Source: a virus. From it: a stretch of DNA of 64,000 bases. Where the stretch lies: positions 124,001 to 188,000 of IMG/VR virus record IMGVR_UViG_3300035703_000008; one strand, written 5' to 3'. This document shows positions 1 to 64,000 of the stretch, piece by piece. The notes beneath the pieces were generated by a model. It did not search any database. It worked only from the letters and a program-made list of their open reading frames with translations, and was not told where the DNA came from. Both the position numbers and the translations under genes were made by a program. Numbering within the stretch: the first letter of the stretch is position 1; the number at the start of each line of letters is the position of its first letter.

Positions 1-3000
1 GAGCCAGCCTGATACCAGCACGCGACCTTGGCGACTGCCCGTGGCAGGATCATAGATGAGATCAGCAAAGATGCTGACATCATCCAGCACTATCATGTGT
101 TCGTAGTTGGTGAATCTCAGTTCGATGTAGTTGATAGTGTCTGATGTCAACGATGTCACGCGGAAAGTGTTGTCGAGACGATCGATCACGAGATTGCTCT
201 GTGACAGAGTGAGACGATTTTGATTGAGTATGAGATTTTCTGGCGTGGGTGTGGCAATGCTTTCGGCCACAGCAAAGGGTCTCGTCACTGTGAGACGAGT
301 GGCACTGGGGTTGAGATTGATCAAGGATCCCTCGCTCCAGCCTTGCTGGCTCCAGTACAGGAATTCCTGTGCCATCTGATTCCAGTTCAGCACATAGCCG
401 TTTTCTTGATTTTCAAACTCCAGACCTTGCAGAGTCAACAGCTGACCGTAGCTGAGCAGGAAATCACAGACCGCGGTTTCATTGGTAAACACATAGCCGT
501 AAGGCACACGCACCACCGTATCGGTGTAGGTGGTGGGCACACGCACCTGTTGATTGCCCACTGTGATCTGCCGTGTGGGTCCGGCCACTTGGCTGACAAG
601 GATTTCAAAATAGGGTCGCGTGGTGCTGTATCCCAACACTGCCCAACCTGTGTCGGTCTTTTGCACGATCACCGAACTGTAGGTCACCCGCTCAAATGCT
701 TGATTTTTGTACAACAGCAGCTGATAACTTTCGTCGGGCAGGAGCAGGCTGGTGTTGAGACTGTTGGGCGTAGATCTTTCAGTGTAGATCTTGAGATATT
801 TCTTGTCAGTGAACGCTGCGGTTCTCCAACACAATCTCACTCCGGTATTGGCCAGCACAGTTTCGAGATCGCTGGTGCTGTTGCTGCCGGTCTGGCGATT
901 GTAGTCGATGATCCAGTTCATGAAGCTGGCCTTGCTGACACCGTTGCCATACAAGGGTGCTAGATTCTTGGCGTCAAGGCGGTATCTACGATCCCACAGC
1001 CACTGGCCGAGATCAGGTTCAAACTGATAACGATCTCGGTCGGCAAACAAGGAAAAGAACTTGGCCGGTTTGGTGAGAGCCAGCAGCCGCATGATCGAGA
1101 ATGGGTAGGAGCTGCTGGATCTCCACGAGCTTTCTACTGGGCCACCGTCACCAAATGTCCAGGATCTGCGCATGGTTTCAAGGCTGTAGTTGCCTACCAC
1201 TGAATTCAGCGGGCTCAGTAAGTTTCCTTCCGAGTCCGACGGAATAACATCAGTGAGACCGGGTCTGGCGTATCTGGGCAGATAGTAGATTCCTGCAGGA
1301 TCACGCACCAGTCCTTGCTCGAGGTCATCCCAGAGCACCAAGTTGCCCGAAGTATAAGGAGCGGGTCCATATTGATTCTGCCACCAGTCGGGCTCTTCGC
1401 TGAATCCCAGCATTTCCCAGGGAGTGACATTGGGTCTTTCAGTGTCGTAGAAATAGAGATAGATACCACGCCATGCGCCTGGCATGAGCTCACCGCTGAT
1501 GCGATCTGAGCTCTGGCTGTAGTTCCAGGTAAACTCATTGGTGGCCACATAGTTCTGTGTGGTGTAGTCCAGCTTGTTCCAGCCCACCCAGCTGAGGAAA
1601 TCTGTGCTCAACATCTGATTGATTTCTTCCAGGGTATAATCCGTGTCACGAAAACGCCCGGGTATCACTTCAGATTCCACGAGCGGAACCGGAGTGGCCA
1701 CTTTGAGGTTGTCAAAGATGCGTGTTTCAAACTCCAACAATATCTGATCACGCACATCACCAAATGCGCGAGTTATTGATCCGTCGTGGCCTTGTATTAC
1801 CATCACTGATCCCGTGGATGTCTTGTCCAGGAACATTTGTGGACGGAATGCGGGATATAGGCCCATCTTGGTGGGTGTGTTGGGAACAAAACTACCGTAA
1901 GTGGTGGCATATTCACGTATGACGATGACATCGCCCACAGTCAAAGGCACAGTTACCGTGAGATTGGGTGCATCCACGGCCACTTCATACTCGTAACCTT
2001 TGGTCAATAAACGACCATTGAGGTATACCAACAAACCTAGGTAGTTGCTCGAGGTAAAGTCGTAGACCTGCTGGGTGTCAAACGTGGGAGTACTGATGGG
2101 TGTATAGGTATAGGTAGTCGATGTGAAAGTTTCGCTGGCCGGAATCATGTCTGACCAGTAGAACGGACTCATGTTGGTCTTGGCCGAAGCGATCTCGGTC
2201 ATGACCTGATCCAAGACCTGTGTGGGCGTAAGATTGACGAAGTCGCCCTTGCCAGCCAGATCCAACATTATGTTTTTGAACTTTTCATATTCCTGGCTGT
2301 TGAATCTCAGTGCAGAAAAGATATCATAGGCACGATGCCGCAAGAATGAACCAGCCAACACCAACGGTGATGAATGCTGCACGATGTTGTCGCCGTAGCG
2401 CAGGATGTTGCCAAGGTCGCGGGTGTTGTTGGCACCATTGATGGGTCCTTGGATATCAATGAGATTCTGGCCAATGCTGTTGTAGTGATTGCGTATGGTT
2501 CCTAGAGTGAACCCGGCACTGTCTTGATTGAGAGGATTGTTTTCGAGATTCAGCGGAATCTGGTAGTAGGCCGACGGCGAAGCCTGATTGGAGATCAGCT
2601 GTGCTTCGATCACGGTTCCCACTGCAGGCGGATCCTGGAAAGTGACCACGGTATTGGTAACCGTGGAAGTCATTGTATACTCGTCGGGGTCAACAAAGGC
2701 ACCATCTACGAATATCTGCAGCACCGGCACCGCGGAATCGGGAGCAGGAGGTACGTCAAATATGAGACTGATACCGTCGAACACGAATCGGAAAACCTGT
2801 CGGCTGCGATTTTCTGTTATGGCAGGTTGCCATCCGATCTGGCTGCTAAATCTGATACGATCAAAGTACTGTCTGACAAATCCTTCACTGATATTGATCT
2901 CGGTGGATACATTGTCTCTCACATAAAGGAAAGTGTCCTCGTAGAGATAGTTGGTGAAAAGTATGTCACCAATGTTGTTGATATTGAGGTAGCGCAATGC

Positions 3001-5487
3001 GAAACCAAGAACCTCGTCCTGGATCTGGGTACCACCTACAGCATAGCCAAACAGGCGTGTTCCTGCGAATGTAGAGCTGGGATACACTGCTCGGTCGCCG
3101 TAGCTGACACCGTTGGCATCTTTGACGTCAAACAACGGAGCTTGATTCACCGAAGTTTTTTCCTGTGCTGGTAGCCATGTTACCCCGTCAAAGTAGAAAC
3201 TCTTGCCCTGGAGAGTGACTCCGTTGAGGGAGACCACAGTTTGATTGACGCGAGCCTCGCCGTCAAACACCGGAGTGAGATTGATCACTGGTTGCCGGAT
3301 CAAGGGAGGCTGGGTGTCAGGAGTGATAAAGCTCACTTCAAACACACGGTTGCGAACAGCTGGATCAATGTCGGCGGCAAAAATAACTCGTGTGCCAGCT
3401 ACGAACTGATAACCATCAACTCCATAACTGATGGCACCGTTGATGTTGGAAAAAGCATCGGTTTCGCGGAAATCAATGATGTCCACTGGCTCTTTGCCCC
3501 AGGTACCAAACTGATACATGGCCATGCTGGGACGGAATTCAATGATGGGACGTTTGGCTCGCAAGTTGTTGTCCAACACTGCCACTTGATTGTTGTACTC
3601 GGCCGTGGCATTGATCACATCGATGTGGAACCAGCGATTGCTGCGAGTCCATGCGTTGAGATCTCGGCTACCACGACTGATGGTGAGATAATCAGGATGT
3701 GTTGGCACGCTCAACGTGGCACTGTATGGTGTACGGATATAGGTCTCGGGAGTGACCAACCATGACACAGGGATCAATCTTATACCGTTGCCGTTGGCAG
3801 CACCAGGTTCGGCCACGGATGGCAGCGGTGCTTCTTCGGGCACGCCGGCACCGGGATTGGCCAAGCTGAGTTCTACTGTGTCATAGATGTACTGCTGGAA
3901 CACGTCTTCGCGATGCACTGATCCCGTGACTCGGCGACCTTGGTACCAGTGCCAGGGTCCAAAATAGGCTTCACCATCGATGAATCCCACCCGCACAGAC
4001 ACTCCTGGTCCAGTGCCCACACCTTCCACGTAGTACTCTTGATTTTGATAGGTGCTGGGATTGATGGATCCACGGAATACCACTTTGAGACCATTGGTAA
4101 ACTTGACTCCATTGGGGGCTGTGTAATCCTTGGCGCCGATGATGTCATCGATGTCGATGGTCTCGACCTTGTCTTGTTCGATGAGTCGAATCTGACCAAA
4201 AAGATCAGGGTTGGTGCTGTCCTGATACCATAAAGTATCTTGTATGGCTGTGAGCAAGGGCTGCTGCTCAAAGTATCCGTTGTTGTTTTTGTACCAAACT
4301 GTGCTGCTCCATGTAGAGCCAAACTGTGCTGTGACCTTGGAATCCACAGGCACGGGGCGCACGCTGGAGAGATGCATGTACTTTCGACCATCACCGTCGT
4401 CGAGATATTGTATCAGCCACACGCTGTAGCGCAGGTCAAGATCGTCGATGTTGGTGACTTGATCAAAAGGCACAGTGTCGAAGCTGCCGGACTGGCCGTT
4501 CAGCGAGTTCTGTCTTGGCAACGGATCAAACTGAGTGGTGATCTGCCAGCCACCAATACCAGGATCCACTGTGCGGTTGACAAAGATTATGGTGCGACCT
4601 TCGAGATTGGTGATACCGTCAATGCCTTTGGGATATGCGGCTTGGAAGTCAGACACATATACATTGTTGATGTCTGAGAATCTTATGGTATCTGACACTA
4701 GATCCACGTTACCAGCATCGACTAGAGTGTAGTAGAAATCTTGTGCTGTTTTCAAGGGCACATTGAAGATCACTGTGCCCGAGTCAGAGCCGTTGTTGCT
4801 GACACCTAGAACATCGCGACTGGAGATATTGGATCGTCCAGGCATGGTGCCTGCGGGCTGACCGGGACGATTGGGAGCAGCTTGTATCCAAAAGTCATTG
4901 CCGGGTTGATCGACCACGAATTCATAGTTGCCGCCGCGAACCAAGGTGATCACAGGATTGTTACCAGCCACGCCTGAGAATTGATAGGCCTTGACTTCGG
5001 CTGTGTCCACGCGAGTGACATCATAGACATCGGTGAGGGGAATATCAGTGCCGCTGACATCTACTGCATCGGGACCTTCAGGCAACCAATAATACTGGCT
5101 GTAGTTTACGAATTTGTCAAGGTCGCAGAATGGATCCCAGCTATAGTATTCGCTTTCCCAGAGACGATCTTGATTCAAGGTCTCTGCGCCCTGGAGGTCC
5201 AAGGCATCGATCATGCCGGGATAGGTTATGGCATCTGTGACCGTGTTGGTATCGGGTCGGAAGAATGCCACGCCGGGTTCGAGCTGATAGTTGTTGCGAG
5301 CGGCTGATATTTCTGTGACATACGAATCTGCGGGATTGATACCGGGACCCACCCGTCGACCCACATAGCCCTGTGTGCGTCGTAGATTGGGCTCTTGCGT
5401 GAGCTGGTCCAGCGTGGCTGCCAGGAACTTGCGATTGGTATCTGTACGAAAAATGTCAGGTAAGAGATCTACCGTTCGTCTTGCCAT
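1..5487 (-). CDS. Giant baseplate-associated structural protein, 3' part beyond the window
   Basis: The frame is open from the ATG at 5487 to the left edge, so at least 1829 residues are present and the C-terminus is missing. The start overlaps the stop of gp6 (TGATG), which indicates translational coupling. The product begins MARRTVDLLPDIF and has no signal peptide or membrane segment that I can see. It occupies the place of T4 gp7, directly after gp6, and giant proteins of this kind follow gp6 in environmental T4-like phages; a role in the baseplate wedge or periphery is therefore inferred from position. Around residues 899-975 (about 2560-2790) it carries a module, with a pattern like VLQIFVDGAFVDPDEY, that recurs in the fibre proteins of this window. 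Equivalence to gp7 by descent is not shown. Confidence 0.8.
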   Translation of the reverse strand, partial: MARRTVDLLPDIFRTDTNRKFLAATLDQLTQEPNLRRTQGYVGRRVGPGINPADSYVTEISAARNNYQLEPGVAFFRPDTNTVTDAITYPGMIDALDLQGAETLNQDRLWESEYYSWDPFCDLDKFVNYSQYYWLPEGPDAVDVSGTDIPLTDVYDVTRVDTAEVKAYQFSGVAGNNPVITLVRGGNYEFVVDQPGNDFWIQAAPNRPGQPAGTMPGRSNISSRDVLGVSNNGSDSGTVIFNVPLKTAQDFYYTLVDAGNVDLVSDTIRFSDINNVYVSDFQAAYPKGIDGITNLEGRTIIFVNRTVDPGIGGWQITTQFDPLPRQNSLNGQSGSFDTVPFDQVTNIDDLDLRYSVWLIQYLDDGDGRKYMHLSSVRPVPVDSKVTAQFGSTWSSTVWYKNNNGYFEQQPLLTAIQDTLWYQDSTNPDLFGQIRLIEQDKVETIDIDDIIGAKDYTAPNGVKFTNGLKVVFRGSINPSTYQNQEYYVEGVGTGPGVSVRVGFIDGEAYFGPWHWYQGRRVTGSVHREDVFQQYIYDTVELSLANPGAGVPEEAPLPSVAEPGAANGNGIRLIPVSWLVTPETYIRTPYSATLSVPTHPDYLTISRGSRDLNAWTRSNRWFHIDVINATAEYNNQVAVLDNNLRAKRPIIEFRPSMAMYQFGTWGKEPVDIIDFRETDAFSNINGAISYGVDGYQFVAGTRVIFAADIDPAVRNRVFEVSFITPDTQPPLIRQPVINLTPVFDGEARVNQTVVSLNGVTLQGKSFYFDGVTWLPAQEKTSVNQAPLFDVKDANGVSYGDRAVYPSSTFAGTRLFGYAVGGTQIQDEVLGFALRYLNINNIGDILFTNYLYEDTFLYVRDNVSTEINISEGFVRQYFDRIRFSSQIGWQPAITENRSRQVFRFVFDGISLIFDVPPAPDSAVPVLQIFVDGAFVDPDEYTMTSTVTNTVVTFQDPPAVGTVIEAQLISNQASPSAYYQIPLNLENNPLNQDSAGFTLGTIRNHYNSIGQNLIDIQGPINGANNTRDLGNILRYGDNIVQHSSPLVLAGSFLRHRAYDIFSALRFNSQEYEKFKNIMLDLAGKGDFVNLTPTQVLDQVMTEIASAKTNMSPFYWSDMIPASETFTSTTYTYTPISTPTFDTQQVYDFTSSNYLGLLVYLNGRLLTKGYEYEVAVDAPNLTVTVPLTVGDVIVIREYATTYGSFVPNTPTKMGLYPAFRPQMFLDKTSTGSVMVIQGHDGSITRAFGDVRDQILLEFETRIFDNLKVATPVPLVESEVIPGRFRDTDYTLEEINQMLSTDFLSWVGWNKLDYTTQNYVATNEFTWNYSQSSDRISGELMPGAWRGIYLYFYDTERPNVTPWEMLGFSEEPDWWQNQYGPAPYTSGNLVLWDDLEQGLVRDPAGIYYLPRYARPGLTDVIPSDSEGNLLSPLNSVVGNYSLETMRRSWTFGDGGPVESSWRSSSSYPFSIMRLLALTKPAKFFSLFADRDRYQFEPDLGQWLWDRRYRLDAKNLAPLYGNGVSKASFMNWIIDYNRQTGSNSTSDLETVLANTGVRLCWRTAAFTDKKYLKIYTERSTPNSLNTSLLLPDESYQLLLYKNQAFERVTYSSVIVQKTDTGWAVLGYSTTRPYFEILVSQVAGPTRQITVGNQQVRVPTTYTDTVVRVPYGYVFTNETAVCDFLLSYGQLLTLQGLEFENQENGYVLNWNQMAQEFLYWSQQGWSEGSLINLNPSATRLTVTRPFAVAESIATPTPENLILNQNRLTLSQSNLVIDRLDNTFRVTSLTSDTINYIELRFTNYEHMIVLDDVSIFADLIYDPATGSRQGRVLVSGWL

Positions 5488-8400
5488 CAATACTCACCTG
5501 TCTGGCTGATGGTGCTGCTGACCCCACCATTGGAGGCCATGGTGGCTGGATAAAGTCCCGACACCGGTGTCTGGCTGCGTATGTTGCTCTGGGTAAGGGC
5601 TTCGATCACTTCCACGTCATTGACCGTGGCCGCTGAAACAAAAATCTCGTTGGGAGCGGACCTCACTTCATAAAGGTCGCCAAAGGTCTTGAGCGGATTC
5701 AGAGGAACCAACACCACCGAGCTCACTATAGATCCCATGCGTTCGTGTAGATAGGCCGCCAGCTCTGAAAAGAAAAAGCTGTCACCAAAGTCCCATTTGT
5801 CAATGGTGAAGTAGTTGTTGACATTGGCTATGACCTGGCTCTTGATCTCGCTGATGCTGGCCGTGCTGCGTGCAGCACGCACCACTTTGATGGTGGCTCT
5901 TAATTCGGGCGCAGCCTTGGCACCAAACAAGGGCTTGAACACCACAGAATTCAACACCACATTGTCGGATATCATCTTGTAGTCATTGAGTCCTGAATAG
6001 GCCGTGGTCAGCTCGTCGATGGTAGGGATCTCGGGTTCGGGTACCGTGCCCGTGGTATCTTTGATGTAGTTCTGATAGGCCGTGTAGTATTCTTGTACCA
6101 CCACATAGAGATCGATGATGTTGGTGGTGCCTGGATCGATCACATTGGTGAGAGCCGAATTGTGACGATACTGATAGTAGAGATCCTGGCGACCAGTGCG
6201 AGCTATAAAGTCAAACCGTTCGGTAAGCACACGCTGGATGTTGCCATTGGTCTGTGTCACTGTGAGCTCGTAGAATTTCTGTGTTTGGTAAGCATAAAAA
6301 ACTTGGCCGTTCACGTATTCGCTCTTGACTAGCTCGATGGCATCCAAGGTGGCATAGATGGCATTGATCACGCCCGCGGCCAGGGGCAAGAATCTCTCGA
6401 GGTCATCAAAGTCAGTGAGCTGCTGGAAAAATACCAGCTTGGTAGTAGCTGCCACATTGGGTGCCACGATATCATCAAAGAAATCCGGATCATCGGCAAC
6501 ACCGTCGGCATCCGAGTCGAGATAGCTGACCACCACTTGATAGTCATTGACGAATCCGTCACTTTCCACGGGCTGACCAATGATGTCCATGGTCACGTCA
6601 CTGTTGAGCGGCAAATTGCTGTCGGGTCTACTGTTGCTCTTGAGTATGCGCACAAAGTCATTGATCACAAGACCGGTCTTGGGGTCATAGATCTTTTCGC
6701 CACCACCAAAGAAGAATCTGGTTTCGATCACAGATGCGAAGAGATAATCCAGCCCGCGTGACACCACAGTGTAAGATTCACCGTTGGTGGTAAACTGTAT
6801 CAGCCAGGATGCATCGAGATTGAGTCCGGGATTGGCCAGGGCCGTGCCATGACTGGAATAACTGAAAGCAGCATCGGCTGCGAGATTGGTACTGGTGATG
6901 AGATACCAAGTGGCTGTGAGATTGTCGTAGCCTAGTCCAAAGTTGCGGAACAGTTCAATCTGTTGCAGCATGCTCTGTTCAAGGCTGGAAGGCAGATCGT
7001 CCACAAACTTGGCGATCACTTGCACAGCTCGTGCTCCAGTGGGCACAAAATTATTGATAGTGACCGGTCCAGTGCCGTCAGAGAGATTGCCTTGCCCGTT
7101 GTTGGTGCCATCGCCCACCACCGACATCGTGGTGGCCCAGATCACTAGTTTTTCATCGGCACGAGTGGGTGTACCTGCCACCAAGCGATTGTTGGCATCA
7201 AAAAAGTAGCCCGTGGGCGGAACAAATTTGACCAATGCACCTTGCTGTATGTACTTGGCATTGTTGGTAGTGAACGAACCAATGGGCTGTGGAATATTAA
7301 GGCTGTTCTGGAAATAGCCGGTGGTCTCATTGACCATAGTGGTGCTCTGCCGCCAGCTGAGATTGAGCACTGTGAGATCAGGCCTGGGAAAGTTGTAGCG
7401 AGTGGGGTCAACTGAGTTCCTGCCATAATAAAACTGGATCATGCTGCGACTGGAAAGCACCGGCTCGATGTTGTTGTTGATCACGTCCACGATGTCGTTG
7501 CGATTGATCCAATCAAATTGGAAATTGGGCAACACATTCTGGCGATATAGCACTCCGTCACTGCCAAAGATATTGGTAGACGAATATTTGCCGGTGATGT
7601 CTGTGAGATCTACATAACGTGTGGTTCCCACTGAGCTACGGGCAACAGCTTTGCTCTTGATGATCGAGTTGTAACGAGTGAACGGAAAGTTGTTGTAGTC
7701 TTCACCGTTGACCATGCGATTCTGTGTGTAATAACGAGCCGGGGCACGCTGCTTGATCTCGTCAATGGTCTCGCGAGCCTGTGCGTTCGAAACCGGAGTG
7801 GTGATACCGCAAGTGAATGTGATGGTTTCGAGTCGTCCAAAGCGGCTCACATAAGTGAGAGCGATAGGCACACTCTGCATCTCTTCGGGGTTGATGATGT
7901 ACTCAAGCCCGTTGCTGGCACGCACATAGGCACGGAAAAAGCCCACGGGCACTTCGGCAAAAACACCATCACCGAATGTCAGCGTGATCTGATCGTTGGC
8001 ACGGCTGGTTATGGAATAGAGCTGACGCTGATCGGGAGCCAGTTGCTCGACTGCGCCCGCATACACGCTCTCTACATATTGCCATTCTCCGGCGATGCTG
8101 CCCACATCATCGAGCTTGTAGAGCCAATGATCTTGATCGTTACAACCTTCCACATTGATGTTCACTGTGCGGTTGGGCACAGCTTCGCTGAGGTTGAAGT
8201 CTTGATTCTGCAGCACCCCTTGCTTGAACAAGAAAAAGAATCCAGTGTTGTCGCTGCCAAACCCCAACTGATCGTTGCGATAGAGCATGTTGAATGCGCC
8301 GGATGGTCGCGGTGCTGGTTCGTACACATAATCACGACCTTGCGTGGTACTGCTCACAGCTTCAAATGGCATGTTCACACCATCCACTGCGGCTGTGTAC

Positions 8401-8999
8401 GGAGTCACGGGCAAGAATCCCGGCACGAGATTTACTGTATACTCGTCGGTGCGTATGCCAAGTATGGTGGCTGAATTGGCAGGTCTACCAAACTTCTGGC
8501 TGTCAACCAAAGCAGCATTGACCACTGTGGTAAACTGCTCGAACCAGTTGGGATTAGTAGGATCATTCCAGTCAATGGTGACATTGCTGAGGCTCACACC
8601 GTTGTAGTCCACGACATTTTCTGTGGTAGAAACTGAAAATACCTTGAGAAATCCTTGTGCAGCTTGGTTGCGCTTGGGAGTATAGCTGACAAGATTGGCC
8701 AGGCGCACCACGCTGTCTCTGCGTTCGGCTGTGTCGAGATAGTTTTCCCTGGCATTGAGATCGTTGCGGAAAGCCATGGCCTGGCCCATGAAAGCGATCA
8801 CGTCCAGGAGGGCGATAAACTCTGAACTTTCGATGTAGTCGTTGAAAGTTTCGGGATAATAAAGTCGGAGATAGTCTACGAAGCTCTTGCGCAGAGTCTC
8901 GAAATCGTAGCTCTGGAAGTCGGCTTCACGGTAGGTCTGGTACAGCCTTTTCCAGTCCTCTACCCCAAATATAGCGGTTTGTCTAGTAGTCTTGGCCAT
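5487..8999 (-). CDS. gp6: Baseplate wedge protein gp6
   Basis: This 1170-residue protein is the T4 gp6 homologue that forms the inner ring of the baseplate and joins neighbouring wedges. The N-terminus is diagnostic: FGVEDWKRLYQTYREADF, then a region with YYPETFNDYIESSEFIALLD and a block starting at FRNDLNAREN, as in gp6 of cyanophage-type T4-like phages. It is almost twice as long as T4 gp6 (about 660 residues), with extra material in the middle and C-terminal parts. It lies between gp25 and the giant structural gene and overlaps the latter's ATG. A late-promoter motif, TAAATA, lies 19 bases upstream of the ATG. No clear Shine-Dalgarno sequence is visible. Confidence 0.93.
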   Translation of the reverse strand: MAKTTRQTAIFGVEDWKRLYQTYREADFQSYDFETLRKSFVDYLRLYYPETFNDYIESSEFIALLDVIAFMGQAMAFRNDLNARENYLDTAERRDSVVRLANLVSYTPKRNQAAQGFLKVFSVSTTENVVDYNGVSLSNVTIDWNDPTNPNWFEQFTTVVNAALVDSQKFGRPANSATILGIRTDEYTVNLVPGFLPVTPYTAAVDGVNMPFEAVSSTTQGRDYVYEPAPRPSGAFNMLYRNDQLGFGSDNTGFFFLFKQGVLQNQDFNLSEAVPNRTVNINVEGCNDQDHWLYKLDDVGSIAGEWQYVESVYAGAVEQLAPDQRQLYSITSRANDQITLTFGDGVFAEVPVGFFRAYVRASNGLEYIINPEEMQSVPIALTYVSRFGRLETITFTCGITTPVSNAQARETIDEIKQRAPARYYTQNRMVNGEDYNNFPFTRYNSIIKSKAVARSSVGTTRYVDLTDITGKYSSTNIFGSDGVLYRQNVLPNFQFDWINRNDIVDVINNNIEPVLSSRSMIQFYYGRNSVDPTRYNFPRPDLTVLNLSWRQSTTMVNETTGYFQNSLNIPQPIGSFTTNNAKYIQQGALVKFVPPTGYFFDANNRLVAGTPTRADEKLVIWATTMSVVGDGTNNGQGNLSDGTGPVTINNFVPTGARAVQVIAKFVDDLPSSLEQSMLQQIELFRNFGLGYDNLTATWYLITSTNLAADAAFSYSSHGTALANPGLNLDASWLIQFTTNGESYTVVSRGLDYLFASVIETRFFFGGGEKIYDPKTGLVINDFVRILKSNSRPDSNLPLNSDVTMDIIGQPVESDGFVNDYQVVVSYLDSDADGVADDPDFFDDIVAPNVAATTKLVFFQQLTDFDDLERFLPLAAGVINAIYATLDAIELVKSEYVNGQVFYAYQTQKFYELTVTQTNGNIQRVLTERFDFIARTGRQDLYYQYRHNSALTNVIDPGTTNIIDLYVVVQEYYTAYQNYIKDTTGTVPEPEIPTIDELTTAYSGLNDYKMISDNVVLNSVVFKPLFGAKAAPELRATIKVVRAARSTASISEIKSQVIANVNNYFTIDKWDFGDSFFFSELAAYLHERMGSIVSSVVLVPLNPLKTFGDLYEVRSAPNEIFVSAATVNDVEVIEALTQSNIRSQTPVSGLYPATMASNGGVSSTISQTGEY

Positions 9000-9018
9000 G
9001 GCATTCTAAGTGTTTTTT

Positions 9019-9027
9019 TATTTATCG
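9019..9027 (-). promoter_or_regulatory. T4-type late promoter for gp6
   Basis: Read on the minus strand the sequence is CGATAAATA, a six-base match to the core of the T4 late consensus TATAAATA. It lies in the short gap between gp25 and gp6, 19 bases before the gp6 start. Confidence 0.65.
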
Positions 9028-9047
9028 ATGCTAAAAACGGCGCAGTT

Positions 9048-9422
9048 TTAGACGAAGCTGGCTCTGCGTGTTTCTTGATCGAAAAAGATAGCCAAGCGTT
9101 CAGCAGTGCTGCTGGACACTACCTGCACCTGCAGTTCAATGAGTATGCCATTGTCCTGGGGATACACTGTGGCATCTGTGACAAACAAGCGTGGGTCTTG
9201 ACCTACCACACGCTGCAGTTCTTGCAGTATGGCTCGTTCGGTGTCAGGAGTCTGATTCTCAAACACATAGCTCCAGATCACGGTGCCATATTCGGGACGC
9301 CCGGGCAGACTGCCTTGCTGTATGCTCAAGGCGTTGGCCAAGTCGCGTTTGATCAAGGCAAAATCCGTGAGCGTGAATTTCTTGAACTGATCTATGGTGT
9401 TGAAGCCGATGAATGTGGTCAT
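9048..9422 (-). CDS. gp25: Baseplate wedge protein gp25
   Basis: This 124-residue protein is the gp25 wedge subunit, a member of the GPW/gp25 family (T4 gp25 is 132 residues). It shows the family features: a central region where RPEYGT precedes VIWSYVFENQ, then a C-terminal half with FVTDATVYPQDNGILIELQV. gp25 joins wedge and inner baseplate and takes part in starting sheath contraction. It is flanked by gp6 and by a baseplate structural gene on the same strand, the usual order gp5-gp25-gp6. A perfect TATAAATA stands four bases before the ATG, so the late transcript probably begins at or next to the start codon. No Shine-Dalgarno sequence fits in that space. Confidence 0.93.
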   Translation of the reverse strand: MTTFIGFNTIDQFKKFTLTDFALIKRDLANALSIQQGSLPGRPEYGTVIWSYVFENQTPDTERAILQELQRVVGQDPRLFVTDATVYPQDNGILIELQVQVVSSSTAERLAIFFDQETRRASFV

Positions 9423-9426
9423 GCTT

Positions 9427-9434
9427 TATTTATA
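9427..9434 (-). promoter_or_regulatory. Perfect T4 late promoter (TATAAATA) for gp25
   Basis: The minus strand reads CCTATAAATAAAGC followed by the gp25 ATG. This is an exact TATAAATA match with only four bases to the start codon. It fills most of the 14-base gap between the two genes. Confidence 0.8.
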
Positions 9435-9436
9435 GG

Positions 9437-10825
9437 TCAGCTCTGCACACGGCTGCGCCACAGAGCTATGAGCTCTTTGTTGATGGCGCTGCGCTTTTGC
9501 AGAATGTTGATCAATCTTATTAGAGAGTCTGCATAAGGTTTGACATAAGCCGCAAGGTCGCTCACTCCCGGATTGGCCTGAGTGAATGCTATGATGGGAT
9601 CAATATACTTCTTTCGATTGTCATTGTAGAGCGACCTCACAGCTTGGTATTTGGCGTCATAGGCGTCGATCTCGGCCGTGGTAATGGCCGAGCCTAGATC
9701 GTCGAGACGTTTGGCTTCGGGCATGAGCGCATCGAATTGAGCATTGACTCCATCCAAGAAAACGATGGCTTCTTCGACCAATCGATCAAACTCGTCGCGC
9801 TTGTCAGCGTTGGGATCAGGCGCCGGAGCTTCGCGTTCCACGGGTCCATACTCAATGGGCGGCACTTTGGGATCATCCACGGCGGAATTCACTGCACTGT
9901 CTACACCGGCACGCTTCACGGTTTCCACAGCACCAGCGGGTGCTGTATCGATCTTGGGCAATTTGTTGGCAACTAGGTCAGCGGCCTGTTGTCCACCTTT
10001 GCAGATCCCGCCGATCTGATCAGCGATGTTGGGCGGTGCTTTGCCGGCTGCCCAGTCGGCCACGGCCTGTGGTCCCAGCTTGGCTGAACCTTGTACTAGG
10101 CCTGCCAGCTTGTCGGCGCTTTCCTTGCCCGAGGCCACGCCCAGGCTCTTGAGTTTGTCCAACCCTTGGCTCATGAGGTTGGTCTGCGTGGCTGCTTGTA
10201 TGTTGGTGTTTTTGAGGAATCCGTCAAGGTTGGTCACGCTGCTTTTGCCGGCCCACACAAACGGTGATGACAGCACTTTGTTGAGCTGTCGGTTTGAAGC
10301 CACTTGCTCGGGGGTGATGTCGCCGCCTTCGGCATTGATCTTTTCGGCTTCGGCTCTATCCTGGTCAGTGACCGTGGGGGTGCTGCCAAAACTGCTCACA
10401 GTGCCAGGCTTGACGAATCCCTGTTCTTCCAGTTGCTTGGGAGTGAGTCCAAACTGACCGATGCCTTTGGTGGCGCTTATGGCCGAAGCAGGCTGTGCCA
10501 CAGCGGCTGCGGCCTGTCCCAGCATGCCGGTGACCTGTTGTGGATTGAGAGAACCAATGCTTTTGGTGGCAGGAATCTGCTTGAGGACTTGTGCAGCATT
10601 CACGGGATTCTTTATGGGCAGATTGTCAAGTCCGGCCAAGGCCGCGGTGGCCTGCTTGGCAGCGCCGGTGGTACCGGCCAAAGCCTGTCCGATGCCAAGG
10701 TTTTTTAAAGCACCCGAGTTGAACTGTTGATCAAAGATCTTGCGTGCATCTGCTTCGGTGACTCCGTTGGCAGCCTTGACTTCGAACTTTTCGCCGTTGG
10801 GTCCAGTAAAACTATAGCTGGGCAT
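9437..10825 (-). CDS. Baseplate-region structural protein, unknown function
   Basis: This is a 462-residue protein in the baseplate operon between gp5 and gp25, and its last codon overlaps the gp5 frame at 10825. The N-terminal 40 residues (YSFTGPNGEKFEVKAANG, then TEADARKIFDQQF) look like a short domain found at the front of various phage tail and hub proteins. The middle is rich in Ala, Gly, Pro and Gln and is probably flexible. Around residues 345-460 there is a mostly helical, charged segment. No catalytic motif was recognised. Its position suggests that it is a virion protein of the hub or wedge, perhaps a linker or chaperone. I cannot assign it to a T4 gene. Confidence 0.8.
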   Translation of the reverse strand: MPSYSFTGPNGEKFEVKAANGVTEADARKIFDQQFNSGALKNLGIGQALAGTTGAAKQATAALAGLDNLPIKNPVNAAQVLKQIPATKSIGSLNPQQVTGMLGQAAAAVAQPASAISATKGIGQFGLTPKQLEEQGFVKPGTVSSFGSTPTVTDQDRAEAEKINAEGGDITPEQVASNRQLNKVLSSPFVWAGKSSVTNLDGFLKNTNIQAATQTNLMSQGLDKLKSLGVASGKESADKLAGLVQGSAKLGPQAVADWAAGKAPPNIADQIGGICKGGQQAADLVANKLPKIDTAPAGAVETVKRAGVDSAVNSAVDDPKVPPIEYGPVEREAPAPDPNADKRDEFDRLVEEAIVFLDGVNAQFDALMPEAKRLDDLGSAITTAEIDAYDAKYQAVRSLYNDNRKKYIDPIIAFTQANPGVSDLAAYVKPYADSLIRLINILQKRSAINKELIALWRSRVQS

Positions 10826-12321
10826 CAGGCTGTCCTCACGATGCTAGTGTCTGCGGGTACATCATCGCTGTCCTTGACATCACCGCCTTCGGTGAGTTCC
10901 ACTTGCACATCCACGCCGCGATTGTGATAGGGATAGGGTTCGTGTGTGGGCGCACGACTCACGATGGTCTTGATCTTGGTGGGGCTTTCTCCCCACCCTT
11001 GATTGGGAGTAAAGATAGTGTCCGGCAACTCTTTGTCCTCGAGCTTGACTGCTTTGTCGGCCGTGGGAGGTGCAGGTCCATTGAGATCGATCTTGCCGGC
11101 CTTGAAGGCCAGGGTATCACCACCGTTCCAACCGCCCGCAGTGGCATTCTTGAGTGCTAGGGTACCATCACTGAGCACACTGATGGCATTGGTGGCATAT
11201 TGATTCATCTTGTTGCTGCTGATCAGTTCCAAGAGATCCACAGCTTCGACCTTGATCTCGTTGCTTTTGAGATTGATAGACTCGCCGGCATACATGTTGA
11301 TCTTTTTGTCGGCATGCAGGTTGATCTCGCCCTGGGTGCGAACGTTCACCGAGTTGGTGGCAAACACGTCTACGGTGCCTTCGCTGCCCAACTCAATCCA
11401 GGTCTGGCCGTTGGCATGCAGGATATAAAAGAAATCACCGTCGTCGCTCATGGTGATCTGATGGCCTTTGGAGGTGCGCAACCTCATGACATTGTCGTAG
11501 CCGCGGAGATCTCCGTCGTCCATGACCAGGCTGTGTCCTCCGCGTCGTCCAGTGACTTCAACGTCGGTGGGTTTCACTGTGCCGGCATTGAGTTTTTCCT
11601 GTATTTCTTCGTCGTTGATGCCGCCCTGATATACTGGACGTCCCGGTGTAGAGATACCAAATGTAGAGCTGGGGCTTTCGCGCTGGCTGCTGGAAGTGAT
11701 GGGCCCGCGGCGCGGATCGCGTATCACACCTTGCTGGATCATCACTCCGGTGACCCAGGAATGCACGGGCTTGATTTGATCCCAGAATCTCGGACTTTCG
11801 ATGATGCCCGAGTTTTCATTGTTGATTTCTGTGACTGGCACTTGCGCAGCATCAGTGAGATAGGGTTCTTGTTTCTCGCTGTCCACTTGATAGCGAGCTG
11901 TGGCACCAATGGCCGGGATCATGTGATTGATGCCGGGTTCAGGCACACAACCCAGATAGTAACCTTGATTGGGGTCTCCAGCCACAAAGAAACAGATCAC
12001 TTGTGTGCCGAGGTCGGGTGGTGTGAACCACATGCCGTAGCTCTGCTGATTGCCGGTGTAGGTGCCCACACCAGTGGTAGTGCCTTGATGTGGTGTAGCT
12101 CCGTAGAATGGAGGGATGTAGCTCACTGTGCGCCAGAGACTGGCATCATCGGGCGTGTCACCACCAAACTGCTCGATGTAAACTTGCAAGCGTCCGGCAC
12201 GAGTGGGGTCCACGTTGTTTTTGACTACTCCGATAAAAGGGCCAAATTCAGCGGGCATACCGCCGCGATCAAACTTGTAGCCCGAAGCTAGACCTTTGGT
12301 TTTGACTATGTTATCTGCCAT
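10825..12321 (-). CDS. gp5: Baseplate central spike/hub protein gp5 (no lysozyme domain)
   Basis: This 498-residue protein has an N-terminal OB-fold region of the gp5 type at about residues 25-110 (FIGVVKNNVDPTRAGRLQVY). After a linker comes a C-terminal stretch of short beta repeats (around residues 270-380: QITMSDDGDFFYILHANG, then EINLHADKKINMYAGESINL). That stretch matches the triple beta-helix needle of gp5 and VgrG spikes. T4 gp5 has a lysozyme domain between these parts, and I see none here. The gene lies in the run 48-53-hub-5, and its ATG overlaps the preceding stop (TAATG). The product should sit at the tip of the tail tube and pierce the envelope. A muralytic-looking domain is present instead in the tape measure gene at 30122. 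Confidence 0.88.
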   Translation of the reverse strand: MADNIVKTKGLASGYKFDRGGMPAEFGPFIGVVKNNVDPTRAGRLQVYIEQFGGDTPDDASLWRTVSYIPPFYGATPHQGTTTGVGTYTGNQQSYGMWFTPPDLGTQVICFFVAGDPNQGYYLGCVPEPGINHMIPAIGATARYQVDSEKQEPYLTDAAQVPVTEINNENSGIIESPRFWDQIKPVHSWVTGVMIQQGVIRDPRRGPITSSSQRESPSSTFGISTPGRPVYQGGINDEEIQEKLNAGTVKPTDVEVTGRRGGHSLVMDDGDLRGYDNVMRLRTSKGHQITMSDDGDFFYILHANGQTWIELGSEGTVDVFATNSVNVRTQGEINLHADKKINMYAGESINLKSNEIKVEAVDLLELISSNKMNQYATNAISVLSDGTLALKNATAGGWNGGDTLAFKAGKIDLNGPAPPTADKAVKLEDKELPDTIFTPNQGWGESPTKIKTIVSRAPTHEPYPYHNRGVDVQVELTEGGDVKDSDDVPADTSIVRTA

Positions 12322-15300
12322 TAATCATCTCTCGCGATAAGCTGGCTATTGCCAGTGGTGGTAGGTGTTGCGGCGTTGGGATCAGCGGCAGCGCCGATGA
12401 TCTGATAACTCTGTGTTTGCGGATCATATTTTTTGTTCACCCAACCTGAATTTCGGTCGTAGTCCACATAAGTCACAGTTTCCCCGGTATTTAATGCGCG
12501 TACCTGAGCAGCCAGGGCATCGTTGGTACCGGCCACTAGCTGATTTCCGGTGCCCACGGAGTCGGTATAGAGATAGGCTCCCGAGTTGGGGTCTCTGGTA
12601 ACACCCGGCGGCAATGAAGTGACGCCTGGCTGTGTGGGTACCACTGTTCCCACAGTGGTAGTGTCCGTGGTAGCTGGGTTGTTTTCGGTGGCAGGAGCTG
12701 GCTGCGACTCGGGTTCGGAATTGGTGGCTGGTGTCACCGACGAATCTCCGGCCTGTGCCGTGGATTCGTTGGGCGTGCCTGTGGGTGCTGCCGGAGTACC
12801 GCCCGAGGTCTGAAGGGTGCTGGCCACGTTGCCGGCCACGTTGGTGGGATTCCTTGTAGTATTGGCTGGAGGATTGTCGGCATTCTGTCGATCCTCTTCG
12901 CTCAAGGACTGGCTGGTAGGCGGTACTGGGAATATGATCAGCACACCTTCCAGTTCCTGCGTGAATTTGCCCTGGCTAAACACGCTTTCTACCGTGACTG
13001 CTTTGTAGACAAAACTCTGCCGCGGAGATCCAGCTTCGCCAGCAGCTCGATTGATACCGTAGTTTTTGCGACCTGGATCCATGACCCCGGTCTGGTTGTC
13101 ATAGTCCACGGGCTTGTTGAAGGCCACTTCGAACAGCACTTCCTGATTTTCAAAGTTGATGGTACCGTCGGGCAAGAATGGACCTGAATATACCTTGAGT
13201 CCTTGCACACCCGACCAGATCTCGCCCTGCTGCAGCCAAGCCGGATCGCCCACGATAGTCATCTTGATGCGACTCTGATCTGCCGGGCTGTAGAGATAGT
13301 CTGCGGCATTGGCACCGGGCTCGTTGATCACGCTGCGCCGCTGACCTTGATCGCTTTGATTGCTGCGTGTGCTGTAGGTGCGTTTTTCGTATTCGCGATA
13401 GTCGCTGGTGGCACCGGGGTAGCCCTGCGGTCCATTGACCACGATGTAGTAGAGATAGTTGTAGTCCTGCTCGAGATTGAGTATGGATGTGTTTTGCCCA
13501 GTGAACCAGTAGTTGTAGATCTTGTGCGTGCCTTGGAAACGGCTGGTAGGAAAATACTCGCTCTTGACCCCATTGACCTTGTACATGGTGATCTGGTATC
13601 GCATGCGATAGGCATAGTCGTTGCGCTTGACATCGTATTTGAGTGGCTCGGCTTCAACACCGATACGATACCAGGCCAACACATCTGCAGGCTGTCCTTG
13701 TGGTATATCCACTCGTTTACCGGTCTTGTCCACTGTAGGCATCTTGGTCTGCTGATCATAGATGAAGCTGCTGTTGCGCAGGGTCTGATCAATGAAACGC
13801 ACGATGTTGGTGCCGGCCACGATGGGAACGCTCTTGCTGGAGTTGTTGGCATTTTGCTTGCGCCCGTCTTTGCGATCGGCCGCGTCCTGGCTCTGCACCA
13901 TGCTGGTGGAACCCCAGTTAGTGGGCGATCCCGGCAACGTTGGCGGCTGTAACATGGCATCCTGCAGGACCTGATCCACGATGTCAATCACGTACTCGTC
14001 GGCCACAGACTGATACCCGCGCTTGACTCGATCCTGCTGATAGCGATTGAGAGCGTCGCAGAGTCCGCCAGTGAGCGTGGGCTTGGGTGCTGCCGATGCC
14101 TTGGGCGGAGCTTGATTTTGTGTGGGACTGGTGCCGGCCGTGACCGTGACTCCGGGCACTTCGCCGGTGTCGGAAGCATTGCCCGAGTTGGCATTGGGCG
14201 AGGCCGTGGTAGTGGCAGTGTCTTGATCGCGGAAGGTGAGATTACCGGTCAAGAGTTCTTTGAGTGTGGTGGCTGTAACTTCCACGTTGTAGGGTATGGT
14301 GCCACGACCTTGGCCGAGATTGATCAGGCTCTGCGGTACCGCGGCCTGGCATTCGTATTCAGTGAGTCGATTGGCCACACGGAACTTGATGGCAGAAAAC
14401 TGGAAAGGTATGAATTTTTCGATCACGGCTTCGGGACCTACACTGCCGTCGGCATTGCGCACTGCACCCTTGGCCGTGATGGCACGACCATACTCGTCGT
14501 AGCCGTAGAATCTGATCACCATGAGAAAGTTCTGCGCTGCATAGTTCTGGCGCTGTGTGCCGCCACGCTTGGCCACATAGTCCTGGGTGGCCGCATAGAG
14601 ATTGTCCAAGAACGTGATGCCGTTGGGTTCAATCACTTTGAAGGTCATCTCAAAAACATTGTGTGGCCCTTGTGTGGCTTTGCCGGATATCACGCTCTTG
14701 AGGCGCACGTCATCGATATAGAAGTCCAAAGGGAAGAACTGATTGCGACCTGGAACCTGTCCGCCCGTGGTAGTGATAGTGCCCGAATCAGGATCGATGG
14801 TGGAATTCACTGTGCCGGCTACCTGGGTAGGTGCTCCCGCTGAACTCATCAAGAGATGGAAGCCAGCGATGTCTTTTTTCTTGGAAGTGATGAGCCGACG
14901 ATAGTCATCGGGACTCATGATGTAGATGCTGATGTTGTAGCTGTAGCTGGCATAACGATCCAACACATTGTCTTGTGGTACTATGGCACGAGTGGGACCG
15001 CCAAAATAAGTGTTGATCTGTGTTTTGGTAGCATTGAGTTGATCGTCACCGGTGCTGCCCACACCAGGTGCACTGGTGGGCTGCACATTCCTGGCCGTGG
15101 CACCACTGGCCACTTGCGCGGCATTGTCACCGGTGTTGGTATTTTTGTTGGCCGTGGCCGGAGTTGATGCTGTGCTGCCTCCAGCTGGGGTACCTGTGGC
15201 AGCGGCATCGTCGGTGGGCACGTTTTGACCGCTGTTGTTGGCTGCAGGGCTGTTGGGACCCAGGGCCGATCCTGGCTGTGCTGTGGCCGGTGGAGTCTGC

Positions 15301-15890
15301 TGTGTTTCTTCCAGGGTGCGCAAGCGATCATTGGTGCCGTCACCACCGCTGGTAACAGGACCACCGCCATCACCGCCACCCGGTGCTACTCCTTGATTAG
15401 TGGAAGCATTGCTGGGTATTGTGGTAGTACGTTGAGGTTCTACTTCAGCGGTGTCGCCAGTTCCACCCGACGCTACCACAGCAGGGGGAGGCTCAGGGTT
15501 CTGTGTGTTGGCGCCATCGTCTCGGGCTGTTTGGGCTTGTTGTACAGTATCACCGGTGCTCTGTACTGGTGCCTTGTTGGCAGCTATCACGGCCTGGGTG
15601 GCATCATAGAGCGCACGCTGGGCCGTGCTGATTTCTGAATCCAGCTGCTGAATCCTGGAATCCAGAGCGTCTCGCTGCTGTCGCAGCTGATTGCGCTGGG
15701 CTTTGAGTGCGTCGGCCTTGGCAGTGTCGCCACGATCAAGGGCTGCGTTGATGGCTTGGAGGCTGAAGTCGCGCAGTTGGATGTCTATGCGTCGTCGGTC
15801 TCTCTCTGCTGCCAAAAGTTCAGCATTGAGTCGATCCAAGATATCGCGTGCTTGATCTTCACGCCGTTCCAGTTCTTCAACAGTGGCCAT
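12321..15890 (-). CDS. Large baseplate hub / tail-tube-associated structural protein
   Basis: This 1189-residue modular protein has a charged coiled coil at residues 1-105 (RREDQARDILDRLNAELLAA). A linker rich in Gly, Thr, Pro and Asn follows to about residue 290. A first folded region spans about 300-565 (YASYSYNISIYIMSPDDYRR; FFPLDFYIDDVRLKSVISGK), a second linker leads to a region at about 630-1010 (ending QSFVYKAVTVESVFSQGKFT), and a disordered tail follows. The two folded parts resemble hub proteins of environmental T4-like phages, and the position next to gp5 and gp53 suggests the role of T4 gp27. That assignment is inference. It lies four bases after gp53 and overlaps gp5. Confidence 0.75.
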   Translation of the reverse strand: MATVEELERREDQARDILDRLNAELLAAERDRRRIDIQLRDFSLQAINAALDRGDTAKADALKAQRNQLRQQRDALDSRIQQLDSEISTAQRALYDATQAVIAANKAPVQSTGDTVQQAQTARDDGANTQNPEPPPAVVASGGTGDTAEVEPQRTTTIPSNASTNQGVAPGGGDGGGPVTSGGDGTNDRLRTLEETQQTPPATAQPGSALGPNSPAANNSGQNVPTDDAAATGTPAGGSTASTPATANKNTNTGDNAAQVASGATARNVQPTSAPGVGSTGDDQLNATKTQINTYFGGPTRAIVPQDNVLDRYASYSYNISIYIMSPDDYRRLITSKKKDIAGFHLLMSSAGAPTQVAGTVNSTIDPDSGTITTTGGQVPGRNQFFPLDFYIDDVRLKSVISGKATQGPHNVFEMTFKVIEPNGITFLDNLYAATQDYVAKRGGTQRQNYAAQNFLMVIRFYGYDEYGRAITAKGAVRNADGSVGPEAVIEKFIPFQFSAIKFRVANRLTEYECQAAVPQSLINLGQGRGTIPYNVEVTATTLKELLTGNLTFRDQDTATTTASPNANSGNASDTGEVPGVTVTAGTSPTQNQAPPKASAAPKPTLTGGLCDALNRYQQDRVKRGYQSVADEYVIDIVDQVLQDAMLQPPTLPGSPTNWGSTSMVQSQDAADRKDGRKQNANNSSKSVPIVAGTNIVRFIDQTLRNSSFIYDQQTKMPTVDKTGKRVDIPQGQPADVLAWYRIGVEAEPLKYDVKRNDYAYRMRYQITMYKVNGVKSEYFPTSRFQGTHKIYNYWFTGQNTSILNLEQDYNYLYYIVVNGPQGYPGATSDYREYEKRTYSTRSNQSDQGQRRSVINEPGANAADYLYSPADQSRIKMTIVGDPAWLQQGEIWSGVQGLKVYSGPFLPDGTINFENQEVLFEVAFNKPVDYDNQTGVMDPGRKNYGINRAAGEAGSPRQSFVYKAVTVESVFSQGKFTQELEGVLIIFPVPPTSQSLSEEDRQNADNPPANTTRNPTNVAGNVASTLQTSGGTPAAPTGTPNESTAQAGDSSVTPATNSEPESQPAPATENNPATTDTTTVGTVVPTQPGVTSLPPGVTRDPNSGAYLYTDSVGTGNQLVAGTNDALAAQVRALNTGETVTYVDYDRNSGWVNKKYDPQTQSYQIIGAAADPNAATPTTTGNSQLIARDD

Positions 15891-15893
15891 GGA

Positions 15894-16193
15894 TTAGAAC
15901 CCCAGGGTGGATCGTAGAGTGGTGATCTTGGGCAGGTAGATTCGTTTGCCCTGTTCAAAGTCCCAGGGCGGTGCTGTGAGAGTGTTGGGATTGCGCTGAT
16001 AGAACACCCACCACAGCCCGGCATCGTTGTAAAGGTCATAGGCCAAGAGGTCGGGCCGATACTGATAGGTCTGGCTGATGGCCACGAACTTGTCGTCGCT
16101 TTCGCGAGGTATGGGCCGGTTCACCATGTTGTCAAGATAGAACTGGCTGTAAGGCGTGAGATAATAAGGGCTGGTCGCCGAATAGTTGGCCAT
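15894..16193 (-). CDS. gp53: Baseplate wedge protein gp53
   Basis: This 99-residue protein matches the gp53-like wedge family. It has the typical core YRPDLLAYDLYNDAGLWWVF, followed by RNPNTL, and a C-terminal IYLPK motif. It is much shorter than T4 gp53 (about 196 residues), as is usual for this family outside the T-even phages. gp53 clamps neighbouring wedges during baseplate assembly. The ATG overlaps the gp48 stop (TAATG). A strong Shine-Dalgarno sequence, AGGAGG, sits about ten bases upstream inside the gp48 coding end, so this gene should be translated well in its own right. Confidence 0.9.
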   Translation of the reverse strand: MANYSATSPYYLTPYSQFYLDNMVNRPIPRESDDKFVAISQTYQYRPDLLAYDLYNDAGLWWVFYQRNPNTLTAPPWDFEQGKRIYLPKITTLRSTLGF

Positions 16194-17953
16194 TACCAGA
16201 ATCCTCCTTTGATGAGATCACCGTTGGCAAATTGCTTGAGGCTGAATTGTTTGCTGACTTGTTCGCGAGTCTGTATGGGCAGCAGGCGGATGCTGACTTC
16301 TAGTCGAGTAGGCACATAAGTGGGCGAGTTGGTGCCCAGGGTAGGCGGTGCTGGAGGTGTGGCCACTGCGCCTGGCTGTGCGTTAATGGAACTGAGGCGC
16401 TGTGTGACGGCATCAAACGGACCAGTGGTAGTGGTTTGGCGTATGCGTTTTTGCAGCAGTCCCGTGGAAGAGATATTGGGACTGCGAGCACGGATGTAGT
16501 CCACGTCCGCGGGTAGATTGTAGTTGAAGCTGGTGATCACGCAGGGATGCAGGTTGAACTGATACTCGCCCAGACCTTGTAGATATACCAAGGGCGGAGG
16601 TGTTCCGCGCTCGGCGTCCTGACCATAGAACATCTTGGTAGCTGATCGGAAAAAGTGTATCACTGCTAGGAGATATTCGGCTTCCTTGGTGTCCTGGGCT
16701 GTGAACGGACACTCGATGGAGATCTCTTCCACGGCGCTGCCTTGATAGAAATAGCCGCGATAGTTGCTGTGCGTGAGATCATAGGGCGTGTATTTTGCTG
16801 TGTAGGCTGTGCTGATTTGCGGAGTGTAAGGGAATACCACACCGTCGGTGTCTTTGAGCGGTTGCAGGATGCCAGGACTGGCAGCATTGTAGAGATAGGT
16901 ACTCAACGGTGCCAGTCTCAGCTTGACACGCCAGTCTCCGTCGTTGGCCTGTTTGCGTTGTTGTTGCAGCACGGCCTGGGCACGAGCACGATCCACAGCG
17001 GCCTGCTGTGCTGCGGCCTGCTCTTCTTGGAGTGCTTGCACATCAGCCAGGCTTTCAGTATTGGTGGGAGTTTCTCCGGGATCGGTCTGTGGATAGGCCG
17101 GGTCATCGTCCACGGGATTGTCTTCGGCCTGTCGCCCTTCTTCGGAGAGTCCAGCAGCGCTGGTCTCGGCTCCGTCTACTTCATAGGGATCAGGCTGCGC
17201 TGTGGGGTTGTCCTGGGCTTGGATATCTTCTTCAGAGATATCACCAGCACCGGCACCGTCTACTTCATACGGATCGGGCTGCGGCGTATCGTTGGCATCG
17301 GCCACAGAGAAATCCACGGGATCGTCTTCTTCGCCATAGGGAGATACACCGTCGGGCGTTCCTCCCAGGAATTCTGAATCAGGAACTTCGCCAGGATCGG
17401 TCTGTGTATAAGGACTGGGCTGATCTATGGGATTGTCTTGGGCCTGGATGTCCTCTTCGGCGATGTCGCCAGCACCGGCACCGTCTACTTCATACGGATC
17501 GGGCTGTGTGGCCGGAGGCGGTGTTGCTACCGAACTGCCCGGAACCGTGTTCTGGGCTTGCTCCTGTGCTGCCTGGCTGGCCGGTTCATTGGGTGTGTTT
17601 AGGGGAACTTCGTTGCCGCTGCCGGGCGGACGAGCCACTTCTTTGAGGATCTGATCATCGACGTAGCGTATGTTGTTCTGTGTTTCGGTGATCTGATTGT
17701 TGGTCTGGGTAAGAGCTTGGCGAGAACTGGAAATCTGGCGATCCAGGGCATCGGCTTCTTGTTCCAGGAGAATGCGCTGTGGATCAGCTGGCGGCAATCG
17801 CTCAATGTTGCGTTCAACCACATCCAGCTGATCTTCGTAGCGAAACACTTCGCTGCTCTGCGTGCGTGCCGTGGCCAGCAGACCATCTAGTCGAACTTGC
17901 AGCTCGGCTTTGGTGGCGTTGTAGCTGTTGATGGTTTCTGCTTGGGTGGCCAT
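16193..17953 (-). CDS. gp48: Baseplate tail-tube cap protein gp48
   Basis: The C-terminal 240 residues match T4 gp48, the baseplate protein on which the tail tube starts. Key stretches are VVFPYTPQISTAYTAKYTPY, a segment around TAQDTKEAEYLLAVIHFFRS, then TKMFYGQDAERGTPPP and YNLPADVDYIR. The protein is 586 residues, longer than T4 gp48 (364), because of an N-terminal coiled coil (1-115) and an acidic linker (about 120-330). The linker repeats the motif PDPYEVDGA three times, and two copies lie in an identical 38-base DNA repeat. It is the first gene of the minus-strand baseplate operon. A TAAATA motif lies 17 bases before the ATG and an AAGGA ribosome-binding site lies between them. Confidence 0.88.
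   Translation of the reverse strand: MATQAETINSYNATKAELQVRLDGLLATARTQSSEVFRYEDQLDVVERNIERLPPADPQRILLEQEADALDRQISSSRQALTQTNNQITETQNNIRYVDDQILKEVARPPGSGNEVPLNTPNEPASQAAQEQAQNTVPGSSVATPPPATQPDPYEVDGAGAGDIAEEDIQAQDNPIDQPSPYTQTDPGEVPDSEFLGGTPDGVSPYGEEDDPVDFSVADANDTPQPDPYEVDGAGAGDISEEDIQAQDNPTAQPDPYEVDGAETSAAGLSEEGRQAEDNPVDDDPAYPQTDPGETPTNTESLADVQALQEEQAAAQQAAVDRARAQAVLQQQRKQANDGDWRVKLRLAPLSTYLYNAASPGILQPLKDTDGVVFPYTPQISTAYTAKYTPYDLTHSNYRGYFYQGSAVEEISIECPFTAQDTKEAEYLLAVIHFFRSATKMFYGQDAERGTPPPLVYLQGLGEYQFNLHPCVITSFNYNLPADVDYIRARSPNISSTGLLQKRIRQTTTTGPFDAVTQRLSSINAQPGAVATPPAPPTLGTNSPTYVPTRLEVSIRLLPIQTREQVSKQFSLKQFANGDLIKGGFW
17244..17506. repeat. Two identical 38-base direct repeats in the gp48 linker
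   Basis: The sequence at 17244-17281 is identical to 17469-17506, 225 bases away. Both encode the acidic linker motif around PDPYEVDGAGAG of gp48. A third, diverged copy lies near 17176-17204. Recombination between the copies would remove 75 residues in frame. Confidence 0.8.
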
Positions 17954-17970
17954 GATCTATCCTTGTGCTT

Positions 17971-17976
17971 TATTTA
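17971..17976 (-). promoter_or_regulatory. T4-type late promoter for the gp48 baseplate operon
   Basis: The minus strand reads ACGGTAAATAAAGC. The TAAATA core is 17 bases from the gp48 ATG, with room for the AAGGA ribosome-binding site. It lies back to back with the sigma-70-type promoter of gp55 on the other strand. Confidence 0.7.
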
Positions 17977-18014
17977 CCGTGGTCATAAACGGCTAACTTT
18001 ATAGTCAGTGGCCA

Positions 18015-18042
18015 TTGACATCGTGGCCCAATCTGTTATACT
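18015..18042 (+). promoter_or_regulatory. Sigma-70-type promoter for the gp55 operon
   Basis: A perfect -35 box TTGACA (18015-18020) and a -10 box TATACT (18037-18042) are separated by 16 bases. Transcription from it would read gp55 and the recombination genes. This suggests that the operon is transcribed by unmodified host polymerase early in infection, before gp55 switches on the TAAATA promoters. Confidence 0.75.
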
Positions 18043-18066
18043 AAGTATGTTTACAGGAGAAGTCAT

Positions 18067-18954
18067 TTGAGCACAACACCACCGCGAGTAAACTATCTCA
18101 ACAACCGTGATCTCCTCAAAGAGATCCATCTCAGCAAAAATACCTATTGCACATTCCGAGATCCCGTAACTGATCATCAATACGACATAATCTTGCCCTC
18201 GGTCACCAAGATCAACCAAAGAACCATAGCCGAGGCACGGAGGAATCGCGCAGCGCGACTTGCCCGAGAAAGTGGTGAAGAGGTCAACGAAAAACGCATC
18301 CCGCACACCGATCTTGTTTTCCGTGTCATGACCTGGGAACACATACCCCAGGCACCCAAGAAACAGCCCAAAACACAGGCCAAAAAGAAAAAGCTCGAAG
18401 ATATCCTAGGCTTTGAAGAGCTGCCCGACGAGGATCCCTTGGCAGATCTCGTCGAAGATATCGTCATCGATACCACTCATGTGCGTGTAAATTTCCCACC
18501 GTTTTGGCATTACCGACTCGACGAAGAAAAAACACCATTTGTGGTAGGCAAAAGCCATTGGCGCGGCGATCTCAGCACTGGGGAGTATTCCAGAGAGCAC
18601 GGTGAAATGACACGCAAACTGGCCATGATGTTCATGAAGCTGTGCGAACGCTATGCCACTCGATCAAACTGGCGCGGCTATACCTACAACGAAGAGATGC
18701 GTGGGCAAGCTCTGCTACAACTCAGCCAGATCGGTCTGCAGTTTGACGAATCAAAGAGCCAAAATCCCTTTGCCTACTACACCGCAGCCATTACCAACTC
18801 GTTTACACGGGTGCTCAACATCGAAAAGAAAAACCAAAATATCAGGGACGACATCTTGGAAATGAACGGACTCAATCCTTCGTGGACTCGTCAGTATGCC
18901 AATGCTGACCGTGGCATGATGAGTGGCCCTGTGACCATCGGTTCTGACGAGTGA
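18067..18954 (+). CDS. gp55: Late-transcription sigma factor gp55
   Basis: This 295-residue protein is the homologue of T4 gp55, the small sigma factor that directs host RNA polymerase to TATAAATA late promoters. The conserved core is in the C-terminal part at about residues 180-285: LAMMFMKLCERYATRSNWRG, then EMRGQALLQLSQIGLQF, then SQNPFAYYTAAITNSFTRVL and IEKKNQNIRDDIL. The N-terminal YLNNRDLLKEIHLSK also recurs in relatives. It is longer than T4 gp55 (185 residues) because of a charged insertion (about 95-140). The start is TTG at 18067, supported by AGGAGA six bases upstream. The many TAAATA motifs in this window are its expected targets. Confidence 0.9.
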   Translation: MSTTPPRVNYLNNRDLLKEIHLSKNTYCTFRDPVTDHQYDIILPSVTKINQRTIAEARRNRAARLARESGEEVNEKRIPHTDLVFRVMTWEHIPQAPKKQPKTQAKKKKLEDILGFEELPDEDPLADLVEDIVIDTTHVRVNFPPFWHYRLDEEKTPFVVGKSHWRGDLSTGEYSREHGEMTRKLAMMFMKLCERYATRSNWRGYTYNEEMRGQALLQLSQIGLQFDESKSQNPFAYYTAAITNSFTRVLNIEKKNQNIRDDILEMNGLNPSWTRQYANADRGMMSGPVTIGSDE

Positions 18955-18958
18955 TTAC

Positions 18959-19858
18959 ATGACAACTCTGTTGCATATCACACATCCTGCATTAGATTTA
19001 CAGACAATAGATCCAAGATCGACTTTGATTTCTGGTAGATTGCCTGAAAAACTACCTGATGTCGCACACACATCCCTAGGAGATTTACATGCCGGTGATA
19101 TCATTGATCTAGCCGCTAAATATCACGAATTACAATTTCACGATCAGTTTTTTGATATTGATAGCGATATCTTTCAAGAAACGCAGTTATTATTAAACTT
19201 TTTACAACATCGCAATATAATAAAAAACTTTAAAAAACCTAGTCCTGTTGAATTTTATCAAAATACCGGATACCATCACAAAGATCCTTGTTTATGGGTA
19301 TTTGGGTGTAGTCATTCATACGGGGTTGGGTTAGAACCATTGCAACGATACGGCCAATTACTGGCCGATCGTCTAGGTCTACCATTAATATTAGTTGCTG
19401 AGCCCGGTTCGTCTCTGACTTGGAGTCTAGATCAAATACATCGGTCCGATATCAAAGAATCCGACCTTGTAATTTGGCAGATTACTACCCCTTATAGAAA
19501 ATTAAAGTTTGATGTATCTCCTAAACATGTGATGCTGTCTAGTCGTGCCAGTCATTGTTATCTAGAAGTATTCACGAATCAACAAGTATTTTTTGATCAT
19601 GTGAGTATGATAAGGCAAGGTATTAACTACCTAAGATCAAAACATATTAGATTTGCAATGACATCGTTGGATAGTAAAGATTACTATTATCAGTACTTAA
19701 AAGAGTATACTCGATACCCAGAGTATTGTTATACACCAGAAATATGGAAAGATCGAGCCAGCGATGGTCTTCACCCAGGTCCTTTGAGTAATTCCGCACT
19801 TGCAGATCGTTTGTTTATTCATCTACAATTAGATATTCATACCAAAACAACAACATGA
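18959..19858 (+). CDS. SGNH-hydrolase-like protein (AT-rich cargo gene)
   Basis: This 299-residue protein probably belongs to the SGNH/GDSL esterase fold. Block I is replaced by VFGCSHSYGVG, with Ser118 as candidate nucleophile, and a C-terminal DGLHPG supplies Asp269 and His272, the usual spacing of a catalytic pair near the end. The substrate is unknown; members of this fold remove acyl groups from sugars, lipids or peptidoglycan. The gene is visibly richer in A and T, with many TTA, ATA and AAT codons, than gp55 before it and gp47 after it. Even so it fits exactly: its ATG follows the gp55 stop by four bases and its stop overlaps the gp47 start (ATGA). That suggests a horizontally acquired gene. 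Confidence 0.65.
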   Translation: MTTLLHITHPALDLQTIDPRSTLISGRLPEKLPDVAHTSLGDLHAGDIIDLAAKYHELQFHDQFFDIDSDIFQETQLLLNFLQHRNIIKNFKKPSPVEFYQNTGYHHKDPCLWVFGCSHSYGVGLEPLQRYGQLLADRLGLPLILVAEPGSSLTWSLDQIHRSDIKESDLVIWQITTPYRKLKFDVSPKHVMLSSRASHCYLEVFTNQQVFFDHVSMIRQGINYLRSKHIRFAMTSLDSKDYYYQYLKEYTRYPEYCYTPEIWKDRASDGLHPGPLSNSALADRLFIHLQLDIHTKTTT

Positions 19859-20871
19859 GCAACCTTTTCCGCAAAGCCATAGTATTCACCGACATCCATT
19901 TTGGGCTCAAATCCAACAGCTTGATACACAATCAAGACTGTGAACGTTTTGTGGACTGGATCATCGCCACAGGCCGGGAGCATGGTTGCGAGACCGGCAT
20001 GTTCCTGGGCGACTGGCACCATCATCGTGCATCGATCAATCTACAGACCCTGAACTTCAGTTTGCAGGCCTTGGAAAAGCTGAGTGCGGCGTTCTCGCAG
20101 TTCTTCTTTATCCCAGGCAATCACGATCTCTACTATCGTGACAAACGTGACATCCATGGTGCAGCCTGGGCCCGTCACTTGCCCAATATCCACGTATGCA
20201 ACGACTGGTTCCAGGAAGGCGATGTCATAATCGCCCCGTGGCTAGTGGGCGATGACCATAAAAAGATTTCGAAGATGTCGGCCAAGTACATGTTTGGACA
20301 CTTTGAGCTACCGCACTTCAAGATGAATGCCATGGTAGAGATGCCGGACCACGGTGAGATACAAGCCGAGCACTTTGGACACTATGACCAAGTGTTTAGT
20401 GGACACTTCCACTTGCGCCAGCACAAAAACAACATCAACTACATCGGCAATGCTTTTCCGCACAACTTCGCCGATGCCGGGGACAGCCAGCGCGGTGCTA
20501 TGATCCTCGAGTGGGGGGCGGAACCGGAGTATCACGCCTGGCCGGACCAACCTCTCTACAATGTCTGGGATCTTAGCCATGTCATTGACAATGCTGAGAA
20601 AATTTTACGCCCGAACATGCATGTCCGAGTACAGCTAGACATCGATATCAGCTACGAAGAAGCCAACTTTATTCGAGAAACATTTGTGCAAAAATATACT
20701 CTGCGAGAGATGGCTTTGATCCCAAACAAGAGATCGGCCCTGGAAGAAGACATGGCACCCGGCGATGTAAAATTTGAATCAGTAGATCAAATCGTTATAG
20801 ATCAGATCACCAAGATTGAAAGCGAATTCTACGATCCTAAATTATTACTACAAATTTACAATACGCTATGA
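19855..20871 (+). CDS. gp47: Recombination endonuclease subunit gp47 (Mre11/SbcD type)
   Basis: This 338-residue calcineurin-like phosphoesterase is the nuclease half of the gp46/gp47 complex, which processes double-strand ends for recombination-dependent replication. The metal-binding motifs are in order: DIHFG (Asp13, His15), GDWHHHR (Asp53), GNHDLYY (Asn89, His90, Asp91), FGHFELPHF and GHFHLRQHK. Length and motif order match T4 gp47 (339 residues). It is linked by ATGA overlaps to the SGNH gene before it and the radical SAM gene after it. In T4-like phages gp47 and gp46 are usually adjacent or separated by small genes; here two AT-rich genes lie between them. Confidence 0.95.
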   Translation: MSNLFRKAIVFTDIHFGLKSNSLIHNQDCERFVDWIIATGREHGCETGMFLGDWHHHRASINLQTLNFSLQALEKLSAAFSQFFFIPGNHDLYYRDKRDIHGAAWARHLPNIHVCNDWFQEGDVIIAPWLVGDDHKKISKMSAKYMFGHFELPHFKMNAMVEMPDHGEIQAEHFGHYDQVFSGHFHLRQHKNNINYIGNAFPHNFADAGDSQRGAMILEWGAEPEYHAWPDQPLYNVWDLSHVIDNAEKILRPNMHVRVQLDIDISYEEANFIRETFVQKYTLREMALIPNKRSALEEDMAPGDVKFESVDQIVIDQITKIESEFYDPKLLLQIYNTL

Positions 20872-22259
20872 TAGAAATCAAAGATCAAAATGTAGTCATA
20901 GCAGCCATGCCATTGATCGACAGCATGCACGCACCAATGGCGGCACCAGCTGTGCTGAAAGCATCTCTATCTCGTGCCGGCATCAAGTCTACAGCGTTAG
21001 ATCTAAATATTGAAGTATTAGTCAAAGTCCGATCCCACCATGAAGAAAAAGCCATTAGAAAATTCTTCAACAAACAGGAAGCAGAGGACTGGATAGTACA
21101 CGAAATATCCAAGATATTGTTATATTGTGCCAATCGAATTACTGCATTGAAACCCACAGTGATTGCATTGAGTTTGTTGACATTCCAGGCTCAAAATTTT
21201 ACTTTATGGTTATGCCTTTTGTTGCGCCAACTTTGCCCGGATGCAAGAATAGTAATCGGCGGCCCTGGAATAAAAAACCTAGTGGCTAACTTTGATGATA
21301 AGTTCCGAGATCTAGCATTGGAAAAAGGATTGATCGATCATTATATCACCGGAGATGGCGATCAAGCATTGATAGAATATGTAAAAGGCAATTATGACTT
21401 TCCCGGTATCAACACAGACCATTGGGAACCAGTCAAAGATTTAGATTCGTTACCGTATCCAGATTGGTCCGATTATAATTTTTATCTTTATTCGCAAACC
21501 TACATGCCTTTGGTTGATGCCAAAGGCTGCGTGAGAAACTGTGAATTTTGTGATATCATTGAGTTTTGGGAAAAATTCCAGGCTAGAAAAGCTGAAAATA
21601 TTTTCAAAGAAATGTTACATCAGATATCTCAATACGGCTATCGAGATTTTGATTTCAGAAGTAGTTTATCAAACGGCAATCTCAAAGAGTTCAAAAAATT
21701 GCTATCTCTGATGTATGAGTATAATCTATCTAAACCTTACAGACCAGAACAGATTAGCTGGAATGCATCATTTATAGTCAGACAAAAGAGTCAACACCCA
21801 GAATCGATGTGGCAACAAATGGGAGCTACTCATGCTACATTGAGTCTAGGCGTAGAAAGTGTGGTGCCTCACATCAGGCAGGATCTGGGTAAACACTTTG
21901 AAAACGAAGACATCGACTGGCACCTTGAAATGGCTAAAAAATACAATGTCAAGATTATCATGATGATCATCACCGGCTATCCAACTGAAACAAGAGAAGA
22001 TTGGGAATTTACCAAGCAATGGTTCAGAGATCGAGCTCAATATAAAGATATCATGACACGTCTTTTTTTGACCCCGGCTGGCATTTTACCCGGAACTGGC
22101 TTGCATAGGAATTCTGAATCGCATGGTATTATATGGATCGGGAAACCCAATATTGGAAATTGGCAAACTAAAAATATAGGCCGCGAAGAAAGACTAGAGT
22201 ATCATTCAGAATTGGTTTTATTGTGCAAAGATCTAGGATTCAATCTCGATGCTTACTAA
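20868..22259 (+). CDS. B12-binding-type radical SAM protein (AT-rich cargo gene)
   Basis: This 463-residue protein has the layout of cobalamin-binding radical SAM enzymes. A Rossmann-like N-terminal domain (about 1-170, with PDARIVIGGPGIKN and YITGDGDQALIEY) is followed by a radical SAM barrel whose CX3CX2C motif, Cys221-Cys225-Cys228 in GCVRNCEFCD, binds the iron-sulfur cluster. LSLGVESVVPHIRQDLGKHF and IMMIITGYPTETREDWEF are typical later strands. The classical DxHxxG cobalamin motif is not present, so B12 binding is uncertain. Such enzymes methylate or rearrange unreactive carbons; the substrate is unknown. It is AT-rich and joined to gp47 by ATGA and to the next gene by an 11-base overlap. 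Confidence 0.85.
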   Translation: MIEIKDQNVVIAAMPLIDSMHAPMAAPAVLKASLSRAGIKSTALDLNIEVLVKVRSHHEEKAIRKFFNKQEAEDWIVHEISKILLYCANRITALKPTVIALSLLTFQAQNFTLWLCLLLRQLCPDARIVIGGPGIKNLVANFDDKFRDLALEKGLIDHYITGDGDQALIEYVKGNYDFPGINTDHWEPVKDLDSLPYPDWSDYNFYLYSQTYMPLVDAKGCVRNCEFCDIIEFWEKFQARKAENIFKEMLHQISQYGYRDFDFRSSLSNGNLKEFKKLLSLMYEYNLSKPYRPEQISWNASFIVRQKSQHPESMWQQMGATHATLSLGVESVVPHIRQDLGKHFENEDIDWHLEMAKKYNVKIIMMIITGYPTETREDWEFTKQWFRDRAQYKDIMTRLFLTPAGILPGTGLHRNSESHGIIWIGKPNIGNWQTKNIGREERLEYHSELVLLCKDLGFNLDAY

Positions 22260-22653
22260 TAATCTGACATTGACGTTCTGTTCCGAGAAGCGGTCTCATG
22301 ATCTAGCTATAACGCTGAAAGATCGGAATAATACAATAATCAATACGATTACATTTGAAGACGATACAAAGAAATCAACAACATTCGATTTATCGTTTCC
22401 TAATACATTGAAAATCAAACTAACAAATGCCGCAGATGGTAATTTTTCAGTGCATCTCGAAAGTGTGAAATTATCTGGATTATACCTGACAGATCAAATC
22501 CTTGATCAGATATGTCATGTACACTTTCTGGATTCAGATACCACATTGGTATCGCGGACATGGAATCAGTCTGGCGTAATATCGATTGACTTCTTTGCGG
22601 CTGATTGGATACAATATCATTTACTATACGGAAACAAGATTACTAAGTCATGA
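22249..22653 (+). CDS. Small beta-rich protein, unknown function (AT-rich cargo gene)
   Basis: This 134-residue protein was not recognised with confidence. It is made of alternating hydrophobic and polar residues (LTLTFCSEKRSHDLAITLKD; FDLSFPNTLKIKLTNA), which predicts a beta-sandwich, perhaps like a carbohydrate-binding module. It has no signal peptide. It overlaps the radical SAM gene by 11 bases and gp46 by four (ATGA), and it shares the AT-rich composition of the radical SAM and SGNH genes. The three may therefore have arrived or work together, but their order is interrupted by gp47. Confidence 0.6.
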   Translation: MLTNNLTLTFCSEKRSHDLAITLKDRNNTIINTITFEDDTKKSTTFDLSFPNTLKIKLTNAADGNFSVHLESVKLSGLYLTDQILDQICHVHFLDSDTTLVSRTWNQSGVISIDFFAADWIQYHLLYGNKITKS

Positions 22654-24413
22654 TCCAGATCAAAGACCTTACAGTCAAAAACTTTATGAGCGTAGGCAAT
22701 GCCACACAGGCCGTCAACTTTGATCGAAAAGATCTCACCTTGGTACTGGGCGAAAACTTGGATCTCGGTGGCGATGGTAGCAGGAACGGCACGGGCAAAA
22801 CCACAATCATCAATGCTCTTTCGTATGCCCTATACGGACAAGCCTTGACTAACATCCGACGAGATAATCTCATCAACAAGACCAATGGCAAAAACATGTT
22901 GGTGAGTTTGGACTTCTCTGTGAACAGTCAGGACTATCGTGTGGAACGAGGCCGTAAGCCAAACATCCTCAAATTTTATGTCAATTCAGAAGAAAAACAA
23001 GCGTCCGACGACAGCCAAGGTGACAGTCGTGAAACACAGGATGCCATAGAATCTGTGCTGGGTATGACGCACGATATGTTCCGGCATATCTTGGCCCTCA
23101 ATACCTACACTGAACCATTCCTAAGCCTCAAGGCCAATGACCAGCGTGCCATCATCGAGCAACTGCTAGGTATCACGCTACTAAGTGAGCGTGCCGAAAA
23201 GATCAAAGAACTCAATCGTGCCACCCGAGATGCCATCGCACAAGAAGAATTCCGTATCCGTGCTGTGCAGGAAGCCAATGTCAGGATCGAAGAGCAGATC
23301 GTTAGTCTAGAAAAGCGCCGTGACCTTTGGCTACGGAAACAACGAGAAGATTGTGCCAATCTAGAATCAGCTATATCCGCGCTGGAGCACATCGATATCG
23401 AAGCCGAAGTACAGGCACACCGAGATTTAGAACTGTTCCACAGTCGCAAGAAACAGATCGACGAGCATCAGAAGTGGGTGCGACAAATCGATCTCGACGA
23501 CGCCAAGCTAGAAAAAGATCAAGCCAAGCTACAGCGAGACATTGATGCGCTGCGAGAACATCGTTGCCATGCCTGTGGACAAGAATTGCACGATAGCAAG
23601 CAAGACGAAATCCTGGCCGAGAAACAAAAGAACTTGCAAGAGATCGTGCTGCAACTCTTGGCCAACAGCACCCAGAGGATCGAACATCTCAACGAGATCA
23701 GCGACCTTGGCGAACTTGGTGCAGCACCGCAGGTATTCTACGACGATCTTGAACAAGCACTGGGGCATAAAAACAGCATCGATGGCCTGCGTCGAGATCT
23801 TGCTAATCGACAGGCCGAAACTGATCCATACACCGAACAAATCGCCGACATGCGCGGTCAAGCCTTGCAAGAGGTCACTTATGACACACTCAATGAACTC
23901 ACAAGGGTACAGGAACACCAAGACTTCTTGCTCAAGCTCTTGACCAACAAGGATTCGTTTGTACGCAAGAAGATCATTGATCAGAATCTTTCTTATCTCA
24001 ATGCCCGACTCACTCACTATCTAGATCGGATCGGTCTTCCGCACCAAGTGGCTTTCCAAAACGATCTCTCCGTGGAAATCACTGAACTGGGCAGGGATCT
24101 AGACTTTGACAACCTCAGTCGTGGCGAGCGTAACCGTCTCATACTCTCCATGTCATGGGCATTCCGAGATGTTTGGGAAAGCCTGTATTCGCCCATCAAT
24201 GTACTGTTCATCGACGAACTCATCGATTCGGGCATGGACACAGCCGGCATGGAATCCAGCCTAGCTCTTTTGAAGAAGATGAGCCGAGAAAGAAACAAAA
24301 GCATTTGGCTGGTGAGCCATCGCGACGAGTTGGCTGGGCGTGTAGGTAACATCCTGCGCGTGGTCAAAGAAAACGGTTTTACTTCCTATAACATAGACGT
24401 GGACATCGCATGA
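22650..24413 (+). CDS. gp46: Recombination endonuclease subunit gp46 (Rad50/SbcC type)
   Basis: This 587-residue ATPase is the SMC-like half of the gp46/gp47 nuclease. The Walker A loop SRNGTGKT is at residues 44-51, a zinc-hook CHAC (Cys306, Cys309) sits at the tip of the two coiled-coil arms, and the ABC signature LSRGERNR and Walker B VLFIDE are near the C-terminus. Its length is close to T4 gp46 (560). The gene overlaps its neighbours on both sides by ATGA. Composition returns to the phage average here, unlike the gene before it. Confidence 0.95.
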   Translation: MIQIKDLTVKNFMSVGNATQAVNFDRKDLTLVLGENLDLGGDGSRNGTGKTTIINALSYALYGQALTNIRRDNLINKTNGKNMLVSLDFSVNSQDYRVERGRKPNILKFYVNSEEKQASDDSQGDSRETQDAIESVLGMTHDMFRHILALNTYTEPFLSLKANDQRAIIEQLLGITLLSERAEKIKELNRATRDAIAQEEFRIRAVQEANVRIEEQIVSLEKRRDLWLRKQREDCANLESAISALEHIDIEAEVQAHRDLELFHSRKKQIDEHQKWVRQIDLDDAKLEKDQAKLQRDIDALREHRCHACGQELHDSKQDEILAEKQKNLQEIVLQLLANSTQRIEHLNEISDLGELGAAPQVFYDDLEQALGHKNSIDGLRRDLANRQAETDPYTEQIADMRGQALQEVTYDTLNELTRVQEHQDFLLKLLTNKDSFVRKKIIDQNLSYLNARLTHYLDRIGLPHQVAFQNDLSVEITELGRDLDFDNLSRGERNRLILSMSWAFRDVWESLYSPINVLFIDELIDSGMDTAGMESSLALLKKMSRERNKSIWLVSHRDELAGRVGNILRVVKENGFTSYNIDVDIA

Positions 24414-24973
24414 AATACATGATCACCGGTGGTAACTCAGGGCTAGGAGCCATACTATGTCAACGATTCGATGGCGACAGTTACAGTCGAGTCAATGGTT
24501 ACGACATCGGCAAAGACTATCACAAACTCGCTGGCATCAGCATGGACTACGATGTGTTCATCAACAATGCCTATGACGGAGTACTAGGCGAGAGCTGGCA
24601 TGGTGTTGGTCAGACACGCTTGCTACACGAAGTGGCCATGACATGGCAATGCCACAACAAAACCGGATTCATCATCAACATTGGTGGAGTAGGCAGTGAG
24701 GATTTGTCAGCACCGTTTCCTGGGTGGGAAAGCTATAATTCCAATAAACGAGCTCTCAAACACATGAGCTTACAGTGGACCCAGGCATTTAAAAACTCCC
24801 AAGTCAAGTTCCGCACGAGCTTGCTAACTATAGATCGACTGGATAAAAACAGCATCAACGACGGACACGATCTCAACAACATCGCTGATATGATTGAATT
24901 GTGTCTGAACGTTCGTGCCAACACCTGCATCGGAGAAATCAAGGCGTGGGTTAATTTGGATCATAAACAGTAA
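24410..24973 (+). CDS. Short-chain dehydrogenase/reductase-like protein
   Basis: This 187-residue protein has the marks of the classical SDR family: an N-terminal nucleotide-binding loop TGGNSGLG (residues 6-13), an NNA motif (52-54), the catalytic Ser96 in IINIGGVGS, and Tyr109-xxx-Lys113 in YNSNK. It is shorter than usual (about 250 residues) because the C-terminal substrate-binding part is reduced. It should reduce or oxidise a small carbonyl compound or sugar with NAD(P)H; the substrate cannot be read from the sequence. It follows gp46 by an ATGA overlap and lies 15 bases before the nuclease gene. The combination with two radical SAM genes nearby is notable. Confidence 0.8.
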   Translation: MKYMITGGNSGLGAILCQRFDGDSYSRVNGYDIGKDYHKLAGISMDYDVFINNAYDGVLGESWHGVGQTRLLHEVAMTWQCHNKTGFIINIGGVGSEDLSAPFPGWESYNSNKRALKHMSLQWTQAFKNSQVKFRTSLLTIDRLDKNSINDGHDLNNIADMIELCLNVRANTCIGEIKAWVNLDHKQ

Positions 24974-24988
24974 TATCAACGCAACAAT

Positions 24989-25507
24989 ATGCCATCACCA
25001 AGCAAAGCCAAAGGCAACTCGTTTGAACGACAAACTGCAGATTTTCTCACCAATCTCTACGGCGAAAAGTTCATGCGGGTGCCGGGCAGCGGTGCGTACA
25101 TTGGTGGCAAAAACACACACCGCAAGCAGTTCCTACACGAAGGCCAGATACGCAGTTTCAAAGGGGATATCATCCCCGGCGAAAGTTTTCCGCGTTTCAA
25201 TGCCGAGTGCAAATCCTACAAAGACTTTCCTTTCCATCAACTTTTTTCTGGCTCAGTTAAGATCCTGGACTCATGGATTGATCAATGCGTGGATGTCGCC
25301 GACGACGGTGACTTCAACATCATATTCATGAAGTTCAACAGAAAAGGCACCTTCGTAGCCGTTCAGGCCCAGCCCAACACTTCCCAACTAATTTTTACTC
25401 GGCATTTCAACTACACTTCCGGGCTTCGCGGACATTGGATGATCATGGATCATGACATGTTCTGGGAGCTCAACTCTGACACAGTCAAGGCAATCTGCAA
25501 GGCATAA
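24989..25507 (+). CDS. Holliday-junction-resolvase-like PD-(D/E)xK nuclease
   Basis: This 172-residue protein resembles archaeal-type Holliday junction resolvases and RecB-like nucleases. The pattern is Glu13 in NSFERQTADFL, the glycine-rich RVPGSGAYIGG, Asp60 in FKGDIIPG, and Glu73-x-Lys75 in FNAECKSYKDF; together these form the PD-(D/E)xK metal site. It ends the recombination operon that starts at gp55 and so probably resolves branched DNA or trims ends before packaging, in the place of T4 gp49, which belongs to another family. No terminator follows; the next 469 bases have no gene. Confidence 0.75.
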   Translation: MPSPSKAKGNSFERQTADFLTNLYGEKFMRVPGSGAYIGGKNTHRKQFLHEGQIRSFKGDIIPGESFPRFNAECKSYKDFPFHQLFSGSVKILDSWIDQCVDVADDGDFNIIFMKFNRKGTFVAVQAQPNTSQLIFTRHFNYTSGLRGHWMIMDHDMFWELNSDTVKAICKA

Positions 25508-25964
25508 CAGGCAGTAAGGGCTCGCACAGGCCGATTTCTTGTGCCCTAGACCTGGACTTCGAGTCGCAGGGATGGAAGACCCACCGCGCCAGTGGGCACT
25601 CAACCACTACCCGCAAGGATGAAGATGGCAAAGACCTGCCGTTTGGTTGTTTGAACAGGATATAAAAGGCCCAATGAGGGGAGCAAAACCCCAGGCACAT
25701 GCGTGGTGACGGCGTACTACACATGTGTTGCCGTTGTGATAAGACGGAGTGAGCAGGTACCGGACAACCGCCTGCTTGGAACAAGTGCGTTCCGTAGCTC
25801 TAACGCTGTGTGACTGTGCAACTCGGATGATACCAGTTTTTTCTTAGCCCTTTGCTGGGCTAAGTGTGACCGCTTAATCTGGATGATACTGATATCTCGC
25901 TTGCGCTCGAAATAAATCAGTGATGAGCGCAAGCGAAATCACTAGAACTGCGCAGCAGTTCTCT
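25508..25964 (+). ncRNA. Candidate structured non-coding RNA, hairpin-rich gene-free block
   Basis: No convincing gene lies between the nuclease and the radical SAM gene, although the rest of the window is packed with genes. The block contains many self-complementary stems. They include 25524-25530 with 25538-25544; 25551-25558 with 25562-25570 (one bulge); 25591-25595 with 25604-25608; 25678-25681 with 25689-25692; 25752-25757 with 25771-25776 enclosing CGG-ACAA-CCG; 25778-25782 with 25789-25793; 25843-25850 with 25857-25864; 25897-25908 with 25925-25936 (12 perfect pairs); and 25944-25951 with 25955-25962. The nine-base sequence GGATGATAC occurs twice (25825 and 25880), each time before a strong stem. 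I do not recognise a known RNA family. Strand and ends are assumed from the neighbours. Confidence 0.5.
25897..25936 (+). other. Perfect 12-base-pair stem-loop
   Basis: TCGCTTGCGCTC (25897-25908) pairs fully with GAGCGCAAGCGA (25925-25936) around a 16-base loop that is A/T-rich. There is no T-run after it, so it is not a standard terminator. It lies just before the promoter of the radical SAM gene. Confidence 0.75.
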
Positions 25965-25970
25965 TAAATA
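25965..25970 (+). promoter_or_regulatory. T4-type late promoter for the second radical SAM gene
   Basis: TAAATA directly follows the last hairpin of the non-coding block and lies six bases before the ATG at 25977. If gp55 uses it, the message would start at or within a base or two of the start codon. Confidence 0.65.
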
Positions 25971-25976
25971 GATCCT

Positions 25977-27230
25977 ATGAACGTTGACAAAAGCACTTTC
26001 TGTGCTGCTCCTTGGTTCCAAATCAAAAATACCACGCTTGGAAGTTACTGTAGCTGTTGCGAGATAGACCACGACAAAAGCACTTTCTCGGGCAACAAAG
26101 ATTTCGCTTGGCCCACGCATCTACCATCGCACTGGAACAACAGCGATTATGCTCGATACCTTAGGTCTGAGCTCACCAATGGTGTGCGTCTCCCCGAATG
26201 TCACAAGTGTTGGAGCAAAGAAGATGCTGGACAACAAAGTCTTCGACAAACTATCAATGACACCGTGGCTGGCAATCGACCTTTTGAATCTAGTTGGATG
26301 CAATCCTACTTTAGAAAAAAGCAAGATTACGAACATGATTTACTTTTGGCTGCCGATGTACAGGTCACCAATCTTTGCAACTTTGGCTGTGTGATGTGTG
26401 AGCCGGGTAGCAGCAGCCATCTCTATCGAAGATGGCGGAGAGATCAGGACCATCCGTTGATAAAAAAACAGTTGATGATCTTCCCCAACGGCTATCTTGA
26501 TCAGGTGAAAGAAACATACATCAACAGAAACAACTACGAGCTACTGCAACACGTGATAGATCAATCTCCGCGGTACTTGAAGATCATAGGCGGTGAGCCT
26601 TTGTTGGATCAGCAGTTGATGTCTGTGTTGTGCAATCAGCTTCCCGAAGTCAAATCAAAAATCAAACTTTACATCACTACCAATGGGAGCCAAGATCTCT
26701 GCCACGCACAACAACGGTTGTCGGGTTACCAGGAAATTTTTTGGGTAGTCAGTCTAGAGTCCACGGGCAAACTGCAGGACTATGTGAGAAAAGGCAGCGT
26801 ATGGTCCGAGATCGAGCACAACATTGACAGGTTTGTAAGCGAACACAGCAGTCAACACCTTTACATAGCCTATGTGATACAGAGTCTCACATTGGCTGGG
26901 CTGCCAACATTGTTGGAATGGGCCCAGCAACGCAACATTCCAGTGGCTACCAGTTTGCTGGCCAAACCTGAATTCATGGATGTTAGATCGTTGCCCACGG
27001 AGATGAAATCAAAGTTGATTGATCAATTGTCGCAGGCAACAAAGTATTCGATACCGCTGGAGATACAAAATCCAGCATCTGTCAATATTGCAGGGTTGTG
27101 CGAGCTCATCGGGCGCACCCAGTACGATAGATCTGCCATGTTGGATCTACGAGAGTGGTTGGATTGGTACGATCCCGACCAGCAATGGCGAGACATCATT
27201 CCCGAGTGGGCACCATATTTCTCGGAGTAA
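25977..27230 (+). CDS. Radical SAM protein with N-terminal Cys-rich (twitch/SPASM-like) domain
   Basis: This 417-residue enzyme carries the cluster-binding CX3CX2C at Cys134-Cys138-Cys141 (TNLCNFGCVMCEPG) and the next-strand motif IGGEPLLD. Before the barrel lies a Cys-rich domain: FCAAPWF, then SYCSCCEID, then PECHKCW. This arrangement is known from radical SAM proteins with a twitch or SPASM-like domain that modify peptides or sugars. The substrate is unknown. It has its own late-promoter motif and stands alone between the hairpin block and the convergent apt gene, with no spacer at the 3' end. It is not closely similar to the other radical SAM gene at 20868, so the two are probably separate acquisitions. 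Confidence 0.85.
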   Translation: MNVDKSTFCAAPWFQIKNTTLGSYCSCCEIDHDKSTFSGNKDFAWPTHLPSHWNNSDYARYLRSELTNGVRLPECHKCWSKEDAGQQSLRQTINDTVAGNRPFESSWMQSYFRKKQDYEHDLLLAADVQVTNLCNFGCVMCEPGSSSHLYRRWRRDQDHPLIKKQLMIFPNGYLDQVKETYINRNNYELLQHVIDQSPRYLKIIGGEPLLDQQLMSVLCNQLPEVKSKIKLYITTNGSQDLCHAQQRLSGYQEIFWVVSLESTGKLQDYVRKGSVWSEIEHNIDRFVSEHSSQHLYIAYVIQSLTLAGLPTLLEWAQQRNIPVATSLLAKPEFMDVRSLPTEMKSKLIDQLSQATKYSIPLEIQNPASVNIAGLCELIGRTQYDRSAMLDLREWLDWYDPDQQWRDIIPEWAPYFSE

Positions 27231-27755
27231 TCAGTCATAGTCAACGAGACTGACCAGCGCGATACCTTGCTCGGTGACACGGCGTCGACCAGGCAAGAAA
27301 TCTAGATTGGCGATCACGCCGGCTGCGAGATGATCCACGGCAAAGTGTTGTCTCAAGATTGATGCCACAGCCAGCACGGTACCGCCAGTGGCGATCACGT
27401 CATCGACGATGAAAGGACGATCGCCGATCTGCGCTGATTGTTGAATTTCAATGGTGTCTGAGCTGTATTCAGTGTCGTAATCGGCTGAATATACAGCTCC
27501 GGGTAACTTGCCTTTTTTGCGAGCCAGCACCAAGGGAAATCCGTGTGTGCGTGCCAGGATAGCACCCATGACGAACCCACGGCTTTCAACAGCCACGATG
27601 CTGGTAGCACGATGTGCTTTCACATATTTTGACATCTCGGTGCAGCAATGATCCAGCACATGTGGCGTGTTGAACACTTGATTGAGATCGAGGAAATCAA
27701 CACCTTTTTTTGGCCAGTCTTTTACTGTGAGTATGTTGTCTCTGATGTTGATCAT
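27231..27755 (-). CDS. apt: Adenine phosphoribosyltransferase
   Basis: This 174-residue type I phosphoribosyltransferase makes AMP from adenine and PRPP. The PRPP-binding loop is VDDVIATGGT (117-126); VAVESRGFVMGAILA and the flexible-loop region around LARKKGKLPG are typical of APRT. I chose the ATG at 27755, because it overlaps the preceding stop (ATGA); an in-frame ATG lies at 27770. It is the last gene of the gp26 baseplate-hub operon, so it should be expressed late. That is odd for a salvage enzyme. It may recycle adenine released by host nucleic-acid breakdown or by N-glycosidase reactions. The stop abuts that of the convergent radical SAM gene. Confidence 0.9.
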   Translation of the reverse strand: MINIRDNILTVKDWPKKGVDFLDLNQVFNTPHVLDHCCTEMSKYVKAHRATSIVAVESRGFVMGAILARTHGFPLVLARKKGKLPGAVYSADYDTEYSSDTIEIQQSAQIGDRPFIVDDVIATGGTVLAVASILRQHFAVDHLAAGVIANLDFLPGRRRVTEQGIALVSLVDYD

Positions 27756-28084
27756 AGTTGGTCGGGCCAATCTCTGAAAAGTGCATGCTGGATGTCACCG
27801 GCAACAAACTGGTTGAAACTTTTGTGTTTGGTCTCGAGCTCGCCTTCTTGTGGCACCACTCTGCGGAAAGCATCATCCATTTGGGCCATGTTTTTGAACT
27901 CCATGAGGATCATCCATTCGGGCATGTCTGCGATTGAGCGGAAGCCCATCTTGCAGCGTGTGATACGATAACTTTCCATCCGTCCTTCAGAGACCAAATG
28001 ATCAAAGAAACTACGCATGCCGTTGACCCAGTCCAGGTCAGATATGTCGCCTTCTTTGTTGGCCCATATAGTGTAAAGATCCAT
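27752..28084 (-). CDS. Small conserved protein with ferredoxin-like (Dabb-like) fold, unknown function
   Basis: This 110-residue protein begins MDLYTIWANKEG, and the pattern FFDHLVSEGRMESYRITRCK followed by PEWMILMEFKNMAQMDDAFR suggests an alpha/beta ferredoxin-like fold of the DUF6614 or stress-responsive barrel type. Family recall is tentative. The start overlaps the preceding stop (TAATG) and the stop overlaps the apt start (ATGA), so translation is coupled. Nothing points to a virion role. Confidence 0.7.
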   Translation of the reverse strand: MDLYTIWANKEGDISDLDWVNGMRSFFDHLVSEGRMESYRITRCKMGFRSIADMPEWMILMEFKNMAQMDDAFRRVVPQEGELETKHKSFNQFVAGDIQHALFRDWPDQL

Positions 28085-28518
28085 TATTTCAGTGGTCCTA
28101 ATATTTCAAATCCCTGTATGTCAAGCATATAGGGTTCTACCGATTCAAAGTACATGAATCGATAACCGCGATCACGATAGATCGCGCACTCGTTTTCCAA
28201 ACTTCGTATGCCCAGCCTTAACCGGGGATTTCGATAGTCCCAGGCAAAGTGATCGCTGAGTATGCTTTCTGCGTCCCAGATGCGATACATGCTCCAGGCC
28301 ACCAAGTGATCCCGATCATAATAACCAATCAATTCAGTGTTGGGTGCAGTGAGTCGCCCAGGTACCATGGGCATCACGCTCTGGAAATGCTTGTGGACGC
28401 AGTAGTCTCGGTACACTCGTTGCACATCGTTCACGGGCACTGGGTCTAGGATCTGTGCCGGGATGTCGTTGACATAGTGCGTGTCCTGGAGATTGATGCG
28501 ACCAAACTGCCAGCTCAT
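28084..28518 (-). CDS. GNAT-like acyltransferase candidate
   Basis: This 144-residue protein has a C-terminal half of the form SILSDHFAWDYRNPRLRLGI, then SLENECAIYRDRGYRFMYF. That pattern resembles the GNAT-like fold of arginyl- or leucyl-tRNA-protein transferases and related phage proteins. There is no clear acetyl-CoA loop (Q/RxxGxG/A), so the enzymatic call is weak. It is coupled by ATGA to the gene upstream and by TAATG to the one downstream in the gp26 operon. Confidence 0.65.
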   Translation of the reverse strand: MSWQFGRINLQDTHYVNDIPAQILDPVPVNDVQRVYRDYCVHKHFQSVMPMVPGRLTAPNTELIGYYDRDHLVAWSMYRIWDAESILSDHFAWDYRNPRLRLGIRSLENECAIYRDRGYRFMYFESVEPYMLDIQGFEILGPLK

Positions 28519-29012
28519 GATCTGGGATCCTCTCGACCTTCAAACAGCACCGCAAGATAGTCTTCGGACCACCCATCGTAGTAACCTTTGGCAGCGATGA
28601 GTCGTGCAAAGTCGTTGAGTTTTGACAAAGGTTGTACAAAAGTGATGGCCCAGGTGCCTTGATTCATGCACACCCCGTTGATCTCTTCGTGATCGTCGGG
28701 GTGATCTGCCAGCGCGATGATGTCGCGACCGAGTAAAAAACCTGTGTTGAGCTCGCGCACCTGGCGATTGAATTCATCGGCGGTGAAATCTTTGGGATCA
28801 TAGATGTAACCAATCACCATGAATTCACCAAGATCGATCTTTTGTAGATCGGTATAGGGATCAATGATGCCTGGCCGTAGATCCAGTTGGCGATCTAGTC
28901 TAGCTTTCCGAGCATACGGACACGGCGGCCAGCCTTGGAGTCCGGGATTGGGCTGCTCAACGAACCCGGTGATCCAGTTTAAAACATCTTGTTTGGCTTG
29001 TACGAAATCCAT
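28515..29012 (-). CDS. Conserved phage protein of unknown function
   Basis: This 165-residue soluble protein was not assigned. Recognisable features are PPCPYARKARLD near the N-terminus, where a Cys is followed by a basic run, and a C-terminal part with GTWAITFVQPLSKLNDFARL. It starts two bases after gp51 and overlaps the GNAT-like gene by ATGA. Small proteins with a CPYARKA-like motif occur in environmental T4-like phages, but I know of no function. Confidence 0.7.
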   Translation of the reverse strand: MDFVQAKQDVLNWITGFVEQPNPGLQGWPPCPYARKARLDRQLDLRPGIIDPYTDLQKIDLGEFMVIGYIYDPKDFTADEFNRQVRELNTGFLLGRDIIALADHPDDHEEINGVCMNQGTWAITFVQPLSKLNDFARLIAAKGYYDGWSEDYLAVLFEGREDPRS

Positions 29013-29014
29013 GA

Positions 29015-29305
29015 TTAGAAAAACGGCAGTCCTGATTTTTTAGTGGTATCGAGATTTTCCTTGATGATACCATTGACTATGTCGCGATCGCTCCAGCTCA
29101 TCTGCATGGCTTCGCTGATAGTGACGCCTCCGCGCATGAACCAACACAATTTCAGCGTCTCGGTCTTGATCGCTTTGGCCTCCTTTTCCAGTCGTTCTAT
29201 GTACTTGACCACGCCCGCGGGGTCTAGGATCAGGAGGCGGCTTCGAAAAAATTTGCCATGTCCAGGGTAAACTGTTGCTGGTACTCGTTGCTGCAAGCGG
29301 TACAC
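29015..29305 (-). CDS. gp51: Baseplate hub assembly protein gp51-like (start uncertain)
   Basis: The conserved part is VVKYIERLEKEAKAIKTETL, then LCWFMRGGVTISEAMQMSW, ending LDTTKKSGLPFF. It matches the small protein after gp26 in environmental T4-like phages, usually called gp51, a factor needed for hub assembly. The given end is the stop at 29015. The only ATG (29305) lies 76 bases inside gp26 and adds residues unlike the family. Better starts are GTG at 29212, or a CTG at 29233 that overlaps the gp26 stop as CTGA. No Shine-Dalgarno sequence marks either one. Confidence 0.75.
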   Translation of the reverse strand: MYRLQQRVPATVYPGHGKFFRSRLLILDPAGVVKYIERLEKEAKAIKTETLKLCWFMRGGVTISEAMQMSWSDRDIVNGIIKENLDTTKKSGLPFF

Positions 29306-30066
29306 TTCATCTTGAGCGGTTTCAGCTCGCCGGTTTCTTTCACGGCCACGATGTGATCTCGGATCTTGGCAAACATCTTGCGATCACAGTTGGCCAACCA
29401 TTCGGCGATGTGCTCGGGATCCTCGACCTGTGCTGCAGGAGTCTGCACCAATCTGATGTTTTGTGCCAGAGCTTGGGTAGTGATCTCAGTGATCTTTTTC
29501 AGCATGGCTCCCATCTGTGCCAGTCGCTGCTGATCTTCCATGTCAGCAGCACCAAGGGCCTGCAGGGTCTTTTGTTCTTCAAACTGGCGCATGCTGTTTT
29601 CATTGATCTGGCGATAGGTCATGGGCCGGAAATACAGCTTGAGATCGCCCAGTTCCAGGAATTCGTCGTAGTCGGGCCGGCCAATGTTTTCCAGGATCTG
29701 ACGCAGGTCCAGGGCGTAATCTTCTTCGTTTTCGCATTTGGGACAGCGTGTGGTGATCTCCATCTCATGACCGTAAGTGGCGATGCGTATGGCCGTGATC
29801 ACGGTGTCGATGTCCATGCTGGGCATTTTCCAAGCATCTCGGATGTTGGGCACACAGCTTTGGATCACCGACGGCACCGCTGATCCGTTGAACAGGGCAT
29901 CAGGTGTGCGATAAGTGATCTCGTCCAGGGTGGTCATGGGCATCACGGGATATTCGCCGTTGGCAGTGGGTTCCAACGCGCCTTCGGGATAGTAACGGCC
30001 ATCGCTGGGCAGGCGGATATAGATCGCCGGTTGGCGGAAATACTGCTTGAGTGGGTTGTTTGGCAT
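29230..30066 (-). CDS. gp26: Baseplate hub protein gp26-like (T4_baseplate family)
   Basis: This 278-residue protein matches the T4 baseplate hub family: IYIRLPSDGRYYPEG, then MPMTTLDEITYRTPDALFNG, then VIQSCVPNI. It carries two CxxC pairs (Cys108-Cys111 in TRCPKCEN, and KCTACSNEY near residue 257) that could bind zinc. The TTG at 30114 extends the frame, but it lies upstream of the promoter motif TATAAATA (30108-30101) and would leave no leader, so ATG 30066 is chosen. It heads an operon with gp51, three small genes and apt. It is divergent from the tape measure gene. Confidence 0.88.
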   Translation of the reverse strand: MPNNPLKQYFRQPAIYIRLPSDGRYYPEGALEPTANGEYPVMPMTTLDEITYRTPDALFNGSAVPSVIQSCVPNIRDAWKMPSMDIDTVITAIRIATYGHEMEITTRCPKCENEEDYALDLRQILENIGRPDYDEFLELGDLKLYFRPMTYRQINENSMRQFEEQKTLQALGAADMEDQQRLAQMGAMLKKITEITTQALAQNIRLVQTPAAQVEDPEHIAEWLANCDRKMFAKIRDHIVAVKETGELKPLKMKCTACSNEYQQQFTLDMANFFEAAS

Positions 30067-30081
30067 GGTTTTAGGTTTGGG

Positions 30082-30087
30082 TAAATA
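30082..30087 (+). promoter_or_regulatory. T4-type late promoter for the tape measure gene
   Basis: GGGTAAATAAG lies 34 bases before the GTG start at 30122. With T4 spacing its start point would be near 30093, the same place as that of the opposite promoter. Confidence 0.6.
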
Positions 30088-30100
30088 AGATGCAGCGAAA

Positions 30101-30108
30101 TATTTATA
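30101..30108 (-). promoter_or_regulatory. Perfect T4 late promoter (TATAAATA) for the gp26 operon
   Basis: The minus strand reads CCTATAAATATTTCG, an exact match, 34 bases from the gp26 ATG. It faces the plus-strand TAAATA at 30082. Confidence 0.78.
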
Positions 30109-30121
30109 GGCCAAAAACTCT

Positions 30122-33100
30122 GTGGATCAAGAACTAGCACTTTTAATTGAACAACTGCGCGAGCTGACCCCGGCTCTGCGCAGCATGGGCGAGACCCAGG
30201 CCACGGCTTATACACGAGCCTCGGACCGCTTTGTGGCCAGCATGGCCAAAGTCGTGGCCAGCATGGAGAAAAGCAATCAAACACGGGCCCAGCAACAGCG
30301 AGCCACAGAAAAGTTCATTCGCGAAGTAGAAAAAGCCGCTGATGCCACCGAAGAATATCGCCAAGAACAAGAACGCCTGGCCCGTGAGCAAGAAGATGCT
30401 GCACGCGCCGCCGAAGAGCTGGCAGGTTCTCTAGATAGAGCCAGCCGCGCCAGCGATGCCGATCGAAATCGTGCAGCACTGCGCATGATGCGAGATCAGC
30501 GTCGTGCTCAATTTGATGATCAGAGAGAAGTTACCGCGGGTCGGCTGTTTGACGAATTTGGCCGTGGTACCACTCTCATGGGTGCCGCACGCGAGGGCCT
30601 TGAGAATCTTGGAGGCACCAGCATTGGTGCCACAGCAGGCCTACGCTTGTTCACTGCTGGTATAGAAGGTGCAGGCAAGGCCCTGCTCAGCTATGCCAAG
30701 GCCATGTACGACGGGGAACAAGGCGCGGCTGTTGCGGCCAAATCTGTGAAAGAATTCGCGGATACGGTCAGTAACGCGGCCATGGCCATTGGCACAGCCA
30801 TGATGTTGATCCCGAAGTTGGGCATAGCCGCTCGCGTCGCTGGCGCGGCCGTGACGGCACTTGGCGGTGCAGCCAAACTTGGCGCCGAAGCCACAAAACT
30901 CGCGGCCGAACAAAGCGATCGTCTCTACAAAAACTATCAGGTTCTCGGAAAATCCGGTGTGACCGCAGCCGATGGCATGATGGGCTTGGCCGAAGATGCG
31001 CAGCGTTTGGGTTATGGACTCAACGATGTTGATCTTGCTGCATTCCAGCAGACCCTGGGTGGTGCCAGCAAAGATCTAGCCATGCTGTCAGGTTCGGCCG
31101 TGGACGGACGCCGGAGCTTTGCTCGGTTTTCGGGCGATATAACACGCAGCGAGCTTGGCGAATACTTCATGAATCTTGGCATGAGCGTGGACGAGATCAA
31201 CGCAGGCACAGCAGGATTCGTCAAGCAACAGGTCAATCTTGGTCGTGCGCAAGGCATGACACAGGCACAGCTGACGCAAGGTGCTGTCAAGTATCTCAAA
31301 GAACTGGATGTGCTGACCAAGCTCACGGGCATGCAAAAGCAAGAGCTTGAAGCGCAGATGGATTCCAACCGCAGGAACGAGAGATTCCGCGCAGCCATCG
31401 AAAAAGTGCGGGCCGAGCAAGGTGACGAAGCTGCTAGAAATCTCGAAATGAACATGGCCGTGGCCTCAGAGCGATTCCCTGGTCTGGCCAAAGGTCTCAT
31501 GGATATCTCGGCGGGATTCGTCAACACCGAAGAAGCACAAAAAGTATTCCGCGCTGGCATGCAAGACGTGCCCATGCTGATGACCAAAGGACTGGGATCG
31601 GGCTTCCAGGAAATGGGGCAAGCCGCACAGAGAACCACAGATGCATTCGGGCATTTGGCAGCCGTGGGTGCCTACGGTGATGTGTTTGGCGACTATTATG
31701 AAAGCATGAAGGCCGCGGGCATGAGCAACGAGGATGCTGCCAAGCGTGCCCTAGAGTTGGCCGAGATACAGAAAAAACAAGGTGAAGGCGCTGACGCTGC
31801 TACCAAAGCACAGACTGAACTGCGACGCAGCCAGATGAACGCCAGGGACGACCTGCAAAACATGGTCAAAACTGGTGTGGTGTCTGCCACCAACGGCCTG
31901 AATTCGTTTGGAAAAGCCGCAGAAACCGTGGCCGATTCCATACGCAAGATGTTTGGCATCAAGACACCGGCATCAGAATTCAAAGGGCAAGTTGATCCAG
32001 AGCAGGTGAAAAAATCCCAGGAACAACTGGAGCTGGCCAAGAAGCGCAGTGAACTGGCTGACAAAAACCTAGCAGCAGCACGAGCTGAACTCGAAGAATT
32101 ACAAAAGCAAAATGCCAGTTTTAGAAAAACGCGAGAAGCAAGGATCCGTGTATTCAAAGCACAGGAAGAACAGAGTCGCGCCCAGACTGCTCTAGCTGGT
32201 GCTACAAAAAGAGCCAGAGCAGCGGCACCGGCTGCTCAAGGAGCTCCAGGAGCTCCATCAGCTGGAGGAACTCCCTCACTCGGCACAACACCAGCACTTG
32301 GTACACCGTCTACTACACCGGCCACCGCCCCAAGCACTACCTCCCCAACCACTGGTGCAACACCTGCCGGAGGCCAGGACACAGCTGGAGCTACCGCTCC
32401 AACCAGCGACCTAGTACCCAAGCTGCTGGACTTTATTGGAAAAATAGAATCTCGCAACAACTACAACGTGTTAGTGGGAGGAAAAACCAAATCTGATCCA
32501 GCTCTCACAGACATGACCGTGGCACAGGTGCAAGAATTCCAGAGCAAGATGCTGGGCATGGGCCGAGAAAGCACAGCAGTGGGCAAATATCAGATCATCA
32601 GAAAAACCCTGGCTGGACTGATAGAAGAGGGAGTGGTCAAACCTTCGGACAAGTTTGATGCCGCTACCCAAGACAAGCTGGCCATAGCCTTGCTGGAACG
32701 TCGTGGGCTCAGAGACTATCAGTCGGGCAAGATCAAACCCAACACGTTTGCCGACAACCTTGCCATGGAGTGGGCCAGTTTGCCTATGTCCAACAATCGC
32801 AGCTACTATGCTGACATTGGCAGCAACAAGAGCGGTGTTGATCGTGACGCTGTCATGCAAGTGATCGCTGCAGCCAAAGGTGGAGTAGCACAAGGGCCCA
32901 AGCTAGGGTATCCAGCTGTGCTACACGGTACCGAAGCTGTGGTACCTTTGCCTGATGGCAAACACATTCCAGTTGACATCAAAAACTTTGATATTCGAAA
33001 GATCATAGATTCTATGATGACTAAAAAATCCCGCGCATTGGGATTTGACAACAAGAATATCTCAGTTGATATCAAAAACTTTGATGTACAAAAAATCATG

Positions 33101-33592
33101 GATACCATGATGACCAAGTGGATGGATCCATCAGCTGTGCGACAACTACAGGGCAAGGACCGTGGGGATAAGTCAATAGAATCCAGCTTTGCCTATCTCA
33201 TGGACAACTACGGAAAAGAGTCAAAGAATCTTGATCGTATCACAGAGTCGTTGTCCACGATGTTTGCTAGCATGCAAGATCGAGTGCTGCCAGAGATATC
33301 AAACTTAAAAGACAGCGTGTTTACTTCTATCGCAGACATGCGATCTCGTGAAATCGCAACCACGGGCACAGCCATCGATGATCAATTCTTGCAAGAACTG
33401 CGGGCAGTGAACAGAGAACTGCCCACAGCAGTAGAACGTGCGGTACGAACAGCCATGACTGACACACAACGGGCACAAGCTGATGTATCTGCGGCTGTGA
33501 AATCCCTGATCCCCGAACTGCAAACACAGACACAGGTCTTGCAACGTCAGACATCAGTGAGCGAGCGTATATTACAGGCAGCACAAAACTAG
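30122..33592 (+). CDS. Tail tape measure protein with lysozyme-like domain
   Basis: This 1156-residue protein sets tail length and is threaded through the tube. It is helical at the N-terminus with coiled coils (1-130), has a small hydrophobic stretch (about 215-265, VSNAAMAIGTAMMLIPKLGI), and a Pro/Thr/Ala linker (about 695-760). A muralytic-looking domain follows at about 763-880: FIGKIESRNNYNVL with a candidate catalytic Glu, then STAVGKYQIIRKTLAGL, as in lambda-lysozyme/GH104-type enzymes. The C-terminal 220 residues are again helical. T4 gp29 (590 residues) lacks such a domain. The domain probably opens peptidoglycan during injection. The start is GTG at 30122. The adjacent gp26 hub gene supports the call. 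Confidence 0.85.
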   Translation: MDQELALLIEQLRELTPALRSMGETQATAYTRASDRFVASMAKVVASMEKSNQTRAQQQRATEKFIREVEKAADATEEYRQEQERLAREQEDAARAAEELAGSLDRASRASDADRNRAALRMMRDQRRAQFDDQREVTAGRLFDEFGRGTTLMGAAREGLENLGGTSIGATAGLRLFTAGIEGAGKALLSYAKAMYDGEQGAAVAAKSVKEFADTVSNAAMAIGTAMMLIPKLGIAARVAGAAVTALGGAAKLGAEATKLAAEQSDRLYKNYQVLGKSGVTAADGMMGLAEDAQRLGYGLNDVDLAAFQQTLGGASKDLAMLSGSAVDGRRSFARFSGDITRSELGEYFMNLGMSVDEINAGTAGFVKQQVNLGRAQGMTQAQLTQGAVKYLKELDVLTKLTGMQKQELEAQMDSNRRNERFRAAIEKVRAEQGDEAARNLEMNMAVASERFPGLAKGLMDISAGFVNTEEAQKVFRAGMQDVPMLMTKGLGSGFQEMGQAAQRTTDAFGHLAAVGAYGDVFGDYYESMKAAGMSNEDAAKRALELAEIQKKQGEGADAATKAQTELRRSQMNARDDLQNMVKTGVVSATNGLNSFGKAAETVADSIRKMFGIKTPASEFKGQVDPEQVKKSQEQLELAKKRSELADKNLAAARAELEELQKQNASFRKTREARIRVFKAQEEQSRAQTALAGATKRARAAAPAAQGAPGAPSAGGTPSLGTTPALGTPSTTPATAPSTTSPTTGATPAGGQDTAGATAPTSDLVPKLLDFIGKIESRNNYNVLVGGKTKSDPALTDMTVAQVQEFQSKMLGMGRESTAVGKYQIIRKTLAGLIEEGVVKPSDKFDAATQDKLAIALLERRGLRDYQSGKIKPNTFADNLAMEWASLPMSNNRSYYADIGSNKSGVDRDAVMQVIAAAKGGVAQGPKLGYPAVLHGTEAVVPLPDGKHIPVDIKNFDIRKIIDSMMTKKSRALGFDNKNISVDIKNFDVQKIMDTMMTKWMDPSAVRQLQGKDRGDKSIESSFAYLMDNYGKESKNLDRITESLSTMFASMQDRVLPEISNLKDSVFTSIADMRSREIATTGTAIDDQFLQELRAVNRELPTAVERAVRTAMTDTQRAQADVSAAVKSLIPELQTQTQVLQRQTSVSERILQAAQN

Positions 33593-33595
33593 GGT

Positions 33596-33601
33596 TAAAT
33601 A
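33596..33601 (+). promoter_or_regulatory. T4-type late promoter for portal gene gp20
   Basis: GGGTTAAATATCG lies between the tape measure stop and the portal ATG, with only four bases between TAAATA and ATG. A leaderless message is implied. Confidence 0.7.
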
Positions 33602-33605
33602 TCGT

Positions 33606-35396
33606 ATGGGTTGGAAAAAATACTTCAAGGTAGCAAATGCCAATGGTGAGCTGAGTCCGCTTTCGGGATCAACTGCACAGGGTCTGCCCGGCTATGGGCG
33701 CAACAACGGTGCAGATCCCATGACCGGGCATGCTAATGTGGTGTACCGCAACTATGCCAGCCAACTGCCTGAAGTCTATTCAGGACACCCCAATCGTATT
33801 GAAAGATACAATCAATACGAAAACATGGACACCGATTCAGAGATCAATGCCTGTCTGGATATCATATCAGAATTTTCCACCCAGGTCGATGAGCAAACTG
33901 GTGTGCCTTTCCGTGTCAGCTACAACGAGCAGCCCACTGACAGCGAAGTAGAAATCATCAAAAAACAGCTCAAGCAATGGGTCAAGCTCAACAAGCTAGA
34001 TCAGCGCATATTCAAGCTGTTCCGTAACACACTCAAGTACGGAGACCAGGTCTTTGTGCGCGACCCAGAAACATTTGAGATGTACTGGGTAGACATGACC
34101 AAGGTCAGTCGAGTGATCGTCAACGAAAGCGAGGGCAAAAGACCCGAGCAGTATGTGATCCGAGACATCAACCCCAACTTCCAGAATCTCACGATCGCAG
34201 CCAAGACCACATCAGATTATCAGAGCAATCCTCCCAGCTCGGGTTATGTGGGTCAGTTCAACTACACAGCGCCGCAGTCCAATGTGCCAGGTGGTAGTGC
34301 TGGCCAGAGCCGATTCTCAGCGGCTATGAACGAAGCCGTGTTGGATGCCAAGCATGTGGTGCACATCAGCCTCAGCGAAGGACTGGACTTTTTCTGGCCG
34401 TTTGGGCAGAGCATACTTGATGTGATCTATCGTGTTTTCAAGCAGAAAGAACTGCTAGAAGATGCGGTGCTGATCTATCGCGTGAGTCGTGCTCCTGAGC
34501 GCCGGGTATTCAAGATTGACGTGGGCAACATGCCTAGCCACATGGCCATGAGCTTTGTGGAGCGTGTTAAAAACGAGATCCATCAGCGCAGGATACCCAG
34601 CCATACCGGGGGTGGAGATGGTCGACACATCATGGATTCGGGCTACAACCCACTTAGTATCAACGAAGACTACTTTTTCCCACAGACCGCAGACGGTCGT
34701 GGTTCCAGCGTAGAAACACTGCCCGGCGGGTCAAATCTCGGCGAGATCGACGACCTCAAGTACTTCAACAACAAGATGTGCCGCGGTCTGCGTGTGCCTT
34801 CCAGCTATCTGCCCACCGGACCCGACGACAGCGACCGCCCCATGAACGATGGACGTGTGGGCACAGCGCTCATCCAGGAGTATCGTTTCAATCAATACTG
34901 CGAGCGTCTACAGCGTCTAGTGGTACAAAAGCTCGACGACGAGTTCAAGATGTTCATGCGTTGGCGTGGCCTCAACATTGATTCGGGTCTGTTCAATCTT
35001 GAATTTTGCCCCCCGCAAAACTTTGCCAGCTATCGCGAAGCCGAGTTGGATACCACTCGTGTGAGCACTTTCCAAAGCCTTGATGGTGTACCTTATTTCA
35101 GCAAGAGATTCTTGCTCAAACGCTATCTTGGACTCACTGAAGAAGAGATCACAGAAAACGAGACCATGTGGTTGGAAGAGCGCAGCAAACCAGACATGCC
35201 GGGTGCTACTGGACAGGATCTGCGATCTGTGGGCATCAATCCTGCCGATCTCGAGTCTGATATCACAACCGGTGAAGAGTTGTCAGATCTTTCCATAGGT
35301 GCACCAGGAGAGATTGGTGCTGGAGAACCAGGCACCACCGGAGCCAGCCCAGGACAACAGCCAGGTGCGGCCGTGACTCCCCCGCCAGCCGCATAA
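33606..35396 (+). CDS. gp20: Portal vertex protein gp20
   Basis: This 596-residue protein is the dodecameric portal through which DNA is packaged, and it nucleates the prohead. Conserved stretches include IERYNQYENMDTDSEINACL, then KLFRNTLKYGDQVFVRDPET, then YRVSRAPERRVFKIDVGNMP and DDLKYFNNKMCRGLRVPSSY. The length is close to T4 gp20 (524), with a Pro/Gly/Ala-rich C-terminal tail (about 555-596). The gene starts the head block 20-21-22-23 in canonical order. The stop codon TAA is also the first half of the next TAAATA motif. Confidence 0.96.
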   Translation: MGWKKYFKVANANGELSPLSGSTAQGLPGYGRNNGADPMTGHANVVYRNYASQLPEVYSGHPNRIERYNQYENMDTDSEINACLDIISEFSTQVDEQTGVPFRVSYNEQPTDSEVEIIKKQLKQWVKLNKLDQRIFKLFRNTLKYGDQVFVRDPETFEMYWVDMTKVSRVIVNESEGKRPEQYVIRDINPNFQNLTIAAKTTSDYQSNPPSSGYVGQFNYTAPQSNVPGGSAGQSRFSAAMNEAVLDAKHVVHISLSEGLDFFWPFGQSILDVIYRVFKQKELLEDAVLIYRVSRAPERRVFKIDVGNMPSHMAMSFVERVKNEIHQRRIPSHTGGGDGRHIMDSGYNPLSINEDYFFPQTADGRGSSVETLPGGSNLGEIDDLKYFNNKMCRGLRVPSSYLPTGPDDSDRPMNDGRVGTALIQEYRFNQYCERLQRLVVQKLDDEFKMFMRWRGLNIDSGLFNLEFCPPQNFASYREAELDTTRVSTFQSLDGVPYFSKRFLLKRYLGLTEEEITENETMWLEERSKPDMPGATGQDLRSVGINPADLESDITTGEELSDLSIGAPGEIGAGEPGTTGASPGQQPGAAVTPPPAA

Positions 35397-35399
35397 ATA
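35394..35399 (+). promoter_or_regulatory. T4-type late promoter overlapping the gp20 stop codon
   Basis: TAAATA begins with the TAA stop of gp20 and lies five bases before the ATG of the next gene. With T4 geometry the first base of the message would be the A of that ATG. Confidence 0.65.
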
Positions 35400-35404
35400 C
35401 TGAT

Positions 35405-35623
35405 ATGATACTAAACGAGATCTATGAACGCCCACCCGAGGAATTCCAAGACACTGCGCAGGACAACAGCCAACCACGCCTGGGCGATCTCCGCAAGACC
35501 AAACTCACTCTGCGTCAACTCAATAAGCTGCGCAGGATGAACGATGTTCGTTCTTACGAGTACAAGGAAAAGCTCAAAAACATCCAGCTGATCTATGCAC
35601 CACCGGCTCAACCTCTGGGTTGA
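35405..35623 (+). CDS. Small basic protein between portal and core genes, unknown function
   Basis: This 72-residue protein reads ERPPEEFQDTAQDNSQPRLG near its start, then a basic helical part TKLTLRQLNKLRRMNDVRS. T4 has the small prohead core proteins gp67 and gp68 between genes 20 and 21, so a core or head-assembly role is plausible by position only. It has its own late-promoter motif five bases before the ATG and no Shine-Dalgarno sequence. Confidence 0.75.
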   Translation: MILNEIYERPPEEFQDTAQDNSQPRLGDLRKTKLTLRQLNKLRRMNDVRSYEYKEKLKNIQLIYAPPAQPLG

Positions 35624-35688
35624 TCGTCATTTTCCAGTAATATTTCCTGATTTTATAGCTTAAACTGCTTATAAAACCCTCCATGGCT

Positions 35689-35694
35689 TAAATA
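35689..35694 (+). promoter_or_regulatory. T4-type late promoter for the acidic prohead core gene
   Basis: GGCTTAAATATC lies 31 bases before the ATG at 35726, with GGAGG as ribosome-binding site between them. Confidence 0.6.
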
Positions 35695-35725
35695 TCTAAC
35701 AGAGCCATTACTTTTGGAGGGTCTC

Positions 35726-36583
35726 ATGAATAAATTTGAACAACTGATCGAATACGTGATCAATGACGAGGAAGCAAAAGCTCGCGAGCTTTTCCACGAG
35801 ATCGTCGTTGACAAGAGCCGTCAGATCTACGAAGAACTCATGCAAGAGGAGTCCACCGAAGACGAAGACGAGAAAGCCGAAAAGGCCGGTGAAAAAGTCA
35901 CCAAAGATCTTGAGTACGATGATGCCAAAGATCGCAAGGAAAAGAAGATGGACGAAGGCATGCACGACATGGATGAAACCATGGGCGGCGACGCTGCTGA
36001 CGACCTCATCGACGATGTAGAAACCGAAGAACAAGGCCTTTCCATGGAAGCCGAAGGTGATGACGAAGAAGATCATCACGATGACATGGGCGGCAACGAA
36101 GAGCTGGAAGATCGTGTGGTTGATCTCGAAGACAAGCTCGACGAACTCATGGCTGAATTTGAAGCTCTCATGGGCGGCGATGAAGACATGGGCGACGAAG
36201 AAGGCGAAGAGATGGACATGGACATGGAAGTTGACACTGACGGTGGCGACGACATGACTGACATTGAAGTAGCTGACGACGAGTTTGAAACCGAAGGCAT
36301 GATGGAAGCTGTGACACTGAAAGCAGTGCCCAAGCCCACACACGGCGATAACGGTGCTAACAACAAGAGCCCTGTGGCTGCCAATGCTGGCGCTAAAGGT
36401 GCAATGGCTCAGCCCGTCAAGATGACTGGCGATACAGCGCAAGGACGTCCTGCTCCCACAGCAAAAGATGCCATCGGCAAGGTTGGTAACACACCTGCTC
36501 AAAGCACACAAGAACCCAAGCCTGCAACCAAGCCCCATCTGGCACAGGCCTCCGGTGTCAACACCAAGTCTGTTATCCAATAA
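35726..36583 (+). CDS. Acidic prohead core/scaffold protein
   Basis: This 285-residue, extremely acidic protein has residues 40-210 made largely of Asp, Glu, Met and Gly, with a coiled coil around LEDRVVDLEDKLDELMAEFE. An N-terminal head reads NKFEQLIEYVINDEEAKARE, then LFHEIVVDKSRQIYEELM. That head resembles the gp67/gp68 prohead core proteins of environmental T4-like phages. The C-terminal 80 residues are rich in Pro, Ala and Lys. The ATG at 35726 has GGAGG six bases upstream; the upstream TTG at 35714 is inside that leader and is not used. It lies just before the gp21 protease, which would be expected to cut it during maturation. Confidence 0.8.
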   Translation: MNKFEQLIEYVINDEEAKARELFHEIVVDKSRQIYEELMQEESTEDEDEKAEKAGEKVTKDLEYDDAKDRKEKKMDEGMHDMDETMGGDAADDLIDDVETEEQGLSMEAEGDDEEDHHDDMGGNEELEDRVVDLEDKLDELMAEFEALMGGDEDMGDEEGEEMDMDMEVDTDGGDDMTDIEVADDEFETEGMMEAVTLKAVPKPTHGDNGANNKSPVAANAGAKGAMAQPVKMTGDTAQGRPAPTAKDAIGKVGNTPAQSTQEPKPATKPHLAQASGVNTKSVIQ

Positions 36584-36595
36584 GGATCCGGGTAA

Positions 36596-37222
36596 ATGGC
36601 TCTTTACCTAAGAGAAAATCTTACCTTCAACCAAGCCAACATTGTTGTGGAAGGCGCGGGAGAAGGTAAGGATCTCTATATGAAAGGTATCTGTATCCAA
36701 GGCGGGGTTAAAAATGCCAATGAGCGTGTTTACCCTGTGCAAGAGATCGAGCGTGCAGTGCAAACACTGAACGAGCAGATCACCGAAGGCTACAGTGTCA
36801 TGGGCGAAGTTGATCACCCCGATGATCTCAAAGTAAACCTAGATCGAGTCAGTCACATCATCACTTCGATGTGGATGGACGGTCCCAACGGTTTTGGAAA
36901 ACTAAAAATATTGCCCACGCCCATGGGTCAGCTGGTTTCTACCATGCTGAATTCTGGTGTGAAGCTAGGAGTTTCGAGTCGTGGCAGCGGTAATGTCGAC
37001 GACCGTACAGGATACGTCAGTGACTTTGAGATAGTCACTGTCGATATTGTTGCCCAGCCCAGCGCTCCCAACGCATATCCCAAGGCTATCTACGAAGGAC
37101 TCATGAACATGAAATATGGTCATCGTACCCTCGAGATAGCACGCGATGCTGGTCAGGACAACAAAGTACAGAGATACTTGAAGAGCGAAGTAATCAAGCT
37201 CATCAATGATCTCAAAATCTAG
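36596..37222 (+). CDS. gp21: Prohead maturation protease gp21
   Basis: This 208-residue serine protease of the T4 prohead type digests the core and trims the capsid protein. Candidate catalytic residues are His74 in MGEVDHPDD and Ser127 or Ser128 in LGVSSRGSG. KGICIQGGVKNANERVYP and FEIVTVDIVAQPSAPNAYP are strongly conserved in the family. The length matches T4 gp21 (212). The start codon follows the scaffold stop by 12 bases and is followed by gp22 nine bases after its own stop. Confidence 0.95.
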   Translation: MALYLRENLTFNQANIVVEGAGEGKDLYMKGICIQGGVKNANERVYPVQEIERAVQTLNEQITEGYSVMGEVDHPDDLKVNLDRVSHIITSMWMDGPNGFGKLKILPTPMGQLVSTMLNSGVKLGVSSRGSGNVDDRTGYVSDFEIVTVDIVAQPSAPNAYPKAIYEGLMNMKYGHRTLEIARDAGQDNKVQRYLKSEVIKLINDLKI

Positions 37223-37231
37223 GAGAATCGC

Positions 37232-38323
37232 ATGTTTGATGCACTGAAACCACTACTAGATAGCGATCTTATCAATGAAGACACTCGCACAGCGATTTCT
37301 GAAGCCTGGGAAACCAAGCTCAATGAAGCTCGTGAGCAAGTGCGTGCAGAACTCCGCGAAGAGTTTGCACAACGCTATGAGCATGACAAAACAGTGATGG
37401 TGGAAGCCCTAGATCGCATGGTAACAGAAGGTCTCTCTGCAGAGATCCAGGCTGTGACTGCTGAAAAGCAAGCACTGGCCGAAGATCGCGTTCGTTTCCA
37501 AAGCAAGATGAAAGAAAGTGCCTCGAAGTTTGACAGCTTCATGGTTTCTAAACTTGCCGAAGAAATCGGCGAACTGCGCAAGGATCGCAAACAGCACAAC
37601 GAAGGATTCAAGAAACTCGAGAAATTCGTGGTGCGTGCCCTTGCTGAAGAGATCCGGGAATTTGCCGAAGACAAGCGTGACTTGGTGGAAACCAAAGTGC
37701 GTCTGGTCAGCGAAGCAAGATCCAAGCTGGAATCACTGAAAGCACGATTCATCAAAGAATCTGCTAACAAGATGAGCCGGGCTGTTAGCCAGCATCTCCG
37801 GGCCGAACTGACCCAGTTGCAAGAAGACATCAAGATTGCTCGAGAGAACAATTTTGGTCGTCGCTTGTTTGAAGCGTTTGCTGCCGAATTTGGTGCTACT
37901 CATCTCAATGAGAACGCCGAAGTCCGCAAGCTCTCGCAGCTTGTTCAAGACAAGAACCGTCAACTGGCAGAAGCCACCCAGACCCTCGAGAAAGCCAAAG
38001 TTCTCGTTGAGTCCAAGGACCGTGAGATTCGCATGATCAAAGAATCCAATGTGCGTCAAAGCACAATGGAAGAGCTGCTGAGTCCTCTCAACGAGGAAAA
38101 GCGTGAGGTCATGAAGAATCTCTTGGAAAGCGTTCAAACCAACCGTTTGAAGAACGCTTTTGAGAAATATCTACCAGCAGTACTCGCTGAAGGCAAATCA
38201 TCGAAAGCTCGTCAAGTGATCGCTGAAAGCCATGTCGAAGTCACTGGTGATAAAAGTGTCAAGGCAGTTGAAGACGAATCTCGTTCCAACGTGATCGACA
38301 TCAAACGCCTGGCAGGACTGTAA
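37232..38323 (+). CDS. gp22: Prohead core scaffold protein gp22
   Basis: This 363-residue protein is almost entirely alpha-helical and charged, as expected for the main internal scaffold. Conserved parts are LDRMVTEGLSAEIQAV, FDSFMVSKLAEEIGELRKDR and the C-terminal EVMKNLLESVQTNRLKNAFE. T4 gp22 has 269 residues. An AGGAG ribosome-binding site precedes the ATG. The gene is flanked by the protease and the major capsid gene, as in T4. Confidence 0.93.
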   Translation: MFDALKPLLDSDLINEDTRTAISEAWETKLNEAREQVRAELREEFAQRYEHDKTVMVEALDRMVTEGLSAEIQAVTAEKQALAEDRVRFQSKMKESASKFDSFMVSKLAEEIGELRKDRKQHNEGFKKLEKFVVRALAEEIREFAEDKRDLVETKVRLVSEARSKLESLKARFIKESANKMSRAVSQHLRAELTQLQEDIKIARENNFGRRLFEAFAAEFGATHLNENAEVRKLSQLVQDKNRQLAEATQTLEKAKVLVESKDREIRMIKESNVRQSTMEELLSPLNEEKREVMKNLLESVQTNRLKNAFEKYLPAVLAEGKSSKARQVIAESHVEVTGDKSVKAVEDESRSNVIDIKRLAGL

Positions 38324-38340
38324 TATAAAGGAGACATAGA

Positions 38341-39558
38341 ATGTCACAAGAACTGCTTGAAAGCCGTTGGGACGAGACCAAAGATGCCCTCATGGAAGGC
38401 CTCAAAGGTAGCCGTCGCAATACAATGGGTGTAATCCTTGAGAACACTCGCAAGTACCTGAAAGAGAATGCCAGCCCCGGTTCTACAGTTTCGGGTAACA
38501 TCGCCACTCTGAACCGTGTGATCCTGCCAGTGATTCGACGGGTCATGCCCACTGTCATCGCTAACGAACTCGTTGGTGTGCAGCCCATGACTGGTCCTGT
38601 TGGCCAGATCCACACTCTGCGTGTGCGTTATGCTTCGACCATGACTGACCAAACAGCAGCCGCTACTTCCGTAGTTGCTGGTGAAGAAGCTCTGTCACCA
38701 TTTAAGATCGCTGTTGCTTACTCCGCTGGCGCTCGTGGTGCTGACAACGCTGCTACAACACAAACTGCTGCCCAGGGTTATGCTGGTGGCACAACTGCTC
38801 TGCTCGAGGGCAACGGTGGTCGTCAGATCTCCGTGCAGATCCTGAAGCAGGCTGTTGAAGCCAAAACTCGTAAACTGCAAGCTCGCTGGACATTTGAAGC
38901 TGCTCAAGACGCACAAGCCATGCACGGTATTGACGTTGAGGCAGAAATCATGGCCGCACTTGCCCAGGAAATCACTGCTGAAATCGATCAGGAGATCCTC
39001 CTGAGCCTCCGCAGCCTGGCCACTACAGAGTTCACATACAACCAAGCTACCGTTTCTGGTACAGCTACATTCGTTGGTGACGAGCACGCTGCTCTTGCTG
39101 TTCTCATCAATCGTGTTGCTAACCTGATCGCTCAGCGTACACGCCGTGGCGCAGGTAACTGGGCAGTTGTTTCGCCCGCTTCGTTGACTGTGCTCCAGTC
39201 CGCAACAACTTCTGCTTTTGCTCGTACTACAGAAGGTACTTTCGAAGCACCTACCAACACCAAGTTCGTTGGAACACTGAACGGCGCAATGCGTGTGTTC
39301 GTTGACTCCTATGCCAGCGACTCCACACCTGTGCTGGTTGGTTACAAGGGTTCGTCTGAGGCTGACGCAGCAGCATTCTACTGCCCCTACATCCCCCTCA
39401 TGAGCTCTGGTGTTGTTCTGGATCCCACAACGTTTGAACCCGTTGTGAGCTTCATGACACGTTATGGCTACATCGAGCTTACAAACACAGCCTCGTCCTT
39501 TGGCAACGCAGGCGACTATGTTGGTGAGATCGCTGTTTCTAACCTGTCGTTCTCCTAA
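38341..39558 (+). CDS. gp23: Major capsid protein gp23
   Basis: This 405-residue HK97-fold capsid protein has the conserved gp23 blocks VILPVIRRVMPTVIANELVG, VQPMTGPVGQIHTLRVRY, then ISVQILKQAVEAKTRKLQAR, and a C-terminal MTRYGYIELT. It is shorter than T4 gp23 (521 residues), as in other environmental T4-like groups. Codon choice is noticeably more biased to GCT, GTT and CGT than in neighbouring genes, which fits very high expression. AAGGAG lies eight bases before the ATG. Two strong hairpin terminators follow. Confidence 0.97.
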   Translation: MSQELLESRWDETKDALMEGLKGSRRNTMGVILENTRKYLKENASPGSTVSGNIATLNRVILPVIRRVMPTVIANELVGVQPMTGPVGQIHTLRVRYASTMTDQTAAATSVVAGEEALSPFKIAVAYSAGARGADNAATTQTAAQGYAGGTTALLEGNGGRQISVQILKQAVEAKTRKLQARWTFEAAQDAQAMHGIDVEAEIMAALAQEITAEIDQEILLSLRSLATTEFTYNQATVSGTATFVGDEHAALAVLINRVANLIAQRTRRGAGNWAVVSPASLTVLQSATTSAFARTTEGTFEAPTNTKFVGTLNGAMRVFVDSYASDSTPVLVGYKGSSEADAAAFYCPYIPLMSSGVVLDPTTFEPVVSFMTRYGYIELTNTASSFGNAGDYVGEIAVSNLSFS

Positions 39559-39575
39559 TCAGAGAATCGTAACAA

Positions 39576-39607
39576 AACAAAAAAGCCCCGAAAGGGGCTT
39601 TTTTGTT
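39576..39607 (+). terminator. Rho-independent terminator after gp23
   Basis: A 14-base-pair stem (39576-39589 with 39594-39607) closes on a GAAA tetraloop, with GC pairs at the top and a T-run on the 3' side. It would end the head operon. Confidence 0.93.
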
Positions 39608-39639
39608 GATGTTTGTACAGTCTTATTCATAGATACAAA

Positions 39640-39667
39640 AACAAAACCCGCTAACGCGGGTTTTGTT
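39640..39667. terminator. Second, probably bidirectional terminator
   Basis: Twelve perfect pairs (39640-39651 with 39656-39667) close on TAAC. The plus strand ends in TTTTGTTGATT, and the minus strand in TTTTGTTTTTG, so it can stop both gp23 read-through and the convergent gene at 39683. Confidence 0.85.
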
Positions 39668-39682
39668 GATTAAATGTAGAAT

Positions 39683-40075
39683 TTAATTGGAATCGATTAA
39701 CGATCTCAAAGTTTGGTTATCTAATGATTCTAAATTTAAATCTGAATTGTGAAGATGCTGATATGTTGCACGAAGTTGACGAAACAGTAATTCTTTTGGA
39801 TGAGAAGAAATTGGAGTCACAAATCCTAAATCAAGATCTTCTCTACTTTGATAGATTTTAGTTACCACATTGCCGTTGACAGTGACTTGTAGTTTTTCTT
39901 GAGAAATAAGAAGTTCATTTTGGGCAACTAAACTTTGCTCCATTGCTAGAAAGTCAGTGAGATCTTCGGGATTTGTGACGTTAGCTTCTAGCCAAGCGAC
40001 AAAATTGTAAGGCTCACCGGTGTCAATAACACAAGTGATTGTTCCGTCTTGATTCTGAGTTGAAGTAAAAGCCAT
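39683..40075 (-). CDS. Hypothetical protein
   Basis: This 130-residue soluble protein was not recognised. It reads like a small alpha/beta domain (TITCVIDTGEPYNFVAWLEA) followed by helices (LLFRQLRATYQHLHN). It is AT-richer than the head genes. An AAGGA site lies about six bases before the ATG and a CATAAATA motif 22 bases before it. It is a single-gene unit, convergent with gp23 and ended by the shared terminator. Confidence 0.75.
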   Translation of the reverse strand: MAFTSTQNQDGTITCVIDTGEPYNFVAWLEANVTNPEDLTDFLAMEQSLVAQNELLISQEKLQVTVNGNVVTKIYQSREDLDLGFVTPISSHPKELLFRQLRATYQHLHNSDLNLESLDNQTLRSLIDSN

Positions 40076-40097
40076 GGTGGTTTCCTTTTGTTGTGTT

Positions 40098-40104
40098 TAT
40101 TTAT
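40098..40104 (-). promoter_or_regulatory. T4-type late promoter for the 40075 gene
   Basis: The minus strand reads ACATAAATAAAC, 22 bases from the ATG. It lies back to back with the plus-strand TAAATA at 40118. Confidence 0.6.
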
Positions 40105-40117
40105 GTTTGATACTGAG

Positions 40118-40123
40118 TAAATA
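40118..40123 (+). promoter_or_regulatory. T4-type late promoter for the 40129 gene
   Basis: GAGTAAATAGATG lies five bases before the ATG at 40129. No Shine-Dalgarno sequence fits, so a leaderless message is implied. Confidence 0.62.
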
Positions 40124-40128
40124 GATGT

Positions 40129-40734
40129 ATGACATCATTTTTCACTCCTCCGGGATATTCTGGCACAGCTGAACTCACAGCTTCTAGTGGGCTTGAAATA
40201 GTAAATCAAGGTCTTTGGAAATTTAGTCAATCTGGTTACAACGACGGAGCTACATTTGGTCTCAGTCTCACCCATCCTAAGCCGTTGTCGGGCGGAACAC
40301 TTTCTTTATCGGCACAGGCATGGACTATATCCACAGTGGGCAACGATCTCACATCTTACACTGATATCAGTACTGGTATTACATATCCTGCGGATCAATG
40401 CCAGATCTCAATCACAGGTAAATGGGTGGTGAAGCGGACTCCTAATTCTAATTCTTTCAACGGTGTAGGAGTGATCTATACCGGGTCAACGGTGACAGAT
40501 CTTGGATCTAGAGATATGACCACGTATCTACTAGATTTTGAAAGTAGATCAGCCACATATGTGATACAAGGGTCAGGGGTAACCGGCGGTGCCCAAGATA
40601 CTTTTTCTAATCGAGTGTTTTCGTGCGTAGTCGAAGAGTCAGCCAGCACAGACAATAGTAATCGCGAGTTTCAGTCAAACAGCACGGTAAGACCGGTATG
40701 GGTATACAGTTTCCGTAAAAGTTGGCAAATTTAA
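40129..40734 (+). CDS. Beta-rich structural protein candidate, unknown function
   Basis: This 201-residue protein is rich in Ser, Thr and Gly with few charged residues (FFTPPGYSGTAELTASSGLE; GGTLSLSAQAWTISTVGND), as in phage fibre or head-decoration proteins. No family was recognised. Its stop overlaps the stop of the convergent gene by four bases (TTAA). The late-promoter motif makes a virion or assembly role likely, but this is inference. Confidence 0.7.
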   Translation: MTSFFTPPGYSGTAELTASSGLEIVNQGLWKFSQSGYNDGATFGLSLTHPKPLSGGTLSLSAQAWTISTVGNDLTSYTDISTGITYPADQCQISITGKWVVKRTPNSNSFNGVGVIYTGSTVTDLGSRDMTTYLLDFESRSATYVIQGSGVTGGAQDTFSNRVFSCVVEESASTDNSNREFQSNSTVRPVWVYSFRKSWQI

Positions 40735-41072
40735 TCGCTGAATGCTGAACGAAACTTTTGCCAAAATTCTAGATAGATTGTGTTGCGACTCTCAGGGATG
40801 GTATCACACCACTGATCGTGAATTTCCGTTGACTTCCAATTGATAATCGGACCGTCCTCGGTAAATTCTTTCCAGGCATCCCCGGCTGCCATAGCATCAG
40901 CTACCATTTTTTCATGTTCGAGATGAACCTCTTGCCAGAGATCTTGCTCCTCCTGCGGCAAAGTCTTCATCCAGACATTTATTTCAATGGGACGACCTGA
41001 CTCGTCTTTGGGCCATTTAACGGTTATTTTTCGATGGTTGTCGTTGTGTTGCAAATTTACTATGTCTGACAT
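40731..41072 (-). CDS. Hypothetical protein
   Basis: This 113-residue hydrophilic protein is rich in Trp and Glu (TLPQEEQDLWQEVHLEHEKM; GDAWKEFTEDG). No motif was recognised. A TAAATA motif lies five bases before the ATG on the minus strand with only T residues between, so it is probably leaderless. Its 3' end overlaps the 40129 gene by four bases. Confidence 0.7.
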   Translation of the reverse strand: MSDIVNLQHNDNHRKITVKWPKDESGRPIEINVWMKTLPQEEQDLWQEVHLEHEKMVADAMAAGDAWKEFTEDGPIINWKSTEIHDQWCDTIPESRNTIYLEFWQKFRSAFSD

Positions 41073-41077
41073 AAAAA

Positions 41078-41083
41078 TATTTA
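41078..41083 (-). promoter_or_regulatory. T4-type late promoter for the 41072 gene
   Basis: The minus strand reads GAATAAATATTTTT and then the ATG, with a spacing of five bases. Confidence 0.62.
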
Positions 41084-41112
41084 TTCCTGGATTATTTTTC
41101 GTAAATCTATGT

Positions 41113-41118
41113 TAAATA
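41113..41118 (+). promoter_or_regulatory. T4-type late promoter for the 41209 gene, long leader
   Basis: TTAAATAC lies 90 bases before the ATG. The leader between them can fold (GCGG 41141-41144 with CCGC 41158-41161; CCGG 41165-41168 with CCGG 41176-41179) and ends in AAGGAG about six bases before the start. Confidence 0.6.
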
Positions 41119-41208
41119 CTATCAACGTATTCTGCGTTTTATGCGGCGATTAATACCCACCGCGTACCGGATAGAACCCGGATCGGACTTCTTTTAAGGA
41201 GAAAACAA

Positions 41209-41724
41209 ATGGGACGTCCTCTCAAGATCAAGAAAACTACAACCAAAGATGTTGGTTTTAACAGCTTTGACCAGCTAGAAAACCCAGTTTACCCGGCCAC
41301 TCTCAACACTACCCAGTTCTTGGGTGTAGTAGGTGGCGCCAACGCTTCTGTGGCCACTACCAGCTATCCAGTGGTCAAGTGCCAGGTTTTTGGCGCCGGC
41401 GAAAGCGCCGAAGAAGCAGGCTACATCATCCGCCAAAAAGGTTCTACCACATATCTGGTGTATGGTCAGACTTCGGGCAACACCTTCCAGTGCATCTTGG
41501 CCAATCAAGCCACTGGAAACCTCACAGCCGGCAACATGAACATCGCTATTTTTGCCGGCGACAGTTCTGATATCCTTGTCAAGAAGCTCACAAACAAATG
41601 GGCCTTAGACTACAGCGACAATCGTTATGTGATCAACTTCTTCAGCGACGAAGGAACTGAGATCAAATCGGGAACACGCGGCAACACCAACCCCCTCGCG
41701 ATCACAGAAAACTATACTTCTTAA
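41209..41724 (+). CDS. Conserved virion-type protein of unknown function
   Basis: This 171-residue protein has a basic N-terminus (MGRPLKIKKTTTKDVGF) that I recall from proteins of environmental T4-like phages, followed by a Gly/Ala-rich beta domain. A good AAGGAG site and a long structured leader suggest strong expression. It lies between the head block and the fibre block. Function unknown; a capsid or tail structural role is inferred. Confidence 0.75.
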   Translation: MGRPLKIKKTTTKDVGFNSFDQLENPVYPATLNTTQFLGVVGGANASVATTSYPVVKCQVFGAGESAEEAGYIIRQKGSTTYLVYGQTSGNTFQCILANQATGNLTAGNMNIAIFAGDSSDILVKKLTNKWALDYSDNRYVINFFSDEGTEIKSGTRGNTNPLAITENYTS

Positions 41725-41727
41725 ATA
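41722..41727 (+). promoter_or_regulatory. T4-type late promoter overlapping a stop codon
   Basis: TAAATA includes the TAA stop of the 41209 gene. A message from here would begin near 41733 and contain the whole hairpin that covers the next ribosome-binding site. Confidence 0.55.
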
Positions 41728-41740
41728 TCGCAGGCTCTGG

Positions 41741-41774
41741 ATCCTCCTTGCGCTACATACAAGGAGGATTTTTT
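41741..41774 (+). promoter_or_regulatory. Terminator-like hairpin that contains the next gene's ribosome-binding site
   Basis: ATCCTCCTTG (41741-41750) pairs perfectly with CAAGGAGGAT (41760-41769), followed by TTTTTT (41769-41774) and at once by ATG (41775). The 3' arm is the AAGGAGG Shine-Dalgarno sequence. The element is thus both an intrinsic terminator for the upstream message and a lid on the downstream ribosome-binding site. Confidence 0.8.
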
Positions 41775-42383
41775 ATGACCGCATTTGTTCTTGGCAATGG
41801 TGTTAGTCGTAGGGGCATTGATGTCCACGATCTCTTACGGCATGGTGCTGTGTACGGCTGCAATGCCCTTTATCGTACAAGCACCCCCACGGTATTGGTA
41901 GCTACAGATCGACCCATCAGCGAAGAAATACAAGCATCGGGCTATGCAAAAAACAATCGGTTTTACACTCGCAGGCCCTTGCCAGGCACAGGGGCGCAGA
42001 AGGTTCCTGACTGCTATCGAGGATTCAGTTCAGGTCCCATTGCTGCTGGACTGGCAGCCATGGATCGACACAATCCTGTGATCTTGTTGGGTTTTGATCT
42101 TGGGCCCGATGCTGACGGTAGATTCAACAATGTCTATGCTGACACGGATTTTTACAAAAAAACCGGCGATCTCCCCACCTTCACAGGTAACTGGGTGCGT
42201 CAGCTGATCACGGTGGCACGGGACCATCCCGGTCAGAGATTCGTACGAGTTCATGGTGATACCACTGCGCGTGTCGCAGACTTTGATGCAGTACCAAACT
42301 GGTTGACAATGCCTATCTCTGACTTGATTTTGCTAATAAATAAGGGCAAAGGATCTCTGGATGAATACCTACAAAAACGTTAG
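41775..42383 (+). CDS. Rossmann-like protein with GNGxSR motif, unknown function
   Basis: This 202-residue protein starts at the ATG behind the AAGGAGG hairpin. It begins FVLGNGVSRRG, continues YGCNALYRTS and VLVATDR, and later has VILLGFDLGPDADG. The order of these strands suggests a Rossmann-like fold related to nucleotide-sugar or pterin-binding proteins of the MAF/DUF115 kind, often seen near glycan-related genes. It resembles the gene at 54761 in layout. Its end overlaps the start of the first fibre gene by 23 bases. A role in modifying fibres or host glycans is speculation. Confidence 0.7.
   Translation: MTAFVLGNGVSRRGIDVHDLLRHGAVYGCNALYRTSTPTVLVATDRPISEEIQASGYAKNNRFYTRRPLPGTGAQKVPDCYRGFSSGPIAAGLAAMDRHNPVILLGFDLGPDADGRFNNVYADTDFYKKTGDLPTFTGNWVRQLITVARDHPGQRFVRVHGDTTARVADFDAVPNWLTMPISDLILLINKGKGSLDEYLQKR
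42337..42342 (+). promoter_or_regulatory. T4-type late promoter for the first fibre-block gene
   Basis: TAATAAATAAGG lies inside the end of the 41775 gene, 18 bases before the ATG at 42361, with AAAGGAT as ribosome-binding site. Confidence 0.58.
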
Positions 42384-42990
42384 CGGCGACTACATCATCA
42401 CTGTAGACAGTGGCGATGGAAATGTGATCATCAACGGCAACCTCAATGTAGAAGGAAACGTGACCTACATTGAGACCACTGAACTCAAAGTTGATGATCC
42501 TTTTATTCTGGTAGCTGCACACAATATAGGTCCTAATGAAGCTAACGCTCTTTTCTTTAGTCAAGGACTGGTTACTAAAACATCTAGTTCAACCTATGCT
42601 GGACTGAGATTTGACAACGACTCATTGACCTGGCAGATCAGCCCCAATGTCAACGAAGATGGCAGCGAGATCACTGCCTATCAGACCATCGGTGTAGCTA
42701 CGGCTGGCAGCGTAGGCGGTCCTCTCTATAGTATCCAGATCCACGATGCAGGGAATGTATTTGGCGGTTATTCTGATTTTTCTTATGATTACGCCAACGA
42801 TCGAGTTACCCTACAAGGGCATCTCTCGTTTGGAAATGTAGGTACAGCGCCACCTGCCACGGCCAACACTGTGGCTCTTTATCACAATCAACAAGGTAGT
42901 GGAGGTACTGGACTTTATGTCAAGAGCTCTATTACCGAAGACGAGTTGGTCAGCAAGAGTGCGGCCATCGTGTTTTCAATCATTTTTTAA
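42361..42990 (+). CDS. Tail-fibre-type structural protein, module A
   Basis: This 209-residue protein starts with GNVIINGNLNVEGNVTYIET followed by DDPFILVAAHN. The same module forms the start of the giant fibre at 48319 (GNLTVQGNTTTIDTVNVVVE, then DPLLLLAAA). The rest is beta-rich. In environmental T4-like phages this module is common in fibre and baseplate-edge proteins. It probably builds a short fibre or an adaptor. Confidence 0.72.
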   Translation: MNTYKNVSGDYIITVDSGDGNVIINGNLNVEGNVTYIETTELKVDDPFILVAAHNIGPNEANALFFSQGLVTKTSSSTYAGLRFDNDSLTWQISPNVNEDGSEITAYQTIGVATAGSVGGPLYSIQIHDAGNVFGGYSDFSYDYANDRVTLQGHLSFGNVGTAPPATANTVALYHNQQGSGGTGLYVKSSITEDELVSKSAAIVFSIIF

Positions 42991-42999
42991 GGAAGTATC

Positions 43000-43329
43000 A
43001 TGCCAATCGCAACAGCCAGTGTGACTACCAGTGCCGGAAACGTGTATGTGAGTTCGGGCAACACGGCCATCACATTTATGAGCATATGTAACTATGCTGC
43101 CTCTAACGTGTCGGTAGACATACATGCAGTGCCAGCTGGAGATACAGCTGGCAATGACAACGTGATCATCACAGGCCTTGAGCTTAATGCTGCCGGCAAC
43201 GGCAGCGGAGACACCTATCAGCTCTATTCCGGCGGTGAAAAACTGCTGCTAGGCAACAATGACACCATACAGATCGCAGCCAGCGCAGGTAATTCCGTGA
43301 CCGTGGTCACCAGTTACACCACTATCTAA
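43000..43329 (+). CDS. Small beta-rich structural protein
   Basis: This 109-residue protein is rich in Ser, Asn, Gly and Val (TSAGNVYVSSGNTAITFMSI; CNYAASNVSVDIHAVPAG). It lies in the fibre block with AAGGAAG before the ATG, and its stop overlaps the next ATG (TAATG). It is a probable virion component; no family was recognised. Confidence 0.7.
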   Translation: MPIATASVTTSAGNVYVSSGNTAITFMSICNYAASNVSVDIHAVPAGDTAGNDNVIITGLELNAAGNGSGDTYQLYSGGEKLLLGNNDTIQIAASAGNSVTVVTSYTTI

Positions 43330-43727
43330 TGGGCTATTTTGTTAAAAATCGTAGGCTGCAATCGGGATCGTCGGGCGTTCTTTTGCCTTACGGACCCAGC
43401 TCGAGTCGTCCTGACAGCCCTGTATTTGGTCTCACGCGATTCAACACCGAGCTTGGTGCCATTGAATTCTTTGACGGGATACAGTTTGTGCAACTGGGCG
43501 AGAGCGGTGCTATCAACTACACAGTGGATGCCTTTACCGGTGATGGAAGCACTGTTAGTTTTAACATGAGCGTGGCTGAATCCCAGGCAACGCAGATCAT
43601 TGTGTTTGTGGGATCAATCTATCAAACTCCCGGTGTTGCCTACACTGTAAACGGAACTATCACTATCACATTCACATCTGCACCGCCTTCGGGTGAGCCT
43701 ATATCCGTTATCCATAGCGATAGTTGA
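43329..43727 (+). CDS. Small fibre-type protein made of a single shared module
   Basis: This 132-residue protein equals, as a stand-alone gene, a module found inside both larger fibres. SSRPDSPVFGLTRFNTELGA, then IEFFDG, corresponds to QQPVPASTGTIRFNSETVVL in the 45835 gene and QRPLAPVSGMIRFNSQLDQF in the 48319 gene. The C-terminal half (IIVFVGSIYQTPGVAYTVNG) also recurs in both and in the giant baseplate protein at 1-5487. It is probably a fibre or decoration subunit. Confidence 0.72.
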   Translation: MGYFVKNRRLQSGSSGVLLPYGPSSSRPDSPVFGLTRFNTELGAIEFFDGIQFVQLGESGAINYTVDAFTGDGSTVSFNMSVAESQATQIIVFVGSIYQTPGVAYTVNGTITITFTSAPPSGEPISVIHSDS

Positions 43728-43732
43728 TCCCA

Positions 43733-43738
43733 TAAATA
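43733..43738 (+). promoter_or_regulatory. T4-type late promoter for the 43757 fibre gene
   Basis: CCATAAATAAGG lies 18 bases before the ATG, with AAAGGG as a weak ribosome-binding site. Confidence 0.6.
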
Positions 43739-43756
43739 AGGGATAAAGGGCCGCTG

Positions 43757-45835
43757 ATGTCAATCAACAAAATTTCAGGAAATATACTGCAGGACAATCT
43801 GCAGCGTGGATCTAATCTCACTTTCCAGACTGATCTTTTGGTCGTTGATGTGGTCAATCAACGGATTGGTGTAAACACTGCTGCTACTACCCATGTTCTC
43901 ACCGTGGGTGGAAATATTTCAGCCGGCAACATCGATGCAGCCAATGTTGTTGTCATTGACGGAGTGTTTGCTAACACCGTCAACATTGTTGGTAATTCGG
44001 TGTTTGACGGTGTTACGATATCGGGCAACTCTATATCGGCTGCATCAGGACGCCTTGAACTTGGCAGTGCAGCCAACATCGAAATACTGGGCGGAAGCCT
44101 AGGATTTGTTCTTACCACAGACGGAGCTGGAAATCTTGATTGGACCAGCACATCTAACATCACTGGCGTGCTGGGTAATCTAGTAGATCTTGGCACACCA
44201 TCGGCGGGAAATCTCGTCAGTAATGCAGTAACTTTGACAGCGAATACATCAGTGACCGACGGCATAGCACAACTCAACGTGATACTCGGCAAGCTGGTAC
44301 CTCCAGCTCCACCAGCCTTTCCTGGATCAAGTTCCCTTTCGATTACTACATCTACCACATCGGCTCGCATGTGTTTGGGGTTTACTCAACCTGACAACAC
44401 GCCTGGCGCCAACAAAGCAGTAGCAGCTGGTACTTTGGTGTCGGTGATACGTGGCAGTTCTTATTCAACCAATACTATTTCCAATACCGGACCAGGAGAT
44501 TCAGGCACATTGACCCTGTACCTCAATGGCACAGGTGCTGGCAATGTTACCTTCAACTCGGGAGCTAATCCCACTGCCAATGGTACCTACAGCAACCTTG
44601 TAGTCACCAACAACTATGACTACAACGTGGCCAATGCCAACATCGCTTCAGGTTTCTGGTATGTGTTTTCAGCTCGCGGCGCAGGCACAGTGACTTCGGG
44701 CTGGAACGAAGTTGGAATGACTCACAGCGGTGCTGGGTCAACAAATACGCCATCCTGGTATTATGACAACTCTACTGTGGCAGCCCCACAGTTTACAAAC
44801 ACCTCGATAGCTCCAACTTCCAACAGTTTCAGCTATACCAGCACCATACCGCACTACACTTCGAGTACTCAGTTTACCATTGGGTTTGACGTGAATCGCC
44901 TGTCAGCGAACATGTATCCCAATTCCAACAATCTCACATCAACCACCGCAGCAGGAGGTAGTTTTGCTGCCCCGGCCGCGATAACCTATGCTGCAGCCGG
45001 CATATCCACGCCCTTGGCACAGAATCTCTATGCCAACACCGGAGCAGTTACAGCTTCGACAACCGTGTCCGTCACTACCGGGTTTGGATCTAGCAGCACA
45101 GGGCCTTCGATATCGGTGACCAATAGCTACAACACCGGATCAAATACCTTCAGTCCCGGTGCAACAGTGCTGAGAAAAACAGGTACAGCCACAGCCGTTG
45201 ACGAAGGCAACGTGGTGGTCACTAATGTGGGAACTGGATCAGGCAACGCCGTGCGTATAGCGAACCCAGGCAGTGGAAACACGCCGGCTTACACAGCCAG
45301 CGCTACCGCATTTGACAGTCAAAACGGCCCTTTGCAGACCTATGATGCTGTGGTGGTTGGATCAGGCAGCCAAGGTGTGCTGAGACATGACCAGACCAAT
45401 TACAGTACAGGATATCTTCCTGTGGGCCCTGATCTGTCTGTGGGACGCAGTGGCACACAGTATTTCACCATCAAGTTTGTTCGCACCGATGTCAGCAAGT
45501 TTGACATACGCTATTCGGGCAACGTGGCCGGAATGTGGGTGGCCCTTCCTGGATCAGCCATAGATTCGAGCTCGGGCGCCAATGGCTGGATAGACATGAC
45601 TGTGGCCTATGCTGGCAGTGGATACCCTGGCGTGAACGCACCCGGCAACGGCAGCGATGGTTGCAGCCTAGGTGGTGTTGTACAAGTGAATACCACGGTG
45701 GCCAATGCCAGCAAGACCTGTACGTTTGGTACAGTGTCTAGTTCCGGCACAGCTACCAATGAAATCTATGTGAGAATCGCACTCACATCCGGTCAGAGTG
45801 TCACGGCTCTGTCATTACAACAGGCGACTAACTGA
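43757..45835 (+). CDS. Tail fibre / structural protein
   Basis: This 692-residue protein is low in charge and rich in Gly, Asn, Ser and Thr. The N-terminal third has the GN-rich fibre repeats (VLTVGGNISAGNIDAANVVV). The middle reads like repeated Ig-like or beta-sandwich domains (NTGAVTASTTVSVTTGFGSS). The C-terminal part, with GYLPVGPDLSVGRSGTQYF, is unlike the other two fibres and may be the tip or receptor-binding part. The stop overlaps the next ATG (TGATG). Confidence 0.78.
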   Translation: MSINKISGNILQDNLQRGSNLTFQTDLLVVDVVNQRIGVNTAATTHVLTVGGNISAGNIDAANVVVIDGVFANTVNIVGNSVFDGVTISGNSISAASGRLELGSAANIEILGGSLGFVLTTDGAGNLDWTSTSNITGVLGNLVDLGTPSAGNLVSNAVTLTANTSVTDGIAQLNVILGKLVPPAPPAFPGSSSLSITTSTTSARMCLGFTQPDNTPGANKAVAAGTLVSVIRGSSYSTNTISNTGPGDSGTLTLYLNGTGAGNVTFNSGANPTANGTYSNLVVTNNYDYNVANANIASGFWYVFSARGAGTVTSGWNEVGMTHSGAGSTNTPSWYYDNSTVAAPQFTNTSIAPTSNSFSYTSTIPHYTSSTQFTIGFDVNRLSANMYPNSNNLTSTTAAGGSFAAPAAITYAAAGISTPLAQNLYANTGAVTASTTVSVTTGFGSSSTGPSISVTNSYNTGSNTFSPGATVLRKTGTATAVDEGNVVVTNVGTGSGNAVRIANPGSGNTPAYTASATAFDSQNGPLQTYDAVVVGSGSQGVLRHDQTNYSTGYLPVGPDLSVGRSGTQYFTIKFVRTDVSKFDIRYSGNVAGMWVALPGSAIDSSSGANGWIDMTVAYAGSGYPGVNAPGNGSDGCSLGGVVQVNTTVANASKTCTFGTVSSSGTATNEIYVRIALTSGQSVTALSLQQATN

Positions 45836-48162
45836 TGGCCGTATCTCTAGCTCAATACGTTGATCTGCTGTTCAAGAAGCTGCAAGGTGTAGCCAAAACA
45901 GCCAATGCCACGGTCAAAGGAGCCAGCAACGAAAGCATCGCCAGTCCCCCGCTGCTGCGTGGCGACATCATTTGGATGGACAGCGATCAGATACCTGGAA
46001 CAGCACAGGCATTGGCCAATATCGCACAAGCCTACACCGGAGCCAATGCTGTCGAATGCGTGGCCGACACTACGGTACCGCCCATTGGTGGAGTGAGACC
46101 AACTTGGTTGACAAATCTTGACTATTGGATACCTCAAGAGTTTGGATCCACATGGCTGCCCAAGATCTATGTTGATAGTCCGGGTGTGGCCAACGTTGAA
46201 GCCACGGGCACTCAGATTTTTGCAGCAGGTATTGGTGGTGCCGGCGAGTACTACTTTGACACACAAGCTGGTGTGCTCAATTTCATTGGTGAGACCATAC
46301 CTTCTACCTTGACCTCGGGCAAGGTGATCTATGTGTCGGGTTACCGATATGTGGGCGCAGTGGGCATCAACAGTGGATCCGGTAATGTCAATCTAGCTAA
46401 CCTGCGTGTGGCCAACACCACGATCACCACCGATGGCACGATTGGTAACATCGTGCTTGAGCCCACAGGCAACGGTATAGCAATCATTGACACCACCACA
46501 GGACTCCTGGTACCTGTGGGTAACACAGCTCAACAACCTGTGCCGGCCAGTACAGGAACCATACGATTCAATTCAGAAACAGTGGTCTTGGAAGTCTATG
46601 ACGGCAACAGCTGGGTGCCTGCTGGCGGATCGACATTTAATATCAGCAATCAGACCATCAATCCCGACGGCATCACGGATACTTTTGTTTTGAATTATGA
46701 TGCCACTGACGACACGGTATTGGTCACCATCAACGGCATCATGCAGACACCGGCAGTGTCATACAGCATCACTGGTAATTCGATCACATTTGCTGAGATA
46801 CCCGAACCCACAGACACGGTACAAATAAGATATATCTCGGCCACTGAAACTGTGACGTTTATTGACAATGTGTCGGGCAATGCTTTGGTTCGTACAGAAA
46901 CATCCGGGGATGTCACGATACTTTCTACAGGAACCATTGACCTCACGGGCAACCTACTGCCATCGGCCAACATCACGTATTCCTTGGGCAACACTGATCT
47001 GCGTTGGAGCGATCTCTGGCTGTCGGGCAACACCCTGGTGCTTGGCAATATCGTGGTCAAAAATACCACGGGCAATGTCATTGGGTTTTTTGGTCCCGAT
47101 GGCGTTACCCCAGCCACACTTGATGCCAATGCCGAAATCGTCAGCGATGCCATAGCCAGCGGTACCAGCGAGATTGACTTTGCTGCACCCAACGGTAACA
47201 TACAAGCTACTGTGGGCGGATCCACAGTGGCAGTGATATCAACGTCGGGCATCACGATCACCGGTGATATCACTGCTGGAAACTATGTTGGGAACGGTAG
47301 CCAACTCACTGATATAGTAGTCAGCTCTGTACCAGCAGCCAATGTCATTGGCCTGGCCAATGTGGCAACCTCTGGCGACTACACCGATCTTATCAATACG
47401 CCCACGATACCCACTCACACGTCAAATCTCGTCAATGATTCGGGATTTATAACCACAGCCACTGCCAATGTGATATCTGTGAATGGTCAGTCAGGTGTGG
47501 TCACTATTGCCACTTATGGCAACACTGATGTAGCCAACTATCTGCCCACGTATTCAGGAAACATTGGCGGAACGTTGACCACAGCCGGTCAGCCCAATAT
47601 CACTGCTGTGGGTACGTTGGGGTCGTTGACAGTGACTGGCAATATCACCGGCGGTAACATGTCAGTGTCAACGGGTTCGATCACTGTGGGCAATGTCATC
47701 AATGCCAACGGTAACGGTGTGGGAAATATTGGATCGAGCTCTAATTATTTTGACACCATATTTGCACGAGCCACATCTGCACAATATGCCGACGTGGCAG
47801 AAAAATTCATCAGCGATCAGGTGTATTCACCAGGCACTGTGTTAGTGTTTGGTGGATCCCAGCAAGTCACACTATGTGATCGTTACGCCGATCCCAGGGC
47901 CGCTGGCATAGTTTCCACTGATCCAGCCTATCTCATGAATAGCGGAGCATCCGGAATCACAGTGGATCTAGCACTTACCGGTCAGGTCCCTTGTTTGGTA
48001 GTGGGCCCTGTGAGCAAAGGCGATATCCTGACCACTTCAGACTTGCCAGGGTATGCATGCCGATTGGAGTCTGAGCACTGGCGCCCGGGCGTGATCATAG
48101 GCAAAGCTCTGGAAAGCTGCAGAAGCGGACATCATCGTATATTGGTATTTGTTTGTCGATGA
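45835..48162 (+). CDS. Tail fibre protein with shared C-terminal domain
   Basis: This 775-residue protein has a unique N-terminal 200 residues, then the RFNSET module (about 235-345), the YSLGNTDLRWSDLWLSGNTL module (about 382-402), GN-rich repeats (about 480-625), and a C-terminal domain from about residue 628 (GVGNIGSSSNYFDTIFARAT, then SAQYADVAEKF). The last domain is also the C-terminus of the 48319 fibre. It resembles the intramolecular chaperone or Peptidase_G2-like ends of phage fibres, which trimerise the shaft and may be cut off. Autocleavage is not shown here. Confidence 0.8.
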   Translation: MAVSLAQYVDLLFKKLQGVAKTANATVKGASNESIASPPLLRGDIIWMDSDQIPGTAQALANIAQAYTGANAVECVADTTVPPIGGVRPTWLTNLDYWIPQEFGSTWLPKIYVDSPGVANVEATGTQIFAAGIGGAGEYYFDTQAGVLNFIGETIPSTLTSGKVIYVSGYRYVGAVGINSGSGNVNLANLRVANTTITTDGTIGNIVLEPTGNGIAIIDTTTGLLVPVGNTAQQPVPASTGTIRFNSETVVLEVYDGNSWVPAGGSTFNISNQTINPDGITDTFVLNYDATDDTVLVTINGIMQTPAVSYSITGNSITFAEIPEPTDTVQIRYISATETVTFIDNVSGNALVRTETSGDVTILSTGTIDLTGNLLPSANITYSLGNTDLRWSDLWLSGNTLVLGNIVVKNTTGNVIGFFGPDGVTPATLDANAEIVSDAIASGTSEIDFAAPNGNIQATVGGSTVAVISTSGITITGDITAGNYVGNGSQLTDIVVSSVPAANVIGLANVATSGDYTDLINTPTIPTHTSNLVNDSGFITTATANVISVNGQSGVVTIATYGNTDVANYLPTYSGNIGGTLTTAGQPNITAVGTLGSLTVTGNITGGNMSVSTGSITVGNVINANGNGVGNIGSSSNYFDTIFARATSAQYADVAEKFISDQVYSPGTVLVFGGSQQVTLCDRYADPRAAGIVSTDPAYLMNSGASGITVDLALTGQVPCLVVGPVSKGDILTTSDLPGYACRLESEHWRPGVIIGKALESCRSGHHRILVFVCR

Positions 48163-48177
48163 TTTTGCTGACCTGAC

Positions 48178-48183
48178 TAAATA
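48178..48183 (+). promoter_or_regulatory. T4-type late promoter upstream of the giant fibre
   Basis: GACTAAATAAAA follows the 45835 gene by 15 bases. The 157-base gap also holds a small hairpin (GGTCG 48200-48204 with CGACC 48208-48212). Confidence 0.55.
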
Positions 48184-48280
48184 AAAACACAACATCAACG
48201 GTCGCAACGACCAAGCGTTCTCCCAAAAAATCCACTCTGTCTTTTTGCCAGGCACGAAGACTGATTTCCTATGATTTCGG

Positions 48281-48286
48281 TAAATA
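48281..48286 (+). promoter_or_regulatory. Second TAAATA motif before the giant fibre
   Basis: GGTAAATATG lies 32 bases before the ATG at 48319, and GGGCGGGAG serves as a weak ribosome-binding site. It may be an alternative late promoter. Confidence 0.5.
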
Positions 48287-48318
48287 TGCTGGATGCCCAT
48301 GGGGCGGGAGACTAAAAA

Positions 48319-51300
48319 ATGGCCGTGACACGAATTAATAATAATCAGATATCCGACGCATCGGCAGGTAATGCGTATGTGGGTATCAATGCTGCAGTTA
48401 AGCTGCAGGATTACTCGATCACCTCGGGTAAGATCTCTAACAACCTGACTTATGGTAGCGATCTTACTGTCGCAGGTAACCTTACTGTACAAGGTAACAC
48501 AACAACAATCGACACCGTTAACGTGGTCGTCGAAGATCCACTGCTGCTGCTTGCTGCTGCACAGACCGGATCGCCCACGCTGGACATTGGCTTTATTGGC
48601 AAGCGTGGTACCAGCGATAACATCGCGTTTGTCTGGGACGAAAGCGAAGGATTGTTTGCAGCCGCATTCACTTCTAGCGAAGTCACAAACACAACTATCA
48701 CTATCAACAGCTATGCCAGCGTGAAATCTCTGGATTCTGCTGTGACTGGAAATCTTTCGGTAACAGGAATCAGCACATTTACTGGCAATGTCACACTGGG
48801 CAACCTCTTTGTTGACGGTCAAAAAACCATTGATGTTGGCAACAGCATCATCGGCAATGTGCAGTATCCTGTGGCCAACACTGATGCTGCAACCAAGAAG
48901 TTTGTTCTCGACGAAACCAGCGGCGGCTTCTTTGTCACTGATGCAGCAAATGCCAGCCCCCAAGAAGTCAAAAAGGGCGAGTACCTTAGATTCCTTGGCA
49001 CCACTAATGAAGTCGACGTCGCAGTAGGCGCCACAGACAATGTTACAATCGGCTTGCCTGCTAATGTAACTATCAGCAACGACCTCACAGTCAACAACAA
49101 CGCCACTATCGAAGGCGAGATTTTTGCCAACGGCAACATCCTGGTATCTGTGGCTAATACTTACAGCCTGGGCAATGCTTCTCATCGTTTCAAGGATCTT
49201 TACCTCAGTGGCAACACACTGTATCTGGGCAATGTTGAGCTTTCCCAGACTACAACTGATCGTACCATCCCTGTTGTCACCATTTCTGCCAATGGCTCAG
49301 ACGCAGTAGCCAACGCTGAATCGTTTAACGCTTCCAATGCTGTCACAGCTGGCGGCAACGTTACTGGTGCCAATGTTATTGCTACAGCCAATGTCACTGC
49401 CACAGGCAACGTATCAGGTGGCAACGTATTGGCCACAGCAGGGCTGTATGGCGCTTCTTTGAGCGTGACTGGCAACATCGCAGGTGGAAACCTCAGTTCA
49501 GCTGGTATCATCACAGCAGTTGGTAACATCGCAGGTGGAAATCTTGCTGCTAGCGGTGCTATTGATGCCACAGGTAATGTCACAGCTGGCAACGTGATCA
49601 CAGTTGGTGTTGTAACTGCCACAGGCAACGTAACAGGTGGAAACCTGATCACAGCTGGTGCAGTGACTGCCACAGGCAACATCACAGCCACAGGCAATGT
49701 TGTAGGCGGAAACCTCGTAACAGCTGGAAACCTCGAAGCCAACAATGCTTCTATTGCTGGTTCGTTCAGTGCCAACAACCTTTCGGCAGTGAACAATGTC
49801 ACTGGCAACGTGATCACATCCAACACCAGCATCAACGGTCAGACCGTGGTAGCTTCTGGAAACGTCACAGCTGGTAACGTGATCTCCAGCGGTATCGTAA
49901 GTGCCACAGGCAACGTGAGCGGTGGAAACCTGACCACAGCTGGCCTCGTAAGTGCCACAGGCAACGTGAGCGGTGGAAACCTGACCACAGCTGGCCTCGT
50001 AAGTGCCACAGGCAACGTGAGCGGTGGAAACCTGACCACAACTGGTAAAGTGTCTGCTGCAACTGGTACATTCACTGGCGACGTTGACGTAGCTAATCTT
50101 TCTGCTTCTGGTACAGCCACAGTCACAGGCAATGTGCTGGCTGGTAACCTCAACACTGGTGGAAAAGTAGTGGCCACTGGCAACATTGACAGTTCCGCTC
50201 ATATTTCGGCAACAAACAGCATCACAGCTGGCGGTAACATCTCTGGTGGTAATATCAGTGCTTCGGGCACAATCGCTGCCACAGGCAATGTGTCAGGAGG
50301 TAACCTTACTACACTGGGCGCAGTAATAGCATCCGGTAACGTCACTGGTGACAATCTCTTTGGCGATGCACTGTTTGGCGTCACTGGCGACTTCAATATC
50401 TATGCACCTGCTGGTAACCACAGCATCATCCTTAATGCTACTGGTACAGGTACCATCGACGTTGGCAACGTCAGAATCACCACACTGGCTGAACCCAGCA
50501 ACGACAACGATGCCGCAACCAAAGGCTATGTTGACTCGGTAGCACAGGGTCTCGATGTCAAAGCTTCGGTGGTAGTTGCTACTACAGCACCTCTGCCTGC
50601 ATTTACCTATAACAACGGTAATGCTGGTGTTGGCGCTACAATCACAGCTTCTGCAGCTGGTAACCTCGAGATTGACGGTGTAACAGTATCCACTGGCGAT
50701 CGCGTGCTGATCAAGAACGAAACCGGTGCTGATGAGCCTTACAACGGTATCTACGTAGTGACCACAGCGGGTACACCCAGCGTACCGTTTGAACTGACAC
50801 GTTCCACAGACATGGACAACGGAAGCCCCAGCGGTGAGTTCCCTGGTGCGTTTACGTTTGTCGAAGAAGGTACAGTGAACTTTGATTCGGGCTGGGTATG
50901 TACTACCAACGCTCCAGTCACAGTGGGCACAACACCTATCACGTTCCAGCAGTTCTCGGGTGCAGGTTCGATCGTTGCTGGTAACGGTCTGGGCAAAACA
51001 GGTAGTACACTGTTCGTCAACGTTGACAACGATACCACAGCTATCGTAGCTGACAACGTGGTAGTTAAAGCAGGTGCTAACCTGGTAACTCCCAACATTG
51101 GCAACGCCACAGGTACCACACTCACACTCACAGGCAACGTAGTAGCTGGTAACGTCAACTCCAACGGCGCAGTCACAGCTGGAACAAGCGTCACAGCCAC
51201 AGGCAACATCAGCGGTGCTAACTTGTTGGCCAGTGGTTATGTAGCTGCTTCGGGCAACGTAAGCGGTGCTAACTTGTTGGCCAGTGGTTTTGTATCTGCC

Positions 51301-54300
51301 ACAGGCAACGTAATTGGTGCCAATGTTGTCGCTGTCAATGGACTGTACGGTACCACATTGTCAGTTGTGGGCAATGTCGATGCTGGCAACCTCAACACCA
51401 CAGGCAAAGTAGTTGCAGTTGGCAACGTTGATGCAGGTAACGTCAACACTGCTGGTAATGTAGCTGCAAACTTTGTGTTTGCTACAGGCAACGTTGATGC
51501 AGGTAACCTGATCACTTCGGGCGTGATGACTGCCACAGGCAACGTAACAGGTGGTAATGTACTCACAGCTGGTATCGTAAGTGCTACAGGTAATGTAAGC
51601 GGCGGCAATGTAACCACAGCTGGTCGTGTTGATGCCACAGGTAACGTGGCTGGTGGAAACTTGACCACAGCTGGTCGTGTTGATGCAGTTGGCAACGTGG
51701 CTGGTGGAAACCTGACCACAGCTGGTGCAGTTGATGCAATTGGTAACGTATCTGGCGGTAATGTACTGTCCAGCGGTATCGTAAGTGCCACAGGCAACGT
51801 GAGCGGTGGAAACCTGACCACAGTGGGACAAGTTCTTGCCACAGGCAACGTAGCTGGCGGCAACATCACCACAGTGGGCGGTGTCACTGCTACTGGCAAT
51901 GTCAACGCATTTGACGTAGTAGCCAGCAACGCACTGATTGGTAACAGCCTGGTAATTAGCGGCAACATCAACGGTGGAAACCTCAACGCTGTTAATGCTG
52001 TCAATGCCGGTACTACAGTGACCGCAGTTGGAAATGTCACGGGTGGTAATGTACTCACAGCTGGTATCGTAAGTGCCACAGGCAACGTCACAGGTGGTAA
52101 TGTACTCACAGCTGGTATTGTAAGTGCTACAGGCAATGTAAGCGGTGGCAACGTAACCACAGCTGGTATCGTGAGCGCCACAGGCAATGTAACAGGTGGA
52201 AATCTGGTTGCGATTGGCGATGTCAGCGGTGCTACACTCACTATCAGCGGTAATGTAGCAGGTGGAAACCTGATCACTTCTGGTCAAGTTCTTGCCACAG
52301 GCAACGTAACAGGTGGTAATGTACTCACAGCTGGTATCGTAAGTGCCACAGGCAACGTCACAGGCGGTAACCTGATCACAGCAGGTGAAATGACTGCTAC
52401 AGGCAACGTCACAGGCGGTAATGTAATCACAGCTGGTATCGTAAGTGCCACAGGCAACGTAACAGGTGGAAACCTTATTACTAGCGGTTCCGCTGAAATC
52501 ACAGGAAATGCTTCGGCTAACAACCTGTCAGTGACAACTACTGCTGCGCTGGGCAACATCGTGATCTCTGGTGATGACGTAACTGGTACCAACGGCAAAG
52601 TAACATTCAATGCTGCTGGTGACGACATTGACTTTGTGTTCTCGGGCAACAATGCTGCCAATTTGCTGGTAGTTGATTCTGGGGCCGACACAGTGTTGAT
52701 CAACACTGGAACACCGGTTACAGACTCCTTGCTCACCATTGGTGGTGCAAGCTCAATGATCATCCCCGTGGGTAATACAAGCCAGCGTCCGCTAGCACCT
52801 GTGAGTGGTATGATCCGATTCAACAGCCAGCTCGACCAGTTTGAGTTCTATGACAACAACAGCTGGACCACAGCCGGTGTTGAGTTCACAGTGATCGCTT
52901 CCGAAACCTTCAACGGTGACGGTGCTACCACAGTGTTTACATTGAGCTCTAACCAGACCACAGCTTCCTGTATCGTCAGCATCAACGGTGTGGTACAGTT
53001 GCCCGTGACAGCTTACGCTGTAACAGGCGGAACTACACTGACATTTACTGAAGCTCCTGAAGTAGGTGACGTGATTGAAGTACGCGAGATCACAACAACT
53101 ACCACTATCATGGGTATCAGCAATGGTGATGCTTCTGCTCAGATCGAAGCTTCAGCCAACACCGCTGATATCGATATCACTGGTAACCTGCTGCCTACAG
53201 CCAATGTCACATATAACTTGGGTAGCAATACTGCAGCTTGGAACGACCTGTATCTGGCAGGTAACACCATTTACCTCGGACCCCTGCGTCTTGAAGCTGC
53301 TGACGCCAACACATTCGTGGTGTTGAACAGCAGCGGACAACAGGCCAACATCGACGTTGGTGCAGTTGACGTCTCGGCTATCTCCAGTGGAACCACAACA
53401 ATTGGTATCGCAACACCCAATGGAAATGCTTATGTGAGCGTGGGCGGACAAGCCAATCGTTTGGTGGTAAGCACTGCAGGCGCTAATGTTGATGGAACAT
53501 TTGGTGTCACAGGCAACATCACTGGTGGCAACGTAAGTGCTACAGGAATTGCTGGTACATTGAGCACAGCAGCACAGCCCAACATCACCAGTGTTGGTAC
53601 ACTGACAAGTCTGGCAGTAACTGGCAATATCAGTAGTGGCAACGTAATTGCTACAGGAATCGCTGGTACACTGAGCACAGCAGCGCAGCCCAATATCACC
53701 AGTGTTGGTACACTGGGATCGTTGACTGTAACTGGCAATATCAGTGGTGGAAATCTTGCAGGCACATTGACCACAGCAACACAGACCAACATCACAACAA
53801 TTGGTACACTGGGATCGTTGACTGTAACAGGCAACGTCAACACTGGTAACGTAAGTGGTACTACAGGTACATTTACTAATGTGTCTGGTACATTGACCAC
53901 AGCAGCACAGACCAACATTACTAGTGTTGGTACACTGGGCAGCCTGGCAGTTACAGGAAACGTTTCAACTGGTAACGTAAGTGGTACTACAGGTACATTT
54001 ACTAATGTGTCTGGTACATTGACCACAGCAGCACAGACCAACATCACATCGTTGGGTACACTGGGAAGTCTGGCAGTTACTGGCAATATCGGTGGTGGCA
54101 ACCTCAACATTACAGGAAACATCGTTGACAGCGGAGCACTCAGCATCATCACAGGATCCAATGGTAATCTTACATTGAATGCTGGAACTGGCTCTATCAT
54201 AGTCAACAGTGACATCCTAAATGGTCGTGCCAATGGCGTCGGCAATATTGGTTCTAGTACTGGTTACTTCAACACAATTTTTGCCAAGGCCACAAGTGCT

Positions 54301-54678
54301 CAGTACGCTGACTTGGCAGAGATGTATGAAGCCGATGCTGCTATCGAACCTGGTACAGTGGTGTGCTTTGGTGGAGACAAAGAAGTACAAGTTTGTGCCC
54401 ACGACGAAGACACAGCAGTGGCTGGCGTGATATCTACCAACCCCAGCTACATCATGAACTCGGCCCAGACTGGCGAGCACGTGGTTGCTGTGGCATTCAC
54501 AGGTCGCGTACCTTGTAAAGTAGTTGGTCCTGTCAAGAAGGGTGATCTCATGGTATCGGCTGGCAATGGTGCAGCCAAGGCCAAGAAGGATCCCAAAGTT
54601 GGTACAGTGATTGGTAAAGCACTGGCCGACTTTGATGGTGCCGAAGGCGTGATCGAAGTGGTAGTTGGACGCTTCTAA
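48319..54678 (+). CDS. Giant repeat-rich tail fibre protein
   Basis: This 2119-residue protein starts with module A (about residues 40-130). A first block of 17-residue repeats of the form ATGNVSGGNLTTAGLVS follows (about 342-676), then a non-repeat domain (about 735-925: KGYVDSVAQGLDVKASVVVA; VSTGDRVLIKNETGADEPYN). A second repeat block (about 935-1391) leads to the RFNSQL module and a YNLGSN module, then three to four copies of a repeat with TAAQPNITSVGTLGSL (about 1744-1928). A C-terminal domain from residue 1973 is shared with the 45835 gene. The shaft is presumably a long beta-helical trimer used for host binding. A strong terminator follows. Confidence 0.88.
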   Translation: MAVTRINNNQISDASAGNAYVGINAAVKLQDYSITSGKISNNLTYGSDLTVAGNLTVQGNTTTIDTVNVVVEDPLLLLAAAQTGSPTLDIGFIGKRGTSDNIAFVWDESEGLFAAAFTSSEVTNTTITINSYASVKSLDSAVTGNLSVTGISTFTGNVTLGNLFVDGQKTIDVGNSIIGNVQYPVANTDAATKKFVLDETSGGFFVTDAANASPQEVKKGEYLRFLGTTNEVDVAVGATDNVTIGLPANVTISNDLTVNNNATIEGEIFANGNILVSVANTYSLGNASHRFKDLYLSGNTLYLGNVELSQTTTDRTIPVVTISANGSDAVANAESFNASNAVTAGGNVTGANVIATANVTATGNVSGGNVLATAGLYGASLSVTGNIAGGNLSSAGIITAVGNIAGGNLAASGAIDATGNVTAGNVITVGVVTATGNVTGGNLITAGAVTATGNITATGNVVGGNLVTAGNLEANNASIAGSFSANNLSAVNNVTGNVITSNTSINGQTVVASGNVTAGNVISSGIVSATGNVSGGNLTTAGLVSATGNVSGGNLTTAGLVSATGNVSGGNLTTTGKVSAATGTFTGDVDVANLSASGTATVTGNVLAGNLNTGGKVVATGNIDSSAHISATNSITAGGNISGGNISASGTIAATGNVSGGNLTTLGAVIASGNVTGDNLFGDALFGVTGDFNIYAPAGNHSIILNATGTGTIDVGNVRITTLAEPSNDNDAATKGYVDSVAQGLDVKASVVVATTAPLPAFTYNNGNAGVGATITASAAGNLEIDGVTVSTGDRVLIKNETGADEPYNGIYVVTTAGTPSVPFELTRSTDMDNGSPSGEFPGAFTFVEEGTVNFDSGWVCTTNAPVTVGTTPITFQQFSGAGSIVAGNGLGKTGSTLFVNVDNDTTAIVADNVVVKAGANLVTPNIGNATGTTLTLTGNVVAGNVNSNGAVTAGTSVTATGNISGANLLASGYVAASGNVSGANLLASGFVSATGNVIGANVVAVNGLYGTTLSVVGNVDAGNLNTTGKVVAVGNVDAGNVNTAGNVAANFVFATGNVDAGNLITSGVMTATGNVTGGNVLTAGIVSATGNVSGGNVTTAGRVDATGNVAGGNLTTAGRVDAVGNVAGGNLTTAGAVDAIGNVSGGNVLSSGIVSATGNVSGGNLTTVGQVLATGNVAGGNITTVGGVTATGNVNAFDVVASNALIGNSLVISGNINGGNLNAVNAVNAGTTVTAVGNVTGGNVLTAGIVSATGNVTGGNVLTAGIVSATGNVSGGNVTTAGIVSATGNVTGGNLVAIGDVSGATLTISGNVAGGNLITSGQVLATGNVTGGNVLTAGIVSATGNVTGGNLITAGEMTATGNVTGGNVITAGIVSATGNVTGGNLITSGSAEITGNASANNLSVTTTAALGNIVISGDDVTGTNGKVTFNAAGDDIDFVFSGNNAANLLVVDSGADTVLINTGTPVTDSLLTIGGASSMIIPVGNTSQRPLAPVSGMIRFNSQLDQFEFYDNNSWTTAGVEFTVIASETFNGDGATTVFTLSSNQTTASCIVSINGVVQLPVTAYAVTGGTTLTFTEAPEVGDVIEVREITTTTTIMGISNGDASAQIEASANTADIDITGNLLPTANVTYNLGSNTAAWNDLYLAGNTIYLGPLRLEAADANTFVVLNSSGQQANIDVGAVDVSAISSGTTTIGIATPNGNAYVSVGGQANRLVVSTAGANVDGTFGVTGNITGGNVSATGIAGTLSTAAQPNITSVGTLTSLAVTGNISSGNVIATGIAGTLSTAAQPNITSVGTLGSLTVTGNISGGNLAGTLTTATQTNITTIGTLGSLTVTGNVNTGNVSGTTGTFTNVSGTLTTAAQTNITSVGTLGSLAVTGNVSTGNVSGTTGTFTNVSGTLTTAAQTNITSLGTLGSLAVTGNIGGGNLNITGNIVDSGALSIITGSNGNLTLNAGTGSIIVNSDILNGRANGVGNIGSSTGYFNTIFAKATSAQYADLAEMYEADAAIEPGTVVCFGGDKEVQVCAHDEDTAVAGVISTNPSYIMNSAQTGEHVVAVAFTGRVPCKVVGPVKKGDLMVSAGNGAAKAKKDPKVGTVIGKALADFDGAEGVIEVVVGRF
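49897..52491. repeat. 51-base tandem and dispersed repeats in the giant fibre gene
   Basis: The 42-base core that starts GTAAGTGCCACAGGCAACGT is identical at 49897, 49948 and 49999, a tandem period of 51 bases (17 codons). Another copy is near 51781, and many variants lie between 51535 and 52491. The period equals one protein repeat. Confidence 0.85.
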
Positions 54679-54696
54679 GCATCACAGGCAGTAACT

Positions 54697-54729
54697 AAAA
54701 TAGGGCAGCTGACGCTGCCCTATTTTTTT
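54697..54729 (+). terminator. Rho-independent terminator after the giant fibre
   Basis: Thirteen perfect pairs (54697-54709 with 54714-54726) close on TGAC, followed by a run of T (54723-54729). Confidence 0.93.
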
Positions 54730-54760
54730 GGCTAAGTAATCAAGACTAGGAGAGGGTCAG

Positions 54761-55423
54761 ATGATACAGCAAAAATTCCGCAAAGATTATTCAGGCGAAT
54801 TTATCGTCCTACAAGTGAGATATGTAGATGGAAAAAAACAAGAGATACGCGAATGGGTCGAGAATCCCATACAAAATGATCACATGAAACGAGCTGCTGT
54901 GATCGGTACCAACCTCGATCGACACTTTTTCGACTATTCAAAACTGGAGCGTCATCGTGGAGGACTCTTGGCCAGTAAAAAACTACAGACCTATGTCACA
55001 GGGCAGATGTGGAAGGAAATCAAGGCTGATTTTCTAGTAGAAACTGACCGATCTCTCTTGGAAGAATTTATAAAAGAAAAGTACACCTCAACTCGTGTGT
55101 GTTATACCACAGCCACGAATTGTATCCGATATCCGGGCGAATTCTATCTCGTGCCTTTCAACCCCAAAATTGATGTCATGGCTTTGCCATTGTATCTTGC
55201 AGCATTTGACGGTCACGAAGAGATTTTCGTGATGGGCTATACTAAAATCACGGAATCGGGAACCAAAGCCTGGCGAACCAACGTGGATCAAGTGATACGA
55301 GCCTATCCGGGCGTGAAGTTTTATTTTGTCGGACCGGAGACAAATACTCCAGAAATGTGGAGACACAACAAAAATGTCAGTTGCATGACCTATCGAGATT
55401 TCATCACTTACTGTGATGTGTGA
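54761..55423 (+). CDS. Rossmann-like protein, possible relative of the 41775 gene
   Basis: This 220-residue protein is preceded by an AGGAG site. After a 40-residue N-terminal part it reads AAVIGTNLDRHFFDY, FLVETDRSLLEEF, then LPLYLAAFDGHEEIFVMGYT and VIRAYPGVKFYFVGPE. The order of these elements parallels the 41775 protein (VLGNGVSRRG; VLVATDRPISEEI; GLAAMDRHNPVILLGFD; DHPGQRFVRVHGD). A common fold is likely, function unknown. It lies just after the fibre block and its 3' end overlaps the convergent NUDIX gene by 16 bases. No promoter was recognised. Confidence 0.7.
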   Translation: MIQQKFRKDYSGEFIVLQVRYVDGKKQEIREWVENPIQNDHMKRAAVIGTNLDRHFFDYSKLERHRGGLLASKKLQTYVTGQMWKEIKADFLVETDRSLLEEFIKEKYTSTRVCYTTATNCIRYPGEFYLVPFNPKIDVMALPLYLAAFDGHEEIFVMGYTKITESGTKAWRTNVDQVIRAYPGVKFYFVGPETNTPEMWRHNKNVSCMTYRDFITYCDV

Positions 55424-55848
55424 ACTGTGGTCCTGATGGTGTCTATTTTTTGACGAACAGCATCGAAGTTTATCATGTTCCATAGTCCGGGATGCATGGG
55501 CTTGGGCCATGAACCCGAGTCAATCCAGGCATATCCCAGATGTTCGTCGTTGAGCCTGGGACCAAACTCGTTGAGTACACAACAGAAGAACGTGTGATAA
55601 ACGAACCCACCGTCGGCACTGGTAAACTGTTCTAAAGGAACCAACTTGACATGATCGGGAAACTCGCCAATCTCTTCTTGGCATTCGCGAGTCATGGCAG
55701 CCAACAAACTTTCCCCAGCTTCGGCTTTGCCGCCGGGTAGTCCCCAGGTCATGGGATGTTTGGCATCGTTCCTTAGCAGATAAAGATATCGCTGTGTGTC
55801 GAGGCTGTAAAACCATACACCAACTGCGTTCACAGAACCAGACTCCAT
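55408..55848 (-). CDS. NUDIX hydrolase
   Basis: This 146-residue protein has a complete Nudix box at residues 40-62: GKAEAGE, then REC-QEEIGE, with Glu58 and Glu59 as metal ligands. It should hydrolyse a nucleoside diphosphate linked to another group, such as a dNTP, ADP-ribose or NAD-type compound; the substrate cannot be told. I chose ATG 55848, which overlaps the end of gp15 by 19 bases; the frame could extend to 55902 with residues unlike the family. It is the third gene of the late neck operon gp14-gp15, an unusual place for a nucleotide enzyme. Confidence 0.85.
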   Translation of the reverse strand: MESGSVNAVGVWFYSLDTQRYLYLLRNDAKHPMTWGLPGGKAEAGESLLAAMTRECQEEIGEFPDHVKLVPLEQFTSADGGFVYHTFFCCVLNEFGPRLNDEHLGYAWIDSGSWPKPMHPGLWNMINFDAVRQKIDTIRTTVHTSQ

Positions 55849-57212
55849 TCGCCTGACGGGTAAAGTCCTTCGTAGCTTTTGACCCATTCTCTGCCGGTCC
55901 ATCTGTATTGCAATCCCGTAGTGATGTTGGTCATGTATTGTACATTGGTTCCAGTCTCGCTGTCAAATGCCACTTGCCATTGACCATCTGCGTACTGTAT
56001 CACATCGTTGGCCGTGGCCACTACTGGGCCCCATGCAGCAGCAAATGCGGTGTCAGTGTCGCTGCCAATGTCGTTGAGTATGAGATATCGTTGTCCTTCG
56101 GCTGCGGCAGGCAAACCAGCACCCGGACCACTGAGCAAGGGATCAATCACGGCATCTACGGGATCCAAGGTGTTTACAGGCACAGTGTCTTGGTCGATGT
56201 CAACCAGCAAGAATCTTTCATCGGTGGGGTCGTAGCTCACGGTTCCGATGATTTCGTTATCGCCGCCCCACTGATCAGAAAATCTTATCTGCGAAATTCC
56301 CGGCCTCAGCACACCATACATGCCCACTACAGCAGGCCAAAACTCGTTGCTGAACGGCGAGTCGGGTGGATTGACATTGCTGTTGGGCTGATCAACCACG
56401 GCTGAATATTTGAGTACCTGTACCTTGTTGCCCAACAGCAAGGTCTGGAAGTTGTAAGGCGTGAATTTTTGGCGTGTGCCCAGCAAGAGATCATTGTTGG
56501 TGATGGCTTCGTTGGCATCACCTTGTGCATCAAACACCGAGTAAATGATCTTCTCTACCACTCCCAGTTTCTTGATCTTGGCCGGAGCAGAGATCCAGAT
56601 AGGAACAGTGAATCTCATGGTCATGATATCGATGGGATTTTCTGTGCCTTGGGGGATGGTACGACTGCTCCAAGTCACATTGTCCAAGTCCACGGTGGTG
56701 AGGCTGGTCCAATCGATGTAGCTGTCGGTGCTTTGTATTTCCAATGCAGGATTGAACAAGGTAGAGATCTGTTCGAAGATCTGGAACTTTTGGTTGGTAT
56801 TTGAAGTCCAGATATCGCAGTTGATGGTCATCTTATAGGGCACTGGCATGAGTCGTTCGATGGTGAAGGCATTGCCCTGCGTGGTCTCGTAGCTTTCAGT
56901 GTCGGGATCATAGGTGCGTTGACGTACCTGCATCTTGTTGACGAAGTAGGGCTCTTGCATCCTAGGACGATCGTAGTCCATGCCCACGATGTAAAAAGTG
57001 ATCAATGGAGTAGATGGCATGGAGTTGGCCGAGTTCTCCTGTATGATGGTCTGTGCCTGGCGGCTGGCATCACCGTAGCGTACCGGGACACGCACCAAAG
57101 TGGCTTCGAGGCTTTCATCACGACCATACTCGACTTGGAAGTTGGAAAAGATCCTAGCAAACTGCAAAAGGAATCTGCGTATCTGTTCGTCGTAAAAATG
57201 TTGCTGAGCCAT
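55830..57212 (-). CDS. gp15: Tail sheath stabiliser / tail completion protein gp15
   Basis: The N-terminal 240 residues match gp15, the ring that caps the tail sheath and joins tail to neck: FYDEQIRRFLLQFARIFSNF, RVPVRYGDASRQAQTI, then FTIERLMPVPYKMTINCDIW and FTVPIWISAPAKIKK. The protein has 460 residues against 272 in T4. The extra C-terminal part includes NDIGSDTDTAFAAAWGPVVA, similar to repeat modules in other large phage virion proteins. The start codon overlaps the gp14 stop (TAATG). Confidence 0.9.
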   Translation of the reverse strand: MAQQHFYDEQIRRFLLQFARIFSNFQVEYGRDESLEATLVRVPVRYGDASRQAQTIIQENSANSMPSTPLITFYIVGMDYDRPRMQEPYFVNKMQVRQRTYDPDTESYETTQGNAFTIERLMPVPYKMTINCDIWTSNTNQKFQIFEQISTLFNPALEIQSTDSYIDWTSLTTVDLDNVTWSSRTIPQGTENPIDIMTMRFTVPIWISAPAKIKKLGVVEKIIYSVFDAQGDANEAITNNDLLLGTRQKFTPYNFQTLLLGNKVQVLKYSAVVDQPNSNVNPPDSPFSNEFWPAVVGMYGVLRPGISQIRFSDQWGGDNEIIGTVSYDPTDERFLLVDIDQDTVPVNTLDPVDAVIDPLLSGPGAGLPAAAEGQRYLILNDIGSDTDTAFAAAWGPVVATANDVIQYADGQWQVAFDSETGTNVQYMTNITTGLQYRWTGREWVKSYEGLYPSGEWSLVL

Positions 57213-58573
57213 TATCTTCCTGGTGGTCTTGGGTTAGGCGGTAAGTTGCCACCTTGATCGCCGTTGTCGGCCAAGGGACGTAGTGCTTGACTGAGACTCT
57301 GCCGGCTGGGTATGTTGCCCATATCGGTGGTAGACACGGTGTATTCGTTGTTGACAAAACTGCTTCGCAGCGTCTGATTGCTGGGACCATTGGTGAGATT
57401 GGTACGCACCTTGTCCTCGATCTTGAGCCAACCACGTCCGTTGAAGCGAAACAAACGATTTGGGAAATAATCCAAGCGCAGGCAGTAGTCGCCTTCTTGT
57501 GGGTTGGTAGGAAAGCTCACGCCTGGCGTCACAGGCAGGCCATTTGGGGCTATGCCGTCGCCGGTGAGATAGCCCATGGTCCAACCATCGGCTCTTGGGG
57601 TTTGACTGGCATCAGCCACTCCTACTCCGGTGTAGTCTACAGTGGGTACAGTACCGTCCACTGTGGGACCTGCTGGATTGGCCGGTGTGCCATCGGGGTT
57701 GGTGGGGAATATGTAAAACTTCACAGTGTCGTAGCCACTGAGAGGAACTTCTACTTCGGCCTGTGCCAGTATGGCATCATTGATCTCAAGGTCTTTGTTG
57801 CGGGTGCTGGCCTTGTCAGCTATGGTAGTGGGGTTGGTGATCTCGCGCCAGTAGTTGGTGTCTGTGATGGGTGTGCCCACTGGCACATCTACACGGGCTT
57901 CGTAGTAGACATCTCCTTGATTCACTATGGTACCTGCAGGATAGAAGTTGCCTGGATCCCAGATGTTTTCAGGCATGAACGGCCGGTCGATGATTTCCTG
58001 GTACTCTTGTGCATTGACCATGGGTGTGGCTTTCACACGCCACAAATGGGGCAACCAAGTCTGCGAAAAACCTTCGCTGGCGAAAGCAGCATCTTGTACC
58101 ACATAATATTTGGGAAGAGCCCGGGTAATGGCAGCATTCAAGGGATTGGGATCTTTGAGATTTGGGACTTCGATCACATCGCCACTCATGATTTTCCTAC
58201 CAATGGTGTCGATCATGTTGTTGTAGTGGAATGTCATGAACAAGGTATCGTTGTTTAGGAACAGTCCAAATTGCGTGAGATCAAAGTCGATGTCCTGGAT
58301 CTGGTACACGGCTCGCATCTGGTACACATCGGGATCATAGGAACGATCTCGGTTTTCCAGCAGCAAGAGATCCTGTATGAACAACGGATTGCTTTCGTCA
58401 TAGACTGGCTGCGTGGCATCAGCGTTTCCGGGGTCATCGGGCAAGACTTTTGGGCCCAGATACTTGTGCAGATAGATGTCAACCCCGCCGACTTGATACA
58501 TTTCGGCGATAGTGCGATCAAAAAAACGGTAATCGTTGGTTTGTTGGGGTCGCCAAAGGCTCAATCTGGGCAT
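57212..58573 (-). CDS. gp14: Neck protein gp14
   Basis: This 453-residue neck protein, with gp13, closes the filled head and binds the tail. The start MPRLSLWRPQQTNDYRFFDR and the stretch AEMYQVGGVDIYLHKYLGPK are typical of gp14 in environmental T4-like phages, as are PLFIQDLLLLENRDRSYDPD and FGLFLNNDTLFMTFHYNN. It is longer than T4 gp14 (256). A late-promoter motif lies seven bases before the ATG. It heads the operon gp14-gp15-NUDIX. Confidence 0.9.
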   Translation of the reverse strand: MPRLSLWRPQQTNDYRFFDRTIAEMYQVGGVDIYLHKYLGPKVLPDDPGNADATQPVYDESNPLFIQDLLLLENRDRSYDPDVYQMRAVYQIQDIDFDLTQFGLFLNNDTLFMTFHYNNMIDTIGRKIMSGDVIEVPNLKDPNPLNAAITRALPKYYVVQDAAFASEGFSQTWLPHLWRVKATPMVNAQEYQEIIDRPFMPENIWDPGNFYPAGTIVNQGDVYYEARVDVPVGTPITDTNYWREITNPTTIADKASTRNKDLEINDAILAQAEVEVPLSGYDTVKFYIFPTNPDGTPANPAGPTVDGTVPTVDYTGVGVADASQTPRADGWTMGYLTGDGIAPNGLPVTPGVSFPTNPQEGDYCLRLDYFPNRLFRFNGRGWLKIEDKVRTNLTNGPSNQTLRSSFVNNEYTVSTTDMGNIPSRQSLSQALRPLADNGDQGGNLPPNPRPPGR

Positions 58574-58580
58574 AGTCTTG

Positions 58581-58588
58581 TATTTAGC
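58581..58588 (-). promoter_or_regulatory. T4-type late promoter for gp14
   Basis: The minus strand reads CGCTAAATACAAGACT and then the ATG, with seven bases between motif and start. Confidence 0.65.
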
Positions 58589-58595
58589 GGCAAGG

Positions 58596-58624
58596 TTGAC
58601 TCAAAATTCCAGTTTTGCTAAAAT
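58596..58624 (+). promoter_or_regulatory. Sigma-70-type promoter with start point at the ATG
   Basis: TTGACT (58596-58601) and TAAAAT (58619-58624) are 17 bases apart. The ATG of the next gene is five bases after the -10 box, so the message would begin at the start codon. It lies back to back with the late promoter of gp14. Confidence 0.68.
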
Positions 58625-58629
58625 ACACT

Positions 58630-58902
58630 ATGACTTTGGAAAACTGGCATGAACTAGATCGCCGTTTGACCCAGGCAAAAAATGCCTATCTCAGTGTGAA
58701 CACAGGTACCATGGATCTTTTCCGCATGCACCGCGCTGCCAGTAGGCTACTACAACAGGCCAACTCTGAGTGGGTCAACTGTAGACATCGTGGACAGGGC
58801 AGTGCTAGATTTGATCATTTGCTGACAGAAGCTGAACAAGTCATAAAGAATTTTGAAGGTCATTGCATGTTGGCTAAACTAATGCACAAGGAGCAGAGAT
58901 GA
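58630..58902 (+). CDS. Small helical protein, unknown function
   Basis: This 90-residue helical protein (ENWHELDRRLTQAKNAYLSV; LLQQANSEWVNCRHRG) was not recognised. I chose ATG 58630 over the in-frame TTG at 58615, since the latter lies inside the predicted promoter. The stop overlaps the next ATG (ATGA). As the first gene behind a sigma-70-like promoter it is probably expressed early or in the middle period. Confidence 0.7.
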   Translation: MTLENWHELDRRLTQAKNAYLSVNTGTMDLFRMHRAASRLLQQANSEWVNCRHRGQGSARFDHLLTEAEQVIKNFEGHCMLAKLMHKEQR

Positions 58903-60047
58903 ACGCTGTGGCACACAAACCCATCAAGACATTGATGCCAAAAACCGCGGATGTAAAATACACCGGGCCTGAACCCGAATGGCGCACCCAACCCGATAGC
59001 GACAATCGCAACAGCCGCCTGGGAGCAGGGTTTTACTGGTATGGATACCATTACGGCAAAAAGGAAGTGAAAGAATTCATCATTGATTGGCTTGTCCGCA
59101 ACGATCGACCAGCAGAAGCCAAAGAATTCGCCAGGGTGCCCGAATCTGCTGTGCCCAACGTGTATGGTTGGTTGGCTCGCATGAATCTCCGAGGTCTGCA
59201 ACTCAACGATCACGAGCTGCTCAAGCTCAACGATGAGATCAAGTCACATCTCAGTTCTGTACGAGCAGTCAAGGAAGTGGTCAGTAAACCCGAGGAAGCG
59301 GTGGCAGCTCGACCCACGATCCAGGATCGACTACGAGAGAAGATGTTGGAAGCGGCTGGTGAACTCGAAGGCATGTATGACGCCATGATCCAGGCCGGTG
59401 CCAAGATGAGCGCCGATTACAAACCTATCACGGTTCTGCGTGGCGTGAACGTGGCTCCACAACTCACGTCAGAAATCGTCCAGCAGTGGCGAGCTCGACT
59501 CGATGAGCTCGAGCTGGTCATTGAGGGCAAAGACGCACAGCTAGTGGAAGGGTATGGCAATTTTGGCAAGCTGCAACTGCGGAATCTAGTCAAGTTCTGC
59601 GAGCAGGTCATCTCTGACTGCGGCAGTTATGTACAGATCAAGAAGACCGAGCGTGCTCCACGCAAGAAAAAGCCAGTGAGCCCTGAAAAGCTCACAGCCA
59701 AATTCAAGTATCTACGAGAATTTGACGAACTCAAACTGGTCAGTGAACCTGTGACCAAACTGGTTGGCGCCCAAGAGGCCTGGTTGTACGACACCAAGAA
59801 ACGCAAGCTGATCTATGTGGTAGCCGACACGCATGCTGGGTCGTTTACCGTGAAAGGGTCTGCGATCATTGGCTTTGACACCACCAACTCTGTTCAGAAG
59901 ACCTTGCGTAAGCCACCCGAGCAGATTCCGGCATTGTTGAAGGGCGGAGTAGCTCAGCATCGCCGGTATTTCAAAGATATCCGGGCCACCGAAGTCAAAT
60001 TCAACGGTCGTGGAAACGAGAACTTGGTACTGTTAAAGATCCGCTAA
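58899..60047 (+). CDS. Conserved phage protein of unknown function
   Basis: This 382-residue soluble protein is largely helical, with a Lys/Arg-rich stretch near residue 245 (TERAPRKKKPVSPEKLTAKF) and a C-terminal domain (YVVADTHAGSFTVKGSAIIG; NSVQKTLRKPPEQIPALLKG). I recall the C-terminal domain as widespread in cyanophage-type genomes, without function. The basic centre could bind nucleic acid, which is inference. AAGGAG precedes the ATG. Its TAA stop is part of the TAAATA motif before gp13. Confidence 0.78.
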   Translation: MNAVAHKPIKTLMPKTADVKYTGPEPEWRTQPDSDNRNSRLGAGFYWYGYHYGKKEVKEFIIDWLVRNDRPAEAKEFARVPESAVPNVYGWLARMNLRGLQLNDHELLKLNDEIKSHLSSVRAVKEVVSKPEEAVAARPTIQDRLREKMLEAAGELEGMYDAMIQAGAKMSADYKPITVLRGVNVAPQLTSEIVQQWRARLDELELVIEGKDAQLVEGYGNFGKLQLRNLVKFCEQVISDCGSYVQIKKTERAPRKKKPVSPEKLTAKFKYLREFDELKLVSEPVTKLVGAQEAWLYDTKKRKLIYVVADTHAGSFTVKGSAIIGFDTTNSVQKTLRKPPEQIPALLKGGVAQHRRYFKDIRATEVKFNGRGNENLVLLKIR

Positions 60048-60050
60048 ATA
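60045..60050 (+). promoter_or_regulatory. T4-type late promoter for gp13, overlapping a stop codon
   Basis: CGCTAAATACTG contains the TAA stop of the preceding gene and lies 19 bases before the gp13 ATG. Confidence 0.65.
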
Positions 60051-60052
60051 CT

Positions 60053-60067
60053 GGGGCAAGGAGCCCC
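60053..60067 (+). promoter_or_regulatory. Small hairpin presenting the gp13 ribosome-binding site
   Basis: GGGGC (60053-60057) pairs with GCCCC (60063-60067) around the loop AAGGA, which is the core of the Shine-Dalgarno sequence. The stem ends two bases before the ATG at 60070. Confidence 0.6.
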
Positions 60068-60069
60068 AA

Positions 60070-60831
60070 ATGGCAGATCAAACGCTGGACCCACTCAAGA
60101 AACGACTCATTGAATATGTGCAGCTACAGCTCGGTGATCAGATCGTCGACATCGAGCTGGACCCGGCTCATTACGAAGCTGCATATCAACGCACGTTAGG
60201 TGTGTATCGTCAACGAGCGCAAAATGCCTACGAAGAAAGCTACAGTTTTCTCAAGCTCTTGGACAATGTCAACGAGTATGTTCTACCACAAGAGGTAAGC
60301 CAGGTCCGTAATATCTATCGCAGAAACATCGGACTAGGCACTGGCGGTACCGGCAGTAGTTTTGATCCCTTCGCGCAGGCAGCCATGAACATCTATCTCC
60401 TGGCCTATGATCAGGCTGGTGGATTGGCCACTTACGACTTTTACAATCAGTATGTGGAACTAGCGGCTCGCATGTTTGGTGGGTACATCAACTACACATG
60501 GAATCCAGTGACCAAGAAGCTGCAACTCATACGTGATCCACGCGGATCTGGAGAAGTAGTTCTGCTATGGACCTACAACCTCAGACCCGAGATCGTGCTC
60601 CTGAGCGATCATCAGATCAGCCAATGGATACGAGATCACATGGTGGGTGCTGCCAAATACATCATCGGCGAAGCTCGAGAAAAGTTCGCATCGATCGCAG
60701 GACCACAAGGCGGGTCGACACTGAATGGTGCTGCTATGAAAGCCGAAGGTCAGGCCATGATGGACCGTTGTGTGGAAGATCTCAAACTTTATGTGGATGG
60801 AAGTCAGCCCCTGACTTTCGTGATAGGCTGA
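60070..60831 (+). CDS. gp13: Neck protein gp13
   Basis: This 253-residue protein matches gp13 of environmental T4-like phages: LKKRLIEYVQLQLGDQIVDI, ELDPAHYEAAYQRTLGVYRQ, YDFYNQYVELAARMFGGYIN and WIRDHMVGAAKYIIGEAREK. gp13 with gp14 seals the packaged head. T4 gp13 has 309 residues. Here it is separated from gp14 by two genes and lies on the opposite strand. The stop overlaps the next ATG (TGATG). Confidence 0.93.
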   Translation: MADQTLDPLKKRLIEYVQLQLGDQIVDIELDPAHYEAAYQRTLGVYRQRAQNAYEESYSFLKLLDNVNEYVLPQEVSQVRNIYRRNIGLGTGGTGSSFDPFAQAAMNIYLLAYDQAGGLATYDFYNQYVELAARMFGGYINYTWNPVTKKLQLIRDPRGSGEVVLLWTYNLRPEIVLLSDHQISQWIRDHMVGAAKYIIGEAREKFASIAGPQGGSTLNGAAMKAEGQAMMDRCVEDLKLYVDGSQPLTFVIG

Positions 60832-61109
60832 TGCGAGCCAGCGAATTCATCGACGAGCACCGCATGGTTTGGCGCCGCAATCCTCGGACTGGTAAAGTCA
60901 CTCTACGGTGGCGTTGCGAATCGGGTTGGAGGAAAAATCGCACAGTGCCAGCAGTCAGCGATTGTGGTAAAGCCCCAGACATCGCGCAGGCACAGCAAAT
61001 GAAACGCACTCGTGCCAAGACCAAAATCCGGCAAGCCCGAAGGACCAAGCGTACCAAACGAGTGAATCCATCTAGTAAATTGGCACAAAGACTCAACAAG
61101 AGTCGCTAG
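60831..61109 (+). CDS. Small basic conserved protein
   Basis: This 92-residue protein is strongly basic in the C-terminal half (KRTRAKTKIRQARRTKRTKR). The start MRASEFIDEHRMVWRRNPRT and RWRCESGWRKNRTVP look conserved among T4-like phages of this kind. A nucleic-acid-binding role is plausible, perhaps in the head, but not shown. The ATG overlaps the gp13 stop. Confidence 0.75.
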   Translation: MRASEFIDEHRMVWRRNPRTGKVTLRWRCESGWRKNRTVPAVSDCGKAPDIAQAQQMKRTRAKTKIRQARRTKRTKRVNPSSKLAQRLNKSR

Positions 61110-61135
61110 ACTTTTTCAAAAAAATCAGCTATACT
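61107..61135 (+). promoter_or_regulatory. Sigma-70-type promoter for the nucleotide-metabolism genes
   Basis: TAGACT (61107-61112) and TATACT (61130-61135) are 17 bases apart. The ATG at 61142 is six bases after the -10 box, so the message would start at or next to it. Confidence 0.6.
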
Positions 61136-61141
61136 ACCAGC

Positions 61142-61672
61142 ATGGCTGATATCATGATTGACATCGAAACCTGCGGCACCGGACCCGACGCCTGCATCCT
61201 TACTATCGCGGCACAGTGCTTTGATCCCTTGAATCGACACGAGTTTGGCGAATATCGCAGCTACTATGCCAGGATCGATCCTGGTAGCCAACCCAATCGC
61301 AGTGTGCAGGATGAAACCATCGCTTGGTGGGCGACCCAGCCTCCCGAAGCCCAAGAGGAAGCATTTGGCGAAGACAATCGTATACCATTGAAACAAAGCC
61401 TGGAAGAGTTGGGCAAGTTGATCTGGCAAAGCAAACGATTCTGGGCCAACGGTCCCACATTTGATGCCAACATACTCGAGCATGCCTACAAAGAAGCTGG
61501 TATGGCCCTGCCCTGGAAATTTTTCGTGGTCAGAGATGCTCGCACAGTGTATGGGCTATGTCCCACCCTTGACAAGTATCCAGCCAGCCATCATGCCCTA
61601 GAGGATTGCCGCAGGCAGATCTATCTACTCTGGGACAGCCTAGAAACACTCAAAGTAAAGGAATTGGTGTGA
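61142..61672 (+). CDS. DnaQ-fold 3'-5' exonuclease (DexA-like)
   Basis: This 176-residue exonuclease has the DEDDh residues Asp7 and Glu9 (MIDIETCG), Asp108 (GPTFDANIL), and His151 and Asp155 (HHALEDCRR). It resembles T4 DexA and the small Rv2179c-type exoribonucleases. It may degrade host nucleic acid or mature RNA. It is followed by a nucleotidase and dNMP kinase with overlapping starts, which suggests a recycling unit from nucleic-acid ends to dNTPs. Confidence 0.88.
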   Translation: MADIMIDIETCGTGPDACILTIAAQCFDPLNRHEFGEYRSYYARIDPGSQPNRSVQDETIAWWATQPPEAQEEAFGEDNRIPLKQSLEELGKLIWQSKRFWANGPTFDANILEHAYKEAGMALPWKFFVVRDARTVYGLCPTLDKYPASHHALEDCRRQIYLLWDSLETLKVKELV

Positions 61673-62160
61673 ACTTTTTCATTGACATGGATGATGTGGT
61701 AGCTGACTGGCGTGCGCAGGCCCAGACCTTTCTGGGCATCGAATGGGACCGAGAATCCAACGAACGCATTCCGCAAACAGACTGGGATCGACTCACCCAG
61801 AATGAGAGATTCTACCTGGATCTCCCAGTTCGTGAAGGCGCCACTGAACTCATGTCTTGGATGACAAAGAGACAGCGCAGCACCGGCGATGGAGTATTCT
61901 TCCTCACAGCAATACCACACGATTACAGCATGCCCTATGCGGCCCAAGACAAGGTCTGGTGGGCATATCGATATTTTCCCGATGTTCCTGTGTTTTTTGG
62001 ACCATTTAGCCACGACAAATGGCGACATTGCTGCCCCGGCGATGTTCTCATCGACGATCGGTCCAGCAACTGCGGAGAATGGACTTCGGCAGGAGGGCGT
62101 GCCCATGTGTATCGAGATTGGGCATCATGCAAACTCTGGCTCGAGGAGACACTGGCATGA
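61669..62160 (+). CDS. HAD-type 5'(3')-deoxyribonucleotidase-like protein
   Basis: This 163-residue protein begins NFFIDMDDVVADW, with Asp6 as nucleophile and Asp8 as acid/base. Thr80 (VFFLTAIP), Lys117 (SHDKWRH) and Asp129-Asp130 (VLIDDRSSN) complete the HAD motifs. This pattern is that of small 5'(3')-nucleotidases. The start is GTG at 61669, which overlaps the DexA stop as GTGA; the longer TTG-started frame lies inside DexA. The product may adjust dNMP pools before the kinase. Confidence 0.85.
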   Translation: MNFFIDMDDVVADWRAQAQTFLGIEWDRESNERIPQTDWDRLTQNERFYLDLPVREGATELMSWMTKRQRSTGDGVFFLTAIPHDYSMPYAAQDKVWWAYRYFPDVPVFFGPFSHDKWRHCCPGDVLIDDRSSNCGEWTSAGGRAHVYRDWASCKLWLEETLA

Positions 62161-62792
62161 TTATTGGAGTTTGCGGCCTCATCGGTGCCGGCAAAGACAC
62201 AGTGGCCGACTATCTAGTCAACGTACACGAGTTTCGCAGGGATAGTTTTGCAGCCACACTCAAAGATGCCGTGAGTGCTGTGTTTGGCTGGGATCGTGAC
62301 ATGCTGGAAGGACGCACTAAAAGCAGCCGGGAATGGCGGGAACAGGTAGATCCATGGTGGAGCCAACGCCTGGGAATACCGCAACTGTCGCCTCGCTGGG
62401 TACTACAGCAGTGGGGAACCAATGTGCTTAGACAAGGTTTCCACGATGACATCTGGATCGCTAGCGTGGAGAACAAGATAAGGAATTCCTCTGATGATGT
62501 GGTGATATCTGACTGTAGATTCCCCAATGAGATTGATGCCATACGCAGTGCCGGCGGCATAGTAGTACGTGTGGTAAGGGGCAAAGATCCCAGCTGGTTT
62601 GACCAGGCCCGCAGCCATCTGATGTCAGGCAATGATTTACCCGATGATGCTCCGCACTCCAGCGAGTGGGCCTGGGCTGCCACTGAATTTGACTATATCG
62701 TTGACAACAACGGCAGCATGGATGAGCTTTATATCCAGCTCAACGATCTGGTTCGATGTCTCCGGGTCGCCAAGGTAGATCCAGCTTTGTGA
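62157..62792 (+). CDS. gp1: Deoxynucleoside monophosphate kinase (T4 gp1-like)
   Basis: This 211-residue P-loop kinase begins MIIGVCGLIGAGKDTVADYL, with the Walker A loop at residues 7-15. DSFAATLKDAVSAVFGW and VVISDCRFPNEIDAI are typical of the phage dNMP kinase family. It phosphorylates dNMPs to dNDPs for phage DNA synthesis. The ATG overlaps the nucleotidase stop (ATGA) and has GAGGAG upstream. The last 53 bases overlap the convergent HNH-like gene. Confidence 0.9.
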   Translation: MIIGVCGLIGAGKDTVADYLVNVHEFRRDSFAATLKDAVSAVFGWDRDMLEGRTKSSREWREQVDPWWSQRLGIPQLSPRWVLQQWGTNVLRQGFHDDIWIASVENKIRNSSDDVVISDCRFPNEIDAIRSAGGIVVRVVRGKDPSWFDQARSHLMSGNDLPDDAPHSSEWAWAATEFDYIVDNNGSMDELYIQLNDLVRCLRVAKVDPAL

Positions 62793-63084
62793 TCTCTTCG
62801 ATGCAGTTGAGGCACACAGTTTTAAGATTTCTCAGTTCACAGTCGTTGAGATCACCGTTGACATGATATACCACGAGTTGAGTTCGGTATCTTGCTATGA
62901 AGCCACATCGATCGCATGTGGCTTTCTTTTTATATCCTGCTAGTTCCCAACGTGGTTTGGGCTTCTTGAGATTCTTCCCGCGCCTAATACAGGACGAACA
63001 CCGGCTACGATAGTAGATTTTGCCACGATGATATCCATTGATGGCAGCGAGATTTTTACCACAGACTTGACATAAAGGACGCAT
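62740..63084 (-). CDS. HNH-like zinc-binding protein
   Basis: This 114-residue protein has zinc-type Cys pairs (Cys5-Cys8, Cys29-Cys32, Cys57-Cys60, Cys91-Cys94) and a region YHVNGDLNDCELRNLKTVC that fits an HNH core, with His74 and Asn residues. It could be a small endonuclease or a virion-associated zinc protein; similar genes are widespread in cyanophage-type genomes. A TAAATA motif lies five bases before the ATG. Its 3' end overlaps the dNMP kinase on the other strand by 53 bases. Confidence 0.78.
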   Translation of the reverse strand: MRPLCQVCGKNLAAINGYHRGKIYYRSRCSSCIRRGKNLKKPKPRWELAGYKKKATCDRCGFIARYRTQLVVYHVNGDLNDCELRNLKTVCLNCIEEITKLDLPWRPGDIEPDR

Positions 63085-63089
63085 AGCGG

Positions 63090-63095
63090 TATTTA
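63090..63095 (-). promoter_or_regulatory. T4-type late promoter for the HNH-like gene
   Basis: The minus strand reads CGCTAAATACCGCT and then ATG, with five bases between. Confidence 0.62.
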
Positions 63096-63105
63096 GCGAC
63101 GCGGA

Positions 63106-63117
63106 CCTTAATTAAGG
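63106..63117. other. 12-base perfect palindrome between divergent late promoters
   Basis: CCTTAATTAAGG is fully self-complementary and lies midway between the TAAATA at 63090 (minus) and that at 63150 (plus). Confidence 0.6.
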
Positions 63118-63149
63118 CACCTGTTCACGGCATTTTTTTGGCTCACCAA

Positions 63150-63155
63150 TAAATA
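63150..63155 (+). promoter_or_regulatory. T4-type late promoter for tail sheath gene gp18
   Basis: CCAATAAATATGC lies 27 bases before the ATG at 63183, with AAGGAT as ribosome-binding site. Confidence 0.68.
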
Positions 63156-63182
63156 TGCTTAACCATTAAAAAGGATGAAAAT

Positions 63183-64000
63183 ATGGCACTTGTATCTCCT
63201 GGCGTAGAAGTTACCATCATTGATGAAAGTAACTATCTTCCTGCCTCAACAAATTCGGTACCCTATATCCTGCTCGCCACAGCCCAGAACAAGGCTTCAG
63301 GCACAGGACTAGGCGTCGCAGCTGGCACACTCAAAGTCAATGCTGGTAAAGTATACCTCATCACCAGCCAGCGAGATCTAGCAGCGACTTTTGGAAACCC
63401 TTTCTTCTACAAAACATCGGCTGGTACTCCCATCAACGGTTACGAGCTCAACGAATATGGATTGTTGGCAGCACATTCGGTGCTGGGAATCAGCAATCGT
63501 GCCTACATCCAGCGAGCTGACATTGACCTCAGCGAGCTCACAGCTACCCTGGTCCGACCCACAGGTGCTCCAGCCAATGGCACATATTGGCTAGATACCA
63601 CACAAACTCAGTGGGGCATTTTTGAATGGAACCAAGCCACTGGTGCATTCTCTTCTAAAACTCCCATCGTGATCACAGATTCCTCGCAGATCACCGGTAA
63701 TGCTCCCAAACAAGAGATTGGTGCCATTGGTGACTATGCTGTTAATGCAGTAAGCGTATTCAACCCCATTTACAAGAAGCAGTCCAACAACGCCTGGGTG
63801 CTGGTAGGATCTAATCTTTGGAAATCGGGTCTGATCACTGTGCAGGGAACTAACACAGTTTCGGGCGCGACATTGACCCCCGGTGATTATCTCATCATCA
63901 ACGGCGTTACAGTGTCGGTGCCTTCCGCAGGCACAGTGGCATCATTTGTATCTGCAGTAAATTCGGCTGCCATCACCGGAGTCACAAGCACAGTGGGCAC
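63183..64000 (+). CDS. gp18: Tail sheath protein gp18, N-terminal part
   Basis: The first 272 residues are present and the gene runs off the right edge. The start LVSPGVEVTIIDESNYLPAS is the classic contractile sheath N-terminus, and VPYILLATAQNKASG and NEYGLLAAHSVLGISNRAYI are conserved. The sheath contracts to drive the tube into the cell. It has its own late promoter and an AAGGAT site. The tube gene gp19 and terminase would be expected beyond the edge. Confidence 0.95.
   Translation, partial: MALVSPGVEVTIIDESNYLPASTNSVPYILLATAQNKASGTGLGVAAGTLKVNAGKVYLITSQRDLAATFGNPFFYKTSAGTPINGYELNEYGLLAAHSVLGISNRAYIQRADIDLSELTATLVRPTGAPANGTYWLDTTQTQWGIFEWNQATGAFSSKTPIVITDSSQITGNAPKQEIGAIGDYAVNAVSVFNPIYKKQSNNAWVLVGSNLWKSGLITVQGTNTVSGATLTPGDYLIINGVTVSVPSAGTVASFVSAVNSAAITGVTSTVG

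Follow-up and report, generated by a model that had tools for sequence, protein, structure and literature searches.

The window, that is, the whole 64,000-nt stretch of virus DNA that was analysed (IMG/VR record IMGVR_UViG_3300035703_000008, positions 124,001 to 188,000), contains a block without a gene, which lies behind two nuclease genes and ahead of a radical-SAM-like gene on the same strand. The genes and the main RNA features of the locus are as follows.

22650-24413, + strand: gp46/SbcC-like recombination endonuclease subunit (PHROG 77, E 1e-95), the gene most constantly present upstream of the RNA
24989-25507, + strand: PDDEXK/RusA-like nuclease gene directly upstream of the RNA (Pfam PF24608 PDDEXK_15, PHROG 244)
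25508-25966, + strand: the full conserved RNA, approximately 460 nt in this copy, from the stop codon of the nuclease gene to a 3' hairpin (full-length nhmmer matches and the structure count)
25519-25652, + strand: 5' domain, Rfam RF01718 Polynucleobacter-1 RNA (cmscan 118.4 bits, gathering score 37, E 4.1e-25)
25977-27230, + strand: radical-SAM-like gene (weak PHROG radical SAM match), outside the conserved unit

A covariance search of the block with known RNA models identified RF01718 in its 5' third, the match spanning the whole model (positions 1-141), while the remaining length was unmatched; no other credible Rfam family was found in the block even at E = 10, at which there was one spurious snoRNA match. 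Polynucleobacter-1 RNA was published in 2010 as a short motif of unknown function (Weinberg et al. 2010, PMC2864571), and its Rfam entry is listed for Burkholderiales, fresh water and estuary. In the literature searched it is present by name only, with nothing described beyond the name. The stretch 25519-25652 is a clear member, and the consensus helices of the family are kept with compensatory changes, helices 3-10 mostly having 78-100% of cells paired and both sides changing. The homologues are not confined to the 141 positions of the published model: their conservation continues to approximately 25965. As it is continuous from approximately 25511, the Rfam model must cover only the first third of a single RNA, and the mismatch in length reflects a truncated RF01718 model rather than a window copy that falls outside the family. 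The original prediction, that this might be a new family of large structured RNA, thus stands in part, as the family is not entirely new because its 5' third was already RF01718. What is new here is the full extent, approximately 430-460 nt or about three times the Rfam model, with a 3' core, a second type of 5' domain (making at least two), pseudoknots, a phage operon context and a pair of words whose identity is locked.

The block 25508-25966 is a genuine structured RNA. Among 55 homologues the edges of conservation are sharp and conservation is unbroken between approximately 25511 and 25965; across the family the RNA is conserved end to end at 430-460 nt in total. Open reading frames inside the homologues are no longer than those of shuffled sequences and no reading frame is conserved; a 12-codon frame at 25619 (MKMAKTCRLVV*) was considered as coding and rejected, not being kept in homologues. 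The single sequence of the block folds 4 SD below its dinucleotide shuffles (z -3.97, 0/100). The stems that had been picked out from the sequence, of 12 and 8 pairs and a two-part stem near 25752-25776, are all present: the perfect 12-bp core lies within a pair of 15-nt arms (25894-25908/25925-25939, 93%), and there are two perfect 8-bp stems, 25843-25850/25857-25864 and 25944-25951/25955-25962. The 12-bp stem is a peculiarity of the window copy, since its 5' arm is variable in homologues and its 3' arm makes a small hairpin of its own. In agreement with what had been read from the sequence, no model for tRNA, tmRNA, RNase P or group I intron matches in the block, and no tRNA or tmRNA was found anywhere in the window. 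That the block is the longest gene-free stretch is doubtful: positions 1551-2523 (973 nt) hold no ORF of more than 66 aa on either strand and may be a second gene-poor region or a broken gene.

The secondary structure was proposed by RNAalifold and mutual information and then counted on a separate alignment of 58 sequences. It comprises 86 pairs, four pseudoknot helices included, of which the following are the principal elements.

25511-25590, + strand: pseudoknot helix of the 5' end 25511-25515 with loop 25586-25590 (helix 1; 87% of cells paired, 4/5 pairs with changes on both sides)
25519-25544, + strand: H-type pseudoknot, 25519-25521/25530-25532 with 25524-25528/25540-25544 (helices 2 and 3; 92.5% and 99.7% of cells paired)
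25601-25649, + strand: helix 25601-25606/25644-25649 around a GNRA-type mini hairpin and helix 25625-25629/25638-25642 (helix 7; 98.6% of cells paired, 4/6 with changes on both sides)
25695-25807, + strand: variable hairpin 25695-25707/25716-25728; its loop 25711-25715 forms a pseudoknot with 25803-25807 (helix 14; 99% of cells, 5/5 pairs with changes on both sides)
25733-25774, + strand: pseudoknot 25733-25737/25764-25768 and hairpin 25754-25757/25771-25774, with the near-invariant GGUACCGGACAACCGCC (helices 15, 17 and 18; 97-100% of cells paired)
25843-25864, + strand: hairpin between the two word copies (helix 19)
25944-25962, + strand: 3' terminal hairpin with no long U-run (helix 22; 6/6 pairs with changes on both sides)

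Over the 86 pairs, 90.2% of cells were paired; the figure was 77.6% for shuffles and fell to 36-45% on sliding the structure along the alignment, a control that favours the structure somewhat because overlapping sequences had a part in deriving it. Neither the shuffle control nor the count of double changes rests on sequence overlap alone; changes on both sides were found in 65 of the 86 pairs, and the covariation score was 0.391 versus 0.174. The structure is therefore strongly supported by compensating changes across homologous regions, and these, together with the missing reading frame, bear out the original prediction of a large structured phage RNA. The best supported of the pseudoknots are 25711-25715/25803-25807 (99%) and 25733-25737/25764-25768 (98.6% of cells); helix 1 is partly formed in the window copy and well supported in the family. 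Within the internal loop of the GNRA mini hairpin, positions 25610 and 25620 show a strong exchange outside Watson-Crick pairing, C/U to U/C (65 and 63 sequences), which is likely to be a tertiary motif.

The distribution of the RNA was followed by a nucleotide profile search of 80 viral loci, chosen by a relative of the upstream nuclease, in which 18-20 loci matched the whole block and approximately 30 further loci the 3' half only. A pattern for the RF01718 core added 74 loci, almost all of which have the 3' part as well, and an independent 3' pattern, GGTACCGGACAACCGCC, was found in at least 120 viral contigs; the 5' part is also present in approximately 100 of the 114 new loci from the latter search, most exceptions being truncated by contig ends. 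The RNA thus occurs in well over 100 uncultivated phage contigs. Matches of a 17-mer in bacterial genomes were set aside as chance, as none fits the profile. Named phage isolates gave no blastn match to the RNA; in PA5oct, the closest isolate by gp46, the gap between gp46 and the gene that follows is only 12 nt, and the 3'-core model found nothing in the four isolate loci examined. One copy of the RNA per phage was found in each of four phages scanned.

In the loci that match by the 3' half only (type II), the upstream region is conserved but unlike that of type I, whose 5' domain is RF01718, and no Rfam model matches the type II region. In the type II loci L001-L061 there is a second 5' domain of approximately 180 nt with conserved GGCUCUGUGAAAAAGAUACAACC and other motifs, again without an Rfam match. 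The part common to both types is the following.

25730-25891, + strand: 3' core of both RNA types (covariance model R1), found in type II loci by a model built from type I only

When the 3' core was modelled from type I alone, the covariance model recovered 23 distinct type II loci at E below 1e-6, and the RNA is therefore modular, a shared 3' core being joined to at least two 5' domains. A single aligned homologue (L157, RNA at 8262-8645) has neither word copy 1 nor the hairpin between the copies, through either a natural deletion or an assembly collapse.

A similar gp46/SbcC gene is found upstream on the same strand in 183 of 234 RNA loci. In the type II locus L061 the SbcC/gp46-like gene, approximately 0.7-2.7 kb upstream of the RNA, carries an apparent intein at Walker A, its N-terminal part ending VDHPTHRFYTNDIISHN|TT. 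The gene immediately upstream is in most phages a SegE-type GIY-YIG nuclease (Pfam PF19835), or else a PDDEXK nuclease as in the window, and the 5' end of the RNA lies at or within its stop codon. At its other end, the RNA runs up to the stop codon of a convergent operon in 63 of 108 loci, an operon to which a T4-type baseplate gene belongs; the gene that follows is on the same strand in 45 of the 108, and 29 of these 45 genes stand behind a TATAAATA-like late promoter, a site seen in only 6 of the 63 convergent loci. In relatives, the 3' terminal hairpin adjoins either the convergent stop codon or this late-promoter-like site, and no obvious promoter of its own was seen beside the RNA. From its position between stop codons and the constancy of the upstream genes, the RNA is the 3'-terminal element of the gp47-gp46-nuclease operon. 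In the window the radical-SAM gene starts approximately 10 nt after the RNA, at 25977, an arrangement that might suggest that the RNA is its riboswitch or leader. We give this next to no credence and have rejected it: not one of 234 loci has that gene downstream, 63 of 108 have an opposite-strand gene next, and no conserved regulated gene follows on the same strand.

The most interesting part of the block is a twin word. Two copies of GGATGATAC had been noticed from the sequence, each before a strong stem, and had not been interpreted; both were confirmed. They sit in a 26-nt direct repeat, the copies of which are spaced 56 nt apart and are 73% identical.

25808-25833, + strand: direct repeat copy 1 (GUGUGAC ... 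word), with the coupled zone 25819-25834 and 7-nt core GGAUGAU at 25825-25831
25864-25889, + strand: direct repeat copy 2, with 7-nt core GGAUGAU at 25881-25887

Together the GGATGATAC copies make up a duplicated recognition word of 16 nt. Among the strongest mutual-information pairs of the RNA are columns within these copies which are identical rather than complementary. The 7-nt core occurs in 11 forms, and the two copies carry the same form in 177 of 180 distinct sequences from loci of both types and in all 127 aligned sequences. The coupled bases follow the pattern R-GAU-R-A-W/G, so that the word core GAU-A is almost constant and few bases vary. Columns 25825/25881, 25829/25885 and 25831/25887 are polymorphic, with an expected identity of approximately 0.5, and are nevertheless identical in all 127; rare variants at 25826/25882 are likewise shared by both copies, and the coupling fades out at 25819 and 25834. 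On a tree built without the coupled columns, the three columns require a minimum of 29, 10 and 15 changes, with counts and states equal in both copies. Phylogenetically independent pairs agree in 18/18, 6/6 and 8/8 cases, and in pairs of close relatives the second copy changes identically in 33/33, 13/13 and 23/23. No other column of the RNA tracks the changes of the word in close-relative pairs. The copies also differ in fixed ways. Copy 2 has an invariant AUCU ahead of its core where copy 1 has an invariant ACUC, so that inside the coupled zone CUC in copy 1 corresponds to UCU in copy 2, never converted and YYY in all 127 sequences. The four fixed differences (C/U, U/C, C/U and G/A) are all transitions, and one RNA partner could bridge them by G-U pairs.

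Such coupling needs a partner shared by both words, a direct like-with-like contact between them, or conversion of one by the other. Neither mutual information nor close-relative pairs revealed an intramolecular partner of the words, and the flanks of the fetched loci hold no shared target. The phages' own words have 7 complementary sites against 10-12 for permuted words, hence no excess, and the four phages scanned (G000, G001, G002 and G003; one genome complete, three nearly so) have no complementary site in common. No column of the adjacent genes follows the word where informative pairs sufficed, these being too few for some genes and columns. A site in gp4 of the window's own phage (G000:192845) pairs fully with both copies if G-U is allowed; it is not kept in relatives and was therefore rejected as chance. 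A CsrA sponge was also considered and rejected, as the GGA core is AGA in approximately half of the sequences.

We tentatively favour, with a confidence that falls just short of even, a trans-acting phage RNA that carries the same antisense word twice, for a single external partner which is probably a host RNA. The RNA would be produced as the 3'-terminal segment of the gp47-gp46-nuclease transcript and presumably freed from it by RNase cleavage. Its scaffold of several pseudoknots would then present two identical words of approximately 16 nt, seven strictly coupled bases with their flanks, with a GUGUGAC element and a stem ahead of each word. The two would bind the same external partner, most likely by antisense pairing with one RNA, of the host more probably than of the phage, and the word would shift whenever the partner shifts. 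It is because the differences between the copies are all transitions that we lean to an external RNA. Several observations count against this reading. G-U wobble should give more mixed intermediates than the 3 in 180 that were seen, the coupling is as tight as would be expected of a direct contact between two bodies, the phage genomes scanned share no complementary site, the single good site in the window's own phage (in gp4) is not kept in relatives, and no obvious promoter lies beside the RNA.

Alternatively, the words may touch each other like with like, within or between molecules of an RNA-only oligomer, their identity then being the constraint itself. The coupling is pairwise and matches in tightness the best Watson-Crick pairs inside the RNA, and no third column goes along with it; RNAalifold pairs the RGAU of copy 1 with the AUCU of copy 2, and the near-palindromic AUCU-RGAU of copy 2 could also dimerise. 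The modular 5' and constant 3' architecture, and the precedents of OLE, GOLLD and ROOL, are in keeping with such an oligomer. However, the words differ at the invariant YYY (CUC versus UCU) in the middle of the coupled zone, and like-with-like contacts between parallel RNA strands are very rare at this length, so that we regard it as unlikely, though of appreciable weight. Two equal sites at a roughly fixed spacing, with an almost constant core and few variable bases, might instead be bound by one dimeric RNA-binding protein of phage or host whose specificity drifts. Frequent and reversible switching between G and A in close relatives (29 changes) is hard to reconcile with protein specificity, and in the neighbouring genes that were tested no column changes with the word; a dimeric protein is accordingly given a small probability.

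An equally small one attaches to a role in cis, in which the RNA would be the 3' UTR of the gp46 operon and serve as a boundary, or in stability or termination, between converging early and late transcription, with the coupling of the words separately caused. The RNA does run from the stop codon of the last gene to the convergent stop or to just before TATAAATA, and its terminal hairpin is conserved, but it has no U-run, the conservation of sequence and pseudoknots goes far beyond the needs of a terminator, and the identity of the words would be left unexplained. Finally, direct repeats 56 nt apart and 73% identical could be homogenised by gene conversion, in which case the identity would reflect concerted evolution and not selection. 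This is very unlikely because the CUC/UCU and G/A differences are kept within 1-3 nt of the coupled bases, and every conversion tract would need to have ended at precisely that point.

In comparison with known large RNAs, the block resembles GOLLD as a large pseudoknotted phage or prophage RNA with a conserved 3' and a variable 5' region (PMC12286853), but there is no match to a GOLLD model by sequence or structure, it is half the size and it lies away from this phage's tRNA island. ROOL is similarly a large pseudoknotted RNA of phages and prophages, of unknown function, and like GOLLD forms cages (PMC12286853); the block has no Rfam match to it and differs in length and location. OLE, in which a symmetric A-A helix forms between chains (PMC12286853), offers a precedent for like-with-like contacts. 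It is a bacterial and not a phage RNA, and the block has no Rfam match to it. Repeated short recognition elements within one RNA are also a feature of dispersed-seed antisense sRNAs, such as CsrB-type sponges and multi-seed sRNAs. The block differs from these in having no GGA requirement (A stands for G in approximately half), in its elaborate scaffold and in a word that varies between phages.

As to the host, permuted tmRNAs of the betaproteobacterial type were found in tRNA islands at L349:8643-9014 (G000:68643-69014) and L328:6123-6481 (G001:46123-46481), with the tags ANDEVFALAA and ANDEVYALAA. The phage tRNAs and these tmRNAs, which fit the Burkholderiales label of RF01718, suggest a betaproteobacterial host. 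Elsewhere in the window, a freshwater-2 cis-regulatory RNA (Rfam RF02980, 68.8 bits) lies at 41123-41211 on the + strand, directly upstream of an ORF from 41210.

An orphan Rfam entry has thereby become a full phage RNA of approximately 430-460 nt, for which the ends, the fold, the genomic home and two types are defined, and which can now be expressed, probed and knocked out as a single object. It may, at somewhat less than an even chance, represent a new class of phage RNA whose function needs two mutually identical words of any sequence. It would then be either an antisense RNA with two hands, following a host RNA as this shifts, or an RNA whose repeats meet like with like. Identity-locked words are a covariation signal outside the scope of pair-based RNA tools, and they provide a handle on the partner, which must vary in step with the approximately 11 known words. 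Should the partner be a host RNA, a contact between phage and host would be readable from sequence alone; should the two words instead touch, their contact would be of a kind rarely seen in RNA.
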